From contig NZ_CP113524.1 of assembly GCF_026723765.1 (NCBI RefSeq), forward strand, positions 2,031,001 through 2,095,000: a stretch of DNA of 64,000 nucleotides, in the 5' to 3' direction. Below are positions 1 through 64,000 of the stretch, piece by piece. This stretch comes from Lacrimispora xylanolytica. Lineage in GTDB: Bacteria; Bacillota; Clostridia; Lachnospirales; Lachnospiraceae. Position numbers and translations under genes: made by a program. The notes beneath the pieces are model-generated. The model saw only the letters and a program-made list of their open reading frames with translations. It made no database searches and had not been told where the DNA came from. Position 1 is the stretch's first letter. The number at the start of each line of letters is the position of its first letter.

Positions 1-214
1 GAGCAGAATCAATGACGGAAGTAGGGGTAAAAAGGGCAGAAAACAGAGAGTATGGATATTCTCCCAGATCACAGGGCTGCTTGTCACTTTTGCTGACATG
101 AAGCAGAGAAAATTCATCATTCAGCCATGTGATATTATCGCCGCTTCTAAAGTCTGGAATCAATGTATTACTAATAGCTAAATCATAGTAATTGTTATCC
201 AATATTTTACTCAT
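1..214 (-). CDS. S8 family (Csp-like) subtilase, N-terminal fragment cut by window edge
   Basis: The minus strand reads an open frame from ATG at 214-212 through the left edge with no stop (71 codons visible). The translation starts MSKILDNNYYDLAISNTLIP and aligns by eye with the N-terminus of the S8 protein at 382 on the other strand: both share YYDL.ISN..IP, then GDNIT, then C.LG.YPY. It is therefore a diverged paralogue. A G-rich Shine-Dalgarno (about 222-227) precedes the start. The visible part is the prodomain-like region, before any catalytic residue, so I cannot say whether it is an active protease. It is divergently transcribed from its paralogue across a 167-bp spacer. Confidence 0.8.
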   Translation of the reverse strand, partial: MSKILDNNYYDLAISNTLIPDFRSGDNITWLNDEFSLLHVSKSDKQPCDLGEYPYSLFSALFTPTSVIDSA

Positions 215-254
215 AGCTTCAGCCCCCCGCATCTTTCTTCTAAGCATATGATAT

Positions 255-282
255 ATTTTATGCTGTGTGTATTCCGATATGA
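255..282 (-). promoter_or_regulatory. SigE/SigK-like mother-cell promoter for the left S8 gene
   Basis: On the minus strand TCATATC (282-276) is followed after 13 bp by CATAAAAT (262-255). This fits the sporulation sigma-E pattern (ATA-type -35, CATAnnnT -10, 13-14 bp spacer). The same layout, including the next nine bases after the -10, is found in mirror image in front of the other S8 gene. Confidence 0.6.
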
Positions 283-317
283 TTAATGTTTTCCAGGCTG
301 TCACCATATTCTTGCAT

Positions 318-345
318 TCATAATAGATACTGGTCTGCATAAAAT
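318..345 (+). promoter_or_regulatory. SigE/SigK-like mother-cell promoter for the S8 gene at 382
   Basis: TCATAAT (318-324), a 13-bp spacer, then CATAAAAT (338-345). It is the mirror copy of the promoter at 255-282: the 19-bp block covering the -10 and downstream bases (337-355) is the reverse complement of 245-263. Transcription would start near 352, about 30 nt before the coding region. Confidence 0.6.
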
Positions 346-381
346 ATATCATATGTGCCATAGTGGCAGACGGGAGGCCTG

Positions 382-2058
382 ATGATGCAAAAAATAGTGG
401 ATGAAAACTATTATGATCTGATTATCAGTAATGTTATGATTCCATACTATGACACCGGGGACAATATTACAAACATGAATTTGAGGCATTCTCTGGCACA
501 TATTCCTGTTGATTCCCAGAATCCCTGTAACTTAGGTACCTACCCATACAATGCATTTCCTTCTGTACTTACCTTAAGCTCAACCATCAGTTTGGAAAAA
601 TCCGGAGTTGGAACGGTTCAGAGGAATCCTTATCTCGCTCTATTTGGAAGAGGAATTCTTGTTGCAGTCATTGACACAGGGATTGATTATCGGCATCAAT
701 CATTTTTGTATAATGACGGAACCACCCGCATTATTTCCTTGTGGGATCAGACCATTCAGGAGGGACCGCCTCCGGAGGGCTTTACCTATGGGACTGAATA
801 TACCAGAGAACATATTAATGTAGCGCTCAGGTCAGAAGACCCCTTATCTATTGTTCCTTCTGTTGATAACAATGGACATGGAACTGCAATTGCCAGTGTA
901 ATAGCGGGAAAGCCAAATCAGGATCAATCCTTTAGCGGCGTTGTGCCAGAAGCAGAGCTGCTGATTGTGAAGCTAAAGCCTGCAAAGAATAATTTGAAAA
1001 GAATCTTTTTTGTACCGGAAGATGCCGAATGCTATCAGGAATCAGATTTGATTATTGGCATAAATTATGTGATTTCCGTTGCCATCCGGCTGAACCGGCC
1101 AGTGGCAATTTGCATTGCAATGGGAACAAATCAGTCAAGCCATGATGGAAGAGGTGCTACCAGCTATTATACAAACTTCCTGGCACAGCAGCCGCAGACT
1201 GGAATCACCATAACAACTGGAAATGAAGCCAATAAGCGCAGACATTATTTTAAGAATACAACCACGGAACCTTTTAACGATGCATTTGAGTTAAGTGTAA
1301 CAGAAAGCGATAAGCTGTTTGCCATTGAGTTATGGCCTTTTGCTCCTGCAAGGCTTTCTGTTCAGATAACCTCGCCCAATCAGGAAACGACCGGAGTGGT
1401 GCTCCCGTCTTTGGGAGAGTGCAGAGAATTTATTTTTCCTAACAGTCAAAGCGGCGTATGGATCAATAACTATATATTTGAGGAAGAAACAGGAGATCAG
1501 CTCATACTAATGCGTTTTCAAAACCCCATTCAGGGAATCTGGAATATACGTGTGGAAAATCTGGATAACGAAGCTTTTTCCTTTCACGCATGGCTTCCGT
1601 CCGGCGACTTAATCTCAGAAGAGACCTTTTTTGTCAATTCGAATCCGGATACTACAATCACCTCTCCAGGAAATGCGACATACCCTTTGACAGTAACTGC
1701 TTACAATCAATTCAATGACAGCATTTTGCCGGAATCGGGAAGAGGATTTACAAGAACAGGATATGTAAAACCAGACATATCTGCACCAGGATTTCAGCTT
1801 ACATGCGCAGTTCCTGGAAATAGTTACGGTACTATAACCGGAAGCGGCTGTGCAGCAGCTCATGCAGCAGGAATCGTTGCCATGGTCTTTGAATGGGCAG
1901 TACCCAGAGGGAATTATACCAATATCACAGGAAATGATGTAAACCGGCTTATTATCCGTGGGGCCCAGCGAAACAGTGCATTTACCTATCCCAATAATAT
2001 CTGGGGTTACGGACAGATAGAGGTAAACCGCTTGTTTGAGGGGCTCACCAATATTTGA
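382..2058 (+). CDS. Csp-like S8 subtilase homologue, probable pseudoprotease (catalytic Ser replaced by Gly)
   Basis: 558 aa, subtilisin fold with a short prodomain-like N-terminus and a large insertion typical of clostridial germination (Csp) proteases. The Asp box is visible (AVIDTGID, Asp98), as is the His box (NGHGTAIAS, His166) and an oxyanion-region Asn (MGTNQSS). The serine box, normally GTSxAAxH, reads GSGCAAAH near residue 489, so the nucleophile position is Gly. In Clostridioides difficile, CspC and the CspA domain are likewise inactive pseudoproteases that act in bile-salt or co-germinant sensing; a similar role here is inference. No signal peptide is seen. Two in-frame ATGs (382, 385) follow a GGGAGG box at 372-377. 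Confidence 0.85.
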   Translation: MMQKIVDENYYDLIISNVMIPYYDTGDNITNMNLRHSLAHIPVDSQNPCNLGTYPYNAFPSVLTLSSTISLEKSGVGTVQRNPYLALFGRGILVAVIDTGIDYRHQSFLYNDGTTRIISLWDQTIQEGPPPEGFTYGTEYTREHINVALRSEDPLSIVPSVDNNGHGTAIASVIAGKPNQDQSFSGVVPEAELLIVKLKPAKNNLKRIFFVPEDAECYQESDLIIGINYVISVAIRLNRPVAICIAMGTNQSSHDGRGATSYYTNFLAQQPQTGITITTGNEANKRRHYFKNTTTEPFNDAFELSVTESDKLFAIELWPFAPARLSVQITSPNQETTGVVLPSLGECREFIFPNSQSGVWINNYIFEEETGDQLILMRFQNPIQGIWNIRVENLDNEAFSFHAWLPSGDLISEETFFVNSNPDTTITSPGNATYPLTVTAYNQFNDSILPESGRGFTRTGYVKPDISAPGFQLTCAVPGNSYGTITGSGCAAAHAAGIVAMVFEWAVPRGNYTNITGNDVNRLIIRGAQRNSAFTYPNNIWGYGQIEVNRLFEGLTNI

Positions 2059-2151
2059 AAATGTAAATTAAGGACATACCATAAAAGTTTATATTTATTT
2101 GAATAATATTTCAGAAATGGACAATAATAAAAATATACCAAAGATGAGTGA

Positions 2152-2174
2152 ATACTTATCCTCCCCTTTTTAAT
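2152..2174 (+). repeat. 23-bp direct repeat, left copy
   Basis: Identical over 23 bp to 3998-4020 and in the same orientation. The two copies bracket the small-gene islet. It overlaps the upstream foot of the S8 gene terminator. Confidence 0.8.
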
Positions 2175-2220
2175 GAGAGAAGTCAAAAAAACTAGTGTTT
2201 ATGGGCTTCTCTCGTTTTTT
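2175..2220 (+). terminator. Rho-independent terminator after the S8 gene
   Basis: GAGAGAAG (2175-2182) pairs with CTTCTCTC (2206-2213) and is followed by GTTTTTT. The rest of the 310-base gap 2059-2368 holds the direct repeat and, at 2305-2331, a candidate promoter (TTGATA, 15-bp spacer, TATAAT) for the next gene. Confidence 0.7.
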
Positions 2221-2368
2221 ATTTTCTGTTTCTATGGAAAGGTGTTGCCCGGATAAAAAATAACTTACATTAACGATGTCGCTTCTTGATTTTTAATTAC
2301 ATGTTTGATATATTTAAATTGTACTTATAATAGAACATACATAAATTATATTAAGGAGGCAGCAAACA

Positions 2369-2599
2369 ATGGCAAGAGGAGTTCGTAAGACACCAACAGA
2401 AAAGCTCAATGAGGAACTCGTTAAAACGAAAGAAGAAATACAGAGCCATAAAAATGCTATTAAAACACTTGAAATAAGATGTAAGGAATTAGAAGAAAAA
2501 CTAAAACTACATGAATTAAATGAATTGTCAAATGTACTTGAAGAGAATAATATTTCAATTTCTGAGTTAAAGGTGCTGATTGCAAATAAAGGTAAATAA
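2369..2599 (+). CDS. Small coiled-coil protein of unknown function
   Basis: 76 aa, begins MARGVRKTPTEKLNEELVKT. Residues about 8-50 form one long, heptad-rich charged helix (Leu/Ile spacing with Lys/Glu flanks), followed by a short helical tail ending in Lys-rich residues. Proteins with this MARGVRK-type start and coiled coil are common small hypotheticals in clostridial accessory regions; no function is known to me. A strong AAGGAGG box sits at 2355-2361, so the start is secure. It is monocistronic, lying between its own candidate promoter and the next promoter at 2684. Confidence 0.75.
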   Translation: MARGVRKTPTEKLNEELVKTKEEIQSHKNAIKTLEIRCKELEEKLKLHELNELSNVLEENNISISELKVLIANKGK

Positions 2600-2683
2600 T
2601 AAATAGATACAGACTATGATAAGCTGGAAGCATATTTTATGTTTCTGGCTTATTTAAAATCAAGAATAAAACAGAACATATGT

Positions 2684-2712
2684 TTGCATTTTGAGTTAGG
2701 TTATGATATAAT
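2684..2712 (+). promoter_or_regulatory. Sigma-A-type promoter for the 78-aa gene
   Basis: TTGCAT (2684-2689), 17-bp spacer, TATAAT (2707-2712). The resulting leader of about 115 nt contains the hairpin at 2757-2787. Confidence 0.65.
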
Positions 2713-2756
2713 TAATAACATCAGTAGGAAGCAAAATATCTTAATCGTGATACCGG

Positions 2757-2787
2757 ATTAAAACCACGCTATGTTTGTGGTTTTAAT
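2757..2787 (+). terminator. Leader hairpin, possible attenuator
   Basis: ATTAAAACCAC (2757-2767) pairs perfectly with GTGGTTTTAAT (2777-2787) around a 9-nt loop, followed by TTTT. It lies between the promoter at 2684 and the coding region at 2836, so it may partly terminate its own transcript. Confidence 0.5.
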
Positions 2788-2835
2788 TTTAACCACACAA
2801 AGAACATACGTTCCAAAAGAAAGGAGACTAAGCAT

Positions 2836-3072
2836 ATGATGATTACTAGAAATAATTTAAATGAAGTCTTATTTGAAAATCATGATGCAAGGTTGCTGAT
2901 AGAATATGTTGTTACGCATACGCAAGCAACTTTGTATTATTACCATGGTATAGAGTTAACCGTAGAGAATGCCCTAAAATTATATAACCGAGCCATAAGA
3001 GCAGAAGAGCTAGTATGCAGTATGCCGTTGAATCCTTATGATAATCGAATAAAAGAGGTTTTATGCTCATGA
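2836..3072 (+). CDS. Hypothetical protein, 78 aa
   Basis: A 78-aa soluble-looking protein with no family I recognise. It has mixed helix propensity, an aromatic cluster (LYYYHG) in the middle and a C-terminal Cys. An AAAGGAG box (2820-2826) stands 9 bases before the first of two adjacent ATG codons. Transcription probably starts from the promoter at 2684 through a hairpin-bearing leader. The islet location and the well-formed signals support a real gene, but there is no sequence evidence for function; antitoxin or regulatory roles are only guesses from the neighbourhood. Confidence 0.6.
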   Translation: MMITRNNLNEVLFENHDARLLIEYVVTHTQATLYYYHGIELTVENALKLYNRAIRAEELVCSMPLNPYDNRIKEVLCS

Positions 3073-3190
3073 TATTTATAGAGATTAAATTGCTCTTTCA
3101 GTTCATAAAAGATAGGGAATATAAGAGTCGCCCTCTCATATGTCTTAAAGAATATTGGCTCATTGATAATTGAATAGGCTATATACAATC

Positions 3191-3220
3191 TTGCATATCA
3201 CTTCCTGCTTATGTTATAAT
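3191..3220 (+). promoter_or_regulatory. Sigma-A-type promoter for the DUF4160/DUF2442 pair
   Basis: TTGCAT (3191-3196), 18-bp spacer, TATAAT (3215-3220), followed by a short leader and the ribosome binding site AAAGGACGG. Confidence 0.65.
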
Positions 3221-3243
3221 ATCAAAAAGGACGGTGATAAAGA

Positions 3244-3504
3244 ATGCCTGAAATATCATTATTCTATGGTATACGCATAACCATGTACTACAACGACCAT
3301 ATGCCACCACATTTTCATGCAGAATACAATGAGCATAAAGCATTGGTTGACATTATTAATATACAAGTTATAAAAGGTTCATTTCCCAATAAACAATTAA
3401 GATTAATCCTTGCGTGGTGTACCATTCATCAAGATGAATTAATGCAAAACTGGGAACTTACAAAAGACCAAAAACCGCTAAATAGAATCAATCCATTAAT
3501 ATAG
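3244..3504 (+). CDS. DUF4160 domain protein
   Basis: 86 aa, almost entirely the DUF4160 domain: MPEISLFYGIRITMYYNDH is followed by the signature MPPHFHAEYNEH and the C-terminal W..H..EL..NW segment. The family is small, cytosolic and nearly always encoded beside a DUF2442 protein, as here (11-bp gap). The pair has been predicted to be a toxin-antitoxin-like or regulatory module, but a biochemical activity is not known to me. The His-rich PPHFHA motif suggests a metal or catalytic site. It is the first gene of a two-gene operon. Confidence 0.85.
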   Translation: MPEISLFYGIRITMYYNDHMPPHFHAEYNEHKALVDIINIQVIKGSFPNKQLRLILAWCTIHQDELMQNWELTKDQKPLNRINPLI

Positions 3505-3515
3505 GAGGTGGGAAT

Positions 3516-3800
3516 ATGCAAGATTATTTTCCGGTAGTTGTACAAGTAATACCACTAGACAACTATCATGTACAAGTATTTTTTGATAATGGGAAGATAG
3601 TTGAATACGATGCAACAAGTATTCTACAAGGTGATGTTTTTAGACCTCTGCGAGATATACAAACGTTCAAAGACACATGTACTGTATTAAATGATACTCT
3701 TGCATGGGATTTATCAGGGGATAGGAACCCATGTGAATGCATAGACCTTGACCCGTTCACACTTTATGAACTGGAATCCATTAATCACTTAATCGCATAA
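3516..3800 (+). CDS. DUF2442 domain protein
   Basis: 94 aa, DUF2442 fold: a beta hairpin with VQVFFDNGKIVEYDAT near residues 20-36, then GDVFRPLRD and a C-terminal W.L.GDRNPCECIDLDP segment. It follows the DUF4160 gene by 11 bp with its own TAGGAGG box and completes the usual DUF4160-DUF2442 pair. In predictions of paired modules this is taken as the partner or antitoxin; that is inference. The terminator at 4018-4062 is the probable operon end. Confidence 0.85.
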   Translation: MQDYFPVVVQVIPLDNYHVQVFFDNGKIVEYDATSILQGDVFRPLRDIQTFKDTCTVLNDTLAWDLSGDRNPCECIDLDPFTLYELESINHLIA

Positions 3801-3997
3801 AGGTTATAAAAACAAAGAGTGTAAACCCTGTTGAGTTATGAACTGCCTCCAATTAAAATTATTGATAGCATATTTGGTAATTCTAATATGAATAAAAGGT
3901 ACAATTATGGGAAAGATAAAAGAAGTATGTTGCTCAGCTGTTGCCCCATCATAAAAAACGTAGTATTTACGGGCTTCTCAGAGTTTTTAAGAGGAAT

Positions 3998-4020
3998 ATA
4001 CTTATCCTCCCCTTTTTAAT
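3998..4020 (+). repeat. 23-bp direct repeat, right copy
   Basis: Perfect copy of 2152-2174, 1846 bp away in the same orientation. A second, imperfect repeated block (2193-2211 versus 3961-3979, both reading TAGT.TTTA.GGGCTTCTC) sits on the other side of each copy, so the two blocks occur in swapped order at the two ends. Confidence 0.8.
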
Positions 4021-4062
4021 ACCCCATTTGCAGCAAAGGCGTTGCAGGCGGGGTATTTTTTA
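4018..4062 (+). terminator. Rho-independent terminator closing the islet
   Basis: AATACCCC (4018-4025) pairs with GGGGTATT (4050-4057) and is followed by a T-run. It overlaps the last bases of the right direct repeat. Confidence 0.7.
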
Positions 4063-4102
4063 TCTCCTTACACCTGCCCTTGGAAAACAATCATTGGACA
4101 GC

Positions 4103-4131
4103 TTGCAAAATCGACAAAGATGTTATATACT
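4103..4131 (+). promoter_or_regulatory. Promoter for the SEC-C protein gene
   Basis: TTGCAA (4103-4108), 17-bp spacer, TATACT (4126-4131), about 57 bp before the start codon. Confidence 0.6.
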
Positions 4132-4187
4132 GTTTGATGGAGAGTTACCAGAAATAAGAGATAAAGAGATAAAAGGATGGTTTAGTC

Positions 4188-4697
4188 ATGACTATTTTAG
4201 AAAATTGGAGAAATCTGGCTTATGGTGAAGGGCTGGATGATAAAGGCAAAGAAGAATTATGGACCGAGTATTTCGTGATCGAAAAAGGAATCTATGAGCA
4301 TATACTTTCAAAACCAGAGGAAGTGATTGAAGAAAGCGTTGAGGATCTTGCAAAAAGATACGGAACCAATGTTCAGACAATCACCGGATTTTTAGATGGA
4401 ATCAACGACAGCTTAAAAGGCTATGAAAATCCAATTGAGACCATGGATGAAAAGACTGTAGTCAAGATCGAGATTGATCCTGAAAAGCTTTATTACAATA
4501 TGGTAGAGGCAAAGGCAGAATGGCTGTATAATCTTCCTCAGTGGGAAACTATACTGACAGAAGAAAAGAAAAAAGAACTCTATAAGAAGCAGAAAGCTTC
4601 CGGAACCATTGTTAAGGGAGCAAAAATCGGAAGAAACGATCCATGTCCTTGCGGAAGCGGCAAGAAGTATAAAAAGTGCTGCGGAGCTAACCAGTAA
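4188..4697 (+). CDS. SEC-C metal-binding motif protein
   Basis: 169 aa. Residues 1-145 are a charged, mostly helical region of unknown function. The C-terminus (about 148-169) is a textbook SEC-C zinc motif: [19 protein letters not shown], the same zinc knuckle that ends SecA and YecA-type proteins and binds SecB or ribosomes. The protein may therefore associate with nucleic acid or ribosomes, but its partner is not evident. It is monocistronic, between the promoter at 4103 and the terminator at 4740. The upstream ORFs that overlap its start in other frames are not supported. Confidence 0.85.
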
Positions 4698-4739
4698 TAA
4701 CGGCCGTTTCAACGAAAGCAGAAAATAAGAGACAGTTAG

Positions 4740-4775
4740 GCAGGTACCTCAAAAGGGGCTACCTGCTTTGTTTTT
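4740..4775 (+). terminator. Rho-independent terminator after the SEC-C gene
   Basis: GCAGGTA (4740-4746) pairs with TACCTGC (4760-4766), followed by TTTGTTTTT. Confidence 0.75.
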
Positions 4776-4805
4776 AAAGGAATCACTTGGGAAAGGAACC
4801 ATTAT

Positions 4806-5564
4806 ATGGAAGCTTACGAAGGGTTTGCAGAGGTTTATGATCTGTTTATGGATAACATTCCCTACAAAGACTGGTGTGAATACGTTGCCGGACTATTAAA
4901 AGATTATGGAATCAATGACGGACTTGTTCTGGATTTAGGCTGTGGAACCGGAAGCCTCACCGAGCTTTTATCAGAGCGTGGCTATGATATGATTGGTGTT
5001 GACAGCTCTGAGGACATGCTGCAGATCGCCATGGATAAAAGGGCAGAGTCTGGAAACGATATTCTATATCTTATGCAGGATATGAGGGAATTCGAGCTTT
5101 ACGGTACGGTTCGGGCAGTGATAAGCATTTGCGACTGCATGAATTATATCCTGGAGCAGGAGGAATTGACCCAGGTATTCAAGCTGGTAAATAATTATCT
5201 TGATCCTGGCGGGATCTTTGTTTTTGATCTGAATACAGTATATAAATATGAAGCGCTTATGGGAGACTCTACGATTGCAGAGGACCGGGAGGAATGCAGC
5301 TTTATCTGGGATAATTTCTATGATAAGGAAACCGGAATCAACGAATATGGGCTTTCTCTGTTTATCAGGCAGGAGGACGATTTATACCGGAAGCATACAG
5401 AATATCATTACCAGAGAGCTTATACCATGGATGAGATCAAACAGGCAATTAAGGATTCCGGTATGGAATTTTTGGAAGCTTACGATGCCTTTACCAGAAT
5501 GCCAGTAAAGGAAAACAGTGAACGGATTTATATTGTAGCAAGGGAACATGGAAAGGAGATATAA
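4806..5564 (+). CDS. Class I SAM-dependent methyltransferase
   Basis: 252 aa. The SAM site is clear: VLDLGCGTGSLTELLSERGY (motif I, about residues 40-60), acidic VDSSEDML (motif II) and the IFVFDLNT strand. The N-terminal FAEVYDLFMD and the C-terminal domain with the RAYTMDEIKQ segment match the small-molecule or ubiquinone/menaquinone-like methyltransferase superfamily often found beside hslO in Lachnospiraceae. The substrate cannot be read from the sequence. The stop codon is one base before the hslO start, so the two are co-transcribed and probably translationally coupled. Confidence 0.85.
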   Translation: MEAYEGFAEVYDLFMDNIPYKDWCEYVAGLLKDYGINDGLVLDLGCGTGSLTELLSERGYDMIGVDSSEDMLQIAMDKRAESGNDILYLMQDMREFELYGTVRAVISICDCMNYILEQEELTQVFKLVNNYLDPGGIFVFDLNTVYKYEALMGDSTIAEDREECSFIWDNFYDKETGINEYGLSLFIRQEDDLYRKHTEYHYQRAYTMDEIKQAIKDSGMEFLEAYDAFTRMPVKENSERIYIVAREHGKEI

Positions 5565-5565
5565 T

Positions 5566-6447
5566 ATGTCTGATTATATAGTAAGAGCGACGGCAGGAGA
5601 TCATCAGATCCGTGCATTTGCAGCAACGACCAGAGAGATGGTGGAAGAGGCAAGAAAAGCTCACAATACAAGTCCCGTGGCGACAGCTGCTTTGGGAAGA
5701 CTTTTGACAGCCGGAAGCATGATGGGAATCATGATGAAAGGGGAAGACGATATCCTGACAATAAAGATTCAGGGAAGCGGTCCTATCGAGGGGCTTACCG
5801 TCACTTCTGATTCCAAAGGAAATGTAAAAGGCTATGTGTTTAATCCGGATGTCATGTTACCGCCAAATCAGGCAGGAAAGCTTGATGTAGGAGGCGCTGT
5901 AGGAGAAGGTGTGCTTAGTGTTATTAAGGACATTGGCTTAAAGGAGCCGTATTTGGGACAGACCATACTGGTAGGAGGAGAGATTGCTGAGGATCTTACT
6001 TACTATTATGCAACCTCTGAGCAGACTCCGTCTTCCGTTGCTTTGGGTGTCCTGATGAATAAGGAAAATACAGTAAGACAGGCAGGAGGCTTTATTATTC
6101 AGCTTCTTCCCGGAGCATCTGATGAGATGATAGACAATCTTGAAAAGAAGCTTGGAGAAATCACTTCCATTACCACTCTTCTTGATGAGGGGCAAACTCC
6201 GGAGATGATTTTAGAGCACATTTTAGGAGAGTTTGGTGTGGATATCATGGAACGGATTCCTACGAGATTCCACTGCAACTGTGATAAATCAAGAGTGGAA
6301 AAGGCTTTGATCAGCATTGGAAGAAAAGAGCTTCAGGAAATGATTGATGATGGAAAAAATATCGATGTGAATTGCCATTTCTGCAATAAGAACTATGAAT
6401 TTACAGTGGAAGATTTAAAAGATCTGTACGAAAAAGCGACCAGATAA
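5566..6447 (+). CDS. hslO: Hsp33 redox-regulated chaperone
   Basis: 293 aa from the ATG at 5566, chosen because AAAGGAGAT (5552-5560) is correctly spaced and the product then starts MSDYIVRATAGDHQIRAFAA, the family N-terminus; an upstream in-frame ATG at 5548 would add six residues lying over the RBS. Hsp33 is a cytosolic holdase switched on by oxidative unfolding. The C-terminal zinc switch is intact: CNC near residue 231 and CHFC about 32 residues later. It is the second gene after the methyltransferase. No T-rich terminator follows on this strand. Confidence 0.95.
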   Translation: MSDYIVRATAGDHQIRAFAATTREMVEEARKAHNTSPVATAALGRLLTAGSMMGIMMKGEDDILTIKIQGSGPIEGLTVTSDSKGNVKGYVFNPDVMLPPNQAGKLDVGGAVGEGVLSVIKDIGLKEPYLGQTILVGGEIAEDLTYYYATSEQTPSSVALGVLMNKENTVRQAGGFIIQLLPGASDEMIDNLEKKLGEITSITTLLDEGQTPEMILEHILGEFGVDIMERIPTRFHCNCDKSRVEKALISIGRKELQEMIDDGKNIDVNCHFCNKNYEFTVEDLKDLYEKATR

Positions 6448-6472
6448 ATGCTCCCCATCTTGAGGGAGCAAC

Positions 6473-6500
6473 AAAAAGAGCCATCCTTAAGGATGGCTCT
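6473..6500 (-). terminator. Terminator of the cold-shock gene
   Basis: AGAGCCATCC (6477-6486) and GGATGGCTCT (6491-6500) form a perfect 10-bp stem with a TTAA loop. The T-run (6477-6473) is on the minus strand, so it serves the leftward gene ending at 6571, although it may stall both directions. Confidence 0.75.
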
Positions 6501-6570
6501 AGTCGTAATCATGCGAAACAATATAACTTCTTCCTTTATGTTGAAAAAAGGTACACTGATGAGTCAATGA

Positions 6571-6768
6571 TTATAATTTGATAACGTTAGTAGCCTGTGG
6601 CCCTTTCGCTCCGTCAACTACATCAAACTCAACAGCTGCGCCTTCTTCTAAAGACTTGAAGCCATCCATGCTAAGACCTGAGTAGTGAACAAAAACATCG
6701 TTACCCTGTTCGTCGGAAATGAATCCGTAACCTTTTTGGTTATTAAACCACTTAACTGTACCTTTCAC
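6571..6768 (-). CDS. Cold-shock domain protein (CspA family)
   Basis: 65 aa, a single cold-shock OB-fold with both RNA-binding motifs intact: RNP1 KGYGFIS and RNP2 DVFVHYS. It binds single-stranded RNA or DNA as an RNA chaperone. The initiation codon is GTG (6768-6766), with GGAGG six bases upstream, and the product reads [16 protein letters not shown]. It is monocistronic, with its own promoter (6829-6857) and terminator (6473-6500). The transcript leader is about 50-60 nt, shorter than the long thermosensor leaders of E. coli cspA. Confidence 0.95.
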
Positions 6769-6828
6769 TATGATACCTCCAAAATGAATTAAAAATTGTA
6801 CTGCTACAGGATATCTGTAACTTCCCTA

Positions 6829-6857
6829 AGAATAGCATAAAACGGGGAAAGTGTCAA
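6829..6857 (-). promoter_or_regulatory. Sigma-A promoter of the cold-shock gene
   Basis: Minus strand TTGACA (6857-6852), 17-bp spacer, TATTCT (6834-6829). Confidence 0.7.
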
Positions 6858-6981
6858 ACATTTTCCACCTTAAAAAACAAGAAATCTCAAAAATAAAATT
6901 AGAGTAAAAATAAGTAGAAAAAGCGTTGAAAATTGTGGTAAAATGGGGAAAGGTTGCGACATAGGATGAGAGGGAAAGACA

Positions 6982-7527
6982 ATGAAAATGAGTAATTTTT
7001 GGGGACATTTTTGTACCATAACTTCGCATAAAATAAGAGTCATGAAAAACTGCTTTCGCGTAGGACTTTTCAGGCAGGGACTTCTTCATGATTTATCCAA
7101 ATACAGCCCGCAGGAATTCTTTGCAGGAGTAAAATATTATCAGGGAAACCGAAGTCCCAATGCGGCGGAACGAGAGGAAAAAGGATATTCCGAAGCATGG
7201 CTTCACCATAAGGGACGCAATAAACATCACGACGAATATTGGATTGATTTTTCCAGTGATCCCTCCAAAGGACTGGTAGGCCATAAGATGCCCCTAAAGT
7301 ATGTAATAGAGATGGTGATGGACCGGATTGCCGCCTGCAAAACCTACAAGGGAAAGAACTATACAAACGGAGCAGCCTGGGATTATTATATGCTGACAAA
7401 ACCTTACACCGTCATTCACCCTGAAACAGACCAGCTTCTTGAGACCATTCTTCTTATGCTAAAAGAGGAAGGAGAAGAAAAAGCCTTTGCTTATATGAGG
7501 GCACTGTTAAAAAAGGGAACTTATTAG
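6982..7527 (+). CDS. DUF5662 family protein
   Basis: 181 aa, matches the DUF5662 family (often mis-called 'catalase' in Firmicutes annotation). Visible conserved parts are LLHDLSKYSP, near residue 34, and H-rich LHHKGRNKHHDEYW near residue 75, followed by MVMDRIAA. The ordered His/Asp residues look like an HD-type metal site, but an enzymatic role is not established. The start at 6982 follows GAGGGA by 6 bases. The gene is monocistronic and unrelated to its neighbours. No membrane segments or signal peptide are seen. Confidence 0.8.
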   Translation: MKMSNFWGHFCTITSHKIRVMKNCFRVGLFRQGLLHDLSKYSPQEFFAGVKYYQGNRSPNAAEREEKGYSEAWLHHKGRNKHHDEYWIDFSSDPSKGLVGHKMPLKYVIEMVMDRIAACKTYKGKNYTNGAAWDYYMLTKPYTVIHPETDQLLETILLMLKEEGEEKAFAYMRALLKKGTY

Positions 7528-7600
7528 CAGGAAAAAAGAAGATATGGAGCATGCTGCAAGAGGAAAGAGAAAGAGTGCTTACAGGCATAATCATAACTTC

Positions 7601-7636
7601 TTTTCCTCTATATTATAACGTAATATAAGAAGGAAA
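7601..7636. promoter_or_regulatory. Imperfect dyad upstream of the AraC gene
   Basis: TATATTA/TAATATA (7609-7615 and 7621-7627) with outer arms TTTTCCT and AGGAAAA. It is a candidate operator in the 200-base gap before the AraC regulator; no clear -35/-10 pair was seen. Confidence 0.4.
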
Positions 7637-7642
7637 ACTACG

Positions 7643-7679
7643 AATTATCTGTCAGAATCCATAGATTCTACAGATAATT
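7643..7679. promoter_or_regulatory. Strong inverted repeat upstream of the AraC gene
   Basis: AATTATCTGT...ACAGATAATT with inner AGAATC/GATTCT gives a 16-bp near-perfect stem around CATA. There is no T-run on either side, so it is more likely an operator or mRNA leader structure than a terminator. Confidence 0.5.
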
Positions 7680-7727
7680 TGTTCATTTACACAATGGGAA
7701 GGTTATTTAACAGGAGCATAAAGGAAT

Positions 7728-8537
7728 ATGGAATTTATTATTAGCAGGACAAAGCGTTCCTTTGAATTTAACATGGCAGCCAGTCACTGGCATCCATGTT
7801 ATGAGCTGTTCTATCTGGTATCAGGACATTGTAGAATCATTATCAATCATACACTTTATTACATTGAGCCTGGGGATCTGATACTGATTGCTCCAGGCGA
7901 AATCCACCGGACGACCCATTACTCCAGTCCAGTCAATGAACGGATTACTTTAAGCTTTGACAGAGAATATTTGGAGCCCTTTATAAAACAATGTGGGAAT
8001 GAATTGGCGGATTATGTGTTTCGAAGTTCCAAGGTTTCCATACCGGCAGGCAGACAAGCCTTTGCAGAAGAACTAATCAAGAAGATGGAATATGAGGCGG
8101 CAGGTCAGGATGGGTATTCCCGTTTTATGATGCATAATTACCTGTACGAATTCCTTGTTTTCTTATCAAGATGCCAGGAGACGAAACCGGAGCCAGTAAA
8201 GCTTGGAGTAGCAGAGAAAGCCATCGAAGAAGCGGCAGAATATATTTACAATCATTATTCCAGCCAGATCACACTGGAAGAGGTGGCAGACAGAATCCAT
8301 ATGAGCCCCGCTTATTTTTCCAGAAAATTCAAGGCAGTCACTGGATTTGGATATAAGGAATATCTGACAAATATCAGAATTCGGGAGGCTTCGGAGCTTC
8401 TTTTGAACACCTCCAAATCCATCACAGAGATTGCTGTGGAATGCGGATTTGGAGATGGAAATTACTTTGGAGATGCATTTAAGAAGATAAAAGGCGTTGC
8501 ACCAAGAGCTTATAGAAACATGCAGGGGATGATATAA
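7728..8537 (+). CDS. AraC family transcriptional regulator with cupin sensor
   Basis: 269 aa. Residues 15-100 are an AraC-type cupin: HWHPCYELFYLVSGH, then Y.I.PGDLILIAPGEIHRT. The C-terminal 100 residues hold two helix-turn-helix units, ITLEEVADRIHMSPAYFSRK and SITEIAVECGFGDGNYFGDA, closed by the family signature for DNA binding. This is a ligand-responsive activator, usually of sugar uptake or metabolism genes. No target operon is adjacent: the next gene is on the opposite strand, ending one base away. Autoregulation through the dyads at 7601-7679 is possible. Confidence 0.92.
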   Translation: MEFIISRTKRSFEFNMAASHWHPCYELFYLVSGHCRIIINHTLYYIEPGDLILIAPGEIHRTTHYSSPVNERITLSFDREYLEPFIKQCGNELADYVFRSSKVSIPAGRQAFAEELIKKMEYEAAGQDGYSRFMMHNYLYEFLVFLSRCQETKPEPVKLGVAEKAIEEAAEYIYNHYSSQITLEEVADRIHMSPAYFSRKFKAVTGFGYKEYLTNIRIREASELLLNTSKSITEIAVECGFGDGNYFGDAFKKIKGVAPRAYRNMQGMI

Positions 8538-8538
8538 T

Positions 8539-9633
8539 CTACCGGCCAAGGACATCTAATACGTGGCTGATATAAAGGCTTGACTTTTGTTCATCCTGAA
8601 ACAAATTCATGTGGAAAGGAACGTAGGTAATCTTATCTTTGTGCTCCATCTGAAGACATGGGGACCATAAGGGAGAAAATTGAGGAAGATATAGACCAGT
8701 CTGGCGGGTATAGCAGGTTTTGGCAGTTGCCTTTTTTCTGGCCTCTTTATCAACGTACTCGGCAACACTTTTATGTATGGCTTTATCCTCGTAAATCAGA
8801 TAATAGTAATTTTTATAATCCGGGTAAAAATACTTTAGTTCTCCTTCAAATAAGTCCACGGTAATACTTAGAAGTTCTCCTTCTGCCTCCAGACTAAATA
8901 CAGAATTGGATCTTTGAAAGCCTGTTGGGACAGAAAACCCATTTTTACAGACCAGCTTAAGGGACTGATGCTCCCGTCCAAAGATATCCGGCTGGCTTAT
9001 AAGCTCCTGATTCTCCAGATGAAATTTATGTTCCAGAAAATCCGGATAGCTTAATATGGGAAGAATCAGGGGCATGCCCTTTAAATCATCCTCATTATGA
9101 AGAATCAGCAGATCAAATAAAAATGATTCATGGGTCATTAAATAATCTTTGTATACCTCAATCAACTGTCCCCCGGAATATAGGTCCTCTCGCTGAATCT
9201 TTAAAAAAGCTTCGATTGCTTTCTGCTTCATGCTTGTCAGCCCAAGGAGTTCCCGGTAAGGGCGTATCTTCCTATAAATATCAAAGCTGTCTACGTGAGA
9301 AAAATCATAGGGCAGTCCGTAGGCTCGGCAGCGCTTTAACAGATATGGCAGATCAAAGCCATCTCCATTAAAATGAATCACTTTGGAAAAGCCTTTTAAA
9401 AACTCAAAAAAGGTGTGAAGGAGCTCCTGCTCCGCTTCCAGAGTATCAGCGAACCACTGAACTAAATTCCAGCAGCCTTTCTCATAATAGACGCAGCCAA
9501 TCAAATATAGGGTGGAGTATTCTCCGGAAAAACCGGTTGTTTCTATATCAAAGAACAGAAGCTCCTCTTTCCTGCCGATTCTCTCAAGCGGATAAGTCTC
9601 CTGAAATTCTATGGTTTTATGTAGGGTAATCAT
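8539..9633 (-). CDS. RNase H-like exonuclease (YprB family)
   Basis: 364 aa from the ATG at 9633, chosen because AAAGGACGG precedes it; an in-frame ATG at 9726 would add 31 atypical residues lying over the ruvA promoter. The first 190 residues are a DnaQ/RNase H-like DEDD exonuclease domain: FFDIETTGFSGEYSTLYLIG (first Asp and Glu), HFNGDGFDLPYL (second Asp) and ILHNEDDLKGM (last Asp). The remainder is the YprB-type C-terminal region. Predicted 3'-5' nuclease on nucleic acid, exact role unknown. It converges on the AraC gene and diverges from ruvAB, as expected for a DNA or RNA maintenance neighbour. Confidence 0.85.
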   Translation of the reverse strand: MITLHKTIEFQETYPLERIGRKEELLFFDIETTGFSGEYSTLYLIGCVYYEKGCWNLVQWFADTLEAEQELLHTFFEFLKGFSKVIHFNGDGFDLPYLLKRCRAYGLPYDFSHVDSFDIYRKIRPYRELLGLTSMKQKAIEAFLKIQREDLYSGGQLIEVYKDYLMTHESFLFDLLILHNEDDLKGMPLILPILSYPDFLEHKFHLENQELISQPDIFGREHQSLKLVCKNGFSVPTGFQRSNSVFSLEAEGELLSITVDLFEGELKYFYPDYKNYYYLIYEDKAIHKSVAEYVDKEARKKATAKTCYTRQTGLYLPQFSPLWSPCLQMEHKDKITYVPFHMNLFQDEQKSSLYISHVLDVLGR

Positions 9634-9720
9634 AAATGATGCCGTCCTTTCTTTCACCAATATTATAGCGGAATGCCGCCTGTCCGTCAACGAAAACAGA
9701 ATATTTGTTCGATGATACCC

Positions 9721-9749
9721 TTGCATAACAACAGACCTTATGCTATGAT
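9721..9749 (+). promoter_or_regulatory. Promoter of the ruvAB-zapA group
   Basis: TTGCAT (9721-9726), 17-bp spacer, TATGAT (9744-9749), 46 bp before the TTG start of ruvA. Confidence 0.65.
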
Positions 9750-9795
9750 AAAAACATTAATTACGAATACAGGAGCCAAAAGGAGACAGACAGAT

Positions 9796-10401
9796 TTGAT
9801 ATCTTATGTAAAAGGACCGCTTGTGGAGTTGTTTGAGGATACGGTAGTGATAGAATGCGGGAACATGGGCTACGAAGTACACGTTCCAGTATCCGTACTT
9901 CAAAAACTACCTGGAATCGGCAAAGAAGTTAAGCTTTATACATATTTTCAGGTAAGAGAGGATGCGATGTGCTTATACGGCTTTTTAAGCCGCCAGGATC
10001 TGCAGATGTTCAAACAGCTCATAAGCGTCAACGGAATTGGGCCCAAGGGAGCCTTAGGAGTACTCTCAGCACTGTCTCCTGATGATTTAAGAAGAGCCAT
10101 TGTATGCGGAGATGCCAAGGCAATTTCCAAGGCACCAGGTGTGGGAGCAAAGACAGCTCAGAGAATTATCCTTGATTTAAAGGACAAGGTGGATATGGCA
10201 GATGTGCTACCGGTGTTTGCTGAAACCATCAATGATTCTGCATCTCTTGGCGAAGTGGCCGGGGAAGCCATAGAAGCCCTTACTGCTCTTGGCTATACGG
10301 CGTCGGAAGCGGGACGGGCTGTGAAAAAAGTGGAACTAACAGAATCCATGACAGCAGAAGATGTGCTTAAGGCATCCTTAAAACATTTGGCTTTTCTATA
10401 A
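9796..10401 (+). CDS. ruvA: Holliday junction branch migration protein RuvA (TTG start)
   Basis: 201 aa when started at TTG 9796-9798, with AGGAG (9781-9785) upstream; the product then begins MISYVKGPLVELFEDTVVIE, the normal RuvA N-terminus and normal length. An ATG further upstream at 9673 would lie before the promoter and is rejected. Visible domains are the N-terminal OB fold, two helix-hairpin-helix motifs (INGIGPKGALGVLS and APGVGAKTAQRIIL) and the C-terminal RuvB-binding domain (ALTALGYTASEAGRAVKKV). It binds four-way junctions and loads RuvB, encoded 20 bp downstream. Confidence 0.95.
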   Translation: MISYVKGPLVELFEDTVVIECGNMGYEVHVPVSVLQKLPGIGKEVKLYTYFQVREDAMCLYGFLSRQDLQMFKQLISVNGIGPKGALGVLSALSPDDLRRAIVCGDAKAISKAPGVGAKTAQRIILDLKDKVDMADVLPVFAETINDSASLGEVAGEAIEALTALGYTASEAGRAVKKVELTESMTAEDVLKASLKHLAFL

Positions 10402-10421
10402 AATGACGGGTAAAGTATAAG

Positions 10422-11420
10422 ATGGAACGAAGAATTATAACCACAGAGATAACGGAAGAAGACAAGCAGATCGAGCCGAACTTAAGGCCTGGGAGTCTGA
10501 ATGAATATATTGGACAGGAAAAAATCCGAAACAATCTGAAAGTGTATATTGAGGCCGCCAAAGCCAGAGGGGAATCTTTGGATCACGTGTTATTCTACGG
10601 ACCTCCTGGTCTTGGTAAGACCACTCTTTCCGGCATCATTGCCAATGAGATGGGGGTGAATATGAAGGTGACCTCAGGTCCGGCCATTGAAAAGCCAGGA
10701 GAGATTGCAGCTATTTTAAATAATCTCCAGGAAGGCGATGTGCTGTTCGTAGATGAGATTCACCGGCTGAACCGGCAGGTGGAAGAGGTTCTATACCCGG
10801 CTATGGAGGACTTTGCCATTGATATTATGCTGGGAAAAGATTCTGCAGCAAGATCCATAAGACTGGATCTGCCAAGATTTACTCTGGTAGGAGCAACCAC
10901 AAGAGCGGGACTTTTAACAGCACCGCTGCGGGACCGTTTCGGTGTGGTTCAAAAGCTGGAGTTTTATACCCCTCAGGAGTTAAAGGTCATAGTCTGCCGT
11001 TCTGCCAGAGTTCTTAATGTTGAAATTGAGGAAGAGGGAGCAGCAGAGATCGCCAAACGTTCCAGAGGGACTCCCAGACTTGCAAACCGCCTTTTAAAGA
11101 GAGTCCGTGATTTTGCCCAGGTGAAATATGATGGTGTGATTACCAAAGAGGTGGCTGATTTTGCCCTCGATATCCTGGATGTGGATAAGTTTGGACTGGA
11201 TTACAATGACCGCGCCATCTTAACCACAATGATTGAGAAGTTTTCAGGAGGCCCGGTGGGCCTTGATACACTTGCAGCGGCTTTAGGGGAAGATGCAGGC
11301 ACGCTGGAAGATGTATACGAACCCTACCTTTTAATGAATGGGTTTTTAAACCGTACCTCAAGGGGACGGGTGGCAACGGAACGGGCTTATGAGCATCTTG
11401 GAATCTCTCTGGAACCATGA
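10422..11420 (+). CDS. ruvB: Holliday junction helicase RuvB
   Basis: 332 aa, full length. AAA+ motor with Walker [11 protein letters not shown] (about residues 62-71), Walker [10 protein letters not shown], sensor 1 GATTRAG, the arginine-finger region PLRDRFG, and the C-terminal winged helix ([17 protein letters not shown]). It drives branch migration with RuvA. It is co-transcribed after ruvA. As usual in Firmicutes no ruvC is present nearby; RecU or another resolvase would act. Confidence 0.97.
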
Positions 11421-11501
11421 CCTGCCTGAATTTTAGAACTTTCCTAACTTTATAAAGTGTGATATAGTAAAGAAAGAGCAAATGATAACAGGAGAAAAAA
11501 C

Positions 11502-11849
11502 ATGGATTCCAAACACAATACAGAAGTTTTAATAGATGGCAAAATTTATACATTAGCCGGAAGTGAAGAAGAGGGATACATTCAGCGCCTGGCAAGTTAT
11601 ATCAATGAGATGATCCTGACCCTAAAACGCCAGGAGGGATTTACAAAGCAAAGTGCAGAGTACCAGAATGTCATGATAGAGCTTAATATGGCGGATGATT
11701 ATTTTAAAGCCAGAGAGCAGATTGCCAGATTGGAACAGCAAAAGGCAGAGATGGAGAAGGAGACCTACAGCTTAAAGCATGAGCTGGTGGCGACTCAGAT
11801 GAAGCTTGAAGCAGCAAAGCACGAACTTTCAGAGGCAAAGAAGGAATAA
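11502..11849 (+). CDS. zapA: Cell division protein ZapA
   Basis: 115 aa. The N-terminal ZapA domain reads NTEVLIDGKIYTLAGSEEEG YIQRLASYIN in family style, with the following helix; residues 75-115 form a long charged coiled coil. ZapA bundles FtsZ filaments at midcell. An ACAGGAG box precedes the ATG. In many Lachnospiraceae zapA sits between ruvB and a U32 peptidase gene, exactly as here. A strong hairpin (11854-11890) follows within the operon. Confidence 0.9.
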   Translation: MDSKHNTEVLIDGKIYTLAGSEEEGYIQRLASYINEMILTLKRQEGFTKQSAEYQNVMIELNMADDYFKAREQIARLEQQKAEMEKETYSLKHELVATQMKLEAAKHELSEAKKE

Positions 11850-11853
11850 TTAC

Positions 11854-11890
11854 GAGGGGATGTTTTATGGCGCTGCCATGACATCCTCTC
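11854..11890 (+). terminator. Hairpin between zapA and the U32 gene
   Basis: GAGGGGATGT (11854-11863) pairs with ACATCCTCTC (11881-11890), with inner ATGGC/GCCAT and a short TTTC tail. Likely a partial terminator. Confidence 0.55.
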
Positions 11891-11921
11891 TTTCATCAAT
11901 AGAGGCAAACAGGAGGCATAT

Positions 11922-14102
11922 GTGAAAAAAGCAGTTGAGATCCTAGCTCCGGCAGGATCGTTTGAAAGCATGAAAGCAGCAGTTGCAGCAGGGGCTGATG
12001 CTGTATATATGGGGGGAAGCCGGTTTGGAGCGAGAGCGTTTGCGCAGAATCCGGAAGAGGACAAGCTATTAGAGGCAATAGACTATGTGCATCTTCACGG
12101 AAGAAAGCTCTATCTAACGGTCAATACACTCATGAAGGAACAGGAGATGGGAGATTTATTTGATTATCTTCTTCCTTATTACAGACAGGGACTTGATGCT
12201 GCGATTGTTCAGGATATGGGGGTATTTTCTTTTATTAAGGAGAATTTCCCGGATCTTGCCATTCATGCAAGCACACAGATGAGCACTACAGGAGCATATG
12301 GCGCCGGTATCTTAAAAGATTTGGGAGCCGAGAGAGTGGTCACTGCCAGGGAGATATCTCTGCGGGAAATCAAACAGATTCATGACAATGTGGATGTTGA
12401 GATTGAAAGCTTTGTTCATGGGGCTCTTTGCTACTGCTATTCGGGGCAATGTCTTTTCAGCAGTTTAATTGGTGGGCGAAGCGGCAACAGAGGAAGATGC
12501 GCCCAGACCTGTCGTCTGCCTTATGAGGTAAAAAAAGGCGGAAAGGTCATTGGAAAAAAAGAAGATCGTTACGTTTTAAGCCTTAAGGATTTAAGCACCC
12601 TCGATATTATTCCGGATATGATTGAAGCGGGTGTTTATTCCATGAAAATTGAAGGCAGAATGAAGAGCCCCAGGTATACAGCTGGAGTCGTAAGCATTTA
12701 CCGTAAATATACAGACCTGTATTTGAGCCAGGGACGGGAAGGATACCACATCAAAGAGGAAGACCGTAAGGCGCTTTTGGACTTATTTGACCGGGGCGGC
12801 CAGACTGATGGATATTACAAAAAGCATAATGGAAGGGACATGGTGGTATGGAAAGAAAAACCGTCCTTCCGGGAAGGCAATCAGGCATTGTTTGATTTCC
12901 TGGATGAAAATTATGTGGAAAAGCAGGTCAAAGAAGCGGTTCATGGACAGGCCTTTTTAGAAGAAGGACAGGCTGCATGTCTTTTACTGGAAGCCTGCGG
13001 ACATGAAGTTACGGTTACTGGTGATTTGGTTCAAAAGGCACAGAATCAGCCGATGACAGAGGAAAAGATAAAAAAACAGCTTGATAAGACAGGAAATACG
13101 CCTTTTTATTTTGAGAACCTTGAGATTCATGTGACAGGAAATTGCTTTCTTCCTGTTCAGTCCTTAAATGATCTTCGAAGAAGAGGTCTTGAGGAGATAG
13201 AAAAAGCGATATTAAGCCAGTATAGAAGGGAAGACCGGAAAGAGGCTGTAAAACAAGAAGGAACAACGAAGGCTGATCTTAAGTCAGGAGAAGATTGTAA
13301 GCTGACAGTATCCCTGGAACGGCCGGATTGTCTGGAAACCGCTGCCAATAGTCCGCGGGTAAGCCGCATCTATATCGATGCTGCGGAGTTTGAACCAGAA
13401 CGCTGGAAGTCTTATGTGGAGCTGTGTCATAAGAACGGGAAAGAATGCATGCTTACTATGCCTCATATTTTCAGGACAAGAGCAGAGCAGTTCTTAGATA
13501 AGTATAAAAAAGAGCTTAAAGAGGCTTCTTTTGACGGTTTTCTCATCCGTTCCCTGGAAGAGGTCGCATATTTAAAGCAAAAAGACATGGGCGGAAAGCT
13601 GATTTTTGATTTTGGTATGTATGGGATGAACAGCCGGGCTCAGGAGTTGTATTCGGATTTAGGAGCCGATGAGCTTACCTGGCCGGTAGAATTAAACAAC
13701 CGGGAACTGGGAAAGCTAAGTGTTCCGGGAGAACTTCTGGTATACGGGCGATTACCCATGATGGTAACGGCACAGTGTATCCATCAGGGTGTGGAGCAAT
13801 GTGATAAAATTCCAGGAGTTCTTATGATGAAGGATCGTATGGGAAAAGAATTTCCCGTTAGAAACCATTGTACCTTCTGCTATAATACGATTTATAATTC
13901 CGCTCCAGTATCTCTCCATGGCTTTGACGAGGGAATTAAGTCACTGGCTCCGTCCTCTTTGAGACTTCAGTTTACAACCGAGGATAAGGAGCAGACAAAA
14001 GCAGTGATCCAGTATTATTTGGGAGAATTTTATCAGGGAGAGAAACGAGAACTTCCTTTTGAAGAATTTACACGAGGTCATTTTAAGCGCGGCGTAGAGT
14101 AG
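11922..14102 (+). CDS. U32 family protein (RlhA/YdcP-type RNA hydroxylase candidate)
   Basis: 726 aa with a GTG start (11922) behind AGGAGG. The N-terminal U32 domain starts VEILAPAGSFESMKAAVAAG ADAVYMGG; the signature Cys cluster lies near residues 168-200 (GALCYCYSGQC, then GNRGRCAQTCRLPY), and a fourth Cys group CTFCYNT lies near the C-terminus. Length and the central DUF3656-like part match E. coli RlhA, which with prephenate-derived chemistry hydroxylates 23S rRNA; related TrhP acts on tRNA. U32 proteins are historically called peptidases, but RNA hydroxylation is the better supported role. It forms a group with the FtsW-type gene 7 bp downstream. Confidence 0.85.
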   Translation: MKKAVEILAPAGSFESMKAAVAAGADAVYMGGSRFGARAFAQNPEEDKLLEAIDYVHLHGRKLYLTVNTLMKEQEMGDLFDYLLPYYRQGLDAAIVQDMGVFSFIKENFPDLAIHASTQMSTTGAYGAGILKDLGAERVVTAREISLREIKQIHDNVDVEIESFVHGALCYCYSGQCLFSSLIGGRSGNRGRCAQTCRLPYEVKKGGKVIGKKEDRYVLSLKDLSTLDIIPDMIEAGVYSMKIEGRMKSPRYTAGVVSIYRKYTDLYLSQGREGYHIKEEDRKALLDLFDRGGQTDGYYKKHNGRDMVVWKEKPSFREGNQALFDFLDENYVEKQVKEAVHGQAFLEEGQAACLLLEACGHEVTVTGDLVQKAQNQPMTEEKIKKQLDKTGNTPFYFENLEIHVTGNCFLPVQSLNDLRRRGLEEIEKAILSQYRREDRKEAVKQEGTTKADLKSGEDCKLTVSLERPDCLETAANSPRVSRIYIDAAEFEPERWKSYVELCHKNGKECMLTMPHIFRTRAEQFLDKYKKELKEASFDGFLIRSLEEVAYLKQKDMGGKLIFDFGMYGMNSRAQELYSDLGADELTWPVELNNRELGKLSVPGELLVYGRLPMMVTAQCIHQGVEQCDKIPGVLMMKDRMGKEFPVRNHCTFCYNTIYNSAPVSLHGFDEGIKSLAPSSLRLQFTTEDKEQTKAVIQYYLGEFYQGEKRELPFEEFTRGHFKRGVE

Positions 14103-14109
14103 GTGATAT

Positions 14110-15429
14110 ATGATTAATCTAATAATCGATGTGTCAAGATATCTGATGATACTATTGATCGCACTGTATACATTTTTAAACTTTCATATTTTTTCCGCAA
14201 AGGACGAACGCAAAAAAAAGAAAATCTGCAGGCGCCAGAATTTCTCCATGTTTCTGATTCATTTGCTGGCTTATGTTATCACTTGGTTTGAAACAAAGGA
14301 CGAGAGAATACTGGTATTTTATCTGGCTCAGGTTTTGTTCTTTTTGCTATATCTATTTTTGTATCGGTTGTTTTACAGAAATGTATCCAGGCTTTTGGTA
14401 AACAATATGTGCATGCTTCTGGCTGTGGGCTTTATCATGCTCACAAGGCTTTCCTTTGACCGGGCGATGAAGCAGTTTGTAATTGTCGTGGCGGCAGCTG
14501 TGATCACCTGGATTATACCATTTGTCATCGACCGGGTATGGCAGCTAAGTCGGATTCCCTGGATTTACGGCATCGGAGGTATTATTCTTCTGGGAATTGT
14601 ATGCATCGCAGGTACCAGCAGCTTTGGAGCCCAGCTCTCACTTGGGGTGGGAGATTTTTCCATTCAGCCCTCAGAGTTTGTAAAAATAAGCTATGTATTT
14701 TTTATTGCCACTATGTTTTACCGGTCTACCGATTTTAAGACCGTGATGACTGTGTCAGCAGTAGCTTCTATTCATGTTTTGATTCTTGTCATTTCAAAGG
14801 ATCTGGGAAGTGCCCTGATTTTCTTTGTGGCATATGTGTTCATGCTTTTTGTTGCCACTGGAAAATGGCTCTACCTTCTGGCTGGAATCGGAGGCGGTTC
14901 TGTGGCCTCCCTGCTGGCCTATCAGATATTTGGCCACGTTCGGACAAGAGTCATGGCATGGCTGAATCCCTGGTCTGACATAGCGGGAAAAGGTTATCAG
15001 ATTACCCAGTCTCTGTTTGCAATTGGAACCGGTGGCTGGTTCGGTATGGGGCTTTATCGGGGAATGCCAAGAAAAATTCCTGTAGTGGAAAAGGATTTTA
15101 TATTCTCTGCCATATCCGAAGAACTGGGAGCTGTATTTGCCTTATGCATCCTGTTAATCTGTCTTGGATGCTTTTTGCAGTTTATGATGATCGCCAGTAA
15201 GATGCAGGCAGTGTTTTATAAGCTGATTGCATTTGGGCTGGGAACCATCTATATTTTCCAGGTGTTTTTGACTGTAGGTGGAGTGACAAAGTTTATCCCC
15301 TCTACAGGTGTGACACTGCCCCTAGTCAGCTATGGAGGAAGCTCCATTTTAAGTACATTTATTATCTTTGGTATCATCCAGGGACTTTATATTTTGAAAC
15401 GCAATGAAGAGGAAGAAGATGAAGAGTAA
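14110..15429 (+). CDS. FtsW/RodA/SpoVE family peptidoglycan glycosyltransferase
   Basis: 439 aa, about ten membrane helices. Characteristic SEDS stretches: SIQPSEFVKISYVFF, ISKDLGSALIFFVAYVFMLF, GYQITQSLFAIGTGGWFGMG, and the C-terminal FIPSTGVTLPLVSYGGSSI. SEDS proteins polymerise lipid II in the membrane with a partner class B PBP; the next gene, overlapping by 11 nt, encodes that partner. The unusually long hydrophilic-hydrophobic N-terminal extension (about 150 residues before the SEDS core) resembles actinobacterial and clostridial RodA paralogues. Which process it serves (division, elongation or sporulation) cannot be decided here. Confidence 0.92.
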   Translation: MINLIIDVSRYLMILLIALYTFLNFHIFSAKDERKKKKICRRQNFSMFLIHLLAYVITWFETKDERILVFYLAQVLFFLLYLFLYRLFYRNVSRLLVNNMCMLLAVGFIMLTRLSFDRAMKQFVIVVAAAVITWIIPFVIDRVWQLSRIPWIYGIGGIILLGIVCIAGTSSFGAQLSLGVGDFSIQPSEFVKISYVFFIATMFYRSTDFKTVMTVSAVASIHVLILVISKDLGSALIFFVAYVFMLFVATGKWLYLLAGIGGGSVASLLAYQIFGHVRTRVMAWLNPWSDIAGKGYQITQSLFAIGTGGWFGMGLYRGMPRKIPVVEKDFIFSAISEELGAVFALCILLICLGCFLQFMMIASKMQAVFYKLIAFGLGTIYIFQVFLTVGGVTKFIPSTGVTLPLVSYGGSSILSTFIIFGIIQGLYILKRNEEEEDEE

Positions 15430-16843
15430 TCCAAATCCAAAAGCAAATCGTCATATGCTCATACTCACCTATGGAATTGTTCTCCTGTTTGCAGGGCTTT
15501 CTGCTTATTATGGTTACTTTCTTTTTGCGAAAAGTGATGCTGTGATTAACAATTCCTATAATGCAAGACTTGACAGCTTTGCCGACCGGGTGGTCAGAGG
15601 TGAGATACGAAGCAGTGATGGAAGGGTACTTGCCCAGACCAATGTAGATGGGGAAGGAAATGAATCCAGATTTTATCCTTATGATTCTCTCTTTTCTCAT
15701 GTGGTGGGATATTCCACCAATGGAAAGACAGGACTTGAGGCTCTTTCTAACTTTTACCTGCTTACCAGCCATGTAAATATGCTGGAACAGGTCTTTAATG
15801 AATTGTCTTCTGTGAAGAACAAGGGAGATAATGTAGTCACTACCCTTGATTTAGATATCCAGAAGGCTGCTTATGATGCACTGGGTAAGAGAAACGGAGC
15901 TGTGGTCGTCATGGAGCCGGATACAGGAAAGATTCTGGCCATGGTATCAAAGCCGGATTATAATCCCAATACACTGCTTGCAGACTGGAATCATCTGGTA
16001 GCGGAAGAGAATACCTCTGGTCAGCTGTTAAACCGTGCCACCCAGGGGCTGTATCCGCCTGGATCTACCTTTAAGGTGGTGACAGCTCTGGAATACATGA
16101 GGGAGAATCCGTCTAACTACGGAGATTATACCTTTGATTGTAACGGCGTATATAAAAATGGAGAATATTCCATTAAGTGTTACCATGGAACAGCACATGG
16201 ACACCAGAATCTGATTCAGGCATTTGCCAATTCCTGTAACGGTGCTTTTTCAAACCTGGGTCTTTCCCTGAATTTAAATAGCTTAAAGAATACCTCGGAA
16301 CAACTATTGTTTAATAAAGAACTGCCTCTGTCCATTCCCTACAGTAAAAGCTCTTATTCTATGGAAAGCGGAGCTGAAACCTGGCAGATTCTTCAGACAT
16401 CCATCGGTCAGGGCCAGACCCAGATCACTCCCATTCACAATGCCATGATGACTGCCGCCATAGCAAACGGTGGTACGCTTATGAAGCCATATTTGATTGA
16501 CCGTGTAGAAAGCGTGGGAGGAGATGTTGTAAAGAAGTTCATGCCTCAGTCCTACGGAAACCTAATGACCGCAGAGGAATCGGCGGCATTGACCGAATAT
16601 ATGAAGGCCGTGGTGACAGACGGAACCGGCTCTGCCCTTCGTACCAAATCCTATACGGTAGCAGGAAAAACAGGTTCTGCAGAATTTGAAAAAGCGAAAG
16701 AAACACACGCGTGGTTCATCGGATTTGCTCCGGTGGAGCACCCAAAAGTAGTGATCAGCGTAATCGTAGAAGAAGGCGGTTCCGGCGGACAGGCAGCCGC
16801 ACCCATTGCCAGAGCTCTTTTTGACTTATATTTTTCCAGATGA
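15419..16843 (+). CDS. Class B penicillin-binding protein (transpeptidase)
   Basis: 474 aa from the ATG at 15419, preferred over 15404 because GAGGAAG lies 6 bases upstream of it; it overlaps the end of the SEDS gene by 11 nt. One N-terminal membrane anchor (about residues 14-34), a short pedestal, then the transpeptidase domain with all three motifs: PGSTFK (active Ser), SCN and KTGSAE. The length is close to the short PbpA class, without PASTA domains. It cross-links the glycan strands made by its SEDS partner on the outer membrane face. Confidence 0.92.
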   Translation: MKSNPNPKANRHMLILTYGIVLLFAGLSAYYGYFLFAKSDAVINNSYNARLDSFADRVVRGEIRSSDGRVLAQTNVDGEGNESRFYPYDSLFSHVVGYSTNGKTGLEALSNFYLLTSHVNMLEQVFNELSSVKNKGDNVVTTLDLDIQKAAYDALGKRNGAVVVMEPDTGKILAMVSKPDYNPNTLLADWNHLVAEENTSGQLLNRATQGLYPPGSTFKVVTALEYMRENPSNYGDYTFDCNGVYKNGEYSIKCYHGTAHGHQNLIQAFANSCNGAFSNLGLSLNLNSLKNTSEQLLFNKELPLSIPYSKSSYSMESGAETWQILQTSIGQGQTQITPIHNAMMTAAIANGGTLMKPYLIDRVESVGGDVVKKFMPQSYGNLMTAEESAALTEYMKAVVTDGTGSALRTKSYTVAGKTGSAEFEKAKETHAWFIGFAPVEHPKVVISVIVEEGGSGGQAAAPIARALFDLYFSR

Positions 16844-16879
16844 TGCAAGATATGATATATGGTTTTGAAGATTACAGAC

Positions 16880-16908
16880 TTGCATAAGAGGTGAAAAAGA
16901 GGTATACT
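16880..16908 (+). promoter_or_regulatory. Promoter of the Nudix gene
   Basis: TTGCAT (16880-16885), 17-bp spacer, TATACT (16903-16908). Confidence 0.65.
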
Positions 16909-16979
16909 ATAGCCAGTCTGTGAGACACACCAAAATCGGAAATTTTTATAGATGTCCGGTTCACTCTGGAGGAATTGCA

Positions 16980-17432
16980 ATGATAGAAGCAACGAGTTGT
17001 GGCGGTGTGGTTATTTTTCGAGGTAAAATTCTGGTTTTATATAAGAATTACAAAAACAAGTATGAAGGTTGGGTTTTGCCAAAGGGAACAGTAGAAGCGG
17101 GTGAAGAGTATAAAGAGACAGCGCTCCGTGAAGTGAAGGAAGAGACAGGGGTTAGTGCGTCTATTATCAAGTACATCGGCAAGAGCCAGTACTCTTTTAA
17201 CACACCCCAGGATATGGTGGAGAAGGATGTACACTGGTATCTGATGATGGCCGACAGCTATTACAGTAAACCACAGCGGGAAGAATACTTTATTGATTCA
17301 GGATATTACAAGTTCCATGAAGCGTATCATCTTCTGAAATTTTCCAATGAAAAGCAGATTCTGGAGAAGGCTTATAATGAATATCTGGATCTGAAGAAGA
17401 GTAACCTTTGGGGCAATAAAAAATATTTCTGA
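16980..17432 (+). CDS. Nudix hydrolase
   Basis: 150 aa from the ATG at 16980, which follows GGAGG by 7 bases. An upstream in-frame ATG at 16920 has no RBS and would add 20 residues. The Nudix box is complete: GTVEAGEEYKETALREVKEE TGV, with the catalytic REVKEE core. It hydrolyses a nucleoside diphosphate linked to another moiety; the substrate is not determined. It is monocistronic, between the promoter at 16880 and a bidirectional hairpin at 17440. Confidence 0.9.
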   Translation: MIEATSCGGVVIFRGKILVLYKNYKNKYEGWVLPKGTVEAGEEYKETALREVKEETGVSASIIKYIGKSQYSFNTPQDMVEKDVHWYLMMADSYYSKPQREEYFIDSGYYKFHEAYHLLKFSNEKQILEKAYNEYLDLKKSNLWGNKKYF

Positions 17433-17439
17433 ACGGAAT

Positions 17440-17482
17440 GCAAAGAGCCGGAGAAGTCGTTATGACTTTTTCGGCTCTTTGC
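17440..17482. terminator. Hairpin between convergent Nudix and CheW genes
   Basis: GCAAAGAGCCG (17440-17450) pairs with CGGCTCTTTGC (17472-17482), with an inner AGTC/GACT stem. It lies in the 70-bp convergent gap and probably terminates both sides, though no long T-run flanks it. Confidence 0.65.
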
Positions 17483-17502
17483 AAATATATAAGAGATATT
17501 CA

Positions 17503-18324
17503 TTAGAACGTTGTTTCCAGTTCTTCTAACTTCGTAATGAGACTCTTGGTACTCAGTTCGAAAATCAGCCCTTCCCGTTTGCTGCTTTCCATAACATTGT
17601 TAATAAAAGAGGAGCGGTTAATCATTGGATCCTGCTTTCTATCTGCAATTATCTCAAGATCCTCAACTGCGACTATTTCATCCACTACGATTCCCCAGCT
17701 GGTATTGTCAAGAATAAGAACCATCTCTTTAAAGAGGGATGACCGGAAAACTTCCTTTGACTGATCCAATAGTGCTAAGATCTCGGGCATGTAAGTTTCT
17801 TTTGCCATCTTTAATATTTGATCTAATTGAAGCTTAAGTTCTTCCCCTTCAAGGTTTTTCATGCAGTCTTCTGCTTCAAACGCGGAATGGTGAAGTTTTT
17901 CATGAGGCTCTTCCATCTTACGAAGATGAGACATTACAGATTGGTTATCCGTAGTAAATCGGTCGTACCATCTGCCAAGAGCACATTGATGGGAGTCTTT
18001 GGCAAGCGTAAATACACCACCTTCTGTTATGTAGCGCTCAAATTCACGAACCCAGTTGATATGATCCTGTTTTCTTGCATCAATCATCTCTTCAAATTCA
18101 CTGTATTCGCTGAAAATGGATTTCATCCCAAAGGTGATTCGCAAATCCAGCATCTGGATGACCTGGTCTCTGTATTTGAACATGCCGGTTACATTGGCGG
18201 GTGCAGCAGGTATCGTATTGTACTCTGGAAGCTGTACAATCGTAGATACATATCTGCTGTCAATACAGTAAAGAGACCCAGATAGTTTAAATATGATGTA
18301 TGGACATTTGATCTCATTTTCCAT
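17503..18324 (-). CDS. CheW-like protein with an inserted CZB zinc-binding domain
   Basis: 273 aa. Residues 8-68 read as the first half of a CheW SH3-like domain (PYIIFKLSGSLYCIDSRYVS, then a P..P.NVTGMFKYR turn and QVIQMLDLR). Residues about 75-195 are a chemoreceptor zinc-binding (CZB) domain with the expected ligands His88, Cys114 in CALGRWY, His141 and His145. The CheW fold then resumes (MVLILDNTSWGIVVDEI, about 201-217) to the end. It is thus CheW split by CZB. CZB domains sense zinc or hypochlorous acid, so this looks like a redox- or metal-responsive coupling protein. It stands alone with its own promoter, away from a che operon. Confidence 0.85.
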   Translation of the reverse strand: MENEIKCPYIIFKLSGSLYCIDSRYVSTIVQLPEYNTIPAAPANVTGMFKYRDQVIQMLDLRITFGMKSIFSEYSEFEEMIDARKQDHINWVREFERYITEGGVFTLAKDSHQCALGRWYDRFTTDNQSVMSHLRKMEEPHEKLHHSAFEAEDCMKNLEGEELKLQLDQILKMAKETYMPEILALLDQSKEVFRSSLFKEMVLILDNTSWGIVVDEIVAVEDLEIIADRKQDPMINRSSFINNVMESSKREGLIFELSTKSLITKLEELETTF

Positions 18325-18367
18325 TATAATAGCACCTTACCTTTTTCTTTTGTATTAATACTTCTTT

Positions 18368-18396
18368 ATTATAGAACGTATTGTCATATAGTTCAA
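18368..18396 (-). promoter_or_regulatory. Promoter of the CheW-CZB gene
   Basis: Minus strand TTGAAC (18396-18391), 17-bp spacer, TATAAT (18373-18368). Confidence 0.7.
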
Positions 18397-18507
18397 TCTC
18401 TTTTACGGAAAATTATATATTAAAACTTTCTGATAAGACTATGAATAACTGGAAAATCAGGGTATAATGTTACTGGATATTGGATCTCATTGTTTGGAGG
18501 GAAAAGA

Positions 18508-19005
18508 ATGATAAAGTACTACGAAGGAGATATTTTTACTTCTGATGCAGATGTGATCTGCCATCAGGTAAATTGTCGGGGGGTATTCGAAAAAGGACTG
18601 AATGGGCAGATAAAAAAATTGTTTCCAGAGGTAGAGAAAACTTATAAGATATTAACAAAACAGTGGCAGGAACAGGCGGGAGGAAGAACCGCGGAGCTTC
18701 TTGGCCGCGTTTCGGCTCAGCTGGTGGAAAAGGACGACCGGTGGTTTCTCATTGCTAATCTTTATGGACAAGATGATTATGGAAAAAACGGTCTCTATAC
18801 GGATTATAAAGCTCTGGAAAAAGCGTTTCAGGAGATTCGTGATTTCCTGGACGTAAGAAAGAAACAGGAGAAAGTAGCGTTTCCATATAAGATTGGATGC
18901 GGCAATGCCGGAGGCGACTGGGAAACAGTGAAAGGGATCCTGGAGCAGGTCTTTGAAGGCTATGAAGGTGAAGTTCAGATTTGGAATCATGAAACAGTGA
19001 AATAA
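18508..19005 (+). CDS. Macro domain protein
   Basis: 165 aa, start at 18508 with TTGGAGGG upstream; an upstream in-frame start at 18490 is less likely. A single macro (ADP-ribose-binding) domain: MIKYYEGDIFTSDADVICHQ VN, then the catalytic-loop region RGVFEKGLNGQI, and the second phosphate-binding loop PYKIGCGNAGGDW. Such proteins remove ADP-ribose from proteins or nucleic acids, or hydrolyse related metabolites. It is followed by a 77-aa gene 24 bp downstream. Confidence 0.9.
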   Translation: MIKYYEGDIFTSDADVICHQVNCRGVFEKGLNGQIKKLFPEVEKTYKILTKQWQEQAGGRTAELLGRVSAQLVEKDDRWFLIANLYGQDDYGKNGLYTDYKALEKAFQEIRDFLDVRKKQEKVAFPYKIGCGNAGGDWETVKGILEQVFEGYEGEVQIWNHETVK

Positions 19006-19029
19006 AGGTTTTATCCGGGAGGAAAGAAC

Positions 19030-19263
19030 ATGGCAAAAGTAAGCTCTTTGAGCCGCAGCATTAATACCTTTTACGTAGAGTGGAGTGCGCTCAATCATTA
19101 CTTATCATCCTACGAATGTGATGTGAATGGAGTTCCCTATATTGGTTTTTCAGACCCTCGTGTGCAAAAGCTTTGGAAGGGACTGTCTGGTCAGGAGCGA
19201 AAGGAAATTATGAAACGTCTGGGTGCCAGAAATGAAACAGATTTACAGCAATATTTTACCTGA
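19030..19263 (+). CDS. Small conserved hypothetical protein, 77 aa
   Basis: 77 aa, begins MAKVSSLSRSINTFYVEWSA. It is soluble, with an aromatic-rich centre and a helical C-terminus; I do not recognise a named family. An AGGAAAG box precedes the ATG. It sits tightly between the macro domain gene (24 bp) and the 5'-3' exonuclease gene (22 bp), so it is probably co-transcribed with both. This conserved placement in a DNA/RNA-metabolism group is the only hint to function. Confidence 0.7.
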   Translation: MAKVSSLSRSINTFYVEWSALNHYLSSYECDVNGVPYIGFSDPRVQKLWKGLSGQERKEIMKRLGARNETDLQQYFT

Positions 19264-19285
19264 TCATAAATAACATCAGGAAAGA

Positions 19286-20374
19286 ATGGAGAATTACATG
19301 TCAGAAAGAAAATTTGTAGTAATTGACGGCTCTTCCATGCTGTCCACCTGCTATTATGCAGTCTTGCCAAGAGAAATCATGTTTGCAAAGACGGAAGAAG
19401 AAAAGCAGAGACATTATGACAAGATCCTTCACGCGAAAGATGGCACTTATACCAACGCCATTTTTGGTATGCTTAAGATGATAGTCTCTCTGATGAAAAA
19501 ACAGCAGCCGGACCATATCGCTTTTGTATTTGATAAAACCAGGGATACCTTCCGCAGGGAGATGTATTCGGAATACAAAGGAACAAGAGGAGTGACACCA
19601 GAGCCACTGAAACATCAATTTGCGCTGATGGAGCAGATTCTAGAGGAGGTGGGATTTCAGGTACTTTGCTGCGACCGGTATGAAGCAGATGATTATGCTG
19701 GAAGCCTGGTCATGAAATTCAGGGAAGAGATTCCAATGGTCGTTCTTACGAAGGACCACGATTACCTTCAGCTGGTAAGTGACGAGTACAATGTCCGTGC
19801 CTGGATGGTGCAGTCACGCCAGGAAAAAGCGGATGAACTTTATAAAAAGTATTATTCCTTCTATCGTATAAAAAAAGAGGATGTAAATCTCCCGGAGAAG
19901 GTATTTGAATATACGTCTGATACTGTCTTCTACGAAGAAGGAGTGAGACCAGAGCAGATTGCGGATTTAAAAGGCATTCAGGGAGATTCATCAGATAATA
20001 TTCCCGGAGTGAAAGGTGTCAGCAGTGCAGCTCCCTTGCTTCTTCGTGAATATGGAACGGTAGAGGAAATTTACCGGGCGATTCATGAAGTGGAAGAAGA
20101 TAAAAAGCGCTTGAAAGAATTACAGGATTTTTGGAAAAATGAGCTGAAAATCTCACGCTCTCCATATAAAGCCCTGACTAAGACCAGCGAGGAAGAATTA
20201 TGCGGGGAAAAGGCGGCTCTCATGTCAAAAGCATTAGCAACGATGAAAACCGACATTCCCATTGAGCTTTCCCTTGCCTCATTTTCTTCCGATTTCTATG
20301 AAGAAGATAAGGTCCGTCAGTGGTTGGCGAAGCTTGATATCAAAGAGGCTTCCATTTTTGGAACAGGAATGTAA
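19286..20374 (+). CDS. Stand-alone 5'-3' exonuclease (Pol I N-domain/FEN family)
   Basis: 362 aa (an alternative start at 19298 gives 358). The PIN/FEN metal centre is complete: VIDGSS, AFVFDKTRDTFRREMYSEYKG, YEADDYAG, LTKDHDYLQL, and the helix-3-turn-helix GIQGDSSDNIPGVKGV. It is homologous to the 5' nuclease domain of DNA polymerase I but is not fused to a polymerase, and has an additional C-terminal 100 residues and an insert (about 180-215). Predicted flap or 5' exonuclease in replication and repair. Confidence 0.88.
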   Translation: MENYMSERKFVVIDGSSMLSTCYYAVLPREIMFAKTEEEKQRHYDKILHAKDGTYTNAIFGMLKMIVSLMKKQQPDHIAFVFDKTRDTFRREMYSEYKGTRGVTPEPLKHQFALMEQILEEVGFQVLCCDRYEADDYAGSLVMKFREEIPMVVLTKDHDYLQLVSDEYNVRAWMVQSRQEKADELYKKYYSFYRIKKEDVNLPEKVFEYTSDTVFYEEGVRPEQIADLKGIQGDSSDNIPGVKGVSSAAPLLLREYGTVEEIYRAIHEVEEDKKRLKELQDFWKNELKISRSPYKALTKTSEEELCGEKAALMSKALATMKTDIPIELSLASFSSDFYEEDKVRQWLAKLDIKEASIFGTGM

Positions 20375-20454
20375 AGTCTTAAAAAGTATTTTTTCTGACC
20401 CTTTGGACACACTCATAAAGAATATGCCTTATATCTATGAAGGAGAACGTAATT

Positions 20455-21951
20455 ATGAAAAAAACTTATGAAGTGTTATCTTCTCTCCTAGAGAGAACCA
20501 TGGCGTTACAAACAGCACTTGTACTTTTTGAGTGGGATAATGAAACTTTGGCACCAGAAGATGCCAGTTCTTATACCAATCGGGTGATTGGTGTTTTATC
20601 TGAAGAATATTATCGTATCATCACAGGGGATGAGATGGGAAAAGCCATTGAAGCCTGTGAAAAAGAAGAAGGCCTTTCCGATGTGGAGCAGGCTATCGTA
20701 AAAGGGGCGAGAGAAGCAAGAGAGGATTTGATCTGTGTCCCCTCTGAGGAATACAGGGAGAATGCTCAGCTGGTGGCAGATGCAGTCAGAGTCTGGACAA
20801 AAGCCAAAAAAAGCGAAGATTTTGATTCCTTTGCACCTACCCTTGAAAAAGTCATTTCCTTTAAAAAGAAATTTGCTTCCTATCGTAAAAAAGACGACCA
20901 GAAGCTTTACGATGTAATGCTGAATGAACATGAGAAGGATTTTAATTCAGAGCTTCTTGATGAATTCTTCAGTCAGCTGAAAGAAGGAATTGTACCCCTT
21001 TTAAAAGAAATTAAAGAAAATGGAAAAGAAATTGATAACTCCTTCCTGGTTGGTGGATATCCAGTAGAGAAACAGAAGGAGATGGCAGAATTTCTTGCTG
21101 AATATGTTGGATTTGATTTTCATAAGGGGGTTCTGTCTGAAAGCGCCCATCCATTTACCACAAACCTTCACAACCACGATGTAAGAATTACTACCAGCTA
21201 TCATGATAAGATGGACAGTTCCATGTTCTCTGTGATTCATGAAGCCGGCCATGGCCTTTATGAGCTGGGAATCAGAGATGATATCACCCAGACGCCGGTA
21301 GGACAGGGAACCTCTATGGGAGTCCATGAATCCCAGTCCAGATTCTTTGAAAACATCATCGGCCGGAAGGAAGCGTTCTGGGAGCCAATCTATGGAAAGC
21401 TGGTAGAGTTATACCCGGATAAACTGAAAAAGATTCCGCTTGAGCAGTTCGTGGAAGCGATTAACAAAGTAGAGCCAAGCTTTATCCGTACAGAGGCTGA
21501 CGAGCTTACCTATAGTCTCCATATTATGATTCGTTATGAAATTGAAAAGATGATTGTGGAAGAGGATATTGATTTAGAGAAGCTTCCAGAGTTGTGGGCG
21601 GATAAATACGAGGAATATTTAGGAGTCAGACCGGAAAATCCATCCGAAGGAATTCTTCAGGACATCCATTGGTCTCAGGGAATGTTCGGATATTTCCCAT
21701 CTTATGCCCTGGGAAATGCGTTTGGTGCACAGCTTTACTACCATATGCAAAAGGAAATGGATTTTGATGAATTACTTAGAACTGAGAGGATAGATGTAAT
21801 CCGCAATTATTTGAAGGAGAACGTACACCAGTTCGGTAAGATGAAAACCAGCCGTGAGATTTTAAAGGATGTAACAGGGGAAGACTTTAATCCTGAATAT
21901 TTCATACGGTATCTGAAGGAAAAATACAGCAAGCTGTACGAACTGTCATAA
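20455..21951 (+). CDS. M32 family metallocarboxypeptidase
   Basis: 498 aa from the ATG at 20455, preferred since GAAGGAG (20438-20444) lies upstream; the ATG at 20437 overlaps that box. Cytosolic zinc carboxypeptidase of the Taq/Bsu type: the active site HEAGH occurs in SVIHEAGHGLYELG (about residues 260-273), the third ligand Glu in MGVHESQSRFFEN, and the family motifs DVRITT and PSFIRTEADELTY are visible. It removes C-terminal residues from peptides. No operon partners are evident. Confidence 0.95.
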   Translation: MKKTYEVLSSLLERTMALQTALVLFEWDNETLAPEDASSYTNRVIGVLSEEYYRIITGDEMGKAIEACEKEEGLSDVEQAIVKGAREAREDLICVPSEEYRENAQLVADAVRVWTKAKKSEDFDSFAPTLEKVISFKKKFASYRKKDDQKLYDVMLNEHEKDFNSELLDEFFSQLKEGIVPLLKEIKENGKEIDNSFLVGGYPVEKQKEMAEFLAEYVGFDFHKGVLSESAHPFTTNLHNHDVRITTSYHDKMDSSMFSVIHEAGHGLYELGIRDDITQTPVGQGTSMGVHESQSRFFENIIGRKEAFWEPIYGKLVELYPDKLKKIPLEQFVEAINKVEPSFIRTEADELTYSLHIMIRYEIEKMIVEEDIDLEKLPELWADKYEEYLGVRPENPSEGILQDIHWSQGMFGYFPSYALGNAFGAQLYYHMQKEMDFDELLRTERIDVIRNYLKENVHQFGKMKTSREILKDVTGEDFNPEYFIRYLKEKYSKLYELS

Positions 21952-21989
21952 GTTCTTATCAGTCAGGTATTAAAAAGGAGGGGGATATC

Positions 21990-22919
21990 ATGGAAAATAT
22001 TAAAAAAAGTGCATTGGAACTAATCGGTAACACTCCATTGGTTGAATTTTGTAATTTCCAAAAGAATCATGAGCTTTCGGCGGTCTTACTTGCTAAGCTG
22101 GAGTATTTTAATCCTGCCGGCAGCGTCAAAGACCGGGCGGCTTTCTTTATGATTGATGATGCTGAGAAGAATGGAATTTTAAAGCCAGGAGCAACGATCA
22201 TCGAACCCACATCAGGCAATACCGGAATTGGAATCGCAAGCATTGCGGCTGCTAAAGGCTATCGTGCCATCCTAACCATGCCTGAGACGATGAGCGTAGA
22301 GCGAAGAAATTTATTAAAAGCATACGGTGCAGAAATTGTACTGACAGAAGGAACCAAGGGAATGAAGGGTGCCATTGCAAAAGCAGAGGAATTACAAAAA
22401 GAAATTCCAAACTCTGTGATACTGGGGCAGTTTGACAATCAGTCCAATGTCAAAGCCCATCGGGAAACAACTGGCCCGGAGATCTGGCGGGATACCGATG
22501 GTAAGGTGGACATTTTTGTTGCTGGTATTGGGACTGGCGGAACCATAACGGGAGCTGGAGAATATTTAAAGAGCCAGAATCCAGAGATTAGAATCGTGGG
22601 AGTTGAGCCAGCAGGATCTCCAGTGCTTTCCGGCGGTAATCCAGGTCCTCACGGCATTCAGGGAATCGGGGCAGGATTCGTTCCTTCTATATTAAATACA
22701 GAGATTTATGATGAGATTATAACTGTGGAAAATTCAGATGCCTATGCGACTGGAAAAGATATTGCTAAGATGGAGGGAATCCTGGTGGGAATCTCCTCTG
22801 CAGCTGCGGTATGGGCAGCTGCCAGACTGGCAAAGCAGCCTGAGAATGCAGGAAAGAGAATCGTTGTGATATTACCTGATACAGGTGACCGGTACTTATC
22901 AACGCCTCTATTCAGTTAA
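21990..22919 (+). CDS. cysK: Cysteine synthase A
   Basis: 309 aa. O-acetylserine sulfhydrylase: PLP-lysine in NPAGSVKDRAAFFMI (about residue 45), phosphate-binding loop EPTSGNTGIGIA, and C-terminal GISSAAAVWAA. It makes cysteine from O-acetylserine and sulfide. A GGAGGGGG box precedes the ATG and a strong terminator follows, so it is monocistronic. A second, diverged member of this family is at 58900 in a trans-sulfuration pair; this one keeps the TSGNTG motif of true CysK. Confidence 0.95.
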   Translation: MENIKKSALELIGNTPLVEFCNFQKNHELSAVLLAKLEYFNPAGSVKDRAAFFMIDDAEKNGILKPGATIIEPTSGNTGIGIASIAAAKGYRAILTMPETMSVERRNLLKAYGAEIVLTEGTKGMKGAIAKAEELQKEIPNSVILGQFDNQSNVKAHRETTGPEIWRDTDGKVDIFVAGIGTGGTITGAGEYLKSQNPEIRIVGVEPAGSPVLSGGNPGPHGIQGIGAGFVPSILNTEIYDEIITVENSDAYATGKDIAKMEGILVGISSAAAVWAAARLAKQPENAGKRIVVILPDTGDRYLSTPLFS

Positions 22920-22936
22920 TTGAATCGAGCAAAATT

Positions 22937-22971
22937 AAAACCAGGGTGGCGGTTGTTCGACCCTGGTTTTT
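22937..22971 (+). terminator. Terminator after cysK
   Basis: AAAACCAGGGT (22937-22947) pairs with ACCCTGGTTTT (22960-22970), followed by TC. The A/T flanks also suit the convergent YihY gene. Confidence 0.8.
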
Positions 22972-22972
22972 C

Positions 22973-23809
22973 TTACGAATTTTTTTGGTCTTCCCGATAC
23001 TCCGAATAAAAATAATTTATTTCTGCACCAAAGAAGAGAATGCATATACAAGTATAAAGCCACAGCATTAAAAGTACAATCGCTGTAAGTCCTCCATATG
23101 TTACGGAAAAGTTTCCGAAATTATTAAAATAGATAGAAAAAATAAATGAGAACGATATCCAGCCTACAGTGGAAAAAACCGCTCCAGGGAACTGTCTTAA
23201 AAAATGTTGTTTTTTAGACGGTACATAGGTATAGACCAGCGCAAAGCATACGGTCAGAATAAGAATCAGCATGGACCGGAAGGTGATAATATATTGAGTG
23301 ATCTCGCCAATTACGGGAAAGTGACGGTATAGAAAACTTTGAATGGAATTACCAAGCACCAAGAGTACCAGGGATAAGATGCAGATAATCATAAATACAA
23401 TGGTATATCCAGTGCATATAATACGGGTCATAAGATATCCTCTTTTTTTCTGCTGTCCAAACACCCGGTTTAGCCCTTTTTCAATGCTTAACATTCCCCG
23501 GGATGATGACCATAAGGCGGCTAAAGCTGAGACAGAAAGTACAGCTACCGGAGTGGCGGTATATAAATCATCAATTACATTTACAATTACGCTGTTCATT
23601 TCCAGTGTGTTTGGTACCACGGTAATCACCAGCTGCAGGAGATTGGCTTTTGTAATGGGAGGTATGAACTGAACCAAGGCTAGTAAAAGCATTAAAAAGG
23701 GAAATGCAGCGATGATGGAAAAGAAGGAAGCCTGGGCAGCGTACACGGTCATTTCATCTCTGTTATATTTATCATTTATTTCCTTACAGCGCAAAAGAAA
23801 ACGAACCAT
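22973..23809 (-). CDS. YihY/BrkB family integral membrane protein
   Basis: 278 aa from the ATG at 23809, selected because AAAGGAG lies 6 bases upstream on this strand; longer in-frame starts lack one. About six membrane helices. The family signature is seen in MTVYAAQASFFSIIAAFPFLM near the N-terminus and in NNFGNFSVTYGGLTAIVLLM near the C-terminus. It was once called RNase BN in error. The family is a putative transporter or envelope protein of unsettled function. It converges on cysK. Confidence 0.88.
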   Translation of the reverse strand: MVRFLLRCKEINDKYNRDEMTVYAAQASFFSIIAAFPFLMLLLALVQFIPPITKANLLQLVITVVPNTLEMNSVIVNVIDDLYTATPVAVLSVSALAALWSSSRGMLSIEKGLNRVFGQQKKRGYLMTRIICTGYTIVFMIICILSLVLLVLGNSIQSFLYRHFPVIGEITQYIITFRSMLILILTVCFALVYTYVPSKKQHFLRQFPGAVFSTVGWISFSFIFSIYFNNFGNFSVTYGGLTAIVLLMLWLYTCICILFFGAEINYFYSEYREDQKNS

Positions 23810-23928
23810 AAAATCTCCTTTCAAAGAAACCCGTATCAGAGTTACTTGTATAAGCATATTAGCATGGGACAAAAAAAATATCAAGGCACCTCTTTTTAAA
23901 GTATTTCAAAGGATTTTAATTCATGGAA

Positions 23929-23957
23929 TTGACAAAAGATGCCTGTACTTATAGAAT
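23929..23957 (+). promoter_or_regulatory. Promoter of the SPL-family radical SAM gene
   Basis: TTGACA (23929-23934), 17-bp spacer, TAGAAT (23952-23957). Confidence 0.7.
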
Positions 23958-23999
23958 GAATGAAATATGTTTTTTATGATCAGAGAGAGGAAAAAACTC

Positions 24000-24893
24000 A
24001 TGGAATACGTTCCTGCAAAAACAATCGTGACGAAAACCAAGAGCAGCGCAGATTGGTTTGGAATCGATTACAATATGAATATTTACAGAGGCTGTTGTCA
24101 TGGCTGTATCTATTGCGACAGCCGGTCTGACTGCTACGGAATCGACCAGTTTGACAAGGTTCGGGTGAAAGAAGATGCCCTTCGGATTATACGGGACGAA
24201 TTGAGACGAAAGGTAAAAAAGGGGGTCGTTGGTACCGGTGCTATGAGCGACCCTTATAATCCTTTTGAAAAGGAATCAGAGCTTACGAGGCATGCCCTGG
24301 AGTTAATTGATGCATTTGGTTTCGGAGCAGCAGTGGCAACCAAAAGTGCGTTGTTGAAACGGGATATGGACGTGCTTTTAGGAATTAAGGAGCATTCTCC
24401 CGTTATTTGTAAAGTCACGGTGACTACAACGGACAATCATCTGGCAAAAAAGATAGAGCCCCATGTATCGCTGCCCTCTGAACGCCTGGAGCTGATAGAG
24501 GCCTTAAGAAATAATGGTATCTTTACCGGAATTCTAATGATGCCCATCCTTCCGCTTTTGGAAGACAATGAAGAAAATATACGATCCATTGTAAATGCGG
24601 CTCATGCGACCGGGGCAAATTTCATCTATCCATCCTTTGGTGTAACCCTTCGCAACAATCAGCGGGAGTGGTTTTTTGATCGCATTAAGGAGCAGTTTCC
24701 GGAACAGGACCTGGTTGCCAGCTATATCAGACGTTACGGAAACAGCTATGGGTGTACAAGCCCCCATGTAAAAAAACTCTGGGCTATTTTTACAAAGGAG
24801 TGCGAACGGTTTGGTATTTTATATAAGATGCCTGATATCATTCATTCTTATAAAAAGAATTACGAGATCACCCAGCTAAGCCTTTTTGACTAA
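24000..24893 (+). CDS. SPL family radical SAM protein
   Basis: 297 aa from the ATG at 24000 (GAGAGG box upstream; earlier in-frame ATGs lack one). The radical-SAM cluster motif CxxxCxxC is Cys32, Cys36, Cys39 in YRGCCHGCIYCDS; GAMSDPYNPFE and VTTTDNHLAKKIEP follow the spore-photoproduct-lyase-like/Rv2578c pattern. It differs from true SplB, which is longer, so DNA repair is possible but unproven; the substrate of these short members is unknown. The stop overlaps the convergent LysR gene's stop region by 4 bp. Confidence 0.85.
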   Translation: MEYVPAKTIVTKTKSSADWFGIDYNMNIYRGCCHGCIYCDSRSDCYGIDQFDKVRVKEDALRIIRDELRRKVKKGVVGTGAMSDPYNPFEKESELTRHALELIDAFGFGAAVATKSALLKRDMDVLLGIKEHSPVICKVTVTTTDNHLAKKIEPHVSLPSERLELIEALRNNGIFTGILMMPILPLLEDNEENIRSIVNAAHATGANFIYPSFGVTLRNNQREWFFDRIKEQFPEQDLVASYIRRYGNSYGCTSPHVKKLWAIFTKECERFGILYKMPDIIHSYKKNYEITQLSLFD

Positions 24894-25774
24894 CTGGAAA
24901 TCTCCTTGCCAAAGCAAGTAACAAATTCCCTGGCTATGTTTGAGACATAGCCATTTTTTTTATATACAGCTGCAATTCTCGTAACCGTATCCGGAGAGTC
25001 AATTTCACGAAGTGCCAGGTTAGAAAACTTTTCCGCCTGACAGATGGACCTTGGCACAAGAGCGATGCCAAGACCAGATTCGGCCCATTGCAGGCAGGTC
25101 CTTGCATCGTCATTGCGGCAAAAAATGTGTGGTTCTACACCAATATTTTGAAATGCCGTGGAAATTATGGCATCAAAGCGGCGGTAATAAATAAGCGGCT
25201 TTCCGGACAAATCTGTTAATATAATCTTTTCAGCTGGAATTTCCGAGAAAAAGGCAGGGATTCCAGCTGCCATAAGCGGTTCATTCTTTCCGTATTCGCA
25301 TGCAAAGCCCTCCGAATGGAAGGGAGTTCTGATAATGGCACATTCAATGATTCCATTTCTCATTTTTTCCATTAATTCATAGGTGTTCCCCTCAGTGATC
25401 TCAAACTTCACATTGGGATGAGAGCTGCAGAAAGTCTTTAAAAAATCCTGCAATATAATTCCGGAGGATGAAATGGTCCCCAATTTTAAAGTCCCCTTTG
25501 CAGAGGAAGGAAAATTCATTAGTTCCTTCGTAACATCTTCCATCATATTAAGGATGTCCTTTGCACGGGAATAGAGAAAGCTTCCCGCTTCCGTCAGTTC
25601 TGTCTTTCTTGAACCACGTTCAAACAGTTTAATGCCAAGGTCCTCTTCAAGAAGCATGATCTGCTTGCTAAGTGGTGGCTGGGAAAGTCCCAGTTTTTTT
25701 GCCGCATCGGTAAAACTTCCTGTTTCAGCGATGGTTATAAAATAATATAACTGTTTTGAATTAAGTGGATACAT
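24890..25774 (-). CDS. LysR family transcriptional regulator
   Basis: 294 aa, start at 25774: AAAGG is nine bases before this ATG, whereas it abuts the in-frame ATG at 25783. The N-terminal winged helix-turn-helix is intact (LYYFITIAETGSFTDAAKKL GLSQPPLSKQI), followed by the periplasmic-binding-protein-like effector domain. It is divergent from the two-gene ABC exporter, across 122 bp that hold a 13-bp perfect inverted repeat (25815-25849), so it most likely controls that exporter and itself. The ligand is unknown. Confidence 0.93.
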   Translation of the reverse strand: MYPLNSKQLYYFITIAETGSFTDAAKKLGLSQPPLSKQIMLLEEDLGIKLFERGSRKTELTEAGSFLYSRAKDILNMMEDVTKELMNFPSSAKGTLKLGTISSSGIILQDFLKTFCSSHPNVKFEITEGNTYELMEKMRNGIIECAIIRTPFHSEGFACEYGKNEPLMAAGIPAFFSEIPAEKIILTDLSGKPLIYYRRFDAIISTAFQNIGVEPHIFCRNDDARTCLQWAESGLGIALVPRSICQAEKFSNLALREIDSPDTVTRIAAVYKKNGYVSNIAREFVTCFGKEISS

Positions 25775-25814
25775 TTGGCACATCCTTTAATTTATAATAT
25801 ATTACTATTTGTAC

Positions 25815-25849
25815 TTGTATTATTATACCAAACTGATATAATAATACAA
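25815..25849. promoter_or_regulatory. Perfect inverted repeat, candidate LysR operator
   Basis: TTGTATTATTATA (25815-25827) and TATAATAATACAA (25837-25849), 13-bp arms around 9 bp. It lies midway between the LysR and ABC genes and overlaps TATAAT-type -10 sequences in both directions. Confidence 0.65.
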
Positions 25850-25896
25850 TATAGTATTCCAAAAAAATATAAGTTTTCAAAAGCGGAGGATTTAAT

Positions 25897-27627
25897 ATGA
25901 AGGAACTCCTGAAGTATCTCAAAAAATATAAGCTGGAAAGTACTCTGGGGCCGTTGTTTAAGCTTCTGGAAGCAAGCTTTGAGCTCTTGGTGCCTTTGGT
26001 CATGGCAAAAGTCATTGATGTGGGCATAAAGACTCAGGATTCATCTTACATTCTGAAAATGGGAGGTCTTTTGGTACTGCTTGGTATCATTGGTCTTGTT
26101 TGCTCCATAACGGCCCAGTATTTTGCTGCAAAGGCAGCAGCAGGCTTTGGTACGGTATTAAGAAATGATTTATTTGCCCATATCAATAAGCTTTCTTATC
26201 GTGAAATTGATACCATTGGAACCGCTACTCTGATCACAAGAATGACCAGTGATGCCAATCAGATTCAATCAGGTATCAATATGTTTCTCCGATTATTCTT
26301 ACGATCGCCTTTTGTAGTATTTGGTGCCATGGTCATGGCATTTACTATTAATTTTCAGGCAGCCTTGATTTTTGTTATTACCATACCCATATTATCGGTG
26401 GTCATATTCGGGATTATGTATTTAAGTATGCCCCTCTATAAAAAAGTTCAAAAGCAGCTGGATCAGGTTCTTCTCACCGCAAGGGAAAATTTGCTGGGTG
26501 TCCGGGTCATCAGAGCTTTTAACCGGCAAAGGGACGAAATCAGCCGCTTTGATGAGGAAAACAGCCTGTTTGTGAAGTTTCAGGTCCATGTAGGAAAGAT
26601 ATCTGCTTTGATGAACCCGTTTACTTACGTGATCATTAATATAGCTATTATTATTCTTATACACGCAGGAGCTGGCAAAGTTGAGCAGGGCATCATAAGC
26701 CAGGGACAGGTAGTGGCTCTTGTCAATTACATGTCTCAGATTTTGGTAGAGCTTGTTAAGCTGGCAAATCTCATTATTACCATCTCAAAGGCACTTGCCT
26801 GTGCAAACCGTGTAACAGCCGTATTTAATAAGAAGCCCGGTATTGTGGAGACCGTTCATACAGATGTAATAGAAAAGCCAGAAGAAGCTATGGTTTCCTT
26901 TAATTCCATGAACTTTACCTATGAGGGAGCCAAAGCACCGGCACTCAATCATATTTCCTTCCAGGCAGGTAAGGGTGAGACCATTGGAATCATCGGAGGT
27001 ACTGGATCGGGAAAAACGACTTTAGTGAATCTCATTCCAAGATTTTATGATGTTTCGGAGGGAGAAGTGAAAATCAGCGGAACTGATGTGAGAGAGTATC
27101 CGCTGGGGCAGCTAAGAGAGCTGGTGGGTGTTGTTCCGCAGAAATCGGTCCTGTTTAAAGGCTCTATTCGTGAAAATATGCAGTGGGGCAAAAAAGATGC
27201 AACGGATGAAGAGATATATCGTGCCCTTACCATTGCCCAGGCAAGAGAATTTGTAGAAGAAAAGGGAGAAGGTCTGGATTTCATGATTCAGGCTGGAGGT
27301 AAAAATTTGTCAGGGGGCCAAAGACAAAGGCTTACCATTGCCAGAGCACTGGTTAAAAGTCCACAGATTCTAATAATGGATGACAGTGCATCAGCACTGG
27401 ACTTTGCTACGGATGCAAAGCTTAGGAAAGCAATAAAAGAGGGTACCAGGGATATGACGGTATTTATCGTATCGCAGCGTGCAGCAACCATAAAAAATGC
27501 GGATAAAATAGTAGTCCTTGACGATGGAGTTATGGCTGGTTTTGGATCCCATAAAGAACTACTTGATTCCTGCGATGTTTACCGTGAAATCTGCTTATCA
27601 CAGTTATCAGAAAAGGAGGCGCAGTAA
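25897..27627 (+). CDS. ABC exporter half-transporter with degenerate ATP site (heterodimer subunit 1)
   Basis: 576 aa, six-helix membrane domain then nucleotide-binding domain. Walker A GGTGSGKTTL, signature LSGGQRQRL. Walker B ends in Asp rather than the catalytic Glu (ILIMDDSASALD) and the switch His is Gln (IVSQRAATI). Both changes mark the degenerate-site subunit of heterodimeric type IV exporters such as TM287/288 and BmrCD. The partner, encoded 1 bp downstream, keeps the canonical residues. Predicted to export drugs or amphipathic compounds; likely controlled by the divergent LysR protein. Confidence 0.93.
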   Translation: MKELLKYLKKYKLESTLGPLFKLLEASFELLVPLVMAKVIDVGIKTQDSSYILKMGGLLVLLGIIGLVCSITAQYFAAKAAAGFGTVLRNDLFAHINKLSYREIDTIGTATLITRMTSDANQIQSGINMFLRLFLRSPFVVFGAMVMAFTINFQAALIFVITIPILSVVIFGIMYLSMPLYKKVQKQLDQVLLTARENLLGVRVIRAFNRQRDEISRFDEENSLFVKFQVHVGKISALMNPFTYVIINIAIIILIHAGAGKVEQGIISQGQVVALVNYMSQILVELVKLANLIITISKALACANRVTAVFNKKPGIVETVHTDVIEKPEEAMVSFNSMNFTYEGAKAPALNHISFQAGKGETIGIIGGTGSGKTTLVNLIPRFYDVSEGEVKISGTDVREYPLGQLRELVGVVPQKSVLFKGSIRENMQWGKKDATDEEIYRALTIAQAREFVEEKGEGLDFMIQAGGKNLSGGQRQRLTIARALVKSPQILIMDDSASALDFATDAKLRKAIKEGTRDMTVFIVSQRAATIKNADKIVVLDDGVMAGFGSHKELLDSCDVYREICLSQLSEKEAQ

Positions 27628-27628
27628 T

Positions 27629-29377
27629 ATGGGAATTAAAAAACATGGTTCTACCATAAAACGTGTGCTGGATTGCATCAGCCGGTATAAATGGGGCGTC
27701 ATAGCTTCTTTATTCTGTGCCCTGCTTACCGTATTATTGACTCTTTACATTCCGATTCTTATCGGTCGTGCCATCGACTGTATTGTTGGAGCTGGAGATG
27801 TAGATTTTCAAGGTATGTGGGTAATTCTTAAACAGATGGGAATTGTAATACTCTTAACCGCAATTGCCCAGTGGTTAATGAGCCATATCAATAACTGGAT
27901 CACTTACCGGGTTGTCAAAGACATTAGAACTCAGGCATTTAATAAGCTGGAGATACTACCTCTCAAATATATAGATTCCCATTCTCATGGGGATATTATC
28001 AGCAGAATTATTGCGGACATTGATCAGTTCTCAGATGGTCTGCTGATGGGATTTACCCAGCTATTTACCGGTGTCCTTACCATAATTGGAACGCTGATTT
28101 TTATGTTCTACATCAATCCTGTCATTGCTGCAGTTGTAGTTTTAGTCACTCCTGTATCCCTATTCGTGGCCAGCTTCATCGCCAAGAAAACATATCATCT
28201 GTTTCAAATGCAGTCAAGGACCAGGGGGGAGCTTACCTCTCTTGTTGAGGAGATGATGGGAAATCAAAAGGTAGTTCAGGCCTTTGGACATGAAAAAGAA
28301 GCCCAGGAGAAGTTTGAGAGCATTAATGAAGAACTTCGGGTATGGGGATTAAAAGCCACCTTTTTCTCGTCTATTACCAATCCATCCACTCGATTTGTAA
28401 ACAGTCTTGTTTATGCCTGCGTAGGAATATCCGGTGCATTTGCCGCCATTAACGGTCTTTTGACGGTTGGACAGCTGACCAGCTTTTTAAACTATGCCAA
28501 TCAGTACACAAAGCCATTCAATGAAATATCGGGAGTTATCACGGAGCTTCAGAATGCACTGGCATCTGCAGCCAGAGTATTTGAGCTGATTGATGAAAAA
28601 CCACAGGTGCCGGATGATCCGGAAGCAAAAGTTCTTATCAATGCAACTGGCGAGATACATCTTAATCACGTTGATTTCTCTTACAATCCTAAGGTTACTC
28701 TGATCCAGGATATGAATCTCCTGGTGAAACCAGGACAGAGAGTAGCCATTGTAGGACCTACCGGCTGTGGTAAAAGTACCGTTATTAATCTGCTCATGCG
28801 TTTTTACGATGTAGATTCCGGTTCCATTCAGGTGGATGGTACGGATATCAGACACCTGACCAGAGAAAGCCTGAGGTCAAACTACGGCATGGTACTTCAG
28901 GAAACCTGGCTGAAATCAGGAACTATTCGGGAAAATATTGCATATGGAAAACCGGATGCCTCTGATGAAGAGATTATACTGGCATCCAAGGAAGCTCATT
29001 CCCACAGTTTTATCGAGCGTATGCCCAATGGATATGATACTGTGATCTCTGAAGATGGTGGAAATTTATCTCAGGGACAAAAGCAGCTTTTATGCATTGC
29101 CAGGGTCATGCTGTGCCTTCCGCCTATGCTTATTCTTGATGAAGCGACCTCCTCCATTGATACAAGAACTGAGATAAAGATTCAGAAGGCATTTGCAAAA
29201 ATGATGGAGGGAAGAACCAGCTTTATCGTTGCCCACCGTTTATCTACCATCAGGGAAGCGGATGTGATTTTAGTCATGAAGGATGGTCATATCATTGAAC
29301 AGGGAACCCATGAAGACCTGCTATCTCAAAATGGTTTTTATGCCCAGCTTTACAACAGCCAATTCGCTGTGTCATAA
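27629..29377 (+). CDS. ABC exporter half-transporter, catalytic subunit (heterodimer subunit 2)
   Basis: 582 aa from the ATG at 27629 behind AAAAGGAGG; the longer frame starting at 27518 lies inside the previous gene. Fused membrane and ATPase domains. Walker A GPTGCGKSTV, Walker B with catalytic Glu (LILDEATSSIDT), switch His (VAHRLSTI). Its signature is LSQGQ instead of LSGGQ, which is the complementary degeneracy expected in a heterodimer where one composite ATP site is inactive. A terminator at 29402 ends the operon. Confidence 0.93.
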   Translation: MGIKKHGSTIKRVLDCISRYKWGVIASLFCALLTVLLTLYIPILIGRAIDCIVGAGDVDFQGMWVILKQMGIVILLTAIAQWLMSHINNWITYRVVKDIRTQAFNKLEILPLKYIDSHSHGDIISRIIADIDQFSDGLLMGFTQLFTGVLTIIGTLIFMFYINPVIAAVVVLVTPVSLFVASFIAKKTYHLFQMQSRTRGELTSLVEEMMGNQKVVQAFGHEKEAQEKFESINEELRVWGLKATFFSSITNPSTRFVNSLVYACVGISGAFAAINGLLTVGQLTSFLNYANQYTKPFNEISGVITELQNALASAARVFELIDEKPQVPDDPEAKVLINATGEIHLNHVDFSYNPKVTLIQDMNLLVKPGQRVAIVGPTGCGKSTVINLLMRFYDVDSGSIQVDGTDIRHLTRESLRSNYGMVLQETWLKSGTIRENIAYGKPDASDEEIILASKEAHSHSFIERMPNGYDTVISEDGGNLSQGQKQLLCIARVMLCLPPMLILDEATSSIDTRTEIKIQKAFAKMMEGRTSFIVAHRLSTIREADVILVMKDGHIIEQGTHEDLLSQNGFYAQLYNSQFAVS

Positions 29378-29401
29378 CAAAGAATAGGTAATAAAAAATG
29401 A

Positions 29402-29447
29402 AAAGATGCCAAAAAGCGGGTAATGATGTTGCTTTTTGGCGTCTTTT
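29402..29447 (+). terminator. Terminator of the ABC exporter operon
   Basis: AAAGATGCCAAAAAGC (29402-29417) pairs with GCTTTTTGGCGTCTTT (29431-29446), followed by T-rich sequence. Confidence 0.8.
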
Positions 29448-29521
29448 CTTATATTATTCTTATGAATAGGGAAATTTTTCCCGATAGATTAAATAAAATG
29501 TTTTTACAAAGGGGAAGAAAT

Positions 29522-30310
29522 ATGTTTGAAATTGCTATATGTGATGACAATGCGCAGGATCGTCAACGGTTATCTGAGAGGATTGATAAAAACATCCCGG
29601 AGGCGGAGAAGATTCGCATTCATGAATATGACAGTGGCCTGTTGCTTTTGGAGGCCATAAAAGGCATCCGGTTTTCCATCATATTCCTTGATGTTCAGAT
29701 GAAAGGAATCGATGGTGAGGAAACTGCAATCCGTATCAGAGAACTGGATAACAATGTAATCCTTGTCTTTTACACTGGTTTCGTAGAACCATCTCCACGG
29801 AGCTTTGAAGTACAGCCATATCGTTATATCATGAAAAATATGACTGAGAAGATTATGGATCGGTATATCAAGGACGCTCTGGACAAAATGATTGAATTTG
29901 GTCAGGCCCCTTTCCTTACGGCGAATATGAACAGGGAAAGGCTGTTTTTAAGAGCAGATGATATTGTGTACATTGAAAAATATAAGAAGAATACAAGAGT
30001 ACATATTTCTGAAAGTTCGTATCGTATCTATGGTATAAAACCCAATGAAAAGGGTGATACACCTGATATCCGTATTCCGGAGAAATTAGAAAAGATCTAT
30101 GAAAAATTAAAAGATCATGGTTTTGGTTATCCTCATGACAGTTATATCGTCAATTTGAAGTATTTGGTTTACTGTACCAGTAAAATTTTAAAGTTAAAAG
30201 ATATAGACAACACATTTCAGATAGCTAGAAGTAAAACTCAGGAATTCAATAAGCTGAAAGAAGACTTTATGCTATCAAAATACAGGGAAGGCGTATATAA
30301 TGGAGAATGA
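29522..30310 (+). CDS. AgrA-like LytTR response regulator
   Basis: 262 aa from the ATG at 29522 (AGGGGAAG box); the frame open from 29423 starts inside the preceding terminator. Residues 1-120 are a receiver with acidic pocket (ICDDN) and phospho-acceptor Asp in IIFLDVQMKG. Residues about 135-240 are a LytTR DNA-binding domain (LFLRADDIVYIEKYKKNTRV, then FGYPHDSYIVNLKYL). With the overlapping sensor kinase it forms a two-component pair. Its likely targets are the 22-bp-spaced direct repeats at 31626 and 32599. Confidence 0.92.
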   Translation: MFEIAICDDNAQDRQRLSERIDKNIPEAEKIRIHEYDSGLLLLEAIKGIRFSIIFLDVQMKGIDGEETAIRIRELDNNVILVFYTGFVEPSPRSFEVQPYRYIMKNMTEKIMDRYIKDALDKMIEFGQAPFLTANMNRERLFLRADDIVYIEKYKKNTRVHISESSYRIYGIKPNEKGDTPDIRIPEKLEKIYEKLKDHGFGYPHDSYIVNLKYLVYCTSKILKLKDIDNTFQIARSKTQEFNKLKEDFMLSKYREGVYNGE

Positions 30311-31616
30311 TTTGTTTTCAGCTAGCAGACTGTTTTTCTGTGCGGCTGATATTTATATGTTATATCGCTTTTTTAGTACTATGTTTAAAAAGAAGCGGAC
30401 TTCAAAAGTTACAATTGTTTTGACTATAACTTTTACTATATTGATGTTTCTGGAAAATAGCCTTGGTCTTAGCTGGTTAAATTTAATGACAGTACCCATA
30501 ATCTATTACGTTTATGTAATACTTATGTTTAGGGTATCTTTAACGAATGCAGTAGCATATACGATTATATTTTATGCCATTTTTGCTTGCGGAAAAGAAG
30601 TGTCCTTTGAAATATTATATCGTTTATTAACGAACATTCTACCTTTTTATGTGCCGCCTTGGTTTACTTCTGGAGGTATCTATTTTCTTTTAGTGGAATA
30701 TTTCGTTGGTTTTATGTTTCTGGTTTATATAGAAAAGTATACAAGAAAACTTGAAATAAGTGATAATGATAGTTTTGCTTGGTATTTACTTATTGTTCCA
30801 ATATTTTCATTGATTATATCAGTGAACTTTATATATTTAGATTTTCCTAAAGAGCGGTACATGCAAATATTTATGTGTGTTGGTGCGTTCCTTTTATTCT
30901 TTACAAATGCTGCAATTTATATTGTTCTTGAAAAGTACAAAGATGTGTTAAATAAAGTTAAAATAGCTGAATTGTCCTTAGTTAAACAAGATATGGAGAA
31001 TGAGCACTTTCAGAAAATCTTAAAGATTAATGAACGATATCAATGTTATATGCACGACATTAATTCATATTTTAACAGTTTTAGATTGCTTGCTTTAAAT
31101 GGAGATAACGAAAAGATAATTAACATTATTGATGAGTTAAAGGGAAACATTAAAAAAGAAACTGAAATAGTAATATATAATGGGAACCCAGTATTAAATG
31201 CTATATTATCTGAAAGAGTAATTAAAGCAAAAGAGGTTAGTGTTGAGTTATCAATTTTTGTGGAGAAATTTCTTAAAATAGATTTTATTTCAGATGCAGA
31301 TTTAATATCTATGATGGGTAACCTGATTGATAATGCGATCGAAGCTGCTGAAAAGTGTAATAAAGGAAATCGTTTAGTAGATGTAAAGCTATTCATGGGT
31401 ACCAATTATTTTCTTGTTCTACATATAGAAAATAGTTATTCCATAATGGCTTTAAAAGAAGGGAATCGACTACTATCCACAAAATCAGATCCAAAGCATC
31501 ATGGATTAGGAATTGGTATAGTTAATTCGCTTGCAGAAAAATATGGAGGCTCTTTGAACCTGGAAGAAAGAGAAAATAAGTTTATAACAACACTTACTAT
31601 ATCATGCTTTAGTTAG
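30300..31616 (+). CDS. AgrC-like GHKL sensor histidine kinase
   Basis: 438 aa, overlaps the regulator gene by 11 nt. The N-terminal 215 residues form about six membrane helices with no large extracellular domain, as in peptide-pheromone receptors. The cytoplasmic part has the phospho-His in YMHDINSYFNSF (about residue 250), the N box NLIDNAIEAAEKC and the G box GLGIGIVNSLAEKYGG of the GHKL/HPK10 class. The neighbouring AgrD and AgrB genes make it the presumed autoinducer receptor. Base composition drops (more AT-rich) from the membrane region onward compared with the flanking genes. Confidence 0.92.
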   Translation: MENDLFSASRLFFCAADIYMLYRFFSTMFKKKRTSKVTIVLTITFTILMFLENSLGLSWLNLMTVPIIYYVYVILMFRVSLTNAVAYTIIFYAIFACGKEVSFEILYRLLTNILPFYVPPWFTSGGIYFLLVEYFVGFMFLVYIEKYTRKLEISDNDSFAWYLLIVPIFSLIISVNFIYLDFPKERYMQIFMCVGAFLLFFTNAAIYIVLEKYKDVLNKVKIAELSLVKQDMENEHFQKILKINERYQCYMHDINSYFNSFRLLALNGDNEKIINIIDELKGNIKKETEIVIYNGNPVLNAILSERVIKAKEVSVELSIFVEKFLKIDFISDADLISMMGNLIDNAIEAAEKCNKGNRLVDVKLFMGTNYFLVLHIENSYSIMALKEGNRLLSTKSDPKHHGLGIGIVNSLAEKYGGSLNLEERENKFITTLTISCFS

Positions 31617-31625
31617 TATTTAGCA

Positions 31626-31655
31626 AATTTTGGAATCTAACATGTATAATTTTGG
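31626..31655 (+). promoter_or_regulatory. LytTR-type direct repeat in the agrD promoter
   Basis: AATTTTGG (31626-31633) and AATTTTGG (31648-31655), start-to-start 22 bp (two helical turns), as expected for a LytTR dimer site. A -10-like TATATT (31685-31690) lies 30 bp downstream. The surrounding 36 bp are closely matched at 32597-32632. Confidence 0.75.
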
Positions 31656-31718
31656 CACATCACTTGAAATTAATACTTTCATAGTATATTATCAAAGAAA
31701 AAAAGGAGTGTTTGTGTT

Positions 31719-31880
31719 ATGAAAAAGCTGATGAATAATGTAAGAGGAAAGTTTGCCCCAGTTAAAGTTATGAATTATTTTGCATTTGCTGTAGCTTTAT
31801 ATTCATTTAATGTTACTTGTATGTTTGCTCACCATCAGCCTAAAGTACCAGATGAAGCAAAAATGTTTAGGAAATTCTAA
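31719..31880 (+). CDS. agrD: AgrD-like cyclic lactone autoinducer propeptide
   Basis: 53 aa, too short for a routine ORF list. ATG at 31719 with AAGGAG about 12 bases upstream; the stop overlaps the agrB start (TAATG). N-terminal amphipathic/hydrophobic leader (MKKLMNNVRGKFAPVKVMNY then FAFAVALYSF), a single Cys34 in NVTCMFAHH, and a charged tail QPKVPDEAKMFRKF. This is the layout of AgrD-type peptides, in which the Cys forms a (thio)lactone with a residue four positions on and the tail is removed by AgrB. The exact ring (Cys-Met-Phe-Ala-His is one option) is inference. Confidence 0.88.
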   Translation: MKKLMNNVRGKFAPVKVMNYFAFAVALYSFNVTCMFAHHQPKVPDEAKMFRKF

Positions 31881-32461
31881 TGATTAAGAGAATGTCAGAA
31901 AGTATCGTTAGTTGGCAGGTTAGTAGAAGTATTTTAACCAATGAACAGAGTTCTTTATATCAGTATGCTTATGAAGTAATGCTGAATCTGTCAGTCAATA
32001 TAATGATAGCTATTTTGGTTGCCGTTGCATTCAAGGTACCTATGCAGGTAGCTGTATTTCTTATCAGTTATATTCCATTAAGGTCATATTGCGGCGGTTA
32101 TCATGCCAGGACAAATGGGGTATGTACTATCGTTTCTACTATTTTAATCTTACTTGTCTGTTTTGTTGAAAAAGGGTTGACTGGGGAGTTGGCCGCGATA
32201 ATAGTACCAATGTGTTTTGTGGTTTCAGGATTATTAATATACAAATATGCTCCTGTCCCCGATATAAATAAGCCTTTGGACGAAGTTGAAATAGTATATT
32301 ATCGAAAAAAAAGCAGATTAGTATGGTTAATTGAAGCTGTTATCGGAGCAGCATTTTGGTATTTTGGATTAAGAGCTGGCGTTGTGATTGCTATCAGTCA
32401 TGTCATCTTGTCTCTTATGTTGGTTTATGGGGTGTTTAAAAATAAAAAAGCTTGTGATTGA
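31880..32461 (+). CDS. agrB: AgrB-like autoinducer processing protease
   Basis: 193 aa, five to six membrane helices. The catalytic pair is visible as His...Cys with six residues between, in RSYCGGYHARTNGVCTIV (His about 75, Cys about 82), the spacing of staphylococcal AgrB His77/Cys84. The PLRSYCGGYHA motif is the AgrB family signature. It cuts the AgrD C-terminal tail and helps cyclise and export the peptide. It is translationally coupled to agrD (TAATG). The operon is closed by the terminator at 32485. Confidence 0.93.
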   Translation: MIKRMSESIVSWQVSRSILTNEQSSLYQYAYEVMLNLSVNIMIAILVAVAFKVPMQVAVFLISYIPLRSYCGGYHARTNGVCTIVSTILILLVCFVEKGLTGELAAIIVPMCFVVSGLLIYKYAPVPDINKPLDEVEIVYYRKKSRLVWLIEAVIGAAFWYFGLRAGVVIAISHVILSLMLVYGVFKNKKACD

Positions 32462-32484
32462 TGTGTATCATGTATTAAAAATGG

Positions 32485-32520
32485 ACAACCTCCAGGGCAT
32501 ATGCTCTGGAGGTTGTTTGT
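32485..32520 (+). terminator. Terminator of the agr operon
   Basis: ACAACCTCCAG (32485-32495) pairs with CTGGAGGTTGT (32506-32516) with inner GGCATATGCT, then TTGT. Confidence 0.75.
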
Positions 32521-32598
32521 TGTATTGCCGTGTGAATAAGCCAAAACCCCCTATTCTCTTGATTTCCTATATAGTAAGTGTGTTTTAAAAGCCATGCA

Positions 32599-32628
32599 AA
32601 TTTCGGAACTGAAAGCGTATAATTTTGG
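32599..32628 (+). promoter_or_regulatory. Second LytTR-type direct repeat, in front of the small-protein operon
   Basis: AATTTCGG (32599-32606) and AATTTTGG (32621-32628), again 22 bp apart. The flanks match the agrD promoter: GCAAATTT.GGAA at the left and GTATAATTTTGGCAC at the right. A -10-like TAGAAT (32659-32664) lies 31 bp downstream, the same geometry as at agrD. Confidence 0.75.
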
Positions 32629-32713
32629 CACTAGTGTTGAAAAAAAAATCTCCAGATGTAGAATGTAATTATGTATGAGAAAGAGAGCGGGGGAATGAAA
32701 GGATGACTAGAAG

Positions 32714-33184
32714 GTGAGCACAAAAAGGGTAAACGAAAGCTATTATCAATATAGAGCTAGCTGTTATGTTCGAAGAGATGATGGAACAGAAAAAATAAAA
32801 CGGTATCAGCTGGATACAGATATTCACTATGGGGATCTTTATTTTTGGAATCGATATTATTATATACGAAAAAGTCAGAACATGTTATACAGCCTGGCTG
32901 CACAGGATACCAGGAACGTGAAGTGCAAGATTTTACAGGAAAATCTGGTTCTCATACCCCGGTTTACCTATAATACGGACCAAAAGAAAAATAAATCAGG
33001 TAACATGGTAAAAAAACTATTGCTGAATATAGAAATGCTTATTCTACTTTTTCTTAATACGATTAAATCTTCCGTTGCTGCAGAAGAACATGGTATTTGT
33101 GCAAAAAGATCAGAATTAGATATCTTCTCAGAAACCAGAAGTGAGACGGAGACAAAGAAGAAGCTGCTGAAGGAAGAGGGATAG
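32714..33184 (+). CDS. Hypothetical protein, first gene of the putative AgrA-controlled operon
   Basis: 156 aa with a GTG start at 32714 (AAAGGA about 10 bases upstream). The N-terminal 90 residues are rich in Tyr and basic residues (NESYYQYRASCYVRRDDG; YYYIRKSQN). There is one hydrophobic stretch near residues 100-114 (LLLNIEMLILLFLN) and a charged C-terminal tail. I recognise no family. The tail-anchored layout could place it at the membrane. Its promoter copies the agrD control region, so it is probably expressed in response to the peptide signal. Confidence 0.65.
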   Translation: MSTKRVNESYYQYRASCYVRRDDGTEKIKRYQLDTDIHYGDLYFWNRYYYIRKSQNMLYSLAAQDTRNVKCKILQENLVLIPRFTYNTDQKKNKSGNMVKKLLLNIEMLILLFLNTIKSSVAAEEHGICAKRSELDIFSETRSETETKKKLLKEEG

Positions 33185-33206
33185 AATCTTTACGGAGGAT
33201 AAAAAT

Positions 33207-33797
33207 ATGTTAGATGATGAAAAGGTACTGGCTGACAGGCATCTTGAATGGATCAACCGCTTTACCAGTATTGAAACAGGGATCTATGTGAACGGTGAGC
33301 TGATTCAGTTTCAGGAGACCATGTTATTTAATAATGAGCTGGGAGTTTCTATTCCCAGTGCATTCCGGGATATGACACCGGAGATGGCCAAAAAAAAGTA
33401 CTTTTCAGAACAGCGGCCTGAAGTTATTAAGACTAATGAAGATGGATCCGTTAATCTTTGCTTTAACATGATAGATAAAAGTGTAAAGGAAGATCAGCTG
33501 GAAGCTGTTATACATGAATTTTATCGGGTTTTAAAACGGTTCCAGCCAATGAGTGTATGTCTGGATACCGGCTCAGAACCAAAAGAAGAGACGCCCAGCG
33601 CATGGATGGAATTTATAAGCAGCGCTCTTAATGAAAACATCTATAATGTTCTTACCGTATACCCGGCTGGGGAGAGATTACTTATGATTATGTTTAACTG
33701 CCCCTTTGAAAAACGGAACTCATGGTCCAATTGCTTATCGCTTATTCGGAAAAGCGTAGTGCTTTATGGAGACAAGAAGAAAATGGAAATCGGTTAG
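33207..33797 (+). CDS. Hypothetical protein, 196 aa
   Basis: 196 aa, soluble, acidic, begins MLDDEKVLADRHLEWINRFT. It contains a predicted beta-rich centre (GIYVNGELIQFQETMLFNNE; SIPSAFRDMTPEMAKKKYF) and a second alternating region with two Cys (SVCLD, IMFNCPF). I recognise no named family. It sits 22 bp after the previous gene with its own GGAGG and is the largest member of the putative AgrA-controlled operon. A secreted-factor assembly or immunity role is a guess only. Confidence 0.7.
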   Translation: MLDDEKVLADRHLEWINRFTSIETGIYVNGELIQFQETMLFNNELGVSIPSAFRDMTPEMAKKKYFSEQRPEVIKTNEDGSVNLCFNMIDKSVKEDQLEAVIHEFYRVLKRFQPMSVCLDTGSEPKEETPSAWMEFISSALNENIYNVLTVYPAGERLLMIMFNCPFEKRNSWSNCLSLIRKSVVLYGDKKKMEIG

Positions 33798-33841
33798 CCT
33801 ATAATAGGAGACTTATTTTTATGCTATACACAGGAGGCTGT

Positions 33842-34036
33842 ATGGATAGAAAAATAGAAAAAAAGCAAAACTTTCAGGATTTATACGGTTACTTTTGCGG
33901 GATGCTTTCCAGAGGTGACACGGATGAATTATATGGGCGTATACTGGGAGCAGTACCTGACTTGGGCTGTGTAACCGGGAGCATCAACCTGTTGAAGCCG
34001 TCGGGCACCAATACGTCAGATCGGACGTTTGTCTGA
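33842..34036 (+). CDS. Small hypothetical protein, 64 aa
   Basis: 64 aa from the ATG at 33842, which follows AGGAGG by 5 bases; an in-frame ATG at 33821 with its own weaker AGGAG is an alternative. It starts MDRKIEKKQNFQDLYGYFCG, then an acidic helix and a Gly/Ser/Thr-rich tail. No family recognised. The tail beyond residue 40 looks unlike the rest, and the +1 and +2 frames are also open for short stretches, so a recent frameshift cannot be excluded. Third gene of the putative AgrA-controlled operon. Confidence 0.5.
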   Translation: MDRKIEKKQNFQDLYGYFCGMLSRGDTDELYGRILGAVPDLGCVTGSINLLKPSGTNTSDRTFV

Positions 34037-34079
34037 ACTAACAAAAAAGAAGATTGACAGAAAGAATAAGAGGTGTATT

Positions 34080-34199
34080 ATGGGTTTACTTGATATTTTA
34101 CTGGGAAATGCACTGGTCTTAGTTAGCCTTATTTTGGGAGCACGGATTTATACAAATGAAAAACCCCTGCATGAGCAGGGGAGTTCGGTTACCAAATAA
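34080..34199 (+). CDS. Small membrane peptide, 39 aa
   Basis: 39 aa, MGLLDILLGNALVLVSLILG followed by a basic/polar tail. One transmembrane helix (about residues 3-21). AAGAGGTG stands six bases before the ATG. Size and shape resemble small membrane-active or regulatory peptides (toxin-like, pheromone-like or transporter-modulating), but no homologue is recognised. Last gene of the operon behind the second LytTR site. Its final codons contain the hairpin that terminates the opposite-strand gene. Confidence 0.55.
   Translation: MGLLDILLGNALVLVSLILGARIYTNEKPLHEQGSSVTK
34159..34181 (-). terminator. Terminator of the XRE regulator gene
   Basis: CCCCTGC (34164-34170), ATGA loop, GCAGGGG (34175-34181); the T-run is on the minus strand (34163-34159). 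It lies inside the 39-aa coding region on the plus strand. Confidence 0.7.
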
Positions 34200-34203
34200 G
34201 TAT

Positions 34204-34512
34204 TTAAGACTGTAGCCTGTTGATCATGGTAAGAATCAGTAAAAGGTCTCCGTCTGAAAGTGTTTTAAGCTTATCCACCGCTTCTCTGATCAGAGGGGGA
34301 TTTGAAATATCGTCATCAAAAAAATCCCTTGGAGTAACACTCAGGTAATCGCAGATTGCCAGGAATTCAGTCATGGAAGGAAGACTTCTGCCGCTGGAAA
34401 TGCTTTGAATATAGCTTCTGCTGTGTCCTAATTCAATACTCATCTTGTGTTCGGCTACTCCCTTTTTTATCCTCAATTCAGTTATTCGTTTGTTTATATA
34501 ATCCTGCTCCAT
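34204..34512 (-). CDS. XRE-type helix-turn-helix regulator
   Basis: 102 aa from the ATG at 34512, with GGAGAGG eight bases upstream; an in-frame GTG at 34521 overlaps that box. Residues about 6-65 are a Cro/C1 domain (ITELRIKKGVAEHKMSIELG, then SRSYIQSISSGRSLPSM), followed by FLAICDYLSVTPRDFF and a short C-terminal helix pair. It resembles the small regulators often found alone in Clostridia. It converges on the putative AgrA-controlled operon and may regulate it, but no operator evidence links them. Confidence 0.88.
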   Translation of the reverse strand: MEQDYINKRITELRIKKGVAEHKMSIELGHSRSYIQSISSGRSLPSMTEFLAICDYLSVTPRDFFDDDISNPPLIREAVDKLKTLSDGDLLLILTMINRLQS

Positions 34513-34589
34513 GTCTCTCACCTCTCCCTATATATTGTATGATATTATAATCGATAAAATACACGATTAAAGTATGTAAAATAAATATA

Positions 34590-34618
34590 TTGCATATTGT
34601 GAATACGAATAGTATAAT
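34590..34618 (+). promoter_or_regulatory. Promoter of the chemoreceptor gene
   Basis: TTGCAT (34590-34595), 17-bp spacer, TATAAT (34613-34618). It implies a leader of about 275 nt before the coding region at 34901. Confidence 0.65.
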
Positions 34619-34640
34619 GAATGACGATTAAAATTATGCA

Positions 34641-34868
34641 TTTACCGGGCGCAAGAAAGGAGATGTTGCAGGTTATATACATAAAGTTATTGATTTTTAT
34701 AGTAACGCCTGCGTAACCCGCTGGGAATATCTTAAGCAGATGTAACTAATTCTACTAGTTCTATACGGGGAGCATAATGAAGTGTTATTGTTATGATAAT
34801 ATGCAAACGAAAATTTTACCTTAACAAAGTGTTATTTTTTCGAAAATCATGTCGAAAATTGTAAGGTA
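34641..34868 (+). other. Long structured leader upstream of the chemoreceptor, unidentified
   Basis: Within the leader CGGG (34646-34649) can pair with CCCG (34717-34720), enclosing a GCAGG (34668-34672)/CCTGC (34708-34712) stem with an A/T-rich upper helix. Further on, TACCTTA (34817-34823) pairs with TAAGGTA (34862-34868), and TCGAAAAT occurs twice, 12 bp apart, near 34839-34858. It does not match the GEMM c-di-GMP riboswitch consensus or any other class I recall. The rest of the gap 34513-34900 shows only the promoters. Confidence 0.4.
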
Positions 34869-34900
34869 GAGCCAAAAACCGAATCACGGGAGAGAAAAGT

Positions 34901-36973
34901 ATGAAGAAAAAAATAGGAATAAGAAGCATCGGAATTAAGATGCTGCTTGGAATTTTACCTGTTGTTGTTTTAGCATTGGCGTTGTTAGCCAGAATCAGTG
35001 AATCCACAAGCCGGGACCTGATTACGGAGCAAAGCAACTCTACGATGCAGTCTGAACTGAAAGCAAATGTCAACAGCATTAATGATTATTTGAATATGGT
35101 TGAAACGACTGCCATGAACATTGCACAGGTGGTGGGTTCCTCCTATCAGACAACAGAGATTAACACCTATGGAGATGCTATCACAAAGATTGTGCAGAGC
35201 AACGATTTAATCCTTGGAAGCGGTATCTGGTTTGAACCAAATACATATGATGCCCAACAGAAATATATGGGACCTTATTGGTATAAATCTGGGGACAAGG
35301 TAGAGTTAAGCTACGAGTATAACGATGCAAGTTATGACTATTTTAATCAGGAATACTATAAGCTTGCAAAAAGCGGAATTAAAAAACCGGTTATAACAGA
35401 TCCCTATTTTGATCCTACACTGAATACGACTATGGCATCCTGTACGGCGCCTATTTATGATACCAACGGCAAATTTATTGGTGCTGTGACCGTTGATATG
35501 CAGTTAAGTGATATTAATGAGCTCATTCAGTCCATTAAGGTAGGAAAGAATGGTACTGCTATGCTGACTTCCGCCAGCGGAGTCTATTTAAGTGGAGCTG
35601 ATCAGGAAAAGATAACAAAAGGAGTCAATATTTCTCAGGATGAGAATGGATCTCTCGCAGCGGCAGGCAATTCCATGATTTCCAGTGACAAAGGCAAGGT
35701 TACCTTTGTAGATGGGAGAGAGACTTATAACCTGTATTACGATAAGGTACCTGATATTGGTTGGATTATTATGATTAAGATGCCTCAGTCTGAACTGGAT
35801 CAGCCGATTGTTGCACTGAATGCTAAGCTTATGCAGGTAAGCGGAATTGCAATCATCTGCTGTATTCTTGCTGTCTTATTCCAGGTTGCAGTAATTGCTT
35901 CTGGTTTAAATAGAGTAAAACGGTTTGCAGGCTCTCTTGCAGAAGGTGATTTTACCATAAAGCCACTTAAATCAAAAAGCAAAGATGAACTGGGCCAGAT
36001 GAGCAGTTCCCTTAATAACATGTTTACCAGCAATAAAGCAGTCATTGAACAGATTTCTGAACAGGCAGGCGGTATCACAGATTCAAGCGTGCGGTTGAAT
36101 ACTGTATCCAATGATCTTCTGCAGCAGTTTAGCGAAGTTAAGGTCTATATGGGAGATGTGGATAAAGCTATGATGTCTTCCAGTGCTGCAACCGAGGAAT
36201 TGAACGCTTCCATGGCTGAGGTGAATACTTCTGTCACTGTACTTGCCGGAGAGACCGGAAAGAGCAGTAAGATGGCAGGAGAGATCATGGAGCGTGCCCG
36301 GGTGATCGAGAAGAACAGCCGTGAAGCTTATGAAAGTGCTGCTGAAATCTCCAAGCAGAGAGAAGAAGAACTTCTTATGGCAGTAGAGAATGCAAAGGTA
36401 GTGGAAAAGATCGGAGATATGGCAAGAGTTATTTCCAACACCGCATCTCAGATTAATTTATTATCTTTAAACGCTTCCATTGAGGCAGTCAGAGCCGGAG
36501 AACAGGGCAGAGGTTTTGCTGTTGTAGCAAGAGAAATTGGAACTCTTGCAAAGAATACATCTGAAATCGTAAAAGAAATTGAGGGAACCATTACTGAGGT
36601 ACAAAAAGCATTTGGCATGATGTTAAATGGATCAGAGTCCATGCTCACATTCTTAAAGGATACAGTAACTCCGGATTATAATAACTTTGTGGATGTAGGG
36701 CAGCAGTATGGAAGAGATGCAGTATCCATAGAAGAGATTTCTAATGAGATAGCGGAAATGGCTGAAAACATCAGTCAGGTTATGCAGGAAGTCCGCGATG
36801 CCATCCAGAACGTTTCAGAGTCTGTACAGACTACAGCCGGTAACAGCAGTATGGTGCTTTCTACCATTGAAAAAGCATACGATGTTGTAACGGATATGTC
36901 AAAGATGTCTCAGAAACAGGAGCGTATTGCAGAAGAACTTAATACAGTTGTGTCCGGTTTCAAATTAAAATAA
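34901..36973 (+). CDS. Methyl-accepting chemotaxis protein with dCache sensor
   Basis: 690 aa. Membrane helix 1 at about residues 8-28, a periplasmic double-Cache region (about 35-300, with the GIWFEPN, DPYFDPT and GAVTVDM type segments of dCache_1 domains that often bind amino acids or similar ligands), membrane helix 2 near 305-328, HAMP, and a cytoplasmic signalling domain. The conserved hairpin tip for CheA/CheW contact is intact: INLLSLNASIEAVRAGEQGR GFAVVA. Monocistronic, with a promoter at 34590 and hairpin after the stop. Confidence 0.95.
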   Translation: MKKKIGIRSIGIKMLLGILPVVVLALALLARISESTSRDLITEQSNSTMQSELKANVNSINDYLNMVETTAMNIAQVVGSSYQTTEINTYGDAITKIVQSNDLILGSGIWFEPNTYDAQQKYMGPYWYKSGDKVELSYEYNDASYDYFNQEYYKLAKSGIKKPVITDPYFDPTLNTTMASCTAPIYDTNGKFIGAVTVDMQLSDINELIQSIKVGKNGTAMLTSASGVYLSGADQEKITKGVNISQDENGSLAAAGNSMISSDKGKVTFVDGRETYNLYYDKVPDIGWIIMIKMPQSELDQPIVALNAKLMQVSGIAIICCILAVLFQVAVIASGLNRVKRFAGSLAEGDFTIKPLKSKSKDELGQMSSSLNNMFTSNKAVIEQISEQAGGITDSSVRLNTVSNDLLQQFSEVKVYMGDVDKAMMSSSAATEELNASMAEVNTSVTVLAGETGKSSKMAGEIMERARVIEKNSREAYESAAEISKQREEELLMAVENAKVVEKIGDMARVISNTASQINLLSLNASIEAVRAGEQGRGFAVVAREIGTLAKNTSEIVKEIEGTITEVQKAFGMMLNGSESMLTFLKDTVTPDYNNFVDVGQQYGRDAVSIEEISNEIAEMAENISQVMQEVRDAIQNVSESVQTTAGNSSMVLSTIEKAYDVVTDMSKMSQKQERIAEELNTVVSGFKLK

Positions 36974-36982
36974 TGATGCTTG

Positions 36983-37008
36983 GCCTCCGGTATATCAGTG
37001 CCGGAGGC
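36983..37008 (+). terminator. Hairpin after the chemoreceptor gene
   Basis: GCCTCCGG (36983-36990) pairs with CCGGAGGC (37001-37008); no T-run follows, so termination may be weak. Confidence 0.5.
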
Positions 37009-37040
37009 TGATATAGATGCATGAATCTGATAAAATGTCC

Positions 37041-37069
37041 TTGACATTTCAGCTTACTGTTATTACAAT
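37041..37069 (+). promoter_or_regulatory. Promoter of the T-box-pheST operon
   Basis: TTGACA (37041-37046), 17-bp spacer, TACAAT (37064-37069). Confidence 0.75.
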
Positions 37070-37089
37070 GATAGAAACTATAAAGTTAA

Positions 37090-37358
37090 ATATGAAAATG
37101 CTATGATGGTGTCAGTAGATACTTATTTTCTTCCAGAGAGAAGGGGCCACCGGCTGTAAGCCCTTTTAAGTTCAGATAAGAAATCGAATTTCTCACCGAA
37201 GCAGCATGGCTGAATCCGGTGCTTTTTACAGTTATAAGTTCCGGTGGGTAGGTTATGACGTTTGATACACGTTACGTATTCCGAGAGCCTGTGAAAATCA
37301 CAGGAATTAGGGTGGTACCGCGAATATAGTTCGTCCCTTTTAGGGGCGGGCTTTTTTT
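37090..37358 (+). promoter_or_regulatory. T-box leader (tRNA-Phe sensing) of pheST
   Basis: The T-box sequence AGGGTGGTACCGCG is at 37309-37322, preceded by a long structured region beginning near the AGAGAGAAGG element (37133-37142) and followed by a terminator (CGTCCC...GGGGCGGG then CTTTTTTT, 37332-37358) that competes with the antiterminator. Uncharged tRNA pairing with the UGGN part would allow read-through. The specifier should be a Phe codon by gene context; by eye I see UUC/UUU candidates (for example at 37239-37241) but cannot assign it firmly. Confidence 0.93.
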
Positions 37359-37416
37359 AGTTGTTTGACCTTCGGGTTATAACAAAATTCAATGAGGAAA
37401 GAAGGAGAGCATGATC

Positions 37417-38436
37417 ATGAGAGATCAATTAGAAAAGATCAAGCAGGAAGCATTAAAGCAGATAGAAGCTTCGGATGCGTTGGAAAAGCTGAATGATATT
37501 AAAGTTGCTTACCTTGGAAAAAAGGGTGAACTGACCAACGTTTTAAAAAGTATGAAGGATATTGCTCCAGAAGACAGGCCAAAGGTAGGTCAGCTTGTTA
37601 ATGATGCCCGCGCTGTTATTGAAGGCAAGTTAGAGGAAACCATTGCGGTTCTTCAAAAAAAGGTGAGAGAGGAACAGCTTAAAAAAGAGGTCATCGACGT
37701 TACGCTTCCAGCAAAACGGAGTAAAGTCGGTCATTCCCATCCTAACACCATTGCACTGGAAGAAGTAGAACGAATCTTCGTAGGCATGGGATACGAGGTC
37801 ATGGAGGGACCGGAAGTTGAGTACGATTCCTACAATTTCGAAAAGCTGAATATTCCTAAGAATCATCCCGCAAGAGATGAGCAGGATACCTTTTACATCA
37901 GTGATAGCATTTTATTAAGAAGCCAGACTTCACCAGTTCAGATTCGTGCCATGGAGGAAGGAAAGATGCCTATCCGTATGCTGGCACCAGGTAGAGTATT
38001 CCGCTCTGATGAAGTAGATGCTACCCACTCCCCATCCTTCCACCAGGTCGAAGGTCTTGTCATCGATAAGAATATTACATTTGCAGATTTAAAAGGAACT
38101 CTTGCAGAGTTTGCGAAAGAGCTGTTTGGACCGGAGACTAAGGTAAAATTCCGTCCCCATCATTTCCCATTTACAGAACCGAGTGCTGAGGTTGATGTAA
38201 CCTGCTTTAAGTGCGGTGGTAGCGGTTGCCGTTTCTGTAAGGGCTCAGGCTGGATTGAGATCTTAGGCTGTGGAATGGTGCATCCAAATGTTCTTTCCAT
38301 GAGCGGCATTGACCCCAACGAGTACTCCGGTTTCGCATTCGGTATGGGACTTGAGCGAATCGCCCTCTTAAAGTACGAGATTGATGATATGAGATTGCTG
38401 TACGAAAATGATATCAGATTTTTAAAGCAGTTCTAG
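37417..38436 (+). CDS. pheS: Phenylalanyl-tRNA synthetase alpha subunit
   Basis: 339 aa from the ATG at 37417; AAGGAG (37402-37407) is only 3 bases from an in-frame ATG at 37411, so the later start is preferred. N-terminal coiled-coil tRNA-binding arm (residues 1-85), then the class II catalytic core with motif 2 (PGRVFRSDEVDATHSPSFHQ) and motif 3 (FAFGMGLERIALLKY). A CxxC-type cluster CFKCGGSGCRFCKGSGW near residue 265 is present, as in many bacterial PheS. It pairs with PheT encoded 22 bp downstream as an alpha2-beta2 enzyme. Confidence 0.97.
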   Translation: MRDQLEKIKQEALKQIEASDALEKLNDIKVAYLGKKGELTNVLKSMKDIAPEDRPKVGQLVNDARAVIEGKLEETIAVLQKKVREEQLKKEVIDVTLPAKRSKVGHSHPNTIALEEVERIFVGMGYEVMEGPEVEYDSYNFEKLNIPKNHPARDEQDTFYISDSILLRSQTSPVQIRAMEEGKMPIRMLAPGRVFRSDEVDATHSPSFHQVEGLVIDKNITFADLKGTLAEFAKELFGPETKVKFRPHHFPFTEPSAEVDVTCFKCGGSGCRFCKGSGWIEILGCGMVHPNVLSMSGIDPNEYSGFAFGMGLERIALLKYEIDDMRLLYENDIRFLKQF

Positions 38437-38458
38437 GAACAGAAAGGGAGAGAAATCA

Positions 38459-40879
38459 ATGAATACACCATTATCATGGATTAAAGCATACGTTCCGGAT
38501 CTGGATGTGACACCTCAGGATTATACAGATGCCATGACACTTACCGGAACCAAGGTTGAAGGGTTTGAACGTCTGGACAAAAACTTAGAGAAAATCGTAG
38601 TTGGGCATATTTTATCCATCGAGCGCCATCCGGATGCAGATAAATTAATCGTCTGTCAGGTAAATGTAGGTACAGAGACGGTTCAGATCGTAACCGGAGC
38701 GTCCAATGTGAAGGTTGGAGATAAAGTTCCAGTCGTTTTAGACGGAGGAAAGGTGGCAGGAGGCCATGATGGCGGCACCCTTCCGGAAGACGGAATTAAG
38801 ATAAAAAAAGGTAAATTAAGAGGAATTGAGTCTTGTGGAATGATGTGTTCCATCGAGGAGCTTGGTGGCACCAGCGAGATGTATCCGGATGCGCCAGAAA
38901 GCGGAATCTATATCTTGCCGGAAGATTCAACTCCTGGTGATGACGCTGTGGAGCTTTTGGGATTTCATGATACCGTGTTTGAATATGAAATCACTTCAAA
39001 CCGGGTGGACTGTTACAGTGTGATTGGAATTGCAAGAGAGGCAGCGGCTACCTTCCGTAAGGCGTTCGTACCTCCTGTAGTCACTGCAACGGGAAACAGT
39101 GAAGATATCAATGATTATTTAAAGGTATCTGTAAAGGATAAGGACCTTTGCCTCCGTTATTGTGCAAGAATGGTAAAGAATATTAAAATCGCTCCATCTC
39201 CTGTTTGGATGCAGAGGCGCCTTGCAGCCTGCGGAATCCGCCCCATCAATAATATTGTGGATATTACCAATTACGTCATGGAAGAGTACGGTCAGCCAAT
39301 GCATGCCTTTGATTATGAGCTTATTGCTGGTCATGAAATCATTGTGGCTCGTGCTAAGGATGGAGATACCTTCCAGACATTAGATGGTCAGGAAAGAAAG
39401 CTTGACAGCTCCATTCTGATGATCAATGATGGTGAAAAGGCAGTTGGAATTGCAGGTATTATGGGAGGAGATAACTCCAAAATTACGGATGACGTAAAAA
39501 CCATGGTATTTGAAGCCGCTTGTTTTGATGGCACCAATATCCGTCTTTCCTCTAAAAAAGTGGGACTTAGAACGGACGCATCCGGTAAATTTGAAAAAGG
39601 ACTTGATCCCAATAATGCCATCGAGGCAATGAACCGGGCTTGTCAGCTGATTGAGGAATTAGGTGCTGGTGAGGTCGTGGGAGGAATCATTGATATCTAT
39701 CCGGAAAAGAGAGAAGGAAAAAGAATTCCTTTTGAACCGGAAAAGATGAATCGTCTCTTAGGAACAGACATTTCAAAAGAAACCATGCTGGACTATTATA
39801 AGATGCTTGAACTGGAGTACGATGCTTCCACTTCTGAAATCCTTATTCCTACCTTCCGTCAGGACTTAGAGTGCATGGCAGATCTTGCAGAAGAAGTAGC
39901 CAGATTCTTCGGATATGATAAGATTCCAGTCTCTCTGCCAAATGGTGAGGCTACGACAGGAAAGCTTTCCTATAAATTAAGAGTCGAGGAAATCGCCAGA
40001 GAGGTGGCTGAATTCTGTGGATTCTCTCAAGGAATGACATATTCCTTTGAAAGTCCTAAGGTTTTTGATAAGCTTCTGCTTCCAAAAGACAGCCCTCTTC
40101 GTTTGACCGTTAATATCTTAAATCCCCTTGGTGAGGACTTTAGTGTGATGAGGACGTCACCTCTTCACGGAATGTTAAATTCCCTGTCCACCAACTACAA
40201 CCGAAGAAATAAAAGTGTACGTCTCTATGAGCTGGCTAACATTTATCTTCCAAAGGCACTTCCATTAACAGAATTGCCGGATGAAAGAATGCAGCTTACC
40301 TTTGGATTCTACGGAGAAGGTGACTTCTTTGATATGAAGGGCGTTGTAGAAGAACTATTTGAGAAAACAGGAATGCATAAGAAGCCTCATTATAACCCGG
40401 CAGGTGATAAACCTTTCCTTCATCCAGGAAGATATGCAGATATCATTTATGATGGAACGACCATCGGATATATCGGTGAGGTTCATCCGGAGGTAGCGGA
40501 TAATTATAAGATTGGTGAACGTGCTTATGTGGCAGTCATTGATATGCCATCTATGATTCCATTTACAAACTTCGACCGCAAGTACGTAGGAATTGCAAAA
40601 TACCCGGCAGTTACCAGAGACATTAGTATGGTGGTGCCAAAAGATATCCTGGTAGGACAGATTGAAGAGGTAATCGAACAGCGGGGCGGAAAGAATCTGG
40701 AAAGCTACGAACTGTTCGACATTTACGAAGGTGCTCAGATTTTGGCAGGTTTCAAATCTGTGGCTTATTCTATCACATTCCGGTCTGCAGATCATACACT
40801 GGAAGATCAGGAGGTTTCTGCAGTCATGAAAAAGATCCTGAATGGATTGCAGGGACTGGGGATTGAACTTCGTGCATAA
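38459..40879 (+). CDS. pheT: Phenylalanyl-tRNA synthetase beta subunit
   Basis: 806 aa, full length. Domains in order: tRNA-binding EMAP-like domain (about 40-150, VGHILSIERHPDADKLIVCQ), B3/B4 editing domain (about 215-385, with the RPINNIVDITNYVMEEYGQP region), B5 domain (about 405-475), class II-like core (about 480-690, SVMRTSPLHGMLNSLSTNYN RR) and the C-terminal ferredoxin-fold anticodon-binding domain (about 715-806, KYPAVTRDISMVV). It recognises tRNA-Phe and edits Tyr-tRNA-Phe. A strong terminator follows. Confidence 0.97.
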   Translation: MNTPLSWIKAYVPDLDVTPQDYTDAMTLTGTKVEGFERLDKNLEKIVVGHILSIERHPDADKLIVCQVNVGTETVQIVTGASNVKVGDKVPVVLDGGKVAGGHDGGTLPEDGIKIKKGKLRGIESCGMMCSIEELGGTSEMYPDAPESGIYILPEDSTPGDDAVELLGFHDTVFEYEITSNRVDCYSVIGIAREAAATFRKAFVPPVVTATGNSEDINDYLKVSVKDKDLCLRYCARMVKNIKIAPSPVWMQRRLAACGIRPINNIVDITNYVMEEYGQPMHAFDYELIAGHEIIVARAKDGDTFQTLDGQERKLDSSILMINDGEKAVGIAGIMGGDNSKITDDVKTMVFEAACFDGTNIRLSSKKVGLRTDASGKFEKGLDPNNAIEAMNRACQLIEELGAGEVVGGIIDIYPEKREGKRIPFEPEKMNRLLGTDISKETMLDYYKMLELEYDASTSEILIPTFRQDLECMADLAEEVARFFGYDKIPVSLPNGEATTGKLSYKLRVEEIAREVAEFCGFSQGMTYSFESPKVFDKLLLPKDSPLRLTVNILNPLGEDFSVMRTSPLHGMLNSLSTNYNRRNKSVRLYELANIYLPKALPLTELPDERMQLTFGFYGEGDFFDMKGVVEELFEKTGMHKKPHYNPAGDKPFLHPGRYADIIYDGTTIGYIGEVHPEVADNYKIGERAYVAVIDMPSMIPFTNFDRKYVGIAKYPAVTRDISMVVPKDILVGQIEEVIEQRGGKNLESYELFDIYEGAQILAGFKSVAYSITFRSADHTLEDQEVSAVMKKILNGLQGLGIELRA

Positions 40880-40898
40880 AAAGTTATAATAAAGAAAA

Positions 40899-40937
40899 AG
40901 GTGCCAGTTGAAATCCGATGACTGGCATCTTTTTTTA
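40899..40937 (+). terminator. Terminator of the pheST operon
   Basis: AGGTGCCAGT (40899-40908) pairs with ACTGGCATCT (40921-40930), followed by TTTTTTT. Confidence 0.85.
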
Positions 40938-41012
40938 CCCCCTGCTTGCATGAGTACATGTTTTCCGGTCAATCCTTACGATATGAATGTTTGAAAACAG
41001 GGAGGCAATAGG

Positions 41013-42197
41013 ATGCTAGGGGATCTTGATATTATAAAAGTAATGGGAAGAAAGGTTTACGACTCATGGGGAAATCCAGCCCTTGAAGCAGAAGTAGTCT
41101 TGGAAAATGGAGCTCAGGGAAGAGCAATAGTACCCATATATGGAAAAGAAGATGTTAAGAAAGAACTGGAATTTTTAATGGACCAGTTATCGGAGTGCAT
41201 CTTGTTTGAAGATGCGGGCGATCAGGGAGAAATTGATCGGCTTCTTATGAAAGAACACAGAGAAAACGGTGAACATGGTGTTGGCGGCTGCGGAGTGCTT
41301 GGTTTATCCATGGCAGTAGCAAGAGCAGCAGGTGCTGGACTCTTTCTTCCTCTATACCGATACTTGGGAGGAACCTCTGCACCAGTGATGCCGGTGCCAA
41401 TGCTTAGCATGATCAGCGGGGGAGATGGGGAAAAAGGAATTGATTTTCAGGATATAACCGTAATTCCTAAGAATATGAAATCTTATGGAGAAGGACTTCG
41501 TATAGGAACCGAAATTTATCATACATTGAAACAACTGCTTTTGATCAATGGTTATGATACCTCTACCGGTAATGGAGGAGGATTTATTGCTGATATGAGA
41601 AGCGCGGAAGAAGCTCTTCATTATGTAATGGAAGCCATAAAGCTTGCTGGCTATATGCCCGGAATCGATGCCGGGATTGGTATCTATGCAGCCGCAGACC
41701 GGCTTTATAAGAAAGAAGACGGCACCTATAACTTTGAAAAAGAAAGCAGACATCAGGGACTCATGATTCATAGAAACCAGAAGGATATGATGGATTATTT
41801 CTTAAGACTGACCGATGGATTTCCAGTCATCTCTATTATTAATGGAGTTTGGAAAGAGGATGTAGAAGGGCGGGAGATGATTATGGGCATGCTTGGCCAT
41901 CGAGTGCTTCTTACTTTCCCGGATTCTGAAACGTCCAATGCCCATATGATTGAGCTAAAACAGGCTGGAACAGTGACAGCGGCACTTTTTAAGGTGGAAC
42001 AGGCAAAGATGGCAGGGCATAAGGTTATCATTGCGAATGATTTTGTGGAAACTGAAGAATCCTTTGCGGCTGATCTGGCAGCAGCAGTAGGGGCAGATTA
42101 TGTTAAATGCGGAGCTCCCTGCCGGGGGGAATGCACGTCAAAATACAACGAATTGCTGCGTATTGAAGAGTTCTATTCCAGCAGGCAAAACCTATAA
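41013..42197 (+). CDS. Degenerate enolase paralogue (probable pseudo-enolase)
   Basis: 394 aa, about 35 shorter than enolase, yet collinear with it end to end: VYDSWGNPALEAEV at the N-terminus, LPLYRYLGG, PVPMLSMISGG, KYNELLRIEE at the C-terminus. Functional positions aligned by eye: the mobile loop SGAST is replaced (PIYGKED, 41-47); QEF becomes QD (Asp147); GDEGG becomes GNGGG (acid-base Glu lost, Gly188); the IED metal ligand becomes IIN (Ile276); GDD becomes FPD; SHRSG becomes ANDFV (His lost). Only Asp219, Lys327 and Lys365 remain. Glycolytic activity is very unlikely. It occupies the eno slot directly before secG-rnr. Confidence 0.88.
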   Translation: MLGDLDIIKVMGRKVYDSWGNPALEAEVVLENGAQGRAIVPIYGKEDVKKELEFLMDQLSECILFEDAGDQGEIDRLLMKEHRENGEHGVGGCGVLGLSMAVARAAGAGLFLPLYRYLGGTSAPVMPVPMLSMISGGDGEKGIDFQDITVIPKNMKSYGEGLRIGTEIYHTLKQLLLINGYDTSTGNGGGFIADMRSAEEALHYVMEAIKLAGYMPGIDAGIGIYAAADRLYKKEDGTYNFEKESRHQGLMIHRNQKDMMDYFLRLTDGFPVISIINGVWKEDVEGREMIMGMLGHRVLLTFPDSETSNAHMIELKQAGTVTAALFKVEQAKMAGHKVIIANDFVETEESFAADLAAAVGADYVKCGAPCRGECTSKYNELLRIEEFYSSRQNL

Positions 42198-42212
42198 AAA
42201 TGCAAAAGTAGC

Positions 42213-42241
42213 TTGTATTTACTGAAAAATTATGGTATGAT
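42213..42241 (+). promoter_or_regulatory. Promoter of secG
   Basis: TTGTAT (42213-42218), 17-bp spacer, TATGAT (42236-42241). Confidence 0.65.
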
Positions 42242-42272
42242 AACTGTTGTTTGACTATAGGAGGTGGGAAAC

Positions 42273-42506
42273 ATGATCAGGATTATATTATCAATCATCT
42301 TTGTTATCATATGCATCGCTTTATCAGCGATTATCCTGTTACAGGAAGGAAAGAGTCAGGGCCTGGGTTCCATCGGTGGTATGGCAGATACTTACTGGGG
42401 AAAAAACAAGGGACGTTCCATGGAAGGTAATCTGGAAAAATTTACGAAGTACGCAGCCGTTCTTTTTTTCATTTTATCCTTAGTATTGAATCTGAATATA
42501 CTGTAA
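42273..42506 (+). CDS. secG: Preprotein translocase subunit SecG
   Basis: 77 aa from the ATG at 42273, because AGGAGGTGGG ends just before it; the GTG at 42264 lies within that box. Two membrane helices (about residues 2-20 and 55-76) around the conserved cytoplasmic loop LLQEGKSQGLGSIGGMADTY WGKNKG. It is an accessory subunit of the SecYEG channel. Its position between an enolase-type gene and rnr matches the common clostridial order. Confidence 0.95.
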   Translation: MIRIILSIIFVIICIALSAIILLQEGKSQGLGSIGGMADTYWGKNKGRSMEGNLEKFTKYAAVLFFILSLVLNLNIL

Positions 42507-42513
42507 AGATTAA

Positions 42514-42547
42514 ACACTCTTGTATACGATAACAAGGGTGTTTTTTT
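42514..42547 (+). terminator. Terminator after secG
   Basis: ACACTCTTGT (42514-42523) pairs with ACAAGGGTGT (42532-42541), followed by a T-run. Confidence 0.8.
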
Positions 42548-42626
42548 CACTTTATGGATAAAGTAAAGATAATAGAGAAAAATGTATTACAAAGGCAAAA
42601 TTATTGAATGAGAAGTGAGGTAGAAG

Positions 42627-44759
42627 ATGACAGGTGAGCAATTAACACAGCGAAAAGATATGCTTTTAAAGCTGTTTGAAGACCCTGCCTATGTTCCGAT
42701 GAAGATAAAGGAGATTGCCATACTCCTGGATGTTCCAAAGGGCCAGAGGGAGGATTTAAAGGAAGTGCTGGATGTCCTTGTTTCAGAAGGTAAAATCGGC
42801 ATTACACAAAAAGGAAAATATGGAAAGCCGGACATTGGTTCCATAGCCGGAGTTTTTTTCGGCCATCCCAAAGGCTTTGGGTTTGTTGCAGTTGAGGGAA
42901 TGGAACAGGATGTATTTATTCCCGAGGAGAAGGCGGGTGGAGCGCTCCATGGAGACACCGTACTTATTTCCGTGGAATCAGAGCCTTCCAATGGAAAACG
43001 GTCAGAAGGCCGTGTTTTAAAGGTAGTTAACCATGCTAACAGTGAAATTGTTGGTTTTTATCAGAAAAACAAGAACTTCGGGTTTGTGATACCGGATAAC
43101 CAGAAGCTTTCCAAGGATATATTTGTTCCTCAGGGAAAAGATATGGGAGCGGTAAACGGCCATAAGGTTGTTGTAAAGGTAACAGATTTTGGTGGTCCGG
43201 GGAGAAAGCCGGAAGGAGTCATTACGGAAATTCTTGGGCATGTCAATGATCCGGGAACTGATATTCTTTCCATTGTCCGTGCTTACGGTCTTGCAGAGGA
43301 GTTCCCTGACAGTGTTATGAAGCAGGTGGCAGCCGTTCCTGATGAGATTGATGGAAAGGACATGCAGGGTCGTCTGGATTTAAGAGAACTTCAGACGGTG
43401 ACCATAGACGGGGAAGATGCCAAGGATCTTGATGACGCAATTACCATATCTAAAAAGGGTGATGTGTATACCCTTGGAGTCCATATTGCGGATGTGACCA
43501 ACTATGTAACAGAACACAGCCCTCTTGATGAAGAAGCCCTAAAAAGAGCGACCAGCGTCTATCTTGTTGATCGGGTCATTCCTATGCTGCCTCATAAGCT
43601 TTCAAACGGAATCTGCTCTTTAAATCAGGGAGAAGACCGTCTGGCCTTAAGCTGTATGATGGATATTGATGGAAACGGAGATGTTACTGGTCACAGAATT
43701 GCTGAAACTGTAATTAAAGTAGACCGGAGAATGACATATACAGCAGTTAATGCCATTGTAACAGACCGTGACGAGGCTGTGATGAAGGAATATGAAGAAT
43801 TTGTACCAATGTTCTTCTTAATGAAGGAGCTGGCAGATATTCTCAGGGAAAAAAGGAAAAAAAGAGGCTCCATTGACTTTGATTTCCCAGAGACAAAGGT
43901 CATTCTTGATGAAAGAGGAAAACCTATAGAGATCAAGCCTTATGACCGAAATGCAGCAACTAAGATCATTGAAGACTTTATGCTGATGGCAAATGAGACT
44001 GTAGCGGAAGATTATTTCTGGCAGGAGATTCCCTTCCTTTACCGGACACATGATAATCCAGATCCGGAAAAGATGAAGAGTCTTGCGACTCTCATTAATA
44101 ACTTTGGTTATTCCATCCGCTTGCATAATGGAGAGGTCTATCCAAAAGAAGTACAGAAGCTTTTGGCAAACGCTGAGGATACACCAGAGGAGGCGCTCAT
44201 CAGCCGTCTTGCCTTACGGTCCATGAAGCAGGCGAAGTACACGGTTGGTAACACAGGACATTTCGGTCTGGCAGCCAAGTATTATACTCATTTTACTTCA
44301 CCCATTCGAAGATATCCTGACCTACAGATCCACCGGATCATCAAAGAAAACTTAAGGTCTGGGTTAAGTGAGAAGCGAATCAAGCATTACGACAAGATAT
44401 TAAGTCAGGTCTCGGTTCAGTCTTCTACGATGGAACGGAGAGCCGATGAGGCAGAGAGAGAAACCATAAAGCTTAAGAAATGCGAATATATGTCAAAATA
44501 TATTGGGGAAGAATTCGATGGTGTTATTTCCGGTGTAACCAACTGGGGACTTTATGTAGAGCTTCCTAATACCGTTGAAGGTATGATTCATGTAAACCAG
44601 CTTCAGGATGATTATTATCATTTTGTCGAGGAACATTATGAGCTGGTAGGAGAGATGACAAGAAAGACATATAAGCTGGGGCAGCCCATTCGTGTTGTTG
44701 TGGAGGGGACTGATAAGCTTTTACGTACCATTGATTTTGTTCCGGCAAAAAAATTATAA
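42627..44759 (+). CDS. rnr: Ribonuclease R
   Basis: 710 aa. N-terminal winged helix (about 1-65), two cold-shock domains (about 70-215, including FFGHPKGFGFVAVEG and KNKNFGFVIP), the RNB catalytic domain with the four-Asp centre DGEDAKDLDDAITIS (about 262-276), and a C-terminal S1 domain (GVISGVTNWGLYVELPN). It degrades structured RNA 3' to 5' and works with tmRNA-SmpB in ribosome rescue. The Lys/Arg-rich tail of long RNase R forms is absent. In this genome the usual partner smpB lies 12 kb further on, beyond the pyrimidine locus. Confidence 0.95.
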   Translation: MTGEQLTQRKDMLLKLFEDPAYVPMKIKEIAILLDVPKGQREDLKEVLDVLVSEGKIGITQKGKYGKPDIGSIAGVFFGHPKGFGFVAVEGMEQDVFIPEEKAGGALHGDTVLISVESEPSNGKRSEGRVLKVVNHANSEIVGFYQKNKNFGFVIPDNQKLSKDIFVPQGKDMGAVNGHKVVVKVTDFGGPGRKPEGVITEILGHVNDPGTDILSIVRAYGLAEEFPDSVMKQVAAVPDEIDGKDMQGRLDLRELQTVTIDGEDAKDLDDAITISKKGDVYTLGVHIADVTNYVTEHSPLDEEALKRATSVYLVDRVIPMLPHKLSNGICSLNQGEDRLALSCMMDIDGNGDVTGHRIAETVIKVDRRMTYTAVNAIVTDRDEAVMKEYEEFVPMFFLMKELADILREKRKKRGSIDFDFPETKVILDERGKPIEIKPYDRNAATKIIEDFMLMANETVAEDYFWQEIPFLYRTHDNPDPEKMKSLATLINNFGYSIRLHNGEVYPKEVQKLLANAEDTPEEALISRLALRSMKQAKYTVGNTGHFGLAAKYYTHFTSPIRRYPDLQIHRIIKENLRSGLSEKRIKHYDKILSQVSVQSSTMERRADEAERETIKLKKCEYMSKYIGEEFDGVISGVTNWGLYVELPNTVEGMIHVNQLQDDYYHFVEEHYELVGEMTRKTYKLGQPIRVVVEGTDKLLRTIDFVPAKKL

Positions 44760-44772
44760 ATAGGATTTATGA

Positions 44773-44815
44773 CAGGGATTTAATTTTGCAAGGTCAGAAT
44801 TATATCCCTGTTTTT
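44773..44815 (+). terminator. Terminator after rnr
   Basis: CAGGGAT (44773-44779) pairs with ATCCCTG (44804-44810), followed by TTTTT. Confidence 0.65.
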
Positions 44816-44861
44816 GTCATGAAATCTTTACTTAAGAAATAAAAATGATGTCAGAAAGGCC

Positions 44862-44889
44862 TTGATTTGCCTGAAAAATCCGGTATAAT
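44862..44889 (+). promoter_or_regulatory. Promoter of the PucR-family gene
   Basis: TTGATT (44862-44867), 16-bp spacer, TATAAT (44884-44889). Confidence 0.65.
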
Positions 44890-44915
44890 AGGGAAAACCA
44901 GATAGGAGGGCTTCT

Positions 44916-46076
44916 ATGGCAATTGTCGTAAAAAAACTAGTAAAGAACGCTTATTTCTTATATAAGATGGAATTAGTTGCCGGAAGAAATGGGATGAATA
45001 ATCTGGTTCAGTGGGTTCACATCATTGAAGATGATGCTGTAAGCCCGTTTTTACATGGATATGAACTGGTATTTACCGCCGGAATCTTAAATCAATCGGA
45101 CCACTGGCTTCTTGACTTTGCAAAAAAGCTGAATCAGTCAGGAGTCAGTGCCTTTGTAGTTAATTTAGGGCCTCATACCAGAGAAATACCAAAGGAAGTG
45201 GCTGCATATTGTGATGAGGTGAATATGCCGTTATTTACCATACCATGGGAAACCCGTATGGTTGATATGACCAGGGATTTCTGCCGCCGGATCATGCAAA
45301 ATGACAATGTGGAAAACACCATGTCAACGACCATTAAGAATATTATTTTTAATGTGGGTGATCTGGAATCCCAGATACTTCAGATGGAACGCTATGGCTA
45401 TAAACGAAGTGATACCTTTTGCTTTATCAGTCTTCTGGCGGATAAAAAAGATTCTGCAGAATACGAAGAATATATGGATCGGCTCACCATATATGCAGAA
45501 AAAACAGCTAGAAAGATTCATGAATTATTTATTTCCTTTACTTATAAAGAAAATCTTGTGTTTGTTCTGGTTGCCTACACTGATGAGGAAATAGAATCTT
45601 TTGTCAAAGACTTTTTTGATTATGTAAAACGAGACAACAATGAAGCTCTGGTTCACATGGGAATCAGCTCAAACCAGCCAGGAATCTATAATCAGGAACA
45701 GAATTTTGAACGGTCTATTTCTGCCATGGAAATGGCGGCAAGGCAGAAGGAAAGTGTACTTTATTATGACCAAATGAGTATTTATAAAATCCTTTATGCG
45801 GTAAAGGAGAAGTCTGTATTAAGAAACTTCTACAGTGAATCCATTGGTCTTTTAGAGAAATACGACAGAGAAAATAACACAGATTTAGTGACTTTATTAA
45901 AAACATATCTGGAAAATAACGGAAGCCTCCAATTGGTTTCAGAAAAAATGTACATTCATCGTAACACAGTGACTAACCAGTTAAAAAGAATTGAGACGAT
46001 TACGGGCTTTAATCCCATGGAATTAGAAGATAAGGTAAAATTGTATCTTGGCTTTTATATTCAGGATATCATTTGA
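44916..46076 (+). CDS. PucR family transcriptional regulator
   Basis: 386 aa. N-terminal PucR domain (about 1-125: GMNNLVQWVHIIED, VFTAGI, VNLGPHTREIPKEVAAYCDE), a central GGDEF-like region, and the C-terminal PucR-type helix-turn-helix (LKTYLENNGSLQLVSEKMYI HRNTVTNQLKRIE, about 325-357). PucR regulators activate purine or other nitrogenous-base catabolism. It opens the pyrimidine-degradation locus, is co-oriented with it, and probably binds near 46143-46158 in the operon promoter. Confidence 0.92.
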   Translation: MAIVVKKLVKNAYFLYKMELVAGRNGMNNLVQWVHIIEDDAVSPFLHGYELVFTAGILNQSDHWLLDFAKKLNQSGVSAFVVNLGPHTREIPKEVAAYCDEVNMPLFTIPWETRMVDMTRDFCRRIMQNDNVENTMSTTIKNIIFNVGDLESQILQMERYGYKRSDTFCFISLLADKKDSAEYEEYMDRLTIYAEKTARKIHELFISFTYKENLVFVLVAYTDEEIESFVKDFFDYVKRDNNEALVHMGISSNQPGIYNQEQNFERSISAMEMAARQKESVLYYDQMSIYKILYAVKEKSVLRNFYSESIGLLEKYDRENNTDLVTLLKTYLENNGSLQLVSEKMYIHRNTVTNQLKRIETITGFNPMELEDKVKLYLGFYIQDII

Positions 46077-46142
46077 TACCAATGCAAAATGCTCGTTTTG
46101 CCTTACAAAACAGCCTTTTTCAACCCATTGACAGAATCTTGA

Positions 46143-46158
46143 TTGTGCAGATGCACAA
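46143..46158. promoter_or_regulatory. Palindrome, candidate PucR operator
   Basis: TTGTGCA-GA-TGCACAA, a perfect 7-bp inverted repeat, 21 bp upstream of the -35 element of the promoter at 46180. Confidence 0.6.
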
Positions 46159-46179
46159 TTATCTTTGTTCAACTGCTGG

Positions 46180-46209
46180 TTGCAATCCAGGTTTGACTGT
46201 GCTTATAAT
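46180..46209 (+). promoter_or_regulatory. Promoter of the pyrimidine-degradation operon
   Basis: TTGCAA (46180-46185), 18-bp spacer, TATAAT (46204-46209). Start would be near 46216, giving a leader of about 124 nt. Confidence 0.65.
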
Positions 46210-46281
46210 ACTACCATGTCAAACACGGAAGGAAATACAAAGAAAAACCACAGCGTATTTACTTCTCAAAAAATAATGAAT

Positions 46282-46324
46282 GCAGCGACGATGCTACAAA
46301 AGCCATCGGTCCGCTGCTTTTTTT
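46282..46324 (+). terminator. Leader terminator (attenuator) directly upstream of the first RBS
   Basis: GCAGCG (46282-46287) pairs with CGCTGC (46312-46317), inner CGATG (46289-46293) with CATCG (46304-46308), followed by seven T. The ribosome binding site AGGAGG begins four bases after the T-run, so there is no room for another promoter: transcription of the operon must pass this terminator. Confidence 0.75.
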
Positions 46325-46339
46325 GTAGGAGGAATTAGA

Positions 46340-47674
46340 ATGAAAGGTGAAGAAATTAAAAGTACCTTAATGGAATACAACTTACAGTCCTGGAGCAAGC
46401 AAAAAAGCATTAATCCGATTTCAGTTGAAAAGGCAGAAGGGATTTATTTTTGGGATTACGATGGTAACCGCTATAGTGACATGTCATCTCAGCTTGTAAA
46501 TATGAATCTTGGTTTTGGCAATCCGGCCATCAGCCAGGCAATTAAGAATCAGGTGGATCAGTACTGTTTCGTTGGCCCCTCCTACGGTGCCGAGTCAAGA
46601 GCCATTCTTGCAAAGAAGATCATCGGTCTTATGCCTGATAATATGGGAAAGGTCTTCTTTACCAATGCAGGAGCAGAATCCAATGAAAATGCAGTAAAAA
46701 TTGCAAGAATGTTTACAGGAAAACATAAGATTTTCAGCCGGTATAGAAGCTACCACGGATCTTCCTTTGGAGCTGGTAATTTAACAGGAGAGCCGAGAAG
46801 ATATACCTTAGAGCCAGGCGTTCCAGGTTTTGTAAAATTTTTTGACCCCTATGTCTACAGAGAAGGAATTGAATTTGATTCAGAAGAATTGGCTTCCTCC
46901 TATTACTTAAAGAAACTGGAAGAGCAAATTCAGTATGAGGGCCCGGACAGCGTAGCCGCAATCGTCATGGAGACCATTACCGGATCTAACGGAATCTTAA
47001 TTCCGCCTAAGGGTTATATGCCTGGGGTACGTGCACTTTGTGATAAGTATGGAATCTTAATGATCTGCGATGAGGTCATGACTGGATGGTGCAGGACCGG
47101 AAAGATGTTTGCCTTTGAACACTTTGAAGTTAAGCCGGATATCGTGACCTTTGCTAAAGGAGTTACCTGCGGATATGTTCCTCTTGGAGGCGTGGTGGTA
47201 AGCAAAGAAATTGCAGCCTATTTTGATGATAACCTCTTATCCTGCGGACTTACATACAGCGGTCACCCTCTATCTTGTGCAGCGGGCGTTGCATGTGTAA
47301 ATTATTATGAAGAAGCAGATATTTTAACCAACGTAAATAAGGTGGGCCAGGTATTAGGTGAAGTGCTGGAAGAGTTGAAGCAGCACCATAAAAGTGTAGG
47401 AGATGTTCGCTACATTGGCTTATTCTCAGCAGTGGAACTGGTGAAGGATAAGGAGACGAAGGAGCCGCTGGTGCCATACGGAAAAGATCCAAAGGGCATC
47501 ATGGGAAAAATTACTGGGCTTTTAAAAGAACGGAAGTTTATGACTTACACCCATGAGAATATGGTATTAGTTGCCCCTCCCCTTATCATTACAGAGGAGC
47601 AGCTGAGAGAAGAACTGAAGAAATTAGATGAGGTACTAACGATTGTTGATCAGGAACTTTTAACTTATGCTTAG
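46340..47674 (+). CDS. Class III aminotransferase (probable beta-alanine transaminase)
   Basis: 444 aa from the ATG at 46340 behind AGGAGG; the longer frame from 46280 overlaps the leader terminator. Class III omega-aminotransferase fold: FFTNAGAESNENAVKIAR (cofactor phosphate loop), YRSYHGSS, ICDEVMTGWCRTG (Asp contacting the PLP ring), and the PLP-lysine in VTFAKGVTCGYVPLG (about residue 275). By context it would transfer the amino group of beta-alanine to an oxo acid, giving malonate semialdehyde. Taurine- or GABA-type substrates are alternatives. First structural gene of the operon. Confidence 0.88.
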   Translation: MKGEEIKSTLMEYNLQSWSKQKSINPISVEKAEGIYFWDYDGNRYSDMSSQLVNMNLGFGNPAISQAIKNQVDQYCFVGPSYGAESRAILAKKIIGLMPDNMGKVFFTNAGAESNENAVKIARMFTGKHKIFSRYRSYHGSSFGAGNLTGEPRRYTLEPGVPGFVKFFDPYVYREGIEFDSEELASSYYLKKLEEQIQYEGPDSVAAIVMETITGSNGILIPPKGYMPGVRALCDKYGILMICDEVMTGWCRTGKMFAFEHFEVKPDIVTFAKGVTCGYVPLGGVVVSKEIAAYFDDNLLSCGLTYSGHPLSCAAGVACVNYYEEADILTNVNKVGQVLGEVLEELKQHHKSVGDVRYIGLFSAVELVKDKETKEPLVPYGKDPKGIMGKITGLLKERKFMTYTHENMVLVAPPLIITEEQLREELKKLDEVLTIVDQELLTYA

Positions 47675-47688
47675 AAAAGGGGTGGACT

Positions 47689-48840
47689 ATGGCAACTAAA
47701 TTTATGTTACCAGGGCAGACAATGTTAGGCGCAGATGCATTGGAACACAGTGAAGATGCAATCAAAAGTCTGGGAAAGAAAGCGTTTATCGTAACTGGAA
47801 AAGTAGTAACAAAGACGGGAACAGTTTCTATACTGACAGGATATCTTGACCGATGGAACATAGAACACACCATATTTAATGACATAACCGGCGAGCCAAC
47901 GGATGAGATGATTCTCGCCGGAGTAACGGCTTATAAGGATTCCAATTGTGATTTCATCATTGGAATCGGAGGTGGAAGTCCTTTAGACAGCGCCAAGGCG
48001 ATTGGAGCCATGACAGCGTTAGACGGAGACATCTCTGATTATATGGGACAGGAGCTAAAAGGCAAATTCCCTCCATTGGTACTCATACCCACCACAGCTG
48101 GAACCGGCTCGGAAACAACCAAATTCACTGTTATTAAGGATACAAAAAAAGGAATCAAGATGCTGTTAAAAGGCGATGATCTACTGCCTGAAATCGCCAT
48201 TATTGATCCTGAGTTTACCGTGACAGCACCTAAAAGCATTACGGCTGCCACCGGCATGGATGCCCTGACTCATGCAGTGGAATCTTATATATCCAAAAAG
48301 GCAAATGCCCTTACCGATACGTATGCATTATCTGCAATTAAGCGTATTTTTCAGTATCTTCCTCTTGCCTATGAGGACGGAACGAATTTAAAAGCAAGAG
48401 AGGAGATGGCAATAGCCGCATTCGAAGCCGGTGTCTGCATTAATAATGCTTCGGTAACCATTGTTCATGGCATGAGCCGGCCCATTGGAGCGCTTTTTCA
48501 CATACCTCATGGAATCTCCAATGCAATGATTATCTCAGAGTGCCTTTCTTATGTGGCAGATGGCTGTTACGACCGGTTTGCTGCTATGGCCAGGGTAATT
48601 GGCGCGGCTAAGGAAGAAACGGACGAAAAAGAAGCCAGCAAAGCATTTTTTGCGGAACTGAATAAGCTTTGCGCGAAATGCCACATTCCTGCCATAAAGG
48701 AATATGGAATTAAAAAGGAAGACTTTGAAGCTGCCTTTGATAAGATGGCGAGTGATGCCATGGCAAGCGGAAGTCCTTCCAATACAAGAAAAGAGATAGG
48801 GAAAGAAGATTTGTTGAACATATACAGTAGATTGTTTTAA
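47689..48840 (+). CDS. Iron-containing alcohol dehydrogenase (possible 3-hydroxypropionate dehydrogenase)
   Basis: 383 aa, group III dehydrogenase. NAD(P) loop GIGGGSPLDSAKAIG (about 94-108), and the metal ligands in GMDALTHAVESY (Asp, His) and IVHGMSRPIGALFHIPHG (two His). It is 14 bp behind the aminotransferase gene, so the simplest role is reduction of malonate semialdehyde to 3-hydroxypropionate, disposing of electrons and of a reactive aldehyde. The substrate is inference from context; the family as such is certain. Confidence 0.9.
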   Translation: MATKFMLPGQTMLGADALEHSEDAIKSLGKKAFIVTGKVVTKTGTVSILTGYLDRWNIEHTIFNDITGEPTDEMILAGVTAYKDSNCDFIIGIGGGSPLDSAKAIGAMTALDGDISDYMGQELKGKFPPLVLIPTTAGTGSETTKFTVIKDTKKGIKMLLKGDDLLPEIAIIDPEFTVTAPKSITAATGMDALTHAVESYISKKANALTDTYALSAIKRIFQYLPLAYEDGTNLKAREEMAIAAFEAGVCINNASVTIVHGMSRPIGALFHIPHGISNAMIISECLSYVADGCYDRFAAMARVIGAAKEETDEKEASKAFFAELNKLCAKCHIPAIKEYGIKKEDFEAAFDKMASDAMASGSPSNTRKEIGKEDLLNIYSRLF

Positions 48841-48874
48841 ATCATGATACTTCCTACTTATCGTAATTAACTTA

Positions 48875-48906
48875 CAAGGGTGTAAGGCGAAAGCTTTACA
48901 CCCTTG
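48875..48906 (+). other. Intercistronic GNRA-type hairpin
   Basis: CAAGGGTGTAAGGC pairs with GCTTTACACCCTTG (one G-U pair) around a GAAA loop; no T-run. Between the dehydrogenase and transporter genes: a processing or stability element, or weak terminator. Confidence 0.55.
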
Positions 48907-48928
48907 TCTGCATAACAGGAGGACTTAA

Positions 48929-49756
48929 ATGGTGAACGTAGAAAATATAGAGGAAGAATTTAAAGAAAGAGACCCAGCCCTTCCCAGAGAAACTGAGATT
49001 AAGATTGAAAACCTGAGCGTGAAATTTCCTGACAAAGATGGAGGAGAGCCGATTGTCGCTTTATCCAACGTGAATCTGGAAATCAAGCAAGGTGAATTTA
49101 TCTCTCTTTTAGGGCCATCGGGATGTGGAAAAACAACCTTACTTCGGACAATTGCCGATTTACAGGAAAAGACGTCAGGGACTATTTCCGTTCGGGGCCT
49201 GTCACCAAGAGAGATCCGCCTGCAGAAAAAATATGGTATTGTATTTCAGTCCCCGGTACTTTATGAATGGCGGACGGTACGAAGAAATGTATGTATGCCT
49301 ATGGAGCTTCTTGGAATGCCCAAAAAGGACCGGACGAAGCGGGTAACTAAAATGCTTGAGCTGGTGGGGCTGATGGAATTTGGACAGAAATACCCTCATG
49401 AATTAAGCGGAGGCATGCAGCAAAGAGTCAATATCGCAAGAGCCCTGGCAATTCGTCCGGAGATACTTTTAATGGATGAACCATTTTCAGCCCTTGATGA
49501 ATTCACGAAGGAAAAACTGCACGAAGATCTTTTGCGCATCTGGCAAAAGACCAATAAAACCATATTATTTGTGACCCATAATATTCAGGAGGCCGTTTAT
49601 TTATCAGACCGGGTTGTTGTTTTATCTCCACATCCAGGCCGTGTATCTGCCATTGTGGATATTGACCTTCCAAGACCAAGACCCATAGAAATGAAGGAAA
49701 CCCAGGAGTTTAATGCCTTGGTATCTAAGGTAAGAAACAGCTTTGAGGGGGTATGA
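48929..49756 (+). CDS. ABC importer ATP-binding subunit (SsuB/TauB/ThiZ type)
   Basis: 275 aa. Walker A GPSGCGKTTLLR, Q-loop FQSPVLYEW, signature LSGGMQQRVNIA, Walker B ILLMDEPFSALDE, switch His in FVTHNIQEAVYLSDRV: an active importer ATPase of the nitrate/sulfonate/thiamine-precursor class. The first 20 residues are an acidic extension. The stop overlaps the next gene's start (ATGA at 49753), so it is translationally coupled to the permease. Together with two permeases and a binding protein it should supply the substrate of this catabolic locus. Confidence 0.93.
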   Translation: MVNVENIEEEFKERDPALPRETEIKIENLSVKFPDKDGGEPIVALSNVNLEIKQGEFISLLGPSGCGKTTLLRTIADLQEKTSGTISVRGLSPREIRLQKKYGIVFQSPVLYEWRTVRRNVCMPMELLGMPKKDRTKRVTKMLELVGLMEFGQKYPHELSGGMQQRVNIARALAIRPEILLMDEPFSALDEFTKEKLHEDLLRIWQKTNKTILFVTHNIQEAVYLSDRVVVLSPHPGRVSAIVDIDLPRPRPIEMKETQEFNALVSKVRNSFEGV

Positions 49757-50571
49757 TTATGATACGGATGAAAAAAATACTCTCCTCCAAATATATGGTG
49801 ACCCTGGTTTGGGTTATAGGTTTAATCATTGTTTGGGAGATTGGGGCTACGGTCATTGAAGGAACCAAACGGTCTCCGGAGAATGTGCTGCCTCATCTTC
49901 ATCAGATCCTGGCTTCTGTTTTTACCACCAATAAGGTGAATGGAACTCAGACCGCATTTCAGATCGTGTTAAGCAATGCGGGAATTACTCTTCTTAGGGC
50001 AGGAATCGGGTTTGTCATAGGTGCTGGCTTAGGATTTGTTCTGGCACTGGTCATGAATCTCTTTCTGCCGGTTGAAAAAATATTATTTCCATATCTGATG
50101 ATGATTCAGATGATTCCTATCCTTGGTATGGCGCCTATCGTCCTTGCCATTACAAAGGACATTAATAAAAGCCGTATCATCATAGCAGCCATACTGACCT
50201 TTTATCCCGTTGCCACCAATACCCTGGCAGGTTTTAAATCAGTTGAAAAGGAAAAACACGAACTCATGTATTCTCTTGCAGCCAGTAAATTTGAGATATA
50301 TCGAAAGCTGCTCATCCCATCGTCTCTGCCTTATTTCTTTACAGGGCTTAAGATATCGGCACCAATGGCGATTACTGCGGCAATTCTGGTAGATACGTTA
50401 CAGGGCGGAGCAGGTCTTGGAACCGCACTTTCTCAATCCTTAAAGCATGCAACTACCATATATATTTTCTGGCAGATCGTATTTTTAAGCGCCATGATTG
50501 GAATCCTCAGCTTTTATCTCATGGTTTTACTGGAGCAGGCGATATCACCTTATAAGAGAAAGAAAAAGTAG
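49753..50571 (+). CDS. ABC importer permease 1 (SsuC-type)
   Basis: 272 aa, about six membrane helices. The cytoplasmic coupling motif is seen in AASKFEIYRKLLIPSSLPYF FTGLKIS (about residues 175-200). It starts within the stop of the ATPase gene (ATGA). A second, related permease follows 11 bp later, so the importer uses a heterodimeric channel, as some thiamine-precursor and riboflavin (RibXY-type) systems do. Substrate by context: pyrimidine or ureide. Confidence 0.9.
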   Translation: MIMIRMKKILSSKYMVTLVWVIGLIIVWEIGATVIEGTKRSPENVLPHLHQILASVFTTNKVNGTQTAFQIVLSNAGITLLRAGIGFVIGAGLGFVLALVMNLFLPVEKILFPYLMMIQMIPILGMAPIVLAITKDINKSRIIIAAILTFYPVATNTLAGFKSVEKEKHELMYSLAASKFEIYRKLLIPSSLPYFFTGLKISAPMAITAAILVDTLQGGAGLGTALSQSLKHATTIYIFWQIVFLSAMIGILSFYLMVLLEQAISPYKRKKK

Positions 50572-50582
50572 AGGGAGATAAC

Positions 50583-51392
50583 ATGAAGAAAAAAAGATAT
50601 CTGAAATGGGAGAAACAGTCCCTCACAACTGTTTTATATCCAGTCATATTTGGTATCCTTTTGCTGATTCTATGGCAGACACAGCTGTTGCACAAGATGA
50701 TAGGAGCTGATACCTTTGCACTGCCTCTTCCGGGAAGGATTTTAAATATTATTCTGGATAACGGGCCAGCCATTAGAAGGAATGTAACAGCCACTGTCAT
50801 TGTTGCGGCAGGAGGATTATTCTTTGGCTCTGTCTTTGGATATTTACTTGGAATCATTGCTACTGTGTTTCCCAAATGGGGAGCAGGGGGCTTAAGCATT
50901 GCATCTGCCATCAGTGCAGTTCCAATCATTGCAATTGCTCCCATACTTAATAATCTGACAAAGGATTTCAGCGATGATGCCAATATAAGAAGCATGTTTG
51001 CAAAGACCATCGTGGTTACAATCACCTGTACTGTGGCAATGAGCATCAACGCATACAGGGGATTAAATGAATTAAAGCCTTACAGTCTGGATTTAATGAA
51101 AAGCTATGCAGCAGGAAAATTAACGGTCTTTCTAAAGCTAAGAATTCCAAATAGCGTACCTTATATATTTGTTGCCTTACGTGTCAGCGTTCCAGCCAGT
51201 ATTATCAGCGCCCTGGTCAGTGAGTATTTTGCTGAATTTATTATAGGAGTTGGCAGACAGATCAGGGAAAATATTGTGCTCGCCCAATATGCAACGGCCT
51301 GGGCTTATATCGTAGTAGCATGTGCCATTGGAATTATTATGTACGGCATACTGCTTTGTGCGGAAGGAGCTTTGCTGAGAGGAAGAAAATAA
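50583..51392 (+). CDS. ABC importer permease 2 (SsuC-type)
   Basis: 269 aa, six membrane helices, with coupling motif YAAGKLTVFLKLRIPNSVPYI FVALRVS near residues 175-201 in the same place as permease 1. The two permeases are clear relatives but not recent duplicates. GAGGGAG precedes the ATG. The following gene, 26 bp on, is the lipoprotein binding component. Confidence 0.9.
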   Translation: MKKKRYLKWEKQSLTTVLYPVIFGILLLILWQTQLLHKMIGADTFALPLPGRILNIILDNGPAIRRNVTATVIVAAGGLFFGSVFGYLLGIIATVFPKWGAGGLSIASAISAVPIIAIAPILNNLTKDFSDDANIRSMFAKTIVVTITCTVAMSINAYRGLNELKPYSLDLMKSYAAGKLTVFLKLRIPNSVPYIFVALRVSVPASIISALVSEYFAEFIIGVGRQIRENIVLAQYATAWAYIVVACAIGIIMYGILLCAEGALLRGRK

Positions 51393-51418
51393 AAACTAGT
51401 TTAGAGGAGGAATTAATT

Positions 51419-52597
51419 ATGAGAAGACGAAAAGGAAAGTTAACCGCAGCAGCATTAACCATTGCACTTACCACAGCAGCATTGACCGCTTGCGGAGGCA
51501 GCACTGGTAAAGAAACGACTCAAACAACATCAGCTTCAGAAAGTACCACAGCAAAAGCAGAAGAGACAACAGAAGCAAAAGGCGCTGAGAGTTCAGGCAA
51601 ATATTATGCGGCTGATGCCACTGCAAAAGATATTGTGGAGGATGCAGCAAAAAAAGGCAAGGTGGGAAACTGGGGACTTGGCAATGAATACGAGGTTCAG
51701 GCTCTCTTAAGCAAATACGGCCAGGAGACCGGATTTTTAAGTCAGGCATTTGATATGGATGGCTTTGACGATGATTCCATTTTATTAGCGTCAGCCATGA
51801 CCTACAATGAGCTTGGACTGGTGGAGAATTCCTATCAGGGAGGATATGGATATGGAGATTCCGTTAAATTCATTGATATGAATGACGAAGGCGTAGCAAT
51901 GCTTGAGGATAATATTTTTACCACGAAGGAATTTGCCAAGGCAAATCCAAATACCGTAAAAGCATTTGTCCGCGCCTCTATGAAGGGCTGGGAATATGCC
52001 TGTGCCAATCCAGAGGAAGCAGCAAAAATCGTATTTGAAGCAGGCTCCTCCGTATCCAGCGATCATCAGGCTTATATGGCCGAAGAAGTAAAGAAATTAG
52101 TGGAAACAGATACAAAAGGAAACAAGGTAGTTGATCTTGGAAAGTTAGATGATGAGGCATTGCAGCAGACGCTTGACCTGGCTAAAAAATACATCAAATT
52201 AAACGACAGTGCTGCAGCAGAAAAATTACAGACGTTAACCTTAGACGATTTCCGTGATGCATCTTACTGGACAGATGCCATGAGTGATGCAACACTTGGA
52301 GCACCGGAGAAAACGGATGTATCCATTCAGTTAAAATGGCTTCCACAGGCCCAGTTCATGGGATATTATGTGGCAGCAGCAAAAGGCTATTATAAGGATG
52401 CAGGATTAAATGTGACCATCACACCAGGCGGTGGTGATATCGGAGAAACAACAGCCGTTAATTCCGGTCAGGTAGATTTTGGTGTGACATGGGATGCAAA
52501 CCTGATTGCAGCAAATGCAGGCGGTATGAATCTGGTGGCAGTATCTCAGGTTTATCAAAGATCAGGCTTAGTACTGGTGTATAAGGTAAACAAATAA
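51419..52597 (+). CDS. Lipoprotein substrate-binding protein, circularly permuted NMT1/ThiY-like domain
   Basis: 392 aa from the ATG at 51419 (GAGGAGG box); the frame from 51320 lies in the permease gene. Lipoprotein signal with LTAC (Cys25), Ser/Thr/Glu-rich linker to about residue 60. The binding domain is in the wrong order: residues about 80-290 carry what is normally the second part (KVGNWGLGNEYEVQALL, ASAMTYNELGLV, GVAMLEDNIFTTKEFAKANP), while residues 299-392 carry the normal N-terminal part (VSIQLKWLPQAQFMGYYVAA, KGYYKDAGLNVTITPGGG, SGQVDFGVTW). NMT1-like proteins bind pyrimidine-type ligands, which suits this locus. Intact frame, no sign of decay. Confidence 0.88.
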   Translation: MRRRKGKLTAAALTIALTTAALTACGGSTGKETTQTTSASESTTAKAEETTEAKGAESSGKYYAADATAKDIVEDAAKKGKVGNWGLGNEYEVQALLSKYGQETGFLSQAFDMDGFDDDSILLASAMTYNELGLVENSYQGGYGYGDSVKFIDMNDEGVAMLEDNIFTTKEFAKANPNTVKAFVRASMKGWEYACANPEEAAKIVFEAGSSVSSDHQAYMAEEVKKLVETDTKGNKVVDLGKLDDEALQQTLDLAKKYIKLNDSAAAEKLQTLTLDDFRDASYWTDAMSDATLGAPEKTDVSIQLKWLPQAQFMGYYVAAAKGYYKDAGLNVTITPGGGDIGETTAVNSGQVDFGVTWDANLIAANAGGMNLVAVSQVYQRSGLVLVYKVNK

Positions 52598-52611
52598 TAA
52601 GCAGCTATCAT

Positions 52612-52633
52612 CGTGGGTGCCTTTGCACCCACG
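52612..52633 (+). other. Intercistronic hairpin after the binding-protein gene
   Basis: CGTGGGTGC (52612-52620) pairs with GCACCCACG (52625-52633), 9 bp perfect, no T-run. Such hairpins often stabilise abundant binding-protein mRNA within transporter operons. Confidence 0.6.
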
Positions 52634-52655
52634 AATCCGTTAAGGAGGTAACGTG

Positions 52656-54035
52656 ATGGATTTATTAATTAAGAATGGAACAATTGTAACATCGGAAGAA
52701 ACCTATACAGGTGATATTGCAGTGAAAGACGGAAAAATCGTAAGCATAGGAACCGATTTAAAGGTAGATGCAAAAAAGGTTGTTGATGCCACAGGAAAGC
52801 TTGTTTTACCAGGAGCCATTGATGTACATACGCACCTGGCAATGCCCTTTGGAGGCACGGTTTCAGCAGACGGCTACTTATCAGGAACAAGAGCAGCAGC
52901 CTGCGGCGGAGTTACCACGGTCTTTGATTATCCGATTCAGAGAAAAGGAAAAGGGATTGTGGAAACAGTTCAGGAAAGAAAGGATATGTGCGATGCTGAG
53001 GCTTGTGTCGATTACGCATTTCACTGTTGTATCACCGATTTAAACGGCGGCGCCATTTTGGATGAATTTGAAGATGCGGTGGATTATGGCGTGACCAGTT
53101 TTAAATGTTTCCTTGTTTATAAGAAGGAAGGCATGATGGTAGATGACGGAACCCTGGTTCGCATTCTTAAAAGGGCTAAGGAAGCAGGAGCCATAACTAA
53201 TATTCACGCAGAGAATCCGGATGTGATCGATTTTAATATTGAGCAGTTTAAGGCAGAAGGAAAAACATCTCCGTGGTATCATTATTTAAGCAGACCGGAG
53301 TTTGTAGAGGCAGAAGCTGACAAACGGGCCGTACACTGGGCAAAATCTGTGGATGCACCTCTTTATATCGTTCATATGGCGGATAAGGAAGGGCTGGAGG
53401 CTGCTGTTGCAGCAAAAAGAGAAGGTCATAACATCTTCATTGAAACCTGTCCTCAGTATCTGGAATTTACATGTGACGTTTATAAAAGGGAAGATGGAAG
53501 GAACTTTGTCTGCTCCCCGCCGATGAAGGACCAGGAGAGCCAGGATGCCCTGTGGAAAGCCATTATGGATGGAAGCATTGATACGGTAGCGACCGACCAT
53601 TGCCCGTTCCAGAGTTACGAAAAAGACTGGGGAAAAGATGATTTTACAAAGATTCCCAACGGCTGTGCAGGAATTGAGAATCTATATCCTTATATGCTTT
53701 CAAAAGCCAACGAAGGGAAGATAAGCTTTAACCGTGCAGTAGAATTATGTGCTTCCAATCCGGCTAAGATTTTTGGCTGTACGCAAAAGGGTTCTCTGAC
53801 CATTGGAAAGGATGCCGATATTGTCATTTATGACAAGGAAAAAGAGCTGACCATTTCCGTTGACAATATGCATTCAGATTATGATCACACCATATGGGAA
53901 GGGATTAAAGTACAGGGGTATCCGGTTCAGACTTATGTGAGAGGAACCTTAGTATACGATGAAGGAGAATTTGTAGGGACTCCAGGTTTTGGAGCCTTTG
54001 TAAAACGTGAACCGCAAAAATATGGCTTGGAGTGA
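52656..54035 (+). CDS. hydA: Dihydropyrimidinase/hydantoinase
   Basis: 459 aa from the ATG at 52656; AAGGAGG is seven bases before it, and the GTG at 52653 is too close. Cyclic amidohydrolase with both metals' ligands: His58/His60 in DVHTHL, carboxylated Lys in VTSFKCFLVY (about 150), His in NIHAEN and YIVHMADKEG, Asp in VATDHCPF. It opens dihydrouracil to N-carbamoyl-beta-alanine, the second step of the reductive pathway. Hydantoin would be an alternative substrate, but the adjacent dehydrogenase argues for dihydropyrimidines. Confidence 0.92.
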   Translation: MDLLIKNGTIVTSEETYTGDIAVKDGKIVSIGTDLKVDAKKVVDATGKLVLPGAIDVHTHLAMPFGGTVSADGYLSGTRAAACGGVTTVFDYPIQRKGKGIVETVQERKDMCDAEACVDYAFHCCITDLNGGAILDEFEDAVDYGVTSFKCFLVYKKEGMMVDDGTLVRILKRAKEAGAITNIHAENPDVIDFNIEQFKAEGKTSPWYHYLSRPEFVEAEADKRAVHWAKSVDAPLYIVHMADKEGLEAAVAAKREGHNIFIETCPQYLEFTCDVYKREDGRNFVCSPPMKDQESQDALWKAIMDGSIDTVATDHCPFQSYEKDWGKDDFTKIPNGCAGIENLYPYMLSKANEGKISFNRAVELCASNPAKIFGCTQKGSLTIGKDADIVIYDKEKELTISVDNMHSDYDHTIWEGIKVQGYPVQTYVRGTLVYDEGEFVGTPGFGAFVKREPQKYGLE

Positions 54036-54039
54036 TCGT

Positions 54040-55560
54040 ATGGATAAATTATTATACAAAGAAACTTCCTTGTTAGAGGAAGCAGGCGGTTGCCTTTTGT
54101 GTCATGAGGCGCCTTGTACCAAGGCTTGCCCGTATGAGCTGGAGATTGATAAAGTGATACGCAGCTATCGCTTTGAAAATATTTTTGGTGCCATAAACCG
54201 TCTGCCGGAAGCTCTTCCTTGCAGCAGCTGTGTAGATAAGCCTTGTCTGTCGGCCTGTCTAAAAGGAAAAATCAATGCACCAGTTCCCATTCCTGATATG
54301 TTTGAAAAGCTCACCTCCTATGAAAAGGTGGAGAAAGAGGAAGTAGACTTATCCATTGACTTCTGCGGTATTCCGTGTGAAAATCCTTTCTTCCTGTCCT
54401 CCTCCGTTGTGGGAAGCAATTATGAGATGGTGGCTAAGGCCTTTGATATGGGCTGGGCAGGGGTGGCATTTAAAACCATAGGAACCTTTGTTCCTAAGGA
54501 GGTTTCCCCAAGATTTGATGCACTGAGAAAAGAAGCCCTTCCTTTTGTAGGCTTTAAAAATATAGAGCAGATATCCGACCACACTTTAGAAGAAAATCTG
54601 GCATTTATCAGAGATTTAAAGCGGGATTATCCCACGAAAATATTTGTTGCTTCCATTATGGGGCAGACAGAAGAAGAGTGGACGTACCTTGCCAAAATCG
54701 TGACGGAAGCCGGTGCAGATATTATTGAATGCAATTTTTCCTGTCCTCACATGGCTTCCAATGGATTAGGCTCTGATGTAGGTCAGAATCCGGAATTGGT
54801 GGCCGCTTACACTAAGGCAGTAAAAAAAGGAACCCATCTTCCTGTTCTGGCTAAAATGACGCCCAATATTGGTAACATGGAAATCCCTGCCCTTGCTGCT
54901 GTAGAGGCAGGAGCCGATGGAATTGCGGCCATTAATACCATTAAGAGTATTATGAACGTAGATACAGATTCCTTTGTATCCGGCCCCTTTGTTTCCGGCA
55001 AAACAAGCGTGGGAGGTTACTCTGGTAAGGCAGTTAAACCCATTGCCCTTCGCTTTATCCATACCATGAAGACTCATCCGGGACTGACCCATACACCGAT
55101 AAGCGGTATGGGTGGAATTGAATCCTGGAAAGATGCTTTTGAATTTATGGCACTTGGCTGTGAAAATATACAGGTCACGACCTCAGTCATGCAGTATGGC
55201 TATCGTATCATTGATGACATGATCGAAGGGATGAAATATTACTTAAGCACTCATGGCTATAAAAGCGTAAAAGAAATCGTTGGGAAGGCGCTTGTTCATA
55301 CCATACCTGCAGATGAGCTGGAACGGGATTCCATTTGTTATCCCAAGTTTGACCGGAATCAGTGCGTGGGCTGCGGACGGTGTTATATCTCCTGTTATGA
55401 TGGTGGTCATCAGGCCTTAAGACAGGATAAGGATACGAAAAAGCCGATTATGGACGGCAAAAAATGTGTAGGCTGCCATCTCTGCTTGCTGGTGTGTCCG
55501 GTAGGTGCAATTTCAGCCGGAACCAGAGTAAAAAAGCGGGAGAACCAACCAGCGAATTAA
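54040..55560 (+). CDS. preA: Dihydropyrimidine dehydrogenase subunit PreA with fused N-terminal Fe-S domain
   Basis: 506 aa from the ATG at 54040 (TTGGAG box; an alternative ATG at 54022 overlaps hydA). Residues 1-95 resemble the Fe-S domain that begins PreT/mammalian DPD: GGCLLCHEAPCTKACPYELE and CSSCVDKPCLSACLKG. From about 105 the protein follows E. coli PreA closely: FMN barrel with ECNFSCPH...GLGSDVGQ and KMTPNIG, then two 4Fe-4S motifs CVGCGRCYISCYDGGHQ and CVGCHLCLLVCPVGA. The FAD and NAD(P)H modules of PreT/DPD are missing and no preT is nearby, so electrons must come from another carrier. Catalyses uracil to dihydrouracil. Confidence 0.92.
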   Translation: MDKLLYKETSLLEEAGGCLLCHEAPCTKACPYELEIDKVIRSYRFENIFGAINRLPEALPCSSCVDKPCLSACLKGKINAPVPIPDMFEKLTSYEKVEKEEVDLSIDFCGIPCENPFFLSSSVVGSNYEMVAKAFDMGWAGVAFKTIGTFVPKEVSPRFDALRKEALPFVGFKNIEQISDHTLEENLAFIRDLKRDYPTKIFVASIMGQTEEEWTYLAKIVTEAGADIIECNFSCPHMASNGLGSDVGQNPELVAAYTKAVKKGTHLPVLAKMTPNIGNMEIPALAAVEAGADGIAAINTIKSIMNVDTDSFVSGPFVSGKTSVGGYSGKAVKPIALRFIHTMKTHPGLTHTPISGMGGIESWKDAFEFMALGCENIQVTTSVMQYGYRIIDDMIEGMKYYLSTHGYKSVKEIVGKALVHTIPADELERDSICYPKFDRNQCVGCGRCYISCYDGGHQALRQDKDTKKPIMDGKKCVGCHLCLLVCPVGAISAGTRVKKRENQPAN

Positions 55561-55582
55561 GAGAAAAGAGGAGGTAAGCAGA

Positions 55583-56809
55583 ATGATTCAATGCGATTAT
55601 GAGAGAATGGAAGATAAGATAAAAACCTTTGGACGGTTCGGTGATACGGGAAAAGGAGGAATTACCAGATTTTCCTTATCCGAAGAGGCGATAGCTGCAA
55701 GAACTGAATTTGTAAAACGAATGGAGGCAATTGGGGCCACAGTTACCACAGACGATATGGCTAATATGTATGCCACCATTTCCGGCACAGAGGATTTGCC
55801 TGCCATTTTCTCTGGCTCTCATATGGACTCGGTGCGTCAGGGGGGAAATTATGATGGGATTTTAGGCGTCTTAACCGCTATGGAGGTGGCTGAGACCATC
55901 GTAAAAGAAAAAATACCCCACAGACACCCTATTACAGTCATTGTGTGGACCAACGAAGAAGGGGCAAGATTTGAACCGGCCATGATGTCTTCCGGTGTGA
56001 TCTGCGGAAAGTTTGATAAAGATACCATGTTTGCTTCCAAAGCAAAGGATATTCCAGAACTGACCTTTGGAGAGGCTTTGGAAAAAAGCGGATTTAAAGG
56101 AAAAGAAGAAAACCGTATGGACCCGTTAAAAACAAAGGCTTTGGTAGAGCTTCATATCGAACAGGGCCCTGTATTGGAAGCAGAAGGAATTGACATCGGT
56201 GTAGTGGAAGGTGTTTGCGGCATGATTAATTATGAATTTACCTTTACCGGTCAGGCAGGCCACGCAGGAACGACTCCTATGAAGTACCGCAAGGATGCCC
56301 TATATGCAGCCGTAAAGACCATTCAGTATCTTCATGATGAGCTGGATCAGCTGGATAGTAAGCTTGTTTATACCACAGGTAAAATTTCTGCTCACCCTAA
56401 CATCCATACCATTATTCCCGATGAGGTAAGAATCACCCTGGATGCCAGACATCAGGACCCGGAAGTAATCAAGCAGGTGCTTGCAGTGATTAAGAAGATC
56501 CCAAGTGTTGTAGAGCAGTGCAAGGTAAGCTACGAGGAAGCCTGGTCCAGAAAGACCGTAAGCTTTACCTCTGAGCTGGTAGATTATGTGGAAAAAAGCG
56601 CTCAGGAATGCGGGTATTCCAACCGGAGAATCTACAGCGGTCCAGGGCACGATGCACAGTTTGCCATTGACATCGTTCCCACCACCATGATATTTGTGCC
56701 CAGTGTGGGGGGCCATAGCCATTGTGAAATCGAATACACTCCTGTGGAAAACTGTTTAAAAGGAGCAAATGTACTTTTAAATACCATACTTCATATTGAC
56801 AGACAGTAA
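55583..56809 (+). CDS. M20 family amidohydrolase (probable N-carbamoyl-beta-alanine amidohydrolase)
   Basis: 408 aa. Binuclear metal site: GSHMDSVRQGGNYDGILG (His, Asp), WTNEEGARFEP (Glu pair), LHIEQGPVLE (His) and GPGHDAQF (His). This is the allantoate amidohydrolase/beta-ureidopropionase/L-carbamoylase subgroup. After PreA and HydA the expected reaction is N-carbamoyl-beta-alanine to beta-alanine, CO2 and ammonia; allantoate is the main alternative. Last gene of the operon, followed by a 19-bp perfect terminator stem. Confidence 0.88.
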   Translation: MIQCDYERMEDKIKTFGRFGDTGKGGITRFSLSEEAIAARTEFVKRMEAIGATVTTDDMANMYATISGTEDLPAIFSGSHMDSVRQGGNYDGILGVLTAMEVAETIVKEKIPHRHPITVIVWTNEEGARFEPAMMSSGVICGKFDKDTMFASKAKDIPELTFGEALEKSGFKGKEENRMDPLKTKALVELHIEQGPVLEAEGIDIGVVEGVCGMINYEFTFTGQAGHAGTTPMKYRKDALYAAVKTIQYLHDELDQLDSKLVYTTGKISAHPNIHTIIPDEVRITLDARHQDPEVIKQVLAVIKKIPSVVEQCKVSYEEAWSRKTVSFTSELVDYVEKSAQECGYSNRRIYSGPGHDAQFAIDIVPTTMIFVPSVGGHSHCEIEYTPVENCLKGANVLLNTILHIDRQ

Positions 56810-56819
56810 GTCATCATAG

Positions 56820-56875
56820 AGTTCTTTCTGGTAAATACTATCACAGGTATTTACCAGAAAGAACTTTATTTTTTG
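56820..56875 (+). terminator. Terminator of the pyrimidine operon
   Basis: A 19-bp perfect stem (56820-56838 with 56847-56865, outermost AGTTC/GAACT), 8-nt loop, then TTATTTTTT. Confidence 0.9.
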
Positions 56876-56946
56876 TGATTGTTACTTAGACCTTTACTAA
56901 AAATAAACAATGTAGTATCATAAACGTAGCGTATTTATGGAGGTCA

Positions 56947-57417
56947 ATGAAATTGGGAGAACGAATTAAACTAATAGCCAACAATAAAAAAGCCTATCAC
57001 GACTATTTTATTGATGAAAAATATGAAGCAGGGATTGAACTGGCAGGAACAGAGGTTAAATCCATGCGCATGGGAAAGTGCAGCGTAAAGGAATCTTTTG
57101 TTAGAATAGACAAAGGGGAAGTGTTTGTTTACGGGATGAACATCAGCCCTTATGAAAAAGGAAATATCTTTAACAAGGACCCTCTGCGTGTCAGAAAGCT
57201 GCTGCTTCATCGGGCTGAAATTTCAAAATTAGATGGGAAGATGGCGACTAAGGGATATACCCTTGTTCCTCTCCAGGTTTATTTTAAAGGCAGTCTGGTA
57301 AAGGTGGAGATCGGCCTTGCCAGAGGTAAAAAGCTTTATGACAAAAGAGATGATATAGCAAAGAAGGACCAGCGCAGAGAGCTGGAACGTGATTTTAAAG
57401 TAAAGAATCTATCGTAG
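56947..57417 (+). CDS. smpB: SsrA-binding protein SmpB
   Basis: 156 aa, full length. OB-fold core with [28 protein letters not shown] and [25 protein letters not shown], and the basic C-terminal tail ([28 protein letters not shown]) that enters the mRNA channel. It loads tmRNA onto stalled ribosomes. Its usual neighbours secG-rnr are upstream but separated by the pyrimidine locus. No tmRNA gene (ssrA) is seen in the 300 bases after it. Confidence 0.97.
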
Positions 57418-57476
57418 ATAATTGCCCGTGCAGAAGATGGCCTATGGCCTTTTTGTATGGCACCGCCAGAAAACTT

Positions 57477-57547
57477 ATTGCCGAATTTGTATACAGAAAA
57501 CGAACCATGTTTTTATGGTTACTGTATACAGATTCGGCAATTTTTTT
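57477..57547 (+). terminator. Large three-tier terminator after smpB
   Basis: ATTGCCGAAT/ATTCGGCAAT (57477-57486, 57532-57541), TATACAG/CTGTATA (57490-57496, 57522-57528) and AACCAT/ATGGTT (57503-57508, 57515-57520) stack into one long hairpin followed by seven T. Confidence 0.85.
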
Positions 57548-57731
57548 GTTGCCAAAGCCAAAAGAAGGTTACGGGCATTTTCCCTTTCGTTATAGGTAAA
57601 ATATATAGCTGGTTATAGATTATATCAACAAACTCAGTAATATACATATTATAACAATAAACATATAAAACCTATATAAATGTATGTAAATGCACGGCAA
57701 ACCTTTAAATATAAAAAATGGAGGGAACACA
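57548..57731 (+). other. A/T-rich leader of the trans-sulfuration pair
   Basis: The region is strongly A/T-rich and must hold the promoter of the gene at 57732, but several overlapping TATAAT-like boxes prevent a single assignment. No S-box, T-box or other riboswitch motif is recognisable. It contains the first copy (57667-57680) of a 14-bp repeat. Confidence 0.4.
57667..57680 (+). repeat. 14-bp repeat AAAACCTATATAAA, first copy
   Basis: An identical 14-mer occurs at 59836-59849 on the same strand, so the two copies flank the two-gene trans-sulfuration unit. Confidence 0.5.
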
Positions 57732-58898
57732 ATGGGCAAAAAAAGTTATAAGCATATTTATACGGCATTCATCCATGGAGGTATCTATGGAGATGAAAGA
57801 ACCGGAGCTGTGAATGTACCGATTTACCAGACTTCAACCTACGAACAGATACACCTTGGACAGCATACCGGGTATGAATATTCAAGAACTGGCAATCCAA
57901 CAAGAGAAGCGCTGGAAGCATTGATTGCGGAGCTGGAGGGAGGAGTGGCTGGTTTTGCATTCGCTTCCGGTATGGCAGCCATTTCTGCGGTATTAACCTT
58001 ATTTCATTCCGGCGATAAAGTAATAATTTCAAGCAATGTTTATGGAGGAACCTTCCGGGTACTGGACAAAATCTTTAAAAATTTTGACATTCATTACTCC
58101 ATTGAGGATACTACAGATTTGGAAGCTCTGGAAAAGAGTATCACAAAGGAGGTTAAGGCAATCTTTATTGAGAGTCCGGCCAATCCCCTTTTGACAATTA
58201 CAGATTTAAAAGCAGTTGCCGATTTAGCAAAAAACCATGGTATTCTATCCATTGTGGATAATACCTTTATGACTCCTTATTTACAAAGACCGATCCAGCT
58301 CGGTATGGATATTGTAGTCCATAGTGGGACCAAGTATTTAGGAGGCCACAGTGACTTAATTGCAGGCCTTGTTGTTGTGAATCAAAAAGAATTAGCGGAT
58401 AAACTTGCATTTATTCAAAATGCGACAGGAGGTATTTTGCAGCCCTTTGATTCCTTTCTACTAATACGTGGTATCAAAACATTAGGGGTTCGTCTTGACA
58501 GACACGTAGAGAATGCTTCCAAAATTGCAGATTATCTTTTAAAACATCCCGCGGTTAAAAAGATTTATTATCCGGGCCTTAAAGATTTTCCTGGTTATGA
58601 AATCAATAAAAAGCAGGCAAAAAATGGAGGTGCCATGCTTTCCTTTGAATTAAAAGAGGAATATGATATTCGGAAATTCTATGATGGATTAGAGCTGATC
58701 GCACTTGCAGAAAGCCTTGGAGGTGTTGAATCATTGGTATGTCATCCCGCCAGCATGACACATGCCTCGATTCCATATAAGGTGCGCCAGAAGGTAGGAA
58801 TTACGGAAGGTTTGATTCGTTTATCCGTGGGAATTGAACATGTAGATGAAATAATTGATGATTTAGAAACTGCCATAGAAGCAGCCAGGGAGAACTAG
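57732..58898 (+). CDS. Trans-sulfuration PLP enzyme (cystathionine gamma-lyase/gamma-synthase family, MccB/MetB-like)
   Basis: 388 aa from the ATG at 57732 (GGAGGG box); the frame from 57690 has no RBS. Cys/Met-metabolism fold type I enzyme: NVPIYQTSTYEQ, YEYSRTGNPTREALE, the PLP-stacking Tyr region, SIVDNTFMTPYLQRP, and the PLP-lysine in VHSGTKYLGGHSD (about residue 198). Family members make or cleave cystathionine. It is paired with a cysteine-synthase-type gene 1 bp downstream, the arrangement of the MccB-MccA reverse trans-sulfuration pair (homocysteine to cysteine), which is the preferred reading. Confidence 0.88.
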   Translation: MGKKSYKHIYTAFIHGGIYGDERTGAVNVPIYQTSTYEQIHLGQHTGYEYSRTGNPTREALEALIAELEGGVAGFAFASGMAAISAVLTLFHSGDKVIISSNVYGGTFRVLDKIFKNFDIHYSIEDTTDLEALEKSITKEVKAIFIESPANPLLTITDLKAVADLAKNHGILSIVDNTFMTPYLQRPIQLGMDIVVHSGTKYLGGHSDLIAGLVVVNQKELADKLAFIQNATGGILQPFDSFLLIRGIKTLGVRLDRHVENASKIADYLLKHPAVKKIYYPGLKDFPGYEINKKQAKNGGAMLSFELKEEYDIRKFYDGLELIALAESLGGVESLVCHPASMTHASIPYKVRQKVGITEGLIRLSVGIEHVDEIIDDLETAIEAAREN

Positions 58899-58899
58899 T

Positions 58900-59817
58900 A
58901 TGAAATATTATGAATCCATGCAAGAATTAATAGGTAACACTCCATTGGTTCAGATAAATCATCTTATAAGTAAAGAAGGAATCCATCTATTTGGCAAGCT
59001 TGAATTATACAATCCCAGTGGAAGTGTGAAAGATAGAATCGGACAGTACATGATTGCTGATGCAGAAAAAAACGGATTCCTAAAGCCGGGGTCTACAATC
59101 ATTGAAGCGACTGCAGGCAATACGGGACTTGGCATTGCCTTTTCCGCTTTAAACAAAGGCTATCGCATTATTTTTGTGGTACCTACAAAGTTTTCTCTCG
59201 AAAAACAACAATTAATGAAGGCGTTTGGTGCTGAGATTGTAAATACGCCCCGTGAACTGGGGATGCTTGGGGCTGTTGCCAAGTCAGAAGAACTAAAAGC
59301 CCAGATCCCCGGCTCGGTATCCTTTGAGCAATTTAAAAACATGAGCAATCCGCTGGCGCATTACGAGACAACAGGACCAGAAATCTATGATGCCTTGGAT
59401 GGAAAAATTGATTATGTCGTCCTTGGTGCAGGAAGCGGAGGAACCTTTACCGGTGTTTTAAAATATCTAAAAGAGAAGAATCCAGACATAAAGGGTGTTT
59501 TGGCAGATCCCATTGGCTCTACCATGGGAGGCGGTGAGCATGGGGATTATAATATTGAAGGAATCGGCAATGATTTTATTGCAGACACCATGGATATGAA
59601 GTTGGTGGATGAGGTAATCAAAGTATCGGATCAGGAAGCATTTGAAATGTCCAGAGAATTAACCAGAAAGGAAGGAATTATTGCAGGTACTTCCTCTGGC
59701 GCTGCTCTGGCGGCGGTGCAAAAGCTTGTGGAAAGGATTGATAAGGGAAATATTGTCGTGATTTTTCCAGACCGGGGAGACCGGTATTTCAGTGCGAAAC
59801 TATATGAATATGAATAA
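58900..59817 (+). CDS. Cysteine-synthase family enzyme (possible MccA, OAS-dependent cystathionine beta-synthase)
   Basis: 305 aa. PLP-lysine in NPSGSVKDRIGQYMI, phosphate loop GAGSGGTFTG, C-terminal GTSSGAALAAV. The substrate loop reads EATAGNTGLG rather than the EPTSGNTGIG of the CysK at 21990, a change consistent with a different acceptor such as homocysteine. The start follows the stop of the upstream gene by one base. The pair likely recycles sulfur from homocysteine/cystathionine to cysteine. A plain cysteine synthase remains possible. Confidence 0.82.
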   Translation: MKYYESMQELIGNTPLVQINHLISKEGIHLFGKLELYNPSGSVKDRIGQYMIADAEKNGFLKPGSTIIEATAGNTGLGIAFSALNKGYRIIFVVPTKFSLEKQQLMKAFGAEIVNTPRELGMLGAVAKSEELKAQIPGSVSFEQFKNMSNPLAHYETTGPEIYDALDGKIDYVVLGAGSGGTFTGVLKYLKEKNPDIKGVLADPIGSTMGGGEHGDYNIEGIGNDFIADTMDMKLVDEVIKVSDQEAFEMSRELTRKEGIIAGTSSGAALAAVQKLVERIDKGNIVVIFPDRGDRYFSAKLYEYE

Positions 59818-59835
59818 GGATAACACAGACGTAAC

Positions 59836-59849
59836 AAAACCTATATAAA
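59836..59849 (+). repeat. 14-bp repeat AAAACCTATATAAA, second copy
   Basis: Same strand and sequence as 57667-57680, 2.2 kb away. Here it lies between the ends of two convergent genes, so it is not a promoter element. Confidence 0.5.
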
Positions 59850-59860
59850 CAGCAAAGAAA

Positions 59861-59896
59861 AGGAGGCCCTTTATGCAGGACCTCCTGTATTTTTTT
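59861..59896 (+). terminator. Terminator of the trans-sulfuration pair
   Basis: AGGAGG (59861-59866) pairs with CCTCCT (59881-59886), then GTATTTTTTT. It overlaps the 3' end of the MFS gene on the other strand. Confidence 0.65.
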
Positions 59897-61112
59897 GCTT
59901 GTCTGGTTCTTTGATGCTGATACAGATAATAAGAAATCCCACTGCAGTGACCACAGTTCCTGTAAGCAGCATAGCGGTGACGCCATAGGAATCCAGCAGC
60001 TTGCCCCCTGTGAGATTGGCAAGAGTTCCTGCAACCCCTATATTGGCAACCCCAAGCATGGATTGACCTTTTACCCGGTTCTCCTTTTCAATCAGATCAT
60101 TGACAAAGTAAATTGAAGCCGGTGTAAACAGTGCAAACGCAATCATCTGAAAGACCATGGAACAATGCACCATATAAACATTAGGCGCCAGCAGTATGGC
60201 AAAGCTCTTTATGGCAAAAAACAAGGCAGATAGCTTAATCAGGGTAGAAACCTTAATTTTCTTTACAATATAAATAAAAAAGGCCATTGCGGGAAGCTCC
60301 AAAAATGCGGCGATAGACAGGGAAACTCCCATATCAGAACCACTTCCGCCTACATGTTCCATAATATTAATCAAATAAGTATTAATAAGCACATGAGAAT
60401 AAAATATCATGGCAACTCCACATAGCATGAGAAGAAAAAGCTTGTGGTCCAGAAAAAAGGTTAAGATACCGGAAGCTTCCTTTTCTTCTTCCAGGAAGAT
60501 ATCATCACGAAGGCCCCTCACATCTTTTTGTTCCTGGTATTTTACCGGCAGTTTGTCGTGAAAGAGATAAGTGGACAAGATTACGAGTACATAGCAAACT
60601 AAAAATACTGGCAAAATAATATCAGCACCGAATTGATCTACTAAAGAGCCAAGAAAAAAAGACATAACAGCAAAGGATATAGAACCCATGCCTCGTGCCA
60701 GCCCGTAATTCATTGGAACCCCTTGATTCATATATTCCATAGCCAGGGAATTAAACAATGGGTTAACGGTAAACTCCACTGCATTCACAAGTATGTAGAT
60801 TACGGATATAAGCAGGAAAGAACCGGGCAGGATATATAGAAGCAGACTTAATCCAAAAACCAGAAACATCAGTGCCAGCAGCAGATGCCTTAAGGTCACT
60901 CTTTTTGACTTATCCGCAAAGGAAGCGGTCAGAGGCTGTAAAATCAGGGACAAAATTGCTGCAAATGACAGGATAAACCCGATCTGGGTATTGTCGAAAT
61001 CCTTAGCATGCAGGTAAACGGCTGCAAAGCTGTTAATAGCACATTGGCTGATCCAATAGCTGGACTGGATGAAACCGAATTTTAGCGTAAGCTTTCTGGC
61101 AATGGCTTCCAT
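59871..61112 (-). CDS. MFS transporter (MFS_1-like/LacY-type)
   Basis: 413 aa from the ATG at 61112 (ACGAGG box on this strand; the frame from 61157 lacks one). Twelve membrane helices in two halves with a long charged central loop (DVRGLRDDIFLEEEKEASG, about residues 200-220). The N-half FGFIQSSYWISQCAINSFAA VYL and the central gate TASFADKSKRVTLRHLL match the 3-phenylpropionate/nucleoside-type MFS_1-like family. Substrate unknown. It converges on the trans-sulfuration pair and diverges from the BMP gene. Confidence 0.9.
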   Translation of the reverse strand: MEAIARKLTLKFGFIQSSYWISQCAINSFAAVYLHAKDFDNTQIGFILSFAAILSLILQPLTASFADKSKRVTLRHLLLALMFLVFGLSLLLYILPGSFLLISVIYILVNAVEFTVNPLFNSLAMEYMNQGVPMNYGLARGMGSISFAVMSFFLGSLVDQFGADIILPVFLVCYVLVILSTYLFHDKLPVKYQEQKDVRGLRDDIFLEEEKEASGILTFFLDHKLFLLMLCGVAMIFYSHVLINTYLINIMEHVGGSGSDMGVSLSIAAFLELPAMAFFIYIVKKIKVSTLIKLSALFFAIKSFAILLAPNVYMVHCSMVFQMIAFALFTPASIYFVNDLIEKENRVKGQSMLGVANIGVAGTLANLTGGKLLDSYGVTAMLLTGTVVTAVGFLIICISIKEPDKQKNTGGPA

Positions 61113-61283
61113 GAGTACCTCGTAGTAGTATATTTTATTTTGTCGTAACTGTATCAAGTATACTAAAGCAGGAATAAAACGTCAAACAAAAAACAAAAGA
61201 AATGGACTTACTTGCATTTTTAAGATTTTCCATATAAAATGGAAGAAAGATTGGAAAATTTATGGTGAGAAAAGGAGAAGCGG

Positions 61284-63269
61284 ATGGCTCTATATGATTA
61301 TGTGGGGGCAGTAAGAAGGGGACGAAAGCAGTACCAGGCTTCTGTATCGAAAGGAGAGTATCCCTATCTTCCGGTTCTTGATGACATTTTATCCTATACA
61401 GATATCGTGTCAGAAGTAAACCTGGGGATTATGGATATCCCACTTGAAAAAATAGTAGGAACTAAGACAAAGGGGCGCACTACGGCCTTTGCCAATAATT
61501 TTATGCCCCTTTTATCAGAAAAATCAGAGTTCGGAGCGAAATGGGCCTATTTATATGATCATCAGATTCAGGAAGGAATCCATGATCCCATTGTTGTGTA
61601 TGAATTTATGAACCAGTATTATGTTCAGGAGGGCAACAAAAGAGTCAGTGTTTTAAAATATGTAGGCGCGTTCAGTATCGCAGCATCTGTGATTCGTATG
61701 ATACCAAAAAGAACGGATGATCTGGATAACCGCCTGTATTATGAATTCCTGGATTTTTACCAGGTGTCTTTTAACTGCGATATCTGGTTCAGTAAAGAAG
61801 GCAGCTATGACAGGCTCATTAAGGCCATGAATAAAAATCCTGATGAGCAGTGGAGCGAGGATGAAAGAATTGTCTTTAAGTCGGCATACGATCGATTTTC
61901 CAAGGCATTTCACGCATTCGGCGGTGATGATTATGATATGACATGTTCCGATGCCTTTCTCGTGTATGTGGAATTGTTTGGCTATCGGACCATAAAGGAC
62001 CGGGTGGAACGTCAGATTAAAATGGATCTGGTAAAGATTAAGGATGAGCTTCTTTTAGCCTCCAGAGGCAATAAGATTGCTCTTTTAGAACAGCCGGAAG
62101 AAATGGATGATAAGGTAGACAACAATCCACTTAAATTCATTAACTGGCTGCTGCCTGTACAGAACATTGAGCCTGAGATGCTTAAAATCGCATTTATTCA
62201 TGCAAAAACCTCTGAAACCTCCAGCTGGACCTATGGGCATGAGCTGGGAAGAATGTATCTGGAGCAGGCCTTTGAAGAAAAAATCGAGACTATGTCATTT
62301 TTCCATGGGGACACAGAAGGCGAGGCGAGACGAGCCATGGAACAGGCCCTTTTGGCTGGCTGCAATATGATCTTTACCACGGCTTCTCAGATGATCAATG
62401 ATTCCGTAAAGACTGCCATTGACCATCCGGAAGTGAAGATCTTTAACTGTTCCGTTAATATGTCTTATTCCTCCATCTGTACCTATTTTGGAAGAATGTA
62501 TGAATCCAAATTCCTTATGGGGGCATTGGCTGCTTCCATGTCTCAGGGAGATAAGCTTGGTTATATCGCGGATTATCCGGTATACGGAACCCTTGCAAAC
62601 ATCAATGCGTTTGCTTTGGGGGCCAGAATGATCAATCCCTATGCCGTGGTGTATTTGGAATGGTCCAGGGTGAAAGACAGAGACGCTCATGCGGAGCTGG
62701 AGAGCGAAGGGATTACCTTTATATCAGGAGACGATATGATTACCCCCAATGCTCCTTCCAGAGAATACGGACTTTACCAGAAGCTGGGAGACGGCACCCT
62801 TAGGAATCTGGCCACACCAATCTGTCACTGGGGAAAGTTCTATGAGAAGATTATTAATATTACCTGCCATGGAGCCTCAGACCGGAAAGAGCTGAAAGGA
62901 AAACAGGCCATTAATTACTGGTGGGGAATGTCCGCAGATGTAATTGATGTGATCTGTTCTCATAATCTGCCTCATGGAACCCAGCGGCTCATCAACTTTT
63001 TAAAGAATTCCATTCGGGCAGGAAGTTTTCAGCCTTTTGTAGGAACCATTTATTCTCAGGATGGCAAGATACAGTGTGAGGAAGGAGAAAGCCTTACTCC
63101 GGAAGAGATCACAACCATGAACTGGCTGACAGAGAATATTGTTGGTAAAATTCCTGACTATGAAGAACTTACCGATGAAGCACGGTCACTGGTACGCCTC
63201 CAGGGGCAGACAATATACGACAATGGGGAGATGGAGGAACAGGAGAGTGAAGATTCTGGTATTGGCTGA
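61284..63269 (+). CDS. BMP-domain (Med/PnrA-like) protein with ParB-like N-terminal part, no signal peptide
   Basis: 661 aa. The N-terminus (MALYDYVGAVRRGRKQYQAS) has no signal or lipobox, so the protein is cytosolic. Residues about 95-135 read DPIVVYEFMNQYYVQEGNKR VSVLK, which resembles the ParB/Srx-like core motif. From about 300 to 600 the sequence follows the basic membrane protein (BMP) nucleoside-binding family: LKIAFIHAKTSETSSWTYGHE LGR, IFTTASQMINDSVKTAIDHP, YFGRMYESKFLMGALAASMS. BMP domains are normally extracytoplasmic; here the domain would sense or bind a ligand inside the cell. Coupled to a phosphoesterase gene by a 23-nt overlap. Confidence 0.85.
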   Translation: MALYDYVGAVRRGRKQYQASVSKGEYPYLPVLDDILSYTDIVSEVNLGIMDIPLEKIVGTKTKGRTTAFANNFMPLLSEKSEFGAKWAYLYDHQIQEGIHDPIVVYEFMNQYYVQEGNKRVSVLKYVGAFSIAASVIRMIPKRTDDLDNRLYYEFLDFYQVSFNCDIWFSKEGSYDRLIKAMNKNPDEQWSEDERIVFKSAYDRFSKAFHAFGGDDYDMTCSDAFLVYVELFGYRTIKDRVERQIKMDLVKIKDELLLASRGNKIALLEQPEEMDDKVDNNPLKFINWLLPVQNIEPEMLKIAFIHAKTSETSSWTYGHELGRMYLEQAFEEKIETMSFFHGDTEGEARRAMEQALLAGCNMIFTTASQMINDSVKTAIDHPEVKIFNCSVNMSYSSICTYFGRMYESKFLMGALAASMSQGDKLGYIADYPVYGTLANINAFALGARMINPYAVVYLEWSRVKDRDAHAELESEGITFISGDDMITPNAPSREYGLYQKLGDGTLRNLATPICHWGKFYEKIINITCHGASDRKELKGKQAINYWWGMSADVIDVICSHNLPHGTQRLINFLKNSIRAGSFQPFVGTIYSQDGKIQCEEGESLTPEEITTMNWLTENIVGKIPDYEELTDEARSLVRLQGQTIYDNGEMEEQESEDSGIG

Positions 63270-63876
63270 TCAAGAGTCTAAGTCACTGTACGAATTTTTT
63301 ACACCGGATAAGATAAAGGATATAGATTTAATCATATCCTGCGGAGATTTAAGGGCGGAATATCTTTCTTTTTTCGCCACTTTTTCCAGAGCTCCGGTAT
63401 ATTATGTCCGTGGGAATCATGATTGCAGGTATTTGCAGTGCCCTCCGGAGGGCTGTATCTGCATTGAGGATGATATCGTGACCTACAAAGGGATACGGAT
63501 CATGGGGCTTGGTGGATCCATGGAATACATTCCAGATGCCCCCAATCAGTTTACGGAACGGAAGATGGAGCAGAGGATCAAGCGTATGTGGTGGAAGCTT
63601 AAAAAGAATAAGGGGTTTGATATTTTGGTCACCCATGCTCCGGCATATGAACTTAATGATTTGCCGGATCTTCCTCACAAGGGCTTTTCCTGCTTTAAAG
63701 ATTTAATGGACAAATATTCGCCTCAGTATTTCCTTCATGGCCATGTTCATGCAAATTACGGAAATTCTTTCAAGCGAAAGGACCAATATGGCAGCACCAC
63801 AGTGATTAATGCCTATGAATATGTTATTTTAGATTATCCATGTTCTGGGGAATCTGCCATAGAATCGTGTAATTAG
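63247..63876 (+). CDS. Calcineurin-like metallophosphoesterase (GTG start)
   Basis: 209 aa from GTG 63247, with GGAGG (63233-63237) nine bases upstream, giving MKILVLADQESKSLYEFFTP. The metal-binding motifs run in order: LADQ (replacing the usual D.H), ISCGDLRAEY, VRGNHDCRY, VTHAPAY and LHGHVHANYG. The first motif lacks the normal His (Asp-x-His is ADQE here), so one metal may be bound differently. It overlaps the BMP-domain gene by 23 nt. Substrate unknown; possibly a nucleotide given the partner. Confidence 0.85.
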   Translation: MKILVLADQESKSLYEFFTPDKIKDIDLIISCGDLRAEYLSFFATFSRAPVYYVRGNHDCRYLQCPPEGCICIEDDIVTYKGIRIMGLGGSMEYIPDAPNQFTERKMEQRIKRMWWKLKKNKGFDILVTHAPAYELNDLPDLPHKGFSCFKDLMDKYSPQYFLHGHVHANYGNSFKRKDQYGSTTVINAYEYVILDYPCSGESAIESCN

Positions 63877-63899
63877 CAGCGTATTGCTGCCATGTTTTT
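63876..63899 (+). terminator. Weak terminator after the phosphoesterase gene
   Basis: GCAGC (63876-63880) pairs with GCTGC (63886-63890), then CATGTTTTT. Confidence 0.5.
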
Positions 63900-63952
63900 G
63901 ACACTTTGCCGTGATATAACTTTAAATTATAATACACATTCCTTTTATTTAA

Positions 63953-63981
63953 TTGACAAACAGTATTTAGGTTGCTATGAT
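63953..63981 (+). promoter_or_regulatory. Promoter of a gene beyond the right edge
   Basis: TTGACA (63953-63958), 17-bp spacer, TATGAT (63976-63981); no start codon with RBS falls within the window. Confidence 0.7.
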
Positions 63982-64000
63982 TAAAATCATTAAACAAAAA

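Follow-up and report, generated by a model that had tools for sequence, protein, structure and literature searches.

A circularly permuted NMT1/THI5-like substrate-binding lipoprotein and its candidate role in a pyrimidine-degradation operon of Lacrimispora xylanolytica

The window, a stretch of 64,000 nucleotides of the Lacrimispora xylanolytica genome (NZ_CP113524.1, positions 2,031,001 to 2,095,000), contains a series of forward-strand genes in which the components of an ABC importer adjoin a set of catabolic enzymes. The features are given below; the tblastn counts refer to the best 80 of 135 loci encoding relatives, many of them short contigs, and a match was accepted whatever its position in the locus or its strand.

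46280..48840, +, class III aminotransferase and iron-containing alcohol dehydrogenase (tblastn 54/80 and 38/80 loci)
48929..49756, +, ABC ATPase of the same importer (profile match; tblastn 76/80 loci)
49753..50571, +, permease A (profile match; tblastn 79/80 loci, the match in L051, at 25%, being probably a cross-match to permease B)
50583..51392, +, permease B (no NCBIfam match at E <= 1e-10; tblastn 80/80 loci)
51419..52597, +, circularly permuted NMT1/THI5-like substrate-binding lipoprotein, 392 amino acids and stop codon (sequence, PF09084 order, colinear relatives)
51419..51493, +, signal peptide with lipobox LTAC and Cys25 (sequence)
51494..51598, +, disordered Ser/Thr/Glu-rich linker, residues 26-60 (model pLDDT, dN/dS)
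51623..51652, +, new N-terminal helix, residues 69-78, at the site of the canonical loop and short helix preceding KKVGSW (both models, rotated alignment)
51656..52294, +, native second block, residues 80-292, KVGNWGLGNEYE ... SYWTDAMS, whose canonical place is after the first block (PF09084, rotated alignment)
52271..52315, +, junction of about 15 residues from native C-terminus to native N-terminus, residues 285-299 (rotated alignment)
52316..52588, +, native first block, residues 300-390, DVSIQLKWLPQAQFMGYYVAA ... QRSGLVLVYK, whose canonical place is directly behind the signal peptide (PF09084, rotated alignment)
52653..54035, +, dihydropyrimidinase/hydantoinase, PydB-like (TIGR02033, 488 bits, cut-off 393.25; tblastn 73/80 loci)
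54040..55560, +, PreA-like dihydropyrimidine dehydrogenase (NF006183, 581.4 bits, cut-off 335, residues 102-499; tblastn 70/80 loci)
55583..56809, +, M20 carbamoylase/hydantoinase-family amidase, PydC-like (TIGR01879, 387 bits, cut-off 204; tblastn 44/80 loci)

At the window locus the importer genes thus run ATPase-permease-permease-binding protein, with dihydropyrimidinase and PreA/PydA alongside. Further upstream lies a regulator gene, which we presume to be PucR-like; its best NCBIfam model, AdeR, reached 58.5 bits against a cut-off of 700, and tblastn found it in 23/80 loci. The aminotransferase and alcohol dehydrogenase would fit the conversion of β-alanine via malonic semialdehyde to 3-hydroxypropionate, i.e. 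the roles of PydD and PydE. The PreA-like protein carries about 100 additional N-terminal residues with cysteine motifs and leaves no room for FAD/NADPH domains, resembling the ferredoxin-dependent PydAc, and the enzyme set fits the reductive pyrimidine pathway with PydAc as described, in the portion of the paper cited, for Clostridium chromiireducens (PMC7332683). Between the stop codon of the binding protein and the dihydropyrimidinase gene a strong 10-bp hairpin is found (52611-52634), which may determine how much receptor mRNA there is relative to permease mRNA. Of 76 related loci, 41 have a simple hairpin of 6 bp or more in the 70 nt past the stop codon, a count made with no shuffled control. 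Rfam gave no matches at gathering scores over 43500-58000. At one related locus, L092, the arrangement looks scrambled, permease B and the binding protein lying on one strand and the dihydropyrimidinase, permease A and ATPase on the other.

Against the Pfam NMT1 profile PF09084 (curated cut-off 20.5 bits) the lipoprotein scored 108.5 bits in two stretches, the best of which aligned residues 311-389 with profile positions 2-80. Scanned alone, residues 60-298 matched positions 157-216 (47.5 bits, at protein residues 138-201) and residues 299-392 matched positions 2-81 (69.3 bits), the start of the profile thus lying at the C-terminus and its end upstream of that; after rotation of the sequence to canonical order, a single match to positions 2-216 was obtained, with 110.4 bits. 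An earlier note on this DNA had described the motif order as inverted relative to NMT1 proteins, within an open frame with a good signal peptide and lipobox, and all of this is borne out, the profile not being matched in its normal order. Alignment with the solved structures 4nmy and 3ix1 likewise breaks into two pieces in exchanged order, by single sequence as well as by family profile, and no best stretch spanned both blocks among the chains compared (11 with the single sequence, 7 in the second comparison). In the rotated alignment the canonical C-terminus stops near ..KYWEAA, and the native N-terminus then begins at ..PEKTDVSIQLKW. PF09084 is matched by all 54 aligned members (E <= 0.001), in which Cys25 is nearly invariant. 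The swapped order of the NMT1 blocks in this lipoprotein is confirmed as real.

An AlphaFold model of the permuted protein, made without templates, reached a pLDDT of 86 and a pTM of 0.82, with values of pLDDT below 50 at residues 24-53. Its strands and helices are those of the modelled canonical cousin in rotated order, as judged from the element lists, and the cousin itself matches 3ix1 and 4nmy over the full length; a two-lobe fold with the NMT1 element set is therefore predicted with confidence for the permuted protein. The cut site follows strand E384-390, equivalent to the canonical E134-139, which in the type II fold presumably forms the first crossover between the lobes. On this assumption, the models agree with the proposal of the earlier note that the cut falls at the hinge between the lobes.

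The permuted order is not confined to the window. Among the 135 loci found in genome_contigs, the best 80 were all colinear with the query over at least residues 80-387, although such a permuted query preferentially finds relatives of its own order and the 80 include near-copies as well as loci from genomes or species that are also in the 99-genome set described next; twelve of the 80 are spirochaetal according to their record titles. Ten of the 99 genomes searched as relatives (own genome included) gave a match at 1e-10, eight colinear with the permuted query and two canonical, matching in two pieces. The copy in G021 is 99% identical and three further copies of the same genus 82, 86 and 88%, all of them colinear. 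The own genome, a single contig, holds one permuted copy, and its three weaker matches are other NMT1 proteins. Its canonical NMT1 protein (G000 C1 1153599-1154315), a full-length PF09084 match of 234.6 bits, was called HMP/thiamin-type from its likeness to 4nmy. In the class sample 10 of 391 genomes matched at 1e-22; six carry a complete permuted form and four the canonical one, and a seventh permuted case (G656) starts in permuted order before its contig ends. One genome, G838, has both forms at separate loci, canonical L149 (C49) and permuted L151 (C36), each with its own ATPase and permeases; pyd enzymes were seen only beside L151. In the phylum sample 23 of 398 genomes matched at 1e-15, two being permuted (the own genome and G343) and seven canonical, with only a single block matched in the other 14. 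The earlier reading of the gene as a circular permutant is supported by this survey of homologues and by the predicted fold; its scope has to be corrected, since what appeared to be a single odd gene is a member of a widespread family.

Canonical counterparts occupy comparable operons. In G080 and G093 an operon of dihydropyrimidinase, PreA, ATPase, permease A, permease B and binding protein has the latter in canonical order. The G080 proteins are 78 (dihydropyrimidinase), 67 (PreA), 71 (ATPase), 44 (permease A) and 42% (permease B) identical to those of the window, and its binding protein is 44-46% identical to the window protein in two swapped blocks; the two blocks of the permuted protein are 39-50% identical to the canonical form. 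Seventeen of the 19 comparison loci encode a canonical binding protein; L151 is permuted, and L150 is permuted at its start and then reaches the contig end. Within the fetched stretches, a dihydropyrimidinase accompanies six of the 17 canonical loci (L096, L097, L139, L152, L154 and L155), and at the remaining 11 there is an aminotransferase, an M20 enzyme or neither. Dihydropyrimidinase also adjoins the canonical form in plasmid records of Deinococcus, Sinorhizobium and Thalassospira, and in an Azospirillum plasmid record an aminotransferase and a semialdehyde dehydrogenase lie near the canonical relative. The canonical form therefore takes part in the same pathway in some lineages, not demonstrably in all, and a function assigned by kinship is less firm than one assigned from the permuted operon itself. 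Twenty-four listed positions, distributed over both blocks, are identical in 17/17 non-HMP canonical rows and in at least 97% of 79 permuted rows, among them W85, N130, E131, H216, Q217, W307, Q312, F313, G338 and D340.

Trees were built with the blocks rotated into register and with a root assumed from the canonical order elsewhere in NMT1; the permuted L050 and L084, missed by the motif filter, are absent from the rotated sets. A first quick tree of the binding proteins (55 of 79 permuted rows, 18 canonical, a very long outgroup) required two changes of order. Without the outgroup (55 permuted, 17 canonical) one change sufficed, with an SH-aLRT of 100 on the separating branch, and a careful tree also lacking the long Deinococcus row (30 permuted, 16 canonical) again gave one change, at ultrafast bootstrap/SH-aLRT values of 100/100; in the same 46-row set the branch was recovered in 100% of 200 bootstrap trees. 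The permease B tree shows the same split. The trees of permease A (two changes, the very long and probably wrongly assigned row L051 included) and the ATPase (four changes) are not clean. The permutation thus seems to go back to a single, old event and to have been well preserved since. The six spirochaete rows of the careful tree stand in two places among the Bacillota rows, which suggests horizontal transfer.

Purifying selection on the permuted gene is strong. In comparisons with five relatives dN/dS was 0.03-0.13 over the gene, 0.019-0.091 for residues 80-292 and at most 0.035 for residues 301-392, and the linker was least constrained (0.12-0.40, computable for four of the five relatives). 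With the same order in separate assemblies and the importer genes alongside, these values favour a working permutant over debris, as the earlier note had proposed, its function being a prediction. A loose lipobox pattern was found in 71 of the 80 permuted members. Of the nine misses, L060 is read as a variant lipobox; the other eight, seven from spirochaetes (L040, L048, L055-L058 and L065) and one from Clostridiales (L037), apparently have none, and by eye their signal ends look like signal-peptidase-I sites. Anchoring is consequently not strictly required to keep the permuted topology, and a strict tie of the permutation to lipid anchoring is ruled out.

We consider it probable that a single ancient permutation, with its cut at the first crossover between the lobes, gave an uptake receptor for uracil/thymine-type ligands in a pyd operon, both ligand and transport being inferred from the operon context. 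The receptor would form the extracytoplasmic part of an ABC importer in reductive pyrimidine degradation. Its ancestor would have been an NMT1/THI5-like binding protein whose mature domain had its initial ~90 residues relocated past the native C-terminus via the ~15-residue junction, probably through tandem duplication, in-frame fusion and trimming, so that secretion signal and linker now appear to run straight into the second lobe. This would place the anchor close to the hinge, on the second lobe, and leave the lobes with one covalent crossing instead of two. Binding uracil/thymine or a dihydropyrimidine/hydantoin, the lipid-anchored receptor would close in the manner of a flytrap and dock to permeases A and B as its canonical kin presumably do.

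It is less likely, though worth serious attention, that the permuted family is real and serves another ligand, such as a thiamine-pyrimidine or a xanthine-like compound, and that something else accounts for the adjoining pyd genes. Formylaminopyrimidine and thiamin are the ligands of NMT1 relatives that the 3ix1 and 4nmy titles name; enzymes of the hydantoinase type accept several rings, with hydantoin-propionate hydrolase models matching here below cut-off, and the 11 canonical loci without a dihydropyrimidinase in the fetched stretch point the same way. The permuted form, however, is accompanied by dihydropyrimidinase and PreA in 73 and 70 of the 80 loci, several of which are short contigs, and three of the four plasmid records with canonical relatives have a dihydropyrimidinase, the fourth offering semialdehyde dehydrogenase and aminotransferase. 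A pyrimidine-type ligand thus stays the preferred inference. That the order goes back to an ancient OpuAC-like topology, without any NMT1 protein having been permuted, is very improbable. The OpuAC profile (presumably PF04069) matched neither the window protein (E <= 1) nor any of the 54 aligned members (E <= 0.001), and membership of that family is ruled out by sequence. Assembly rearrangement or decaying gene debris, which nothing but the swapped order itself would suggest, is already refuted by the conservation of that order across genera and phyla (80/80 loci, from other assemblies), by the single-contig genome and by open frames under strong purifying selection.

Compared with known NMT1/THI5-like proteins (PF09084; 3ix1, 4nmy, Thi5), the permuted protein has the same two sequence blocks and predicted element set, but the blocks stand in swapped linear order and the termini follow the presumed first interlobe crossover strand. 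No report of a natural permutant within the NMT1 family was found in the open-access literature, which omits most subscription papers; judged from that literature, natural permutants of binding proteins are already known and the NMT1 case appears new. Order-swapped proteins are easily misannotated or taken for debris. Since pyd operons have a canonical receptor in some lineages and a permuted one in others, they offer a clean natural experiment, in which the effect of tether position and hinge connectivity on binding, closure and docking becomes testable.

The glycine betaine-binding OpuAC (PDB 2B4L/2B4M) is, like the permuted receptor, a two-lobe binding protein, in B. subtilis tethered to the membrane by an N-terminal lipid according to the section cited (PMC2861598), and relatives by circular permutation have been reported for it (PMC2395249, in the part cited). 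In the fold comparison, for which VIA-align aligned the 1000 best Foldseek chains anew, the permuted model matched OpuAC sequentially along almost the entire chain, with a moderate Z. In TpMglB-2 (Tp0684), proposed as 'Type Ic/Cluster Bc', an N-terminal segment of a tethered binding protein is relocated to the C-terminus, and homologues of this topology are reported from treponemes and Gram-positive bacteria, broadly the groups of the permuted NMT1 family; in the passages cited, its authors regard the permutation as possibly an adaptation to anchoring (PMC4990184). TpMglB-2 has the type I sugar-binding fold, and its permutation adds a fourth crossover, as against the one crossing presumably lost in the permuted NMT1 protein. 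The type I profile PF13407 (Peripla_BP_4) gave no match in the window protein at E <= 1. A search of the own genome for a second permutant of the TpMglB-2 type returned 26 PF13407 matches, 15 spanning nearly the whole profile in one stretch and 11 partial. We put forward as a speculation, and an unlikely one, that permuting at a lobe crossover has arisen repeatedly under selection in Gram-positive and spirochaete binding proteins (OpuAC relatives, TpMglB-2, pyd NMT1), an anchor on the second lobe and a freed hinge strand tuning closure or docking; the eight members apparently without a lipobox count against simple tethering as the cause. If it holds, permuted and canonical pyd receptors should differ measurably in kinetics with the same ligand.

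Conversion of 5-fluorouracil is described for A. hadrus, an anaerobe of the gut that has preTA and hydA (PMC11036815). The Pyd clusters of Clostridium chromiireducens with ferredoxin-dependent PydAc comprise, as far as the cited text of PMC7332683 describes them, the same enzyme set as the window operon. The word 'transporter' is absent from the main text of that paper. The permuted lipoprotein of the window operon is put forward as a candidate for the receptor through which anaerobes take up pyrimidines.
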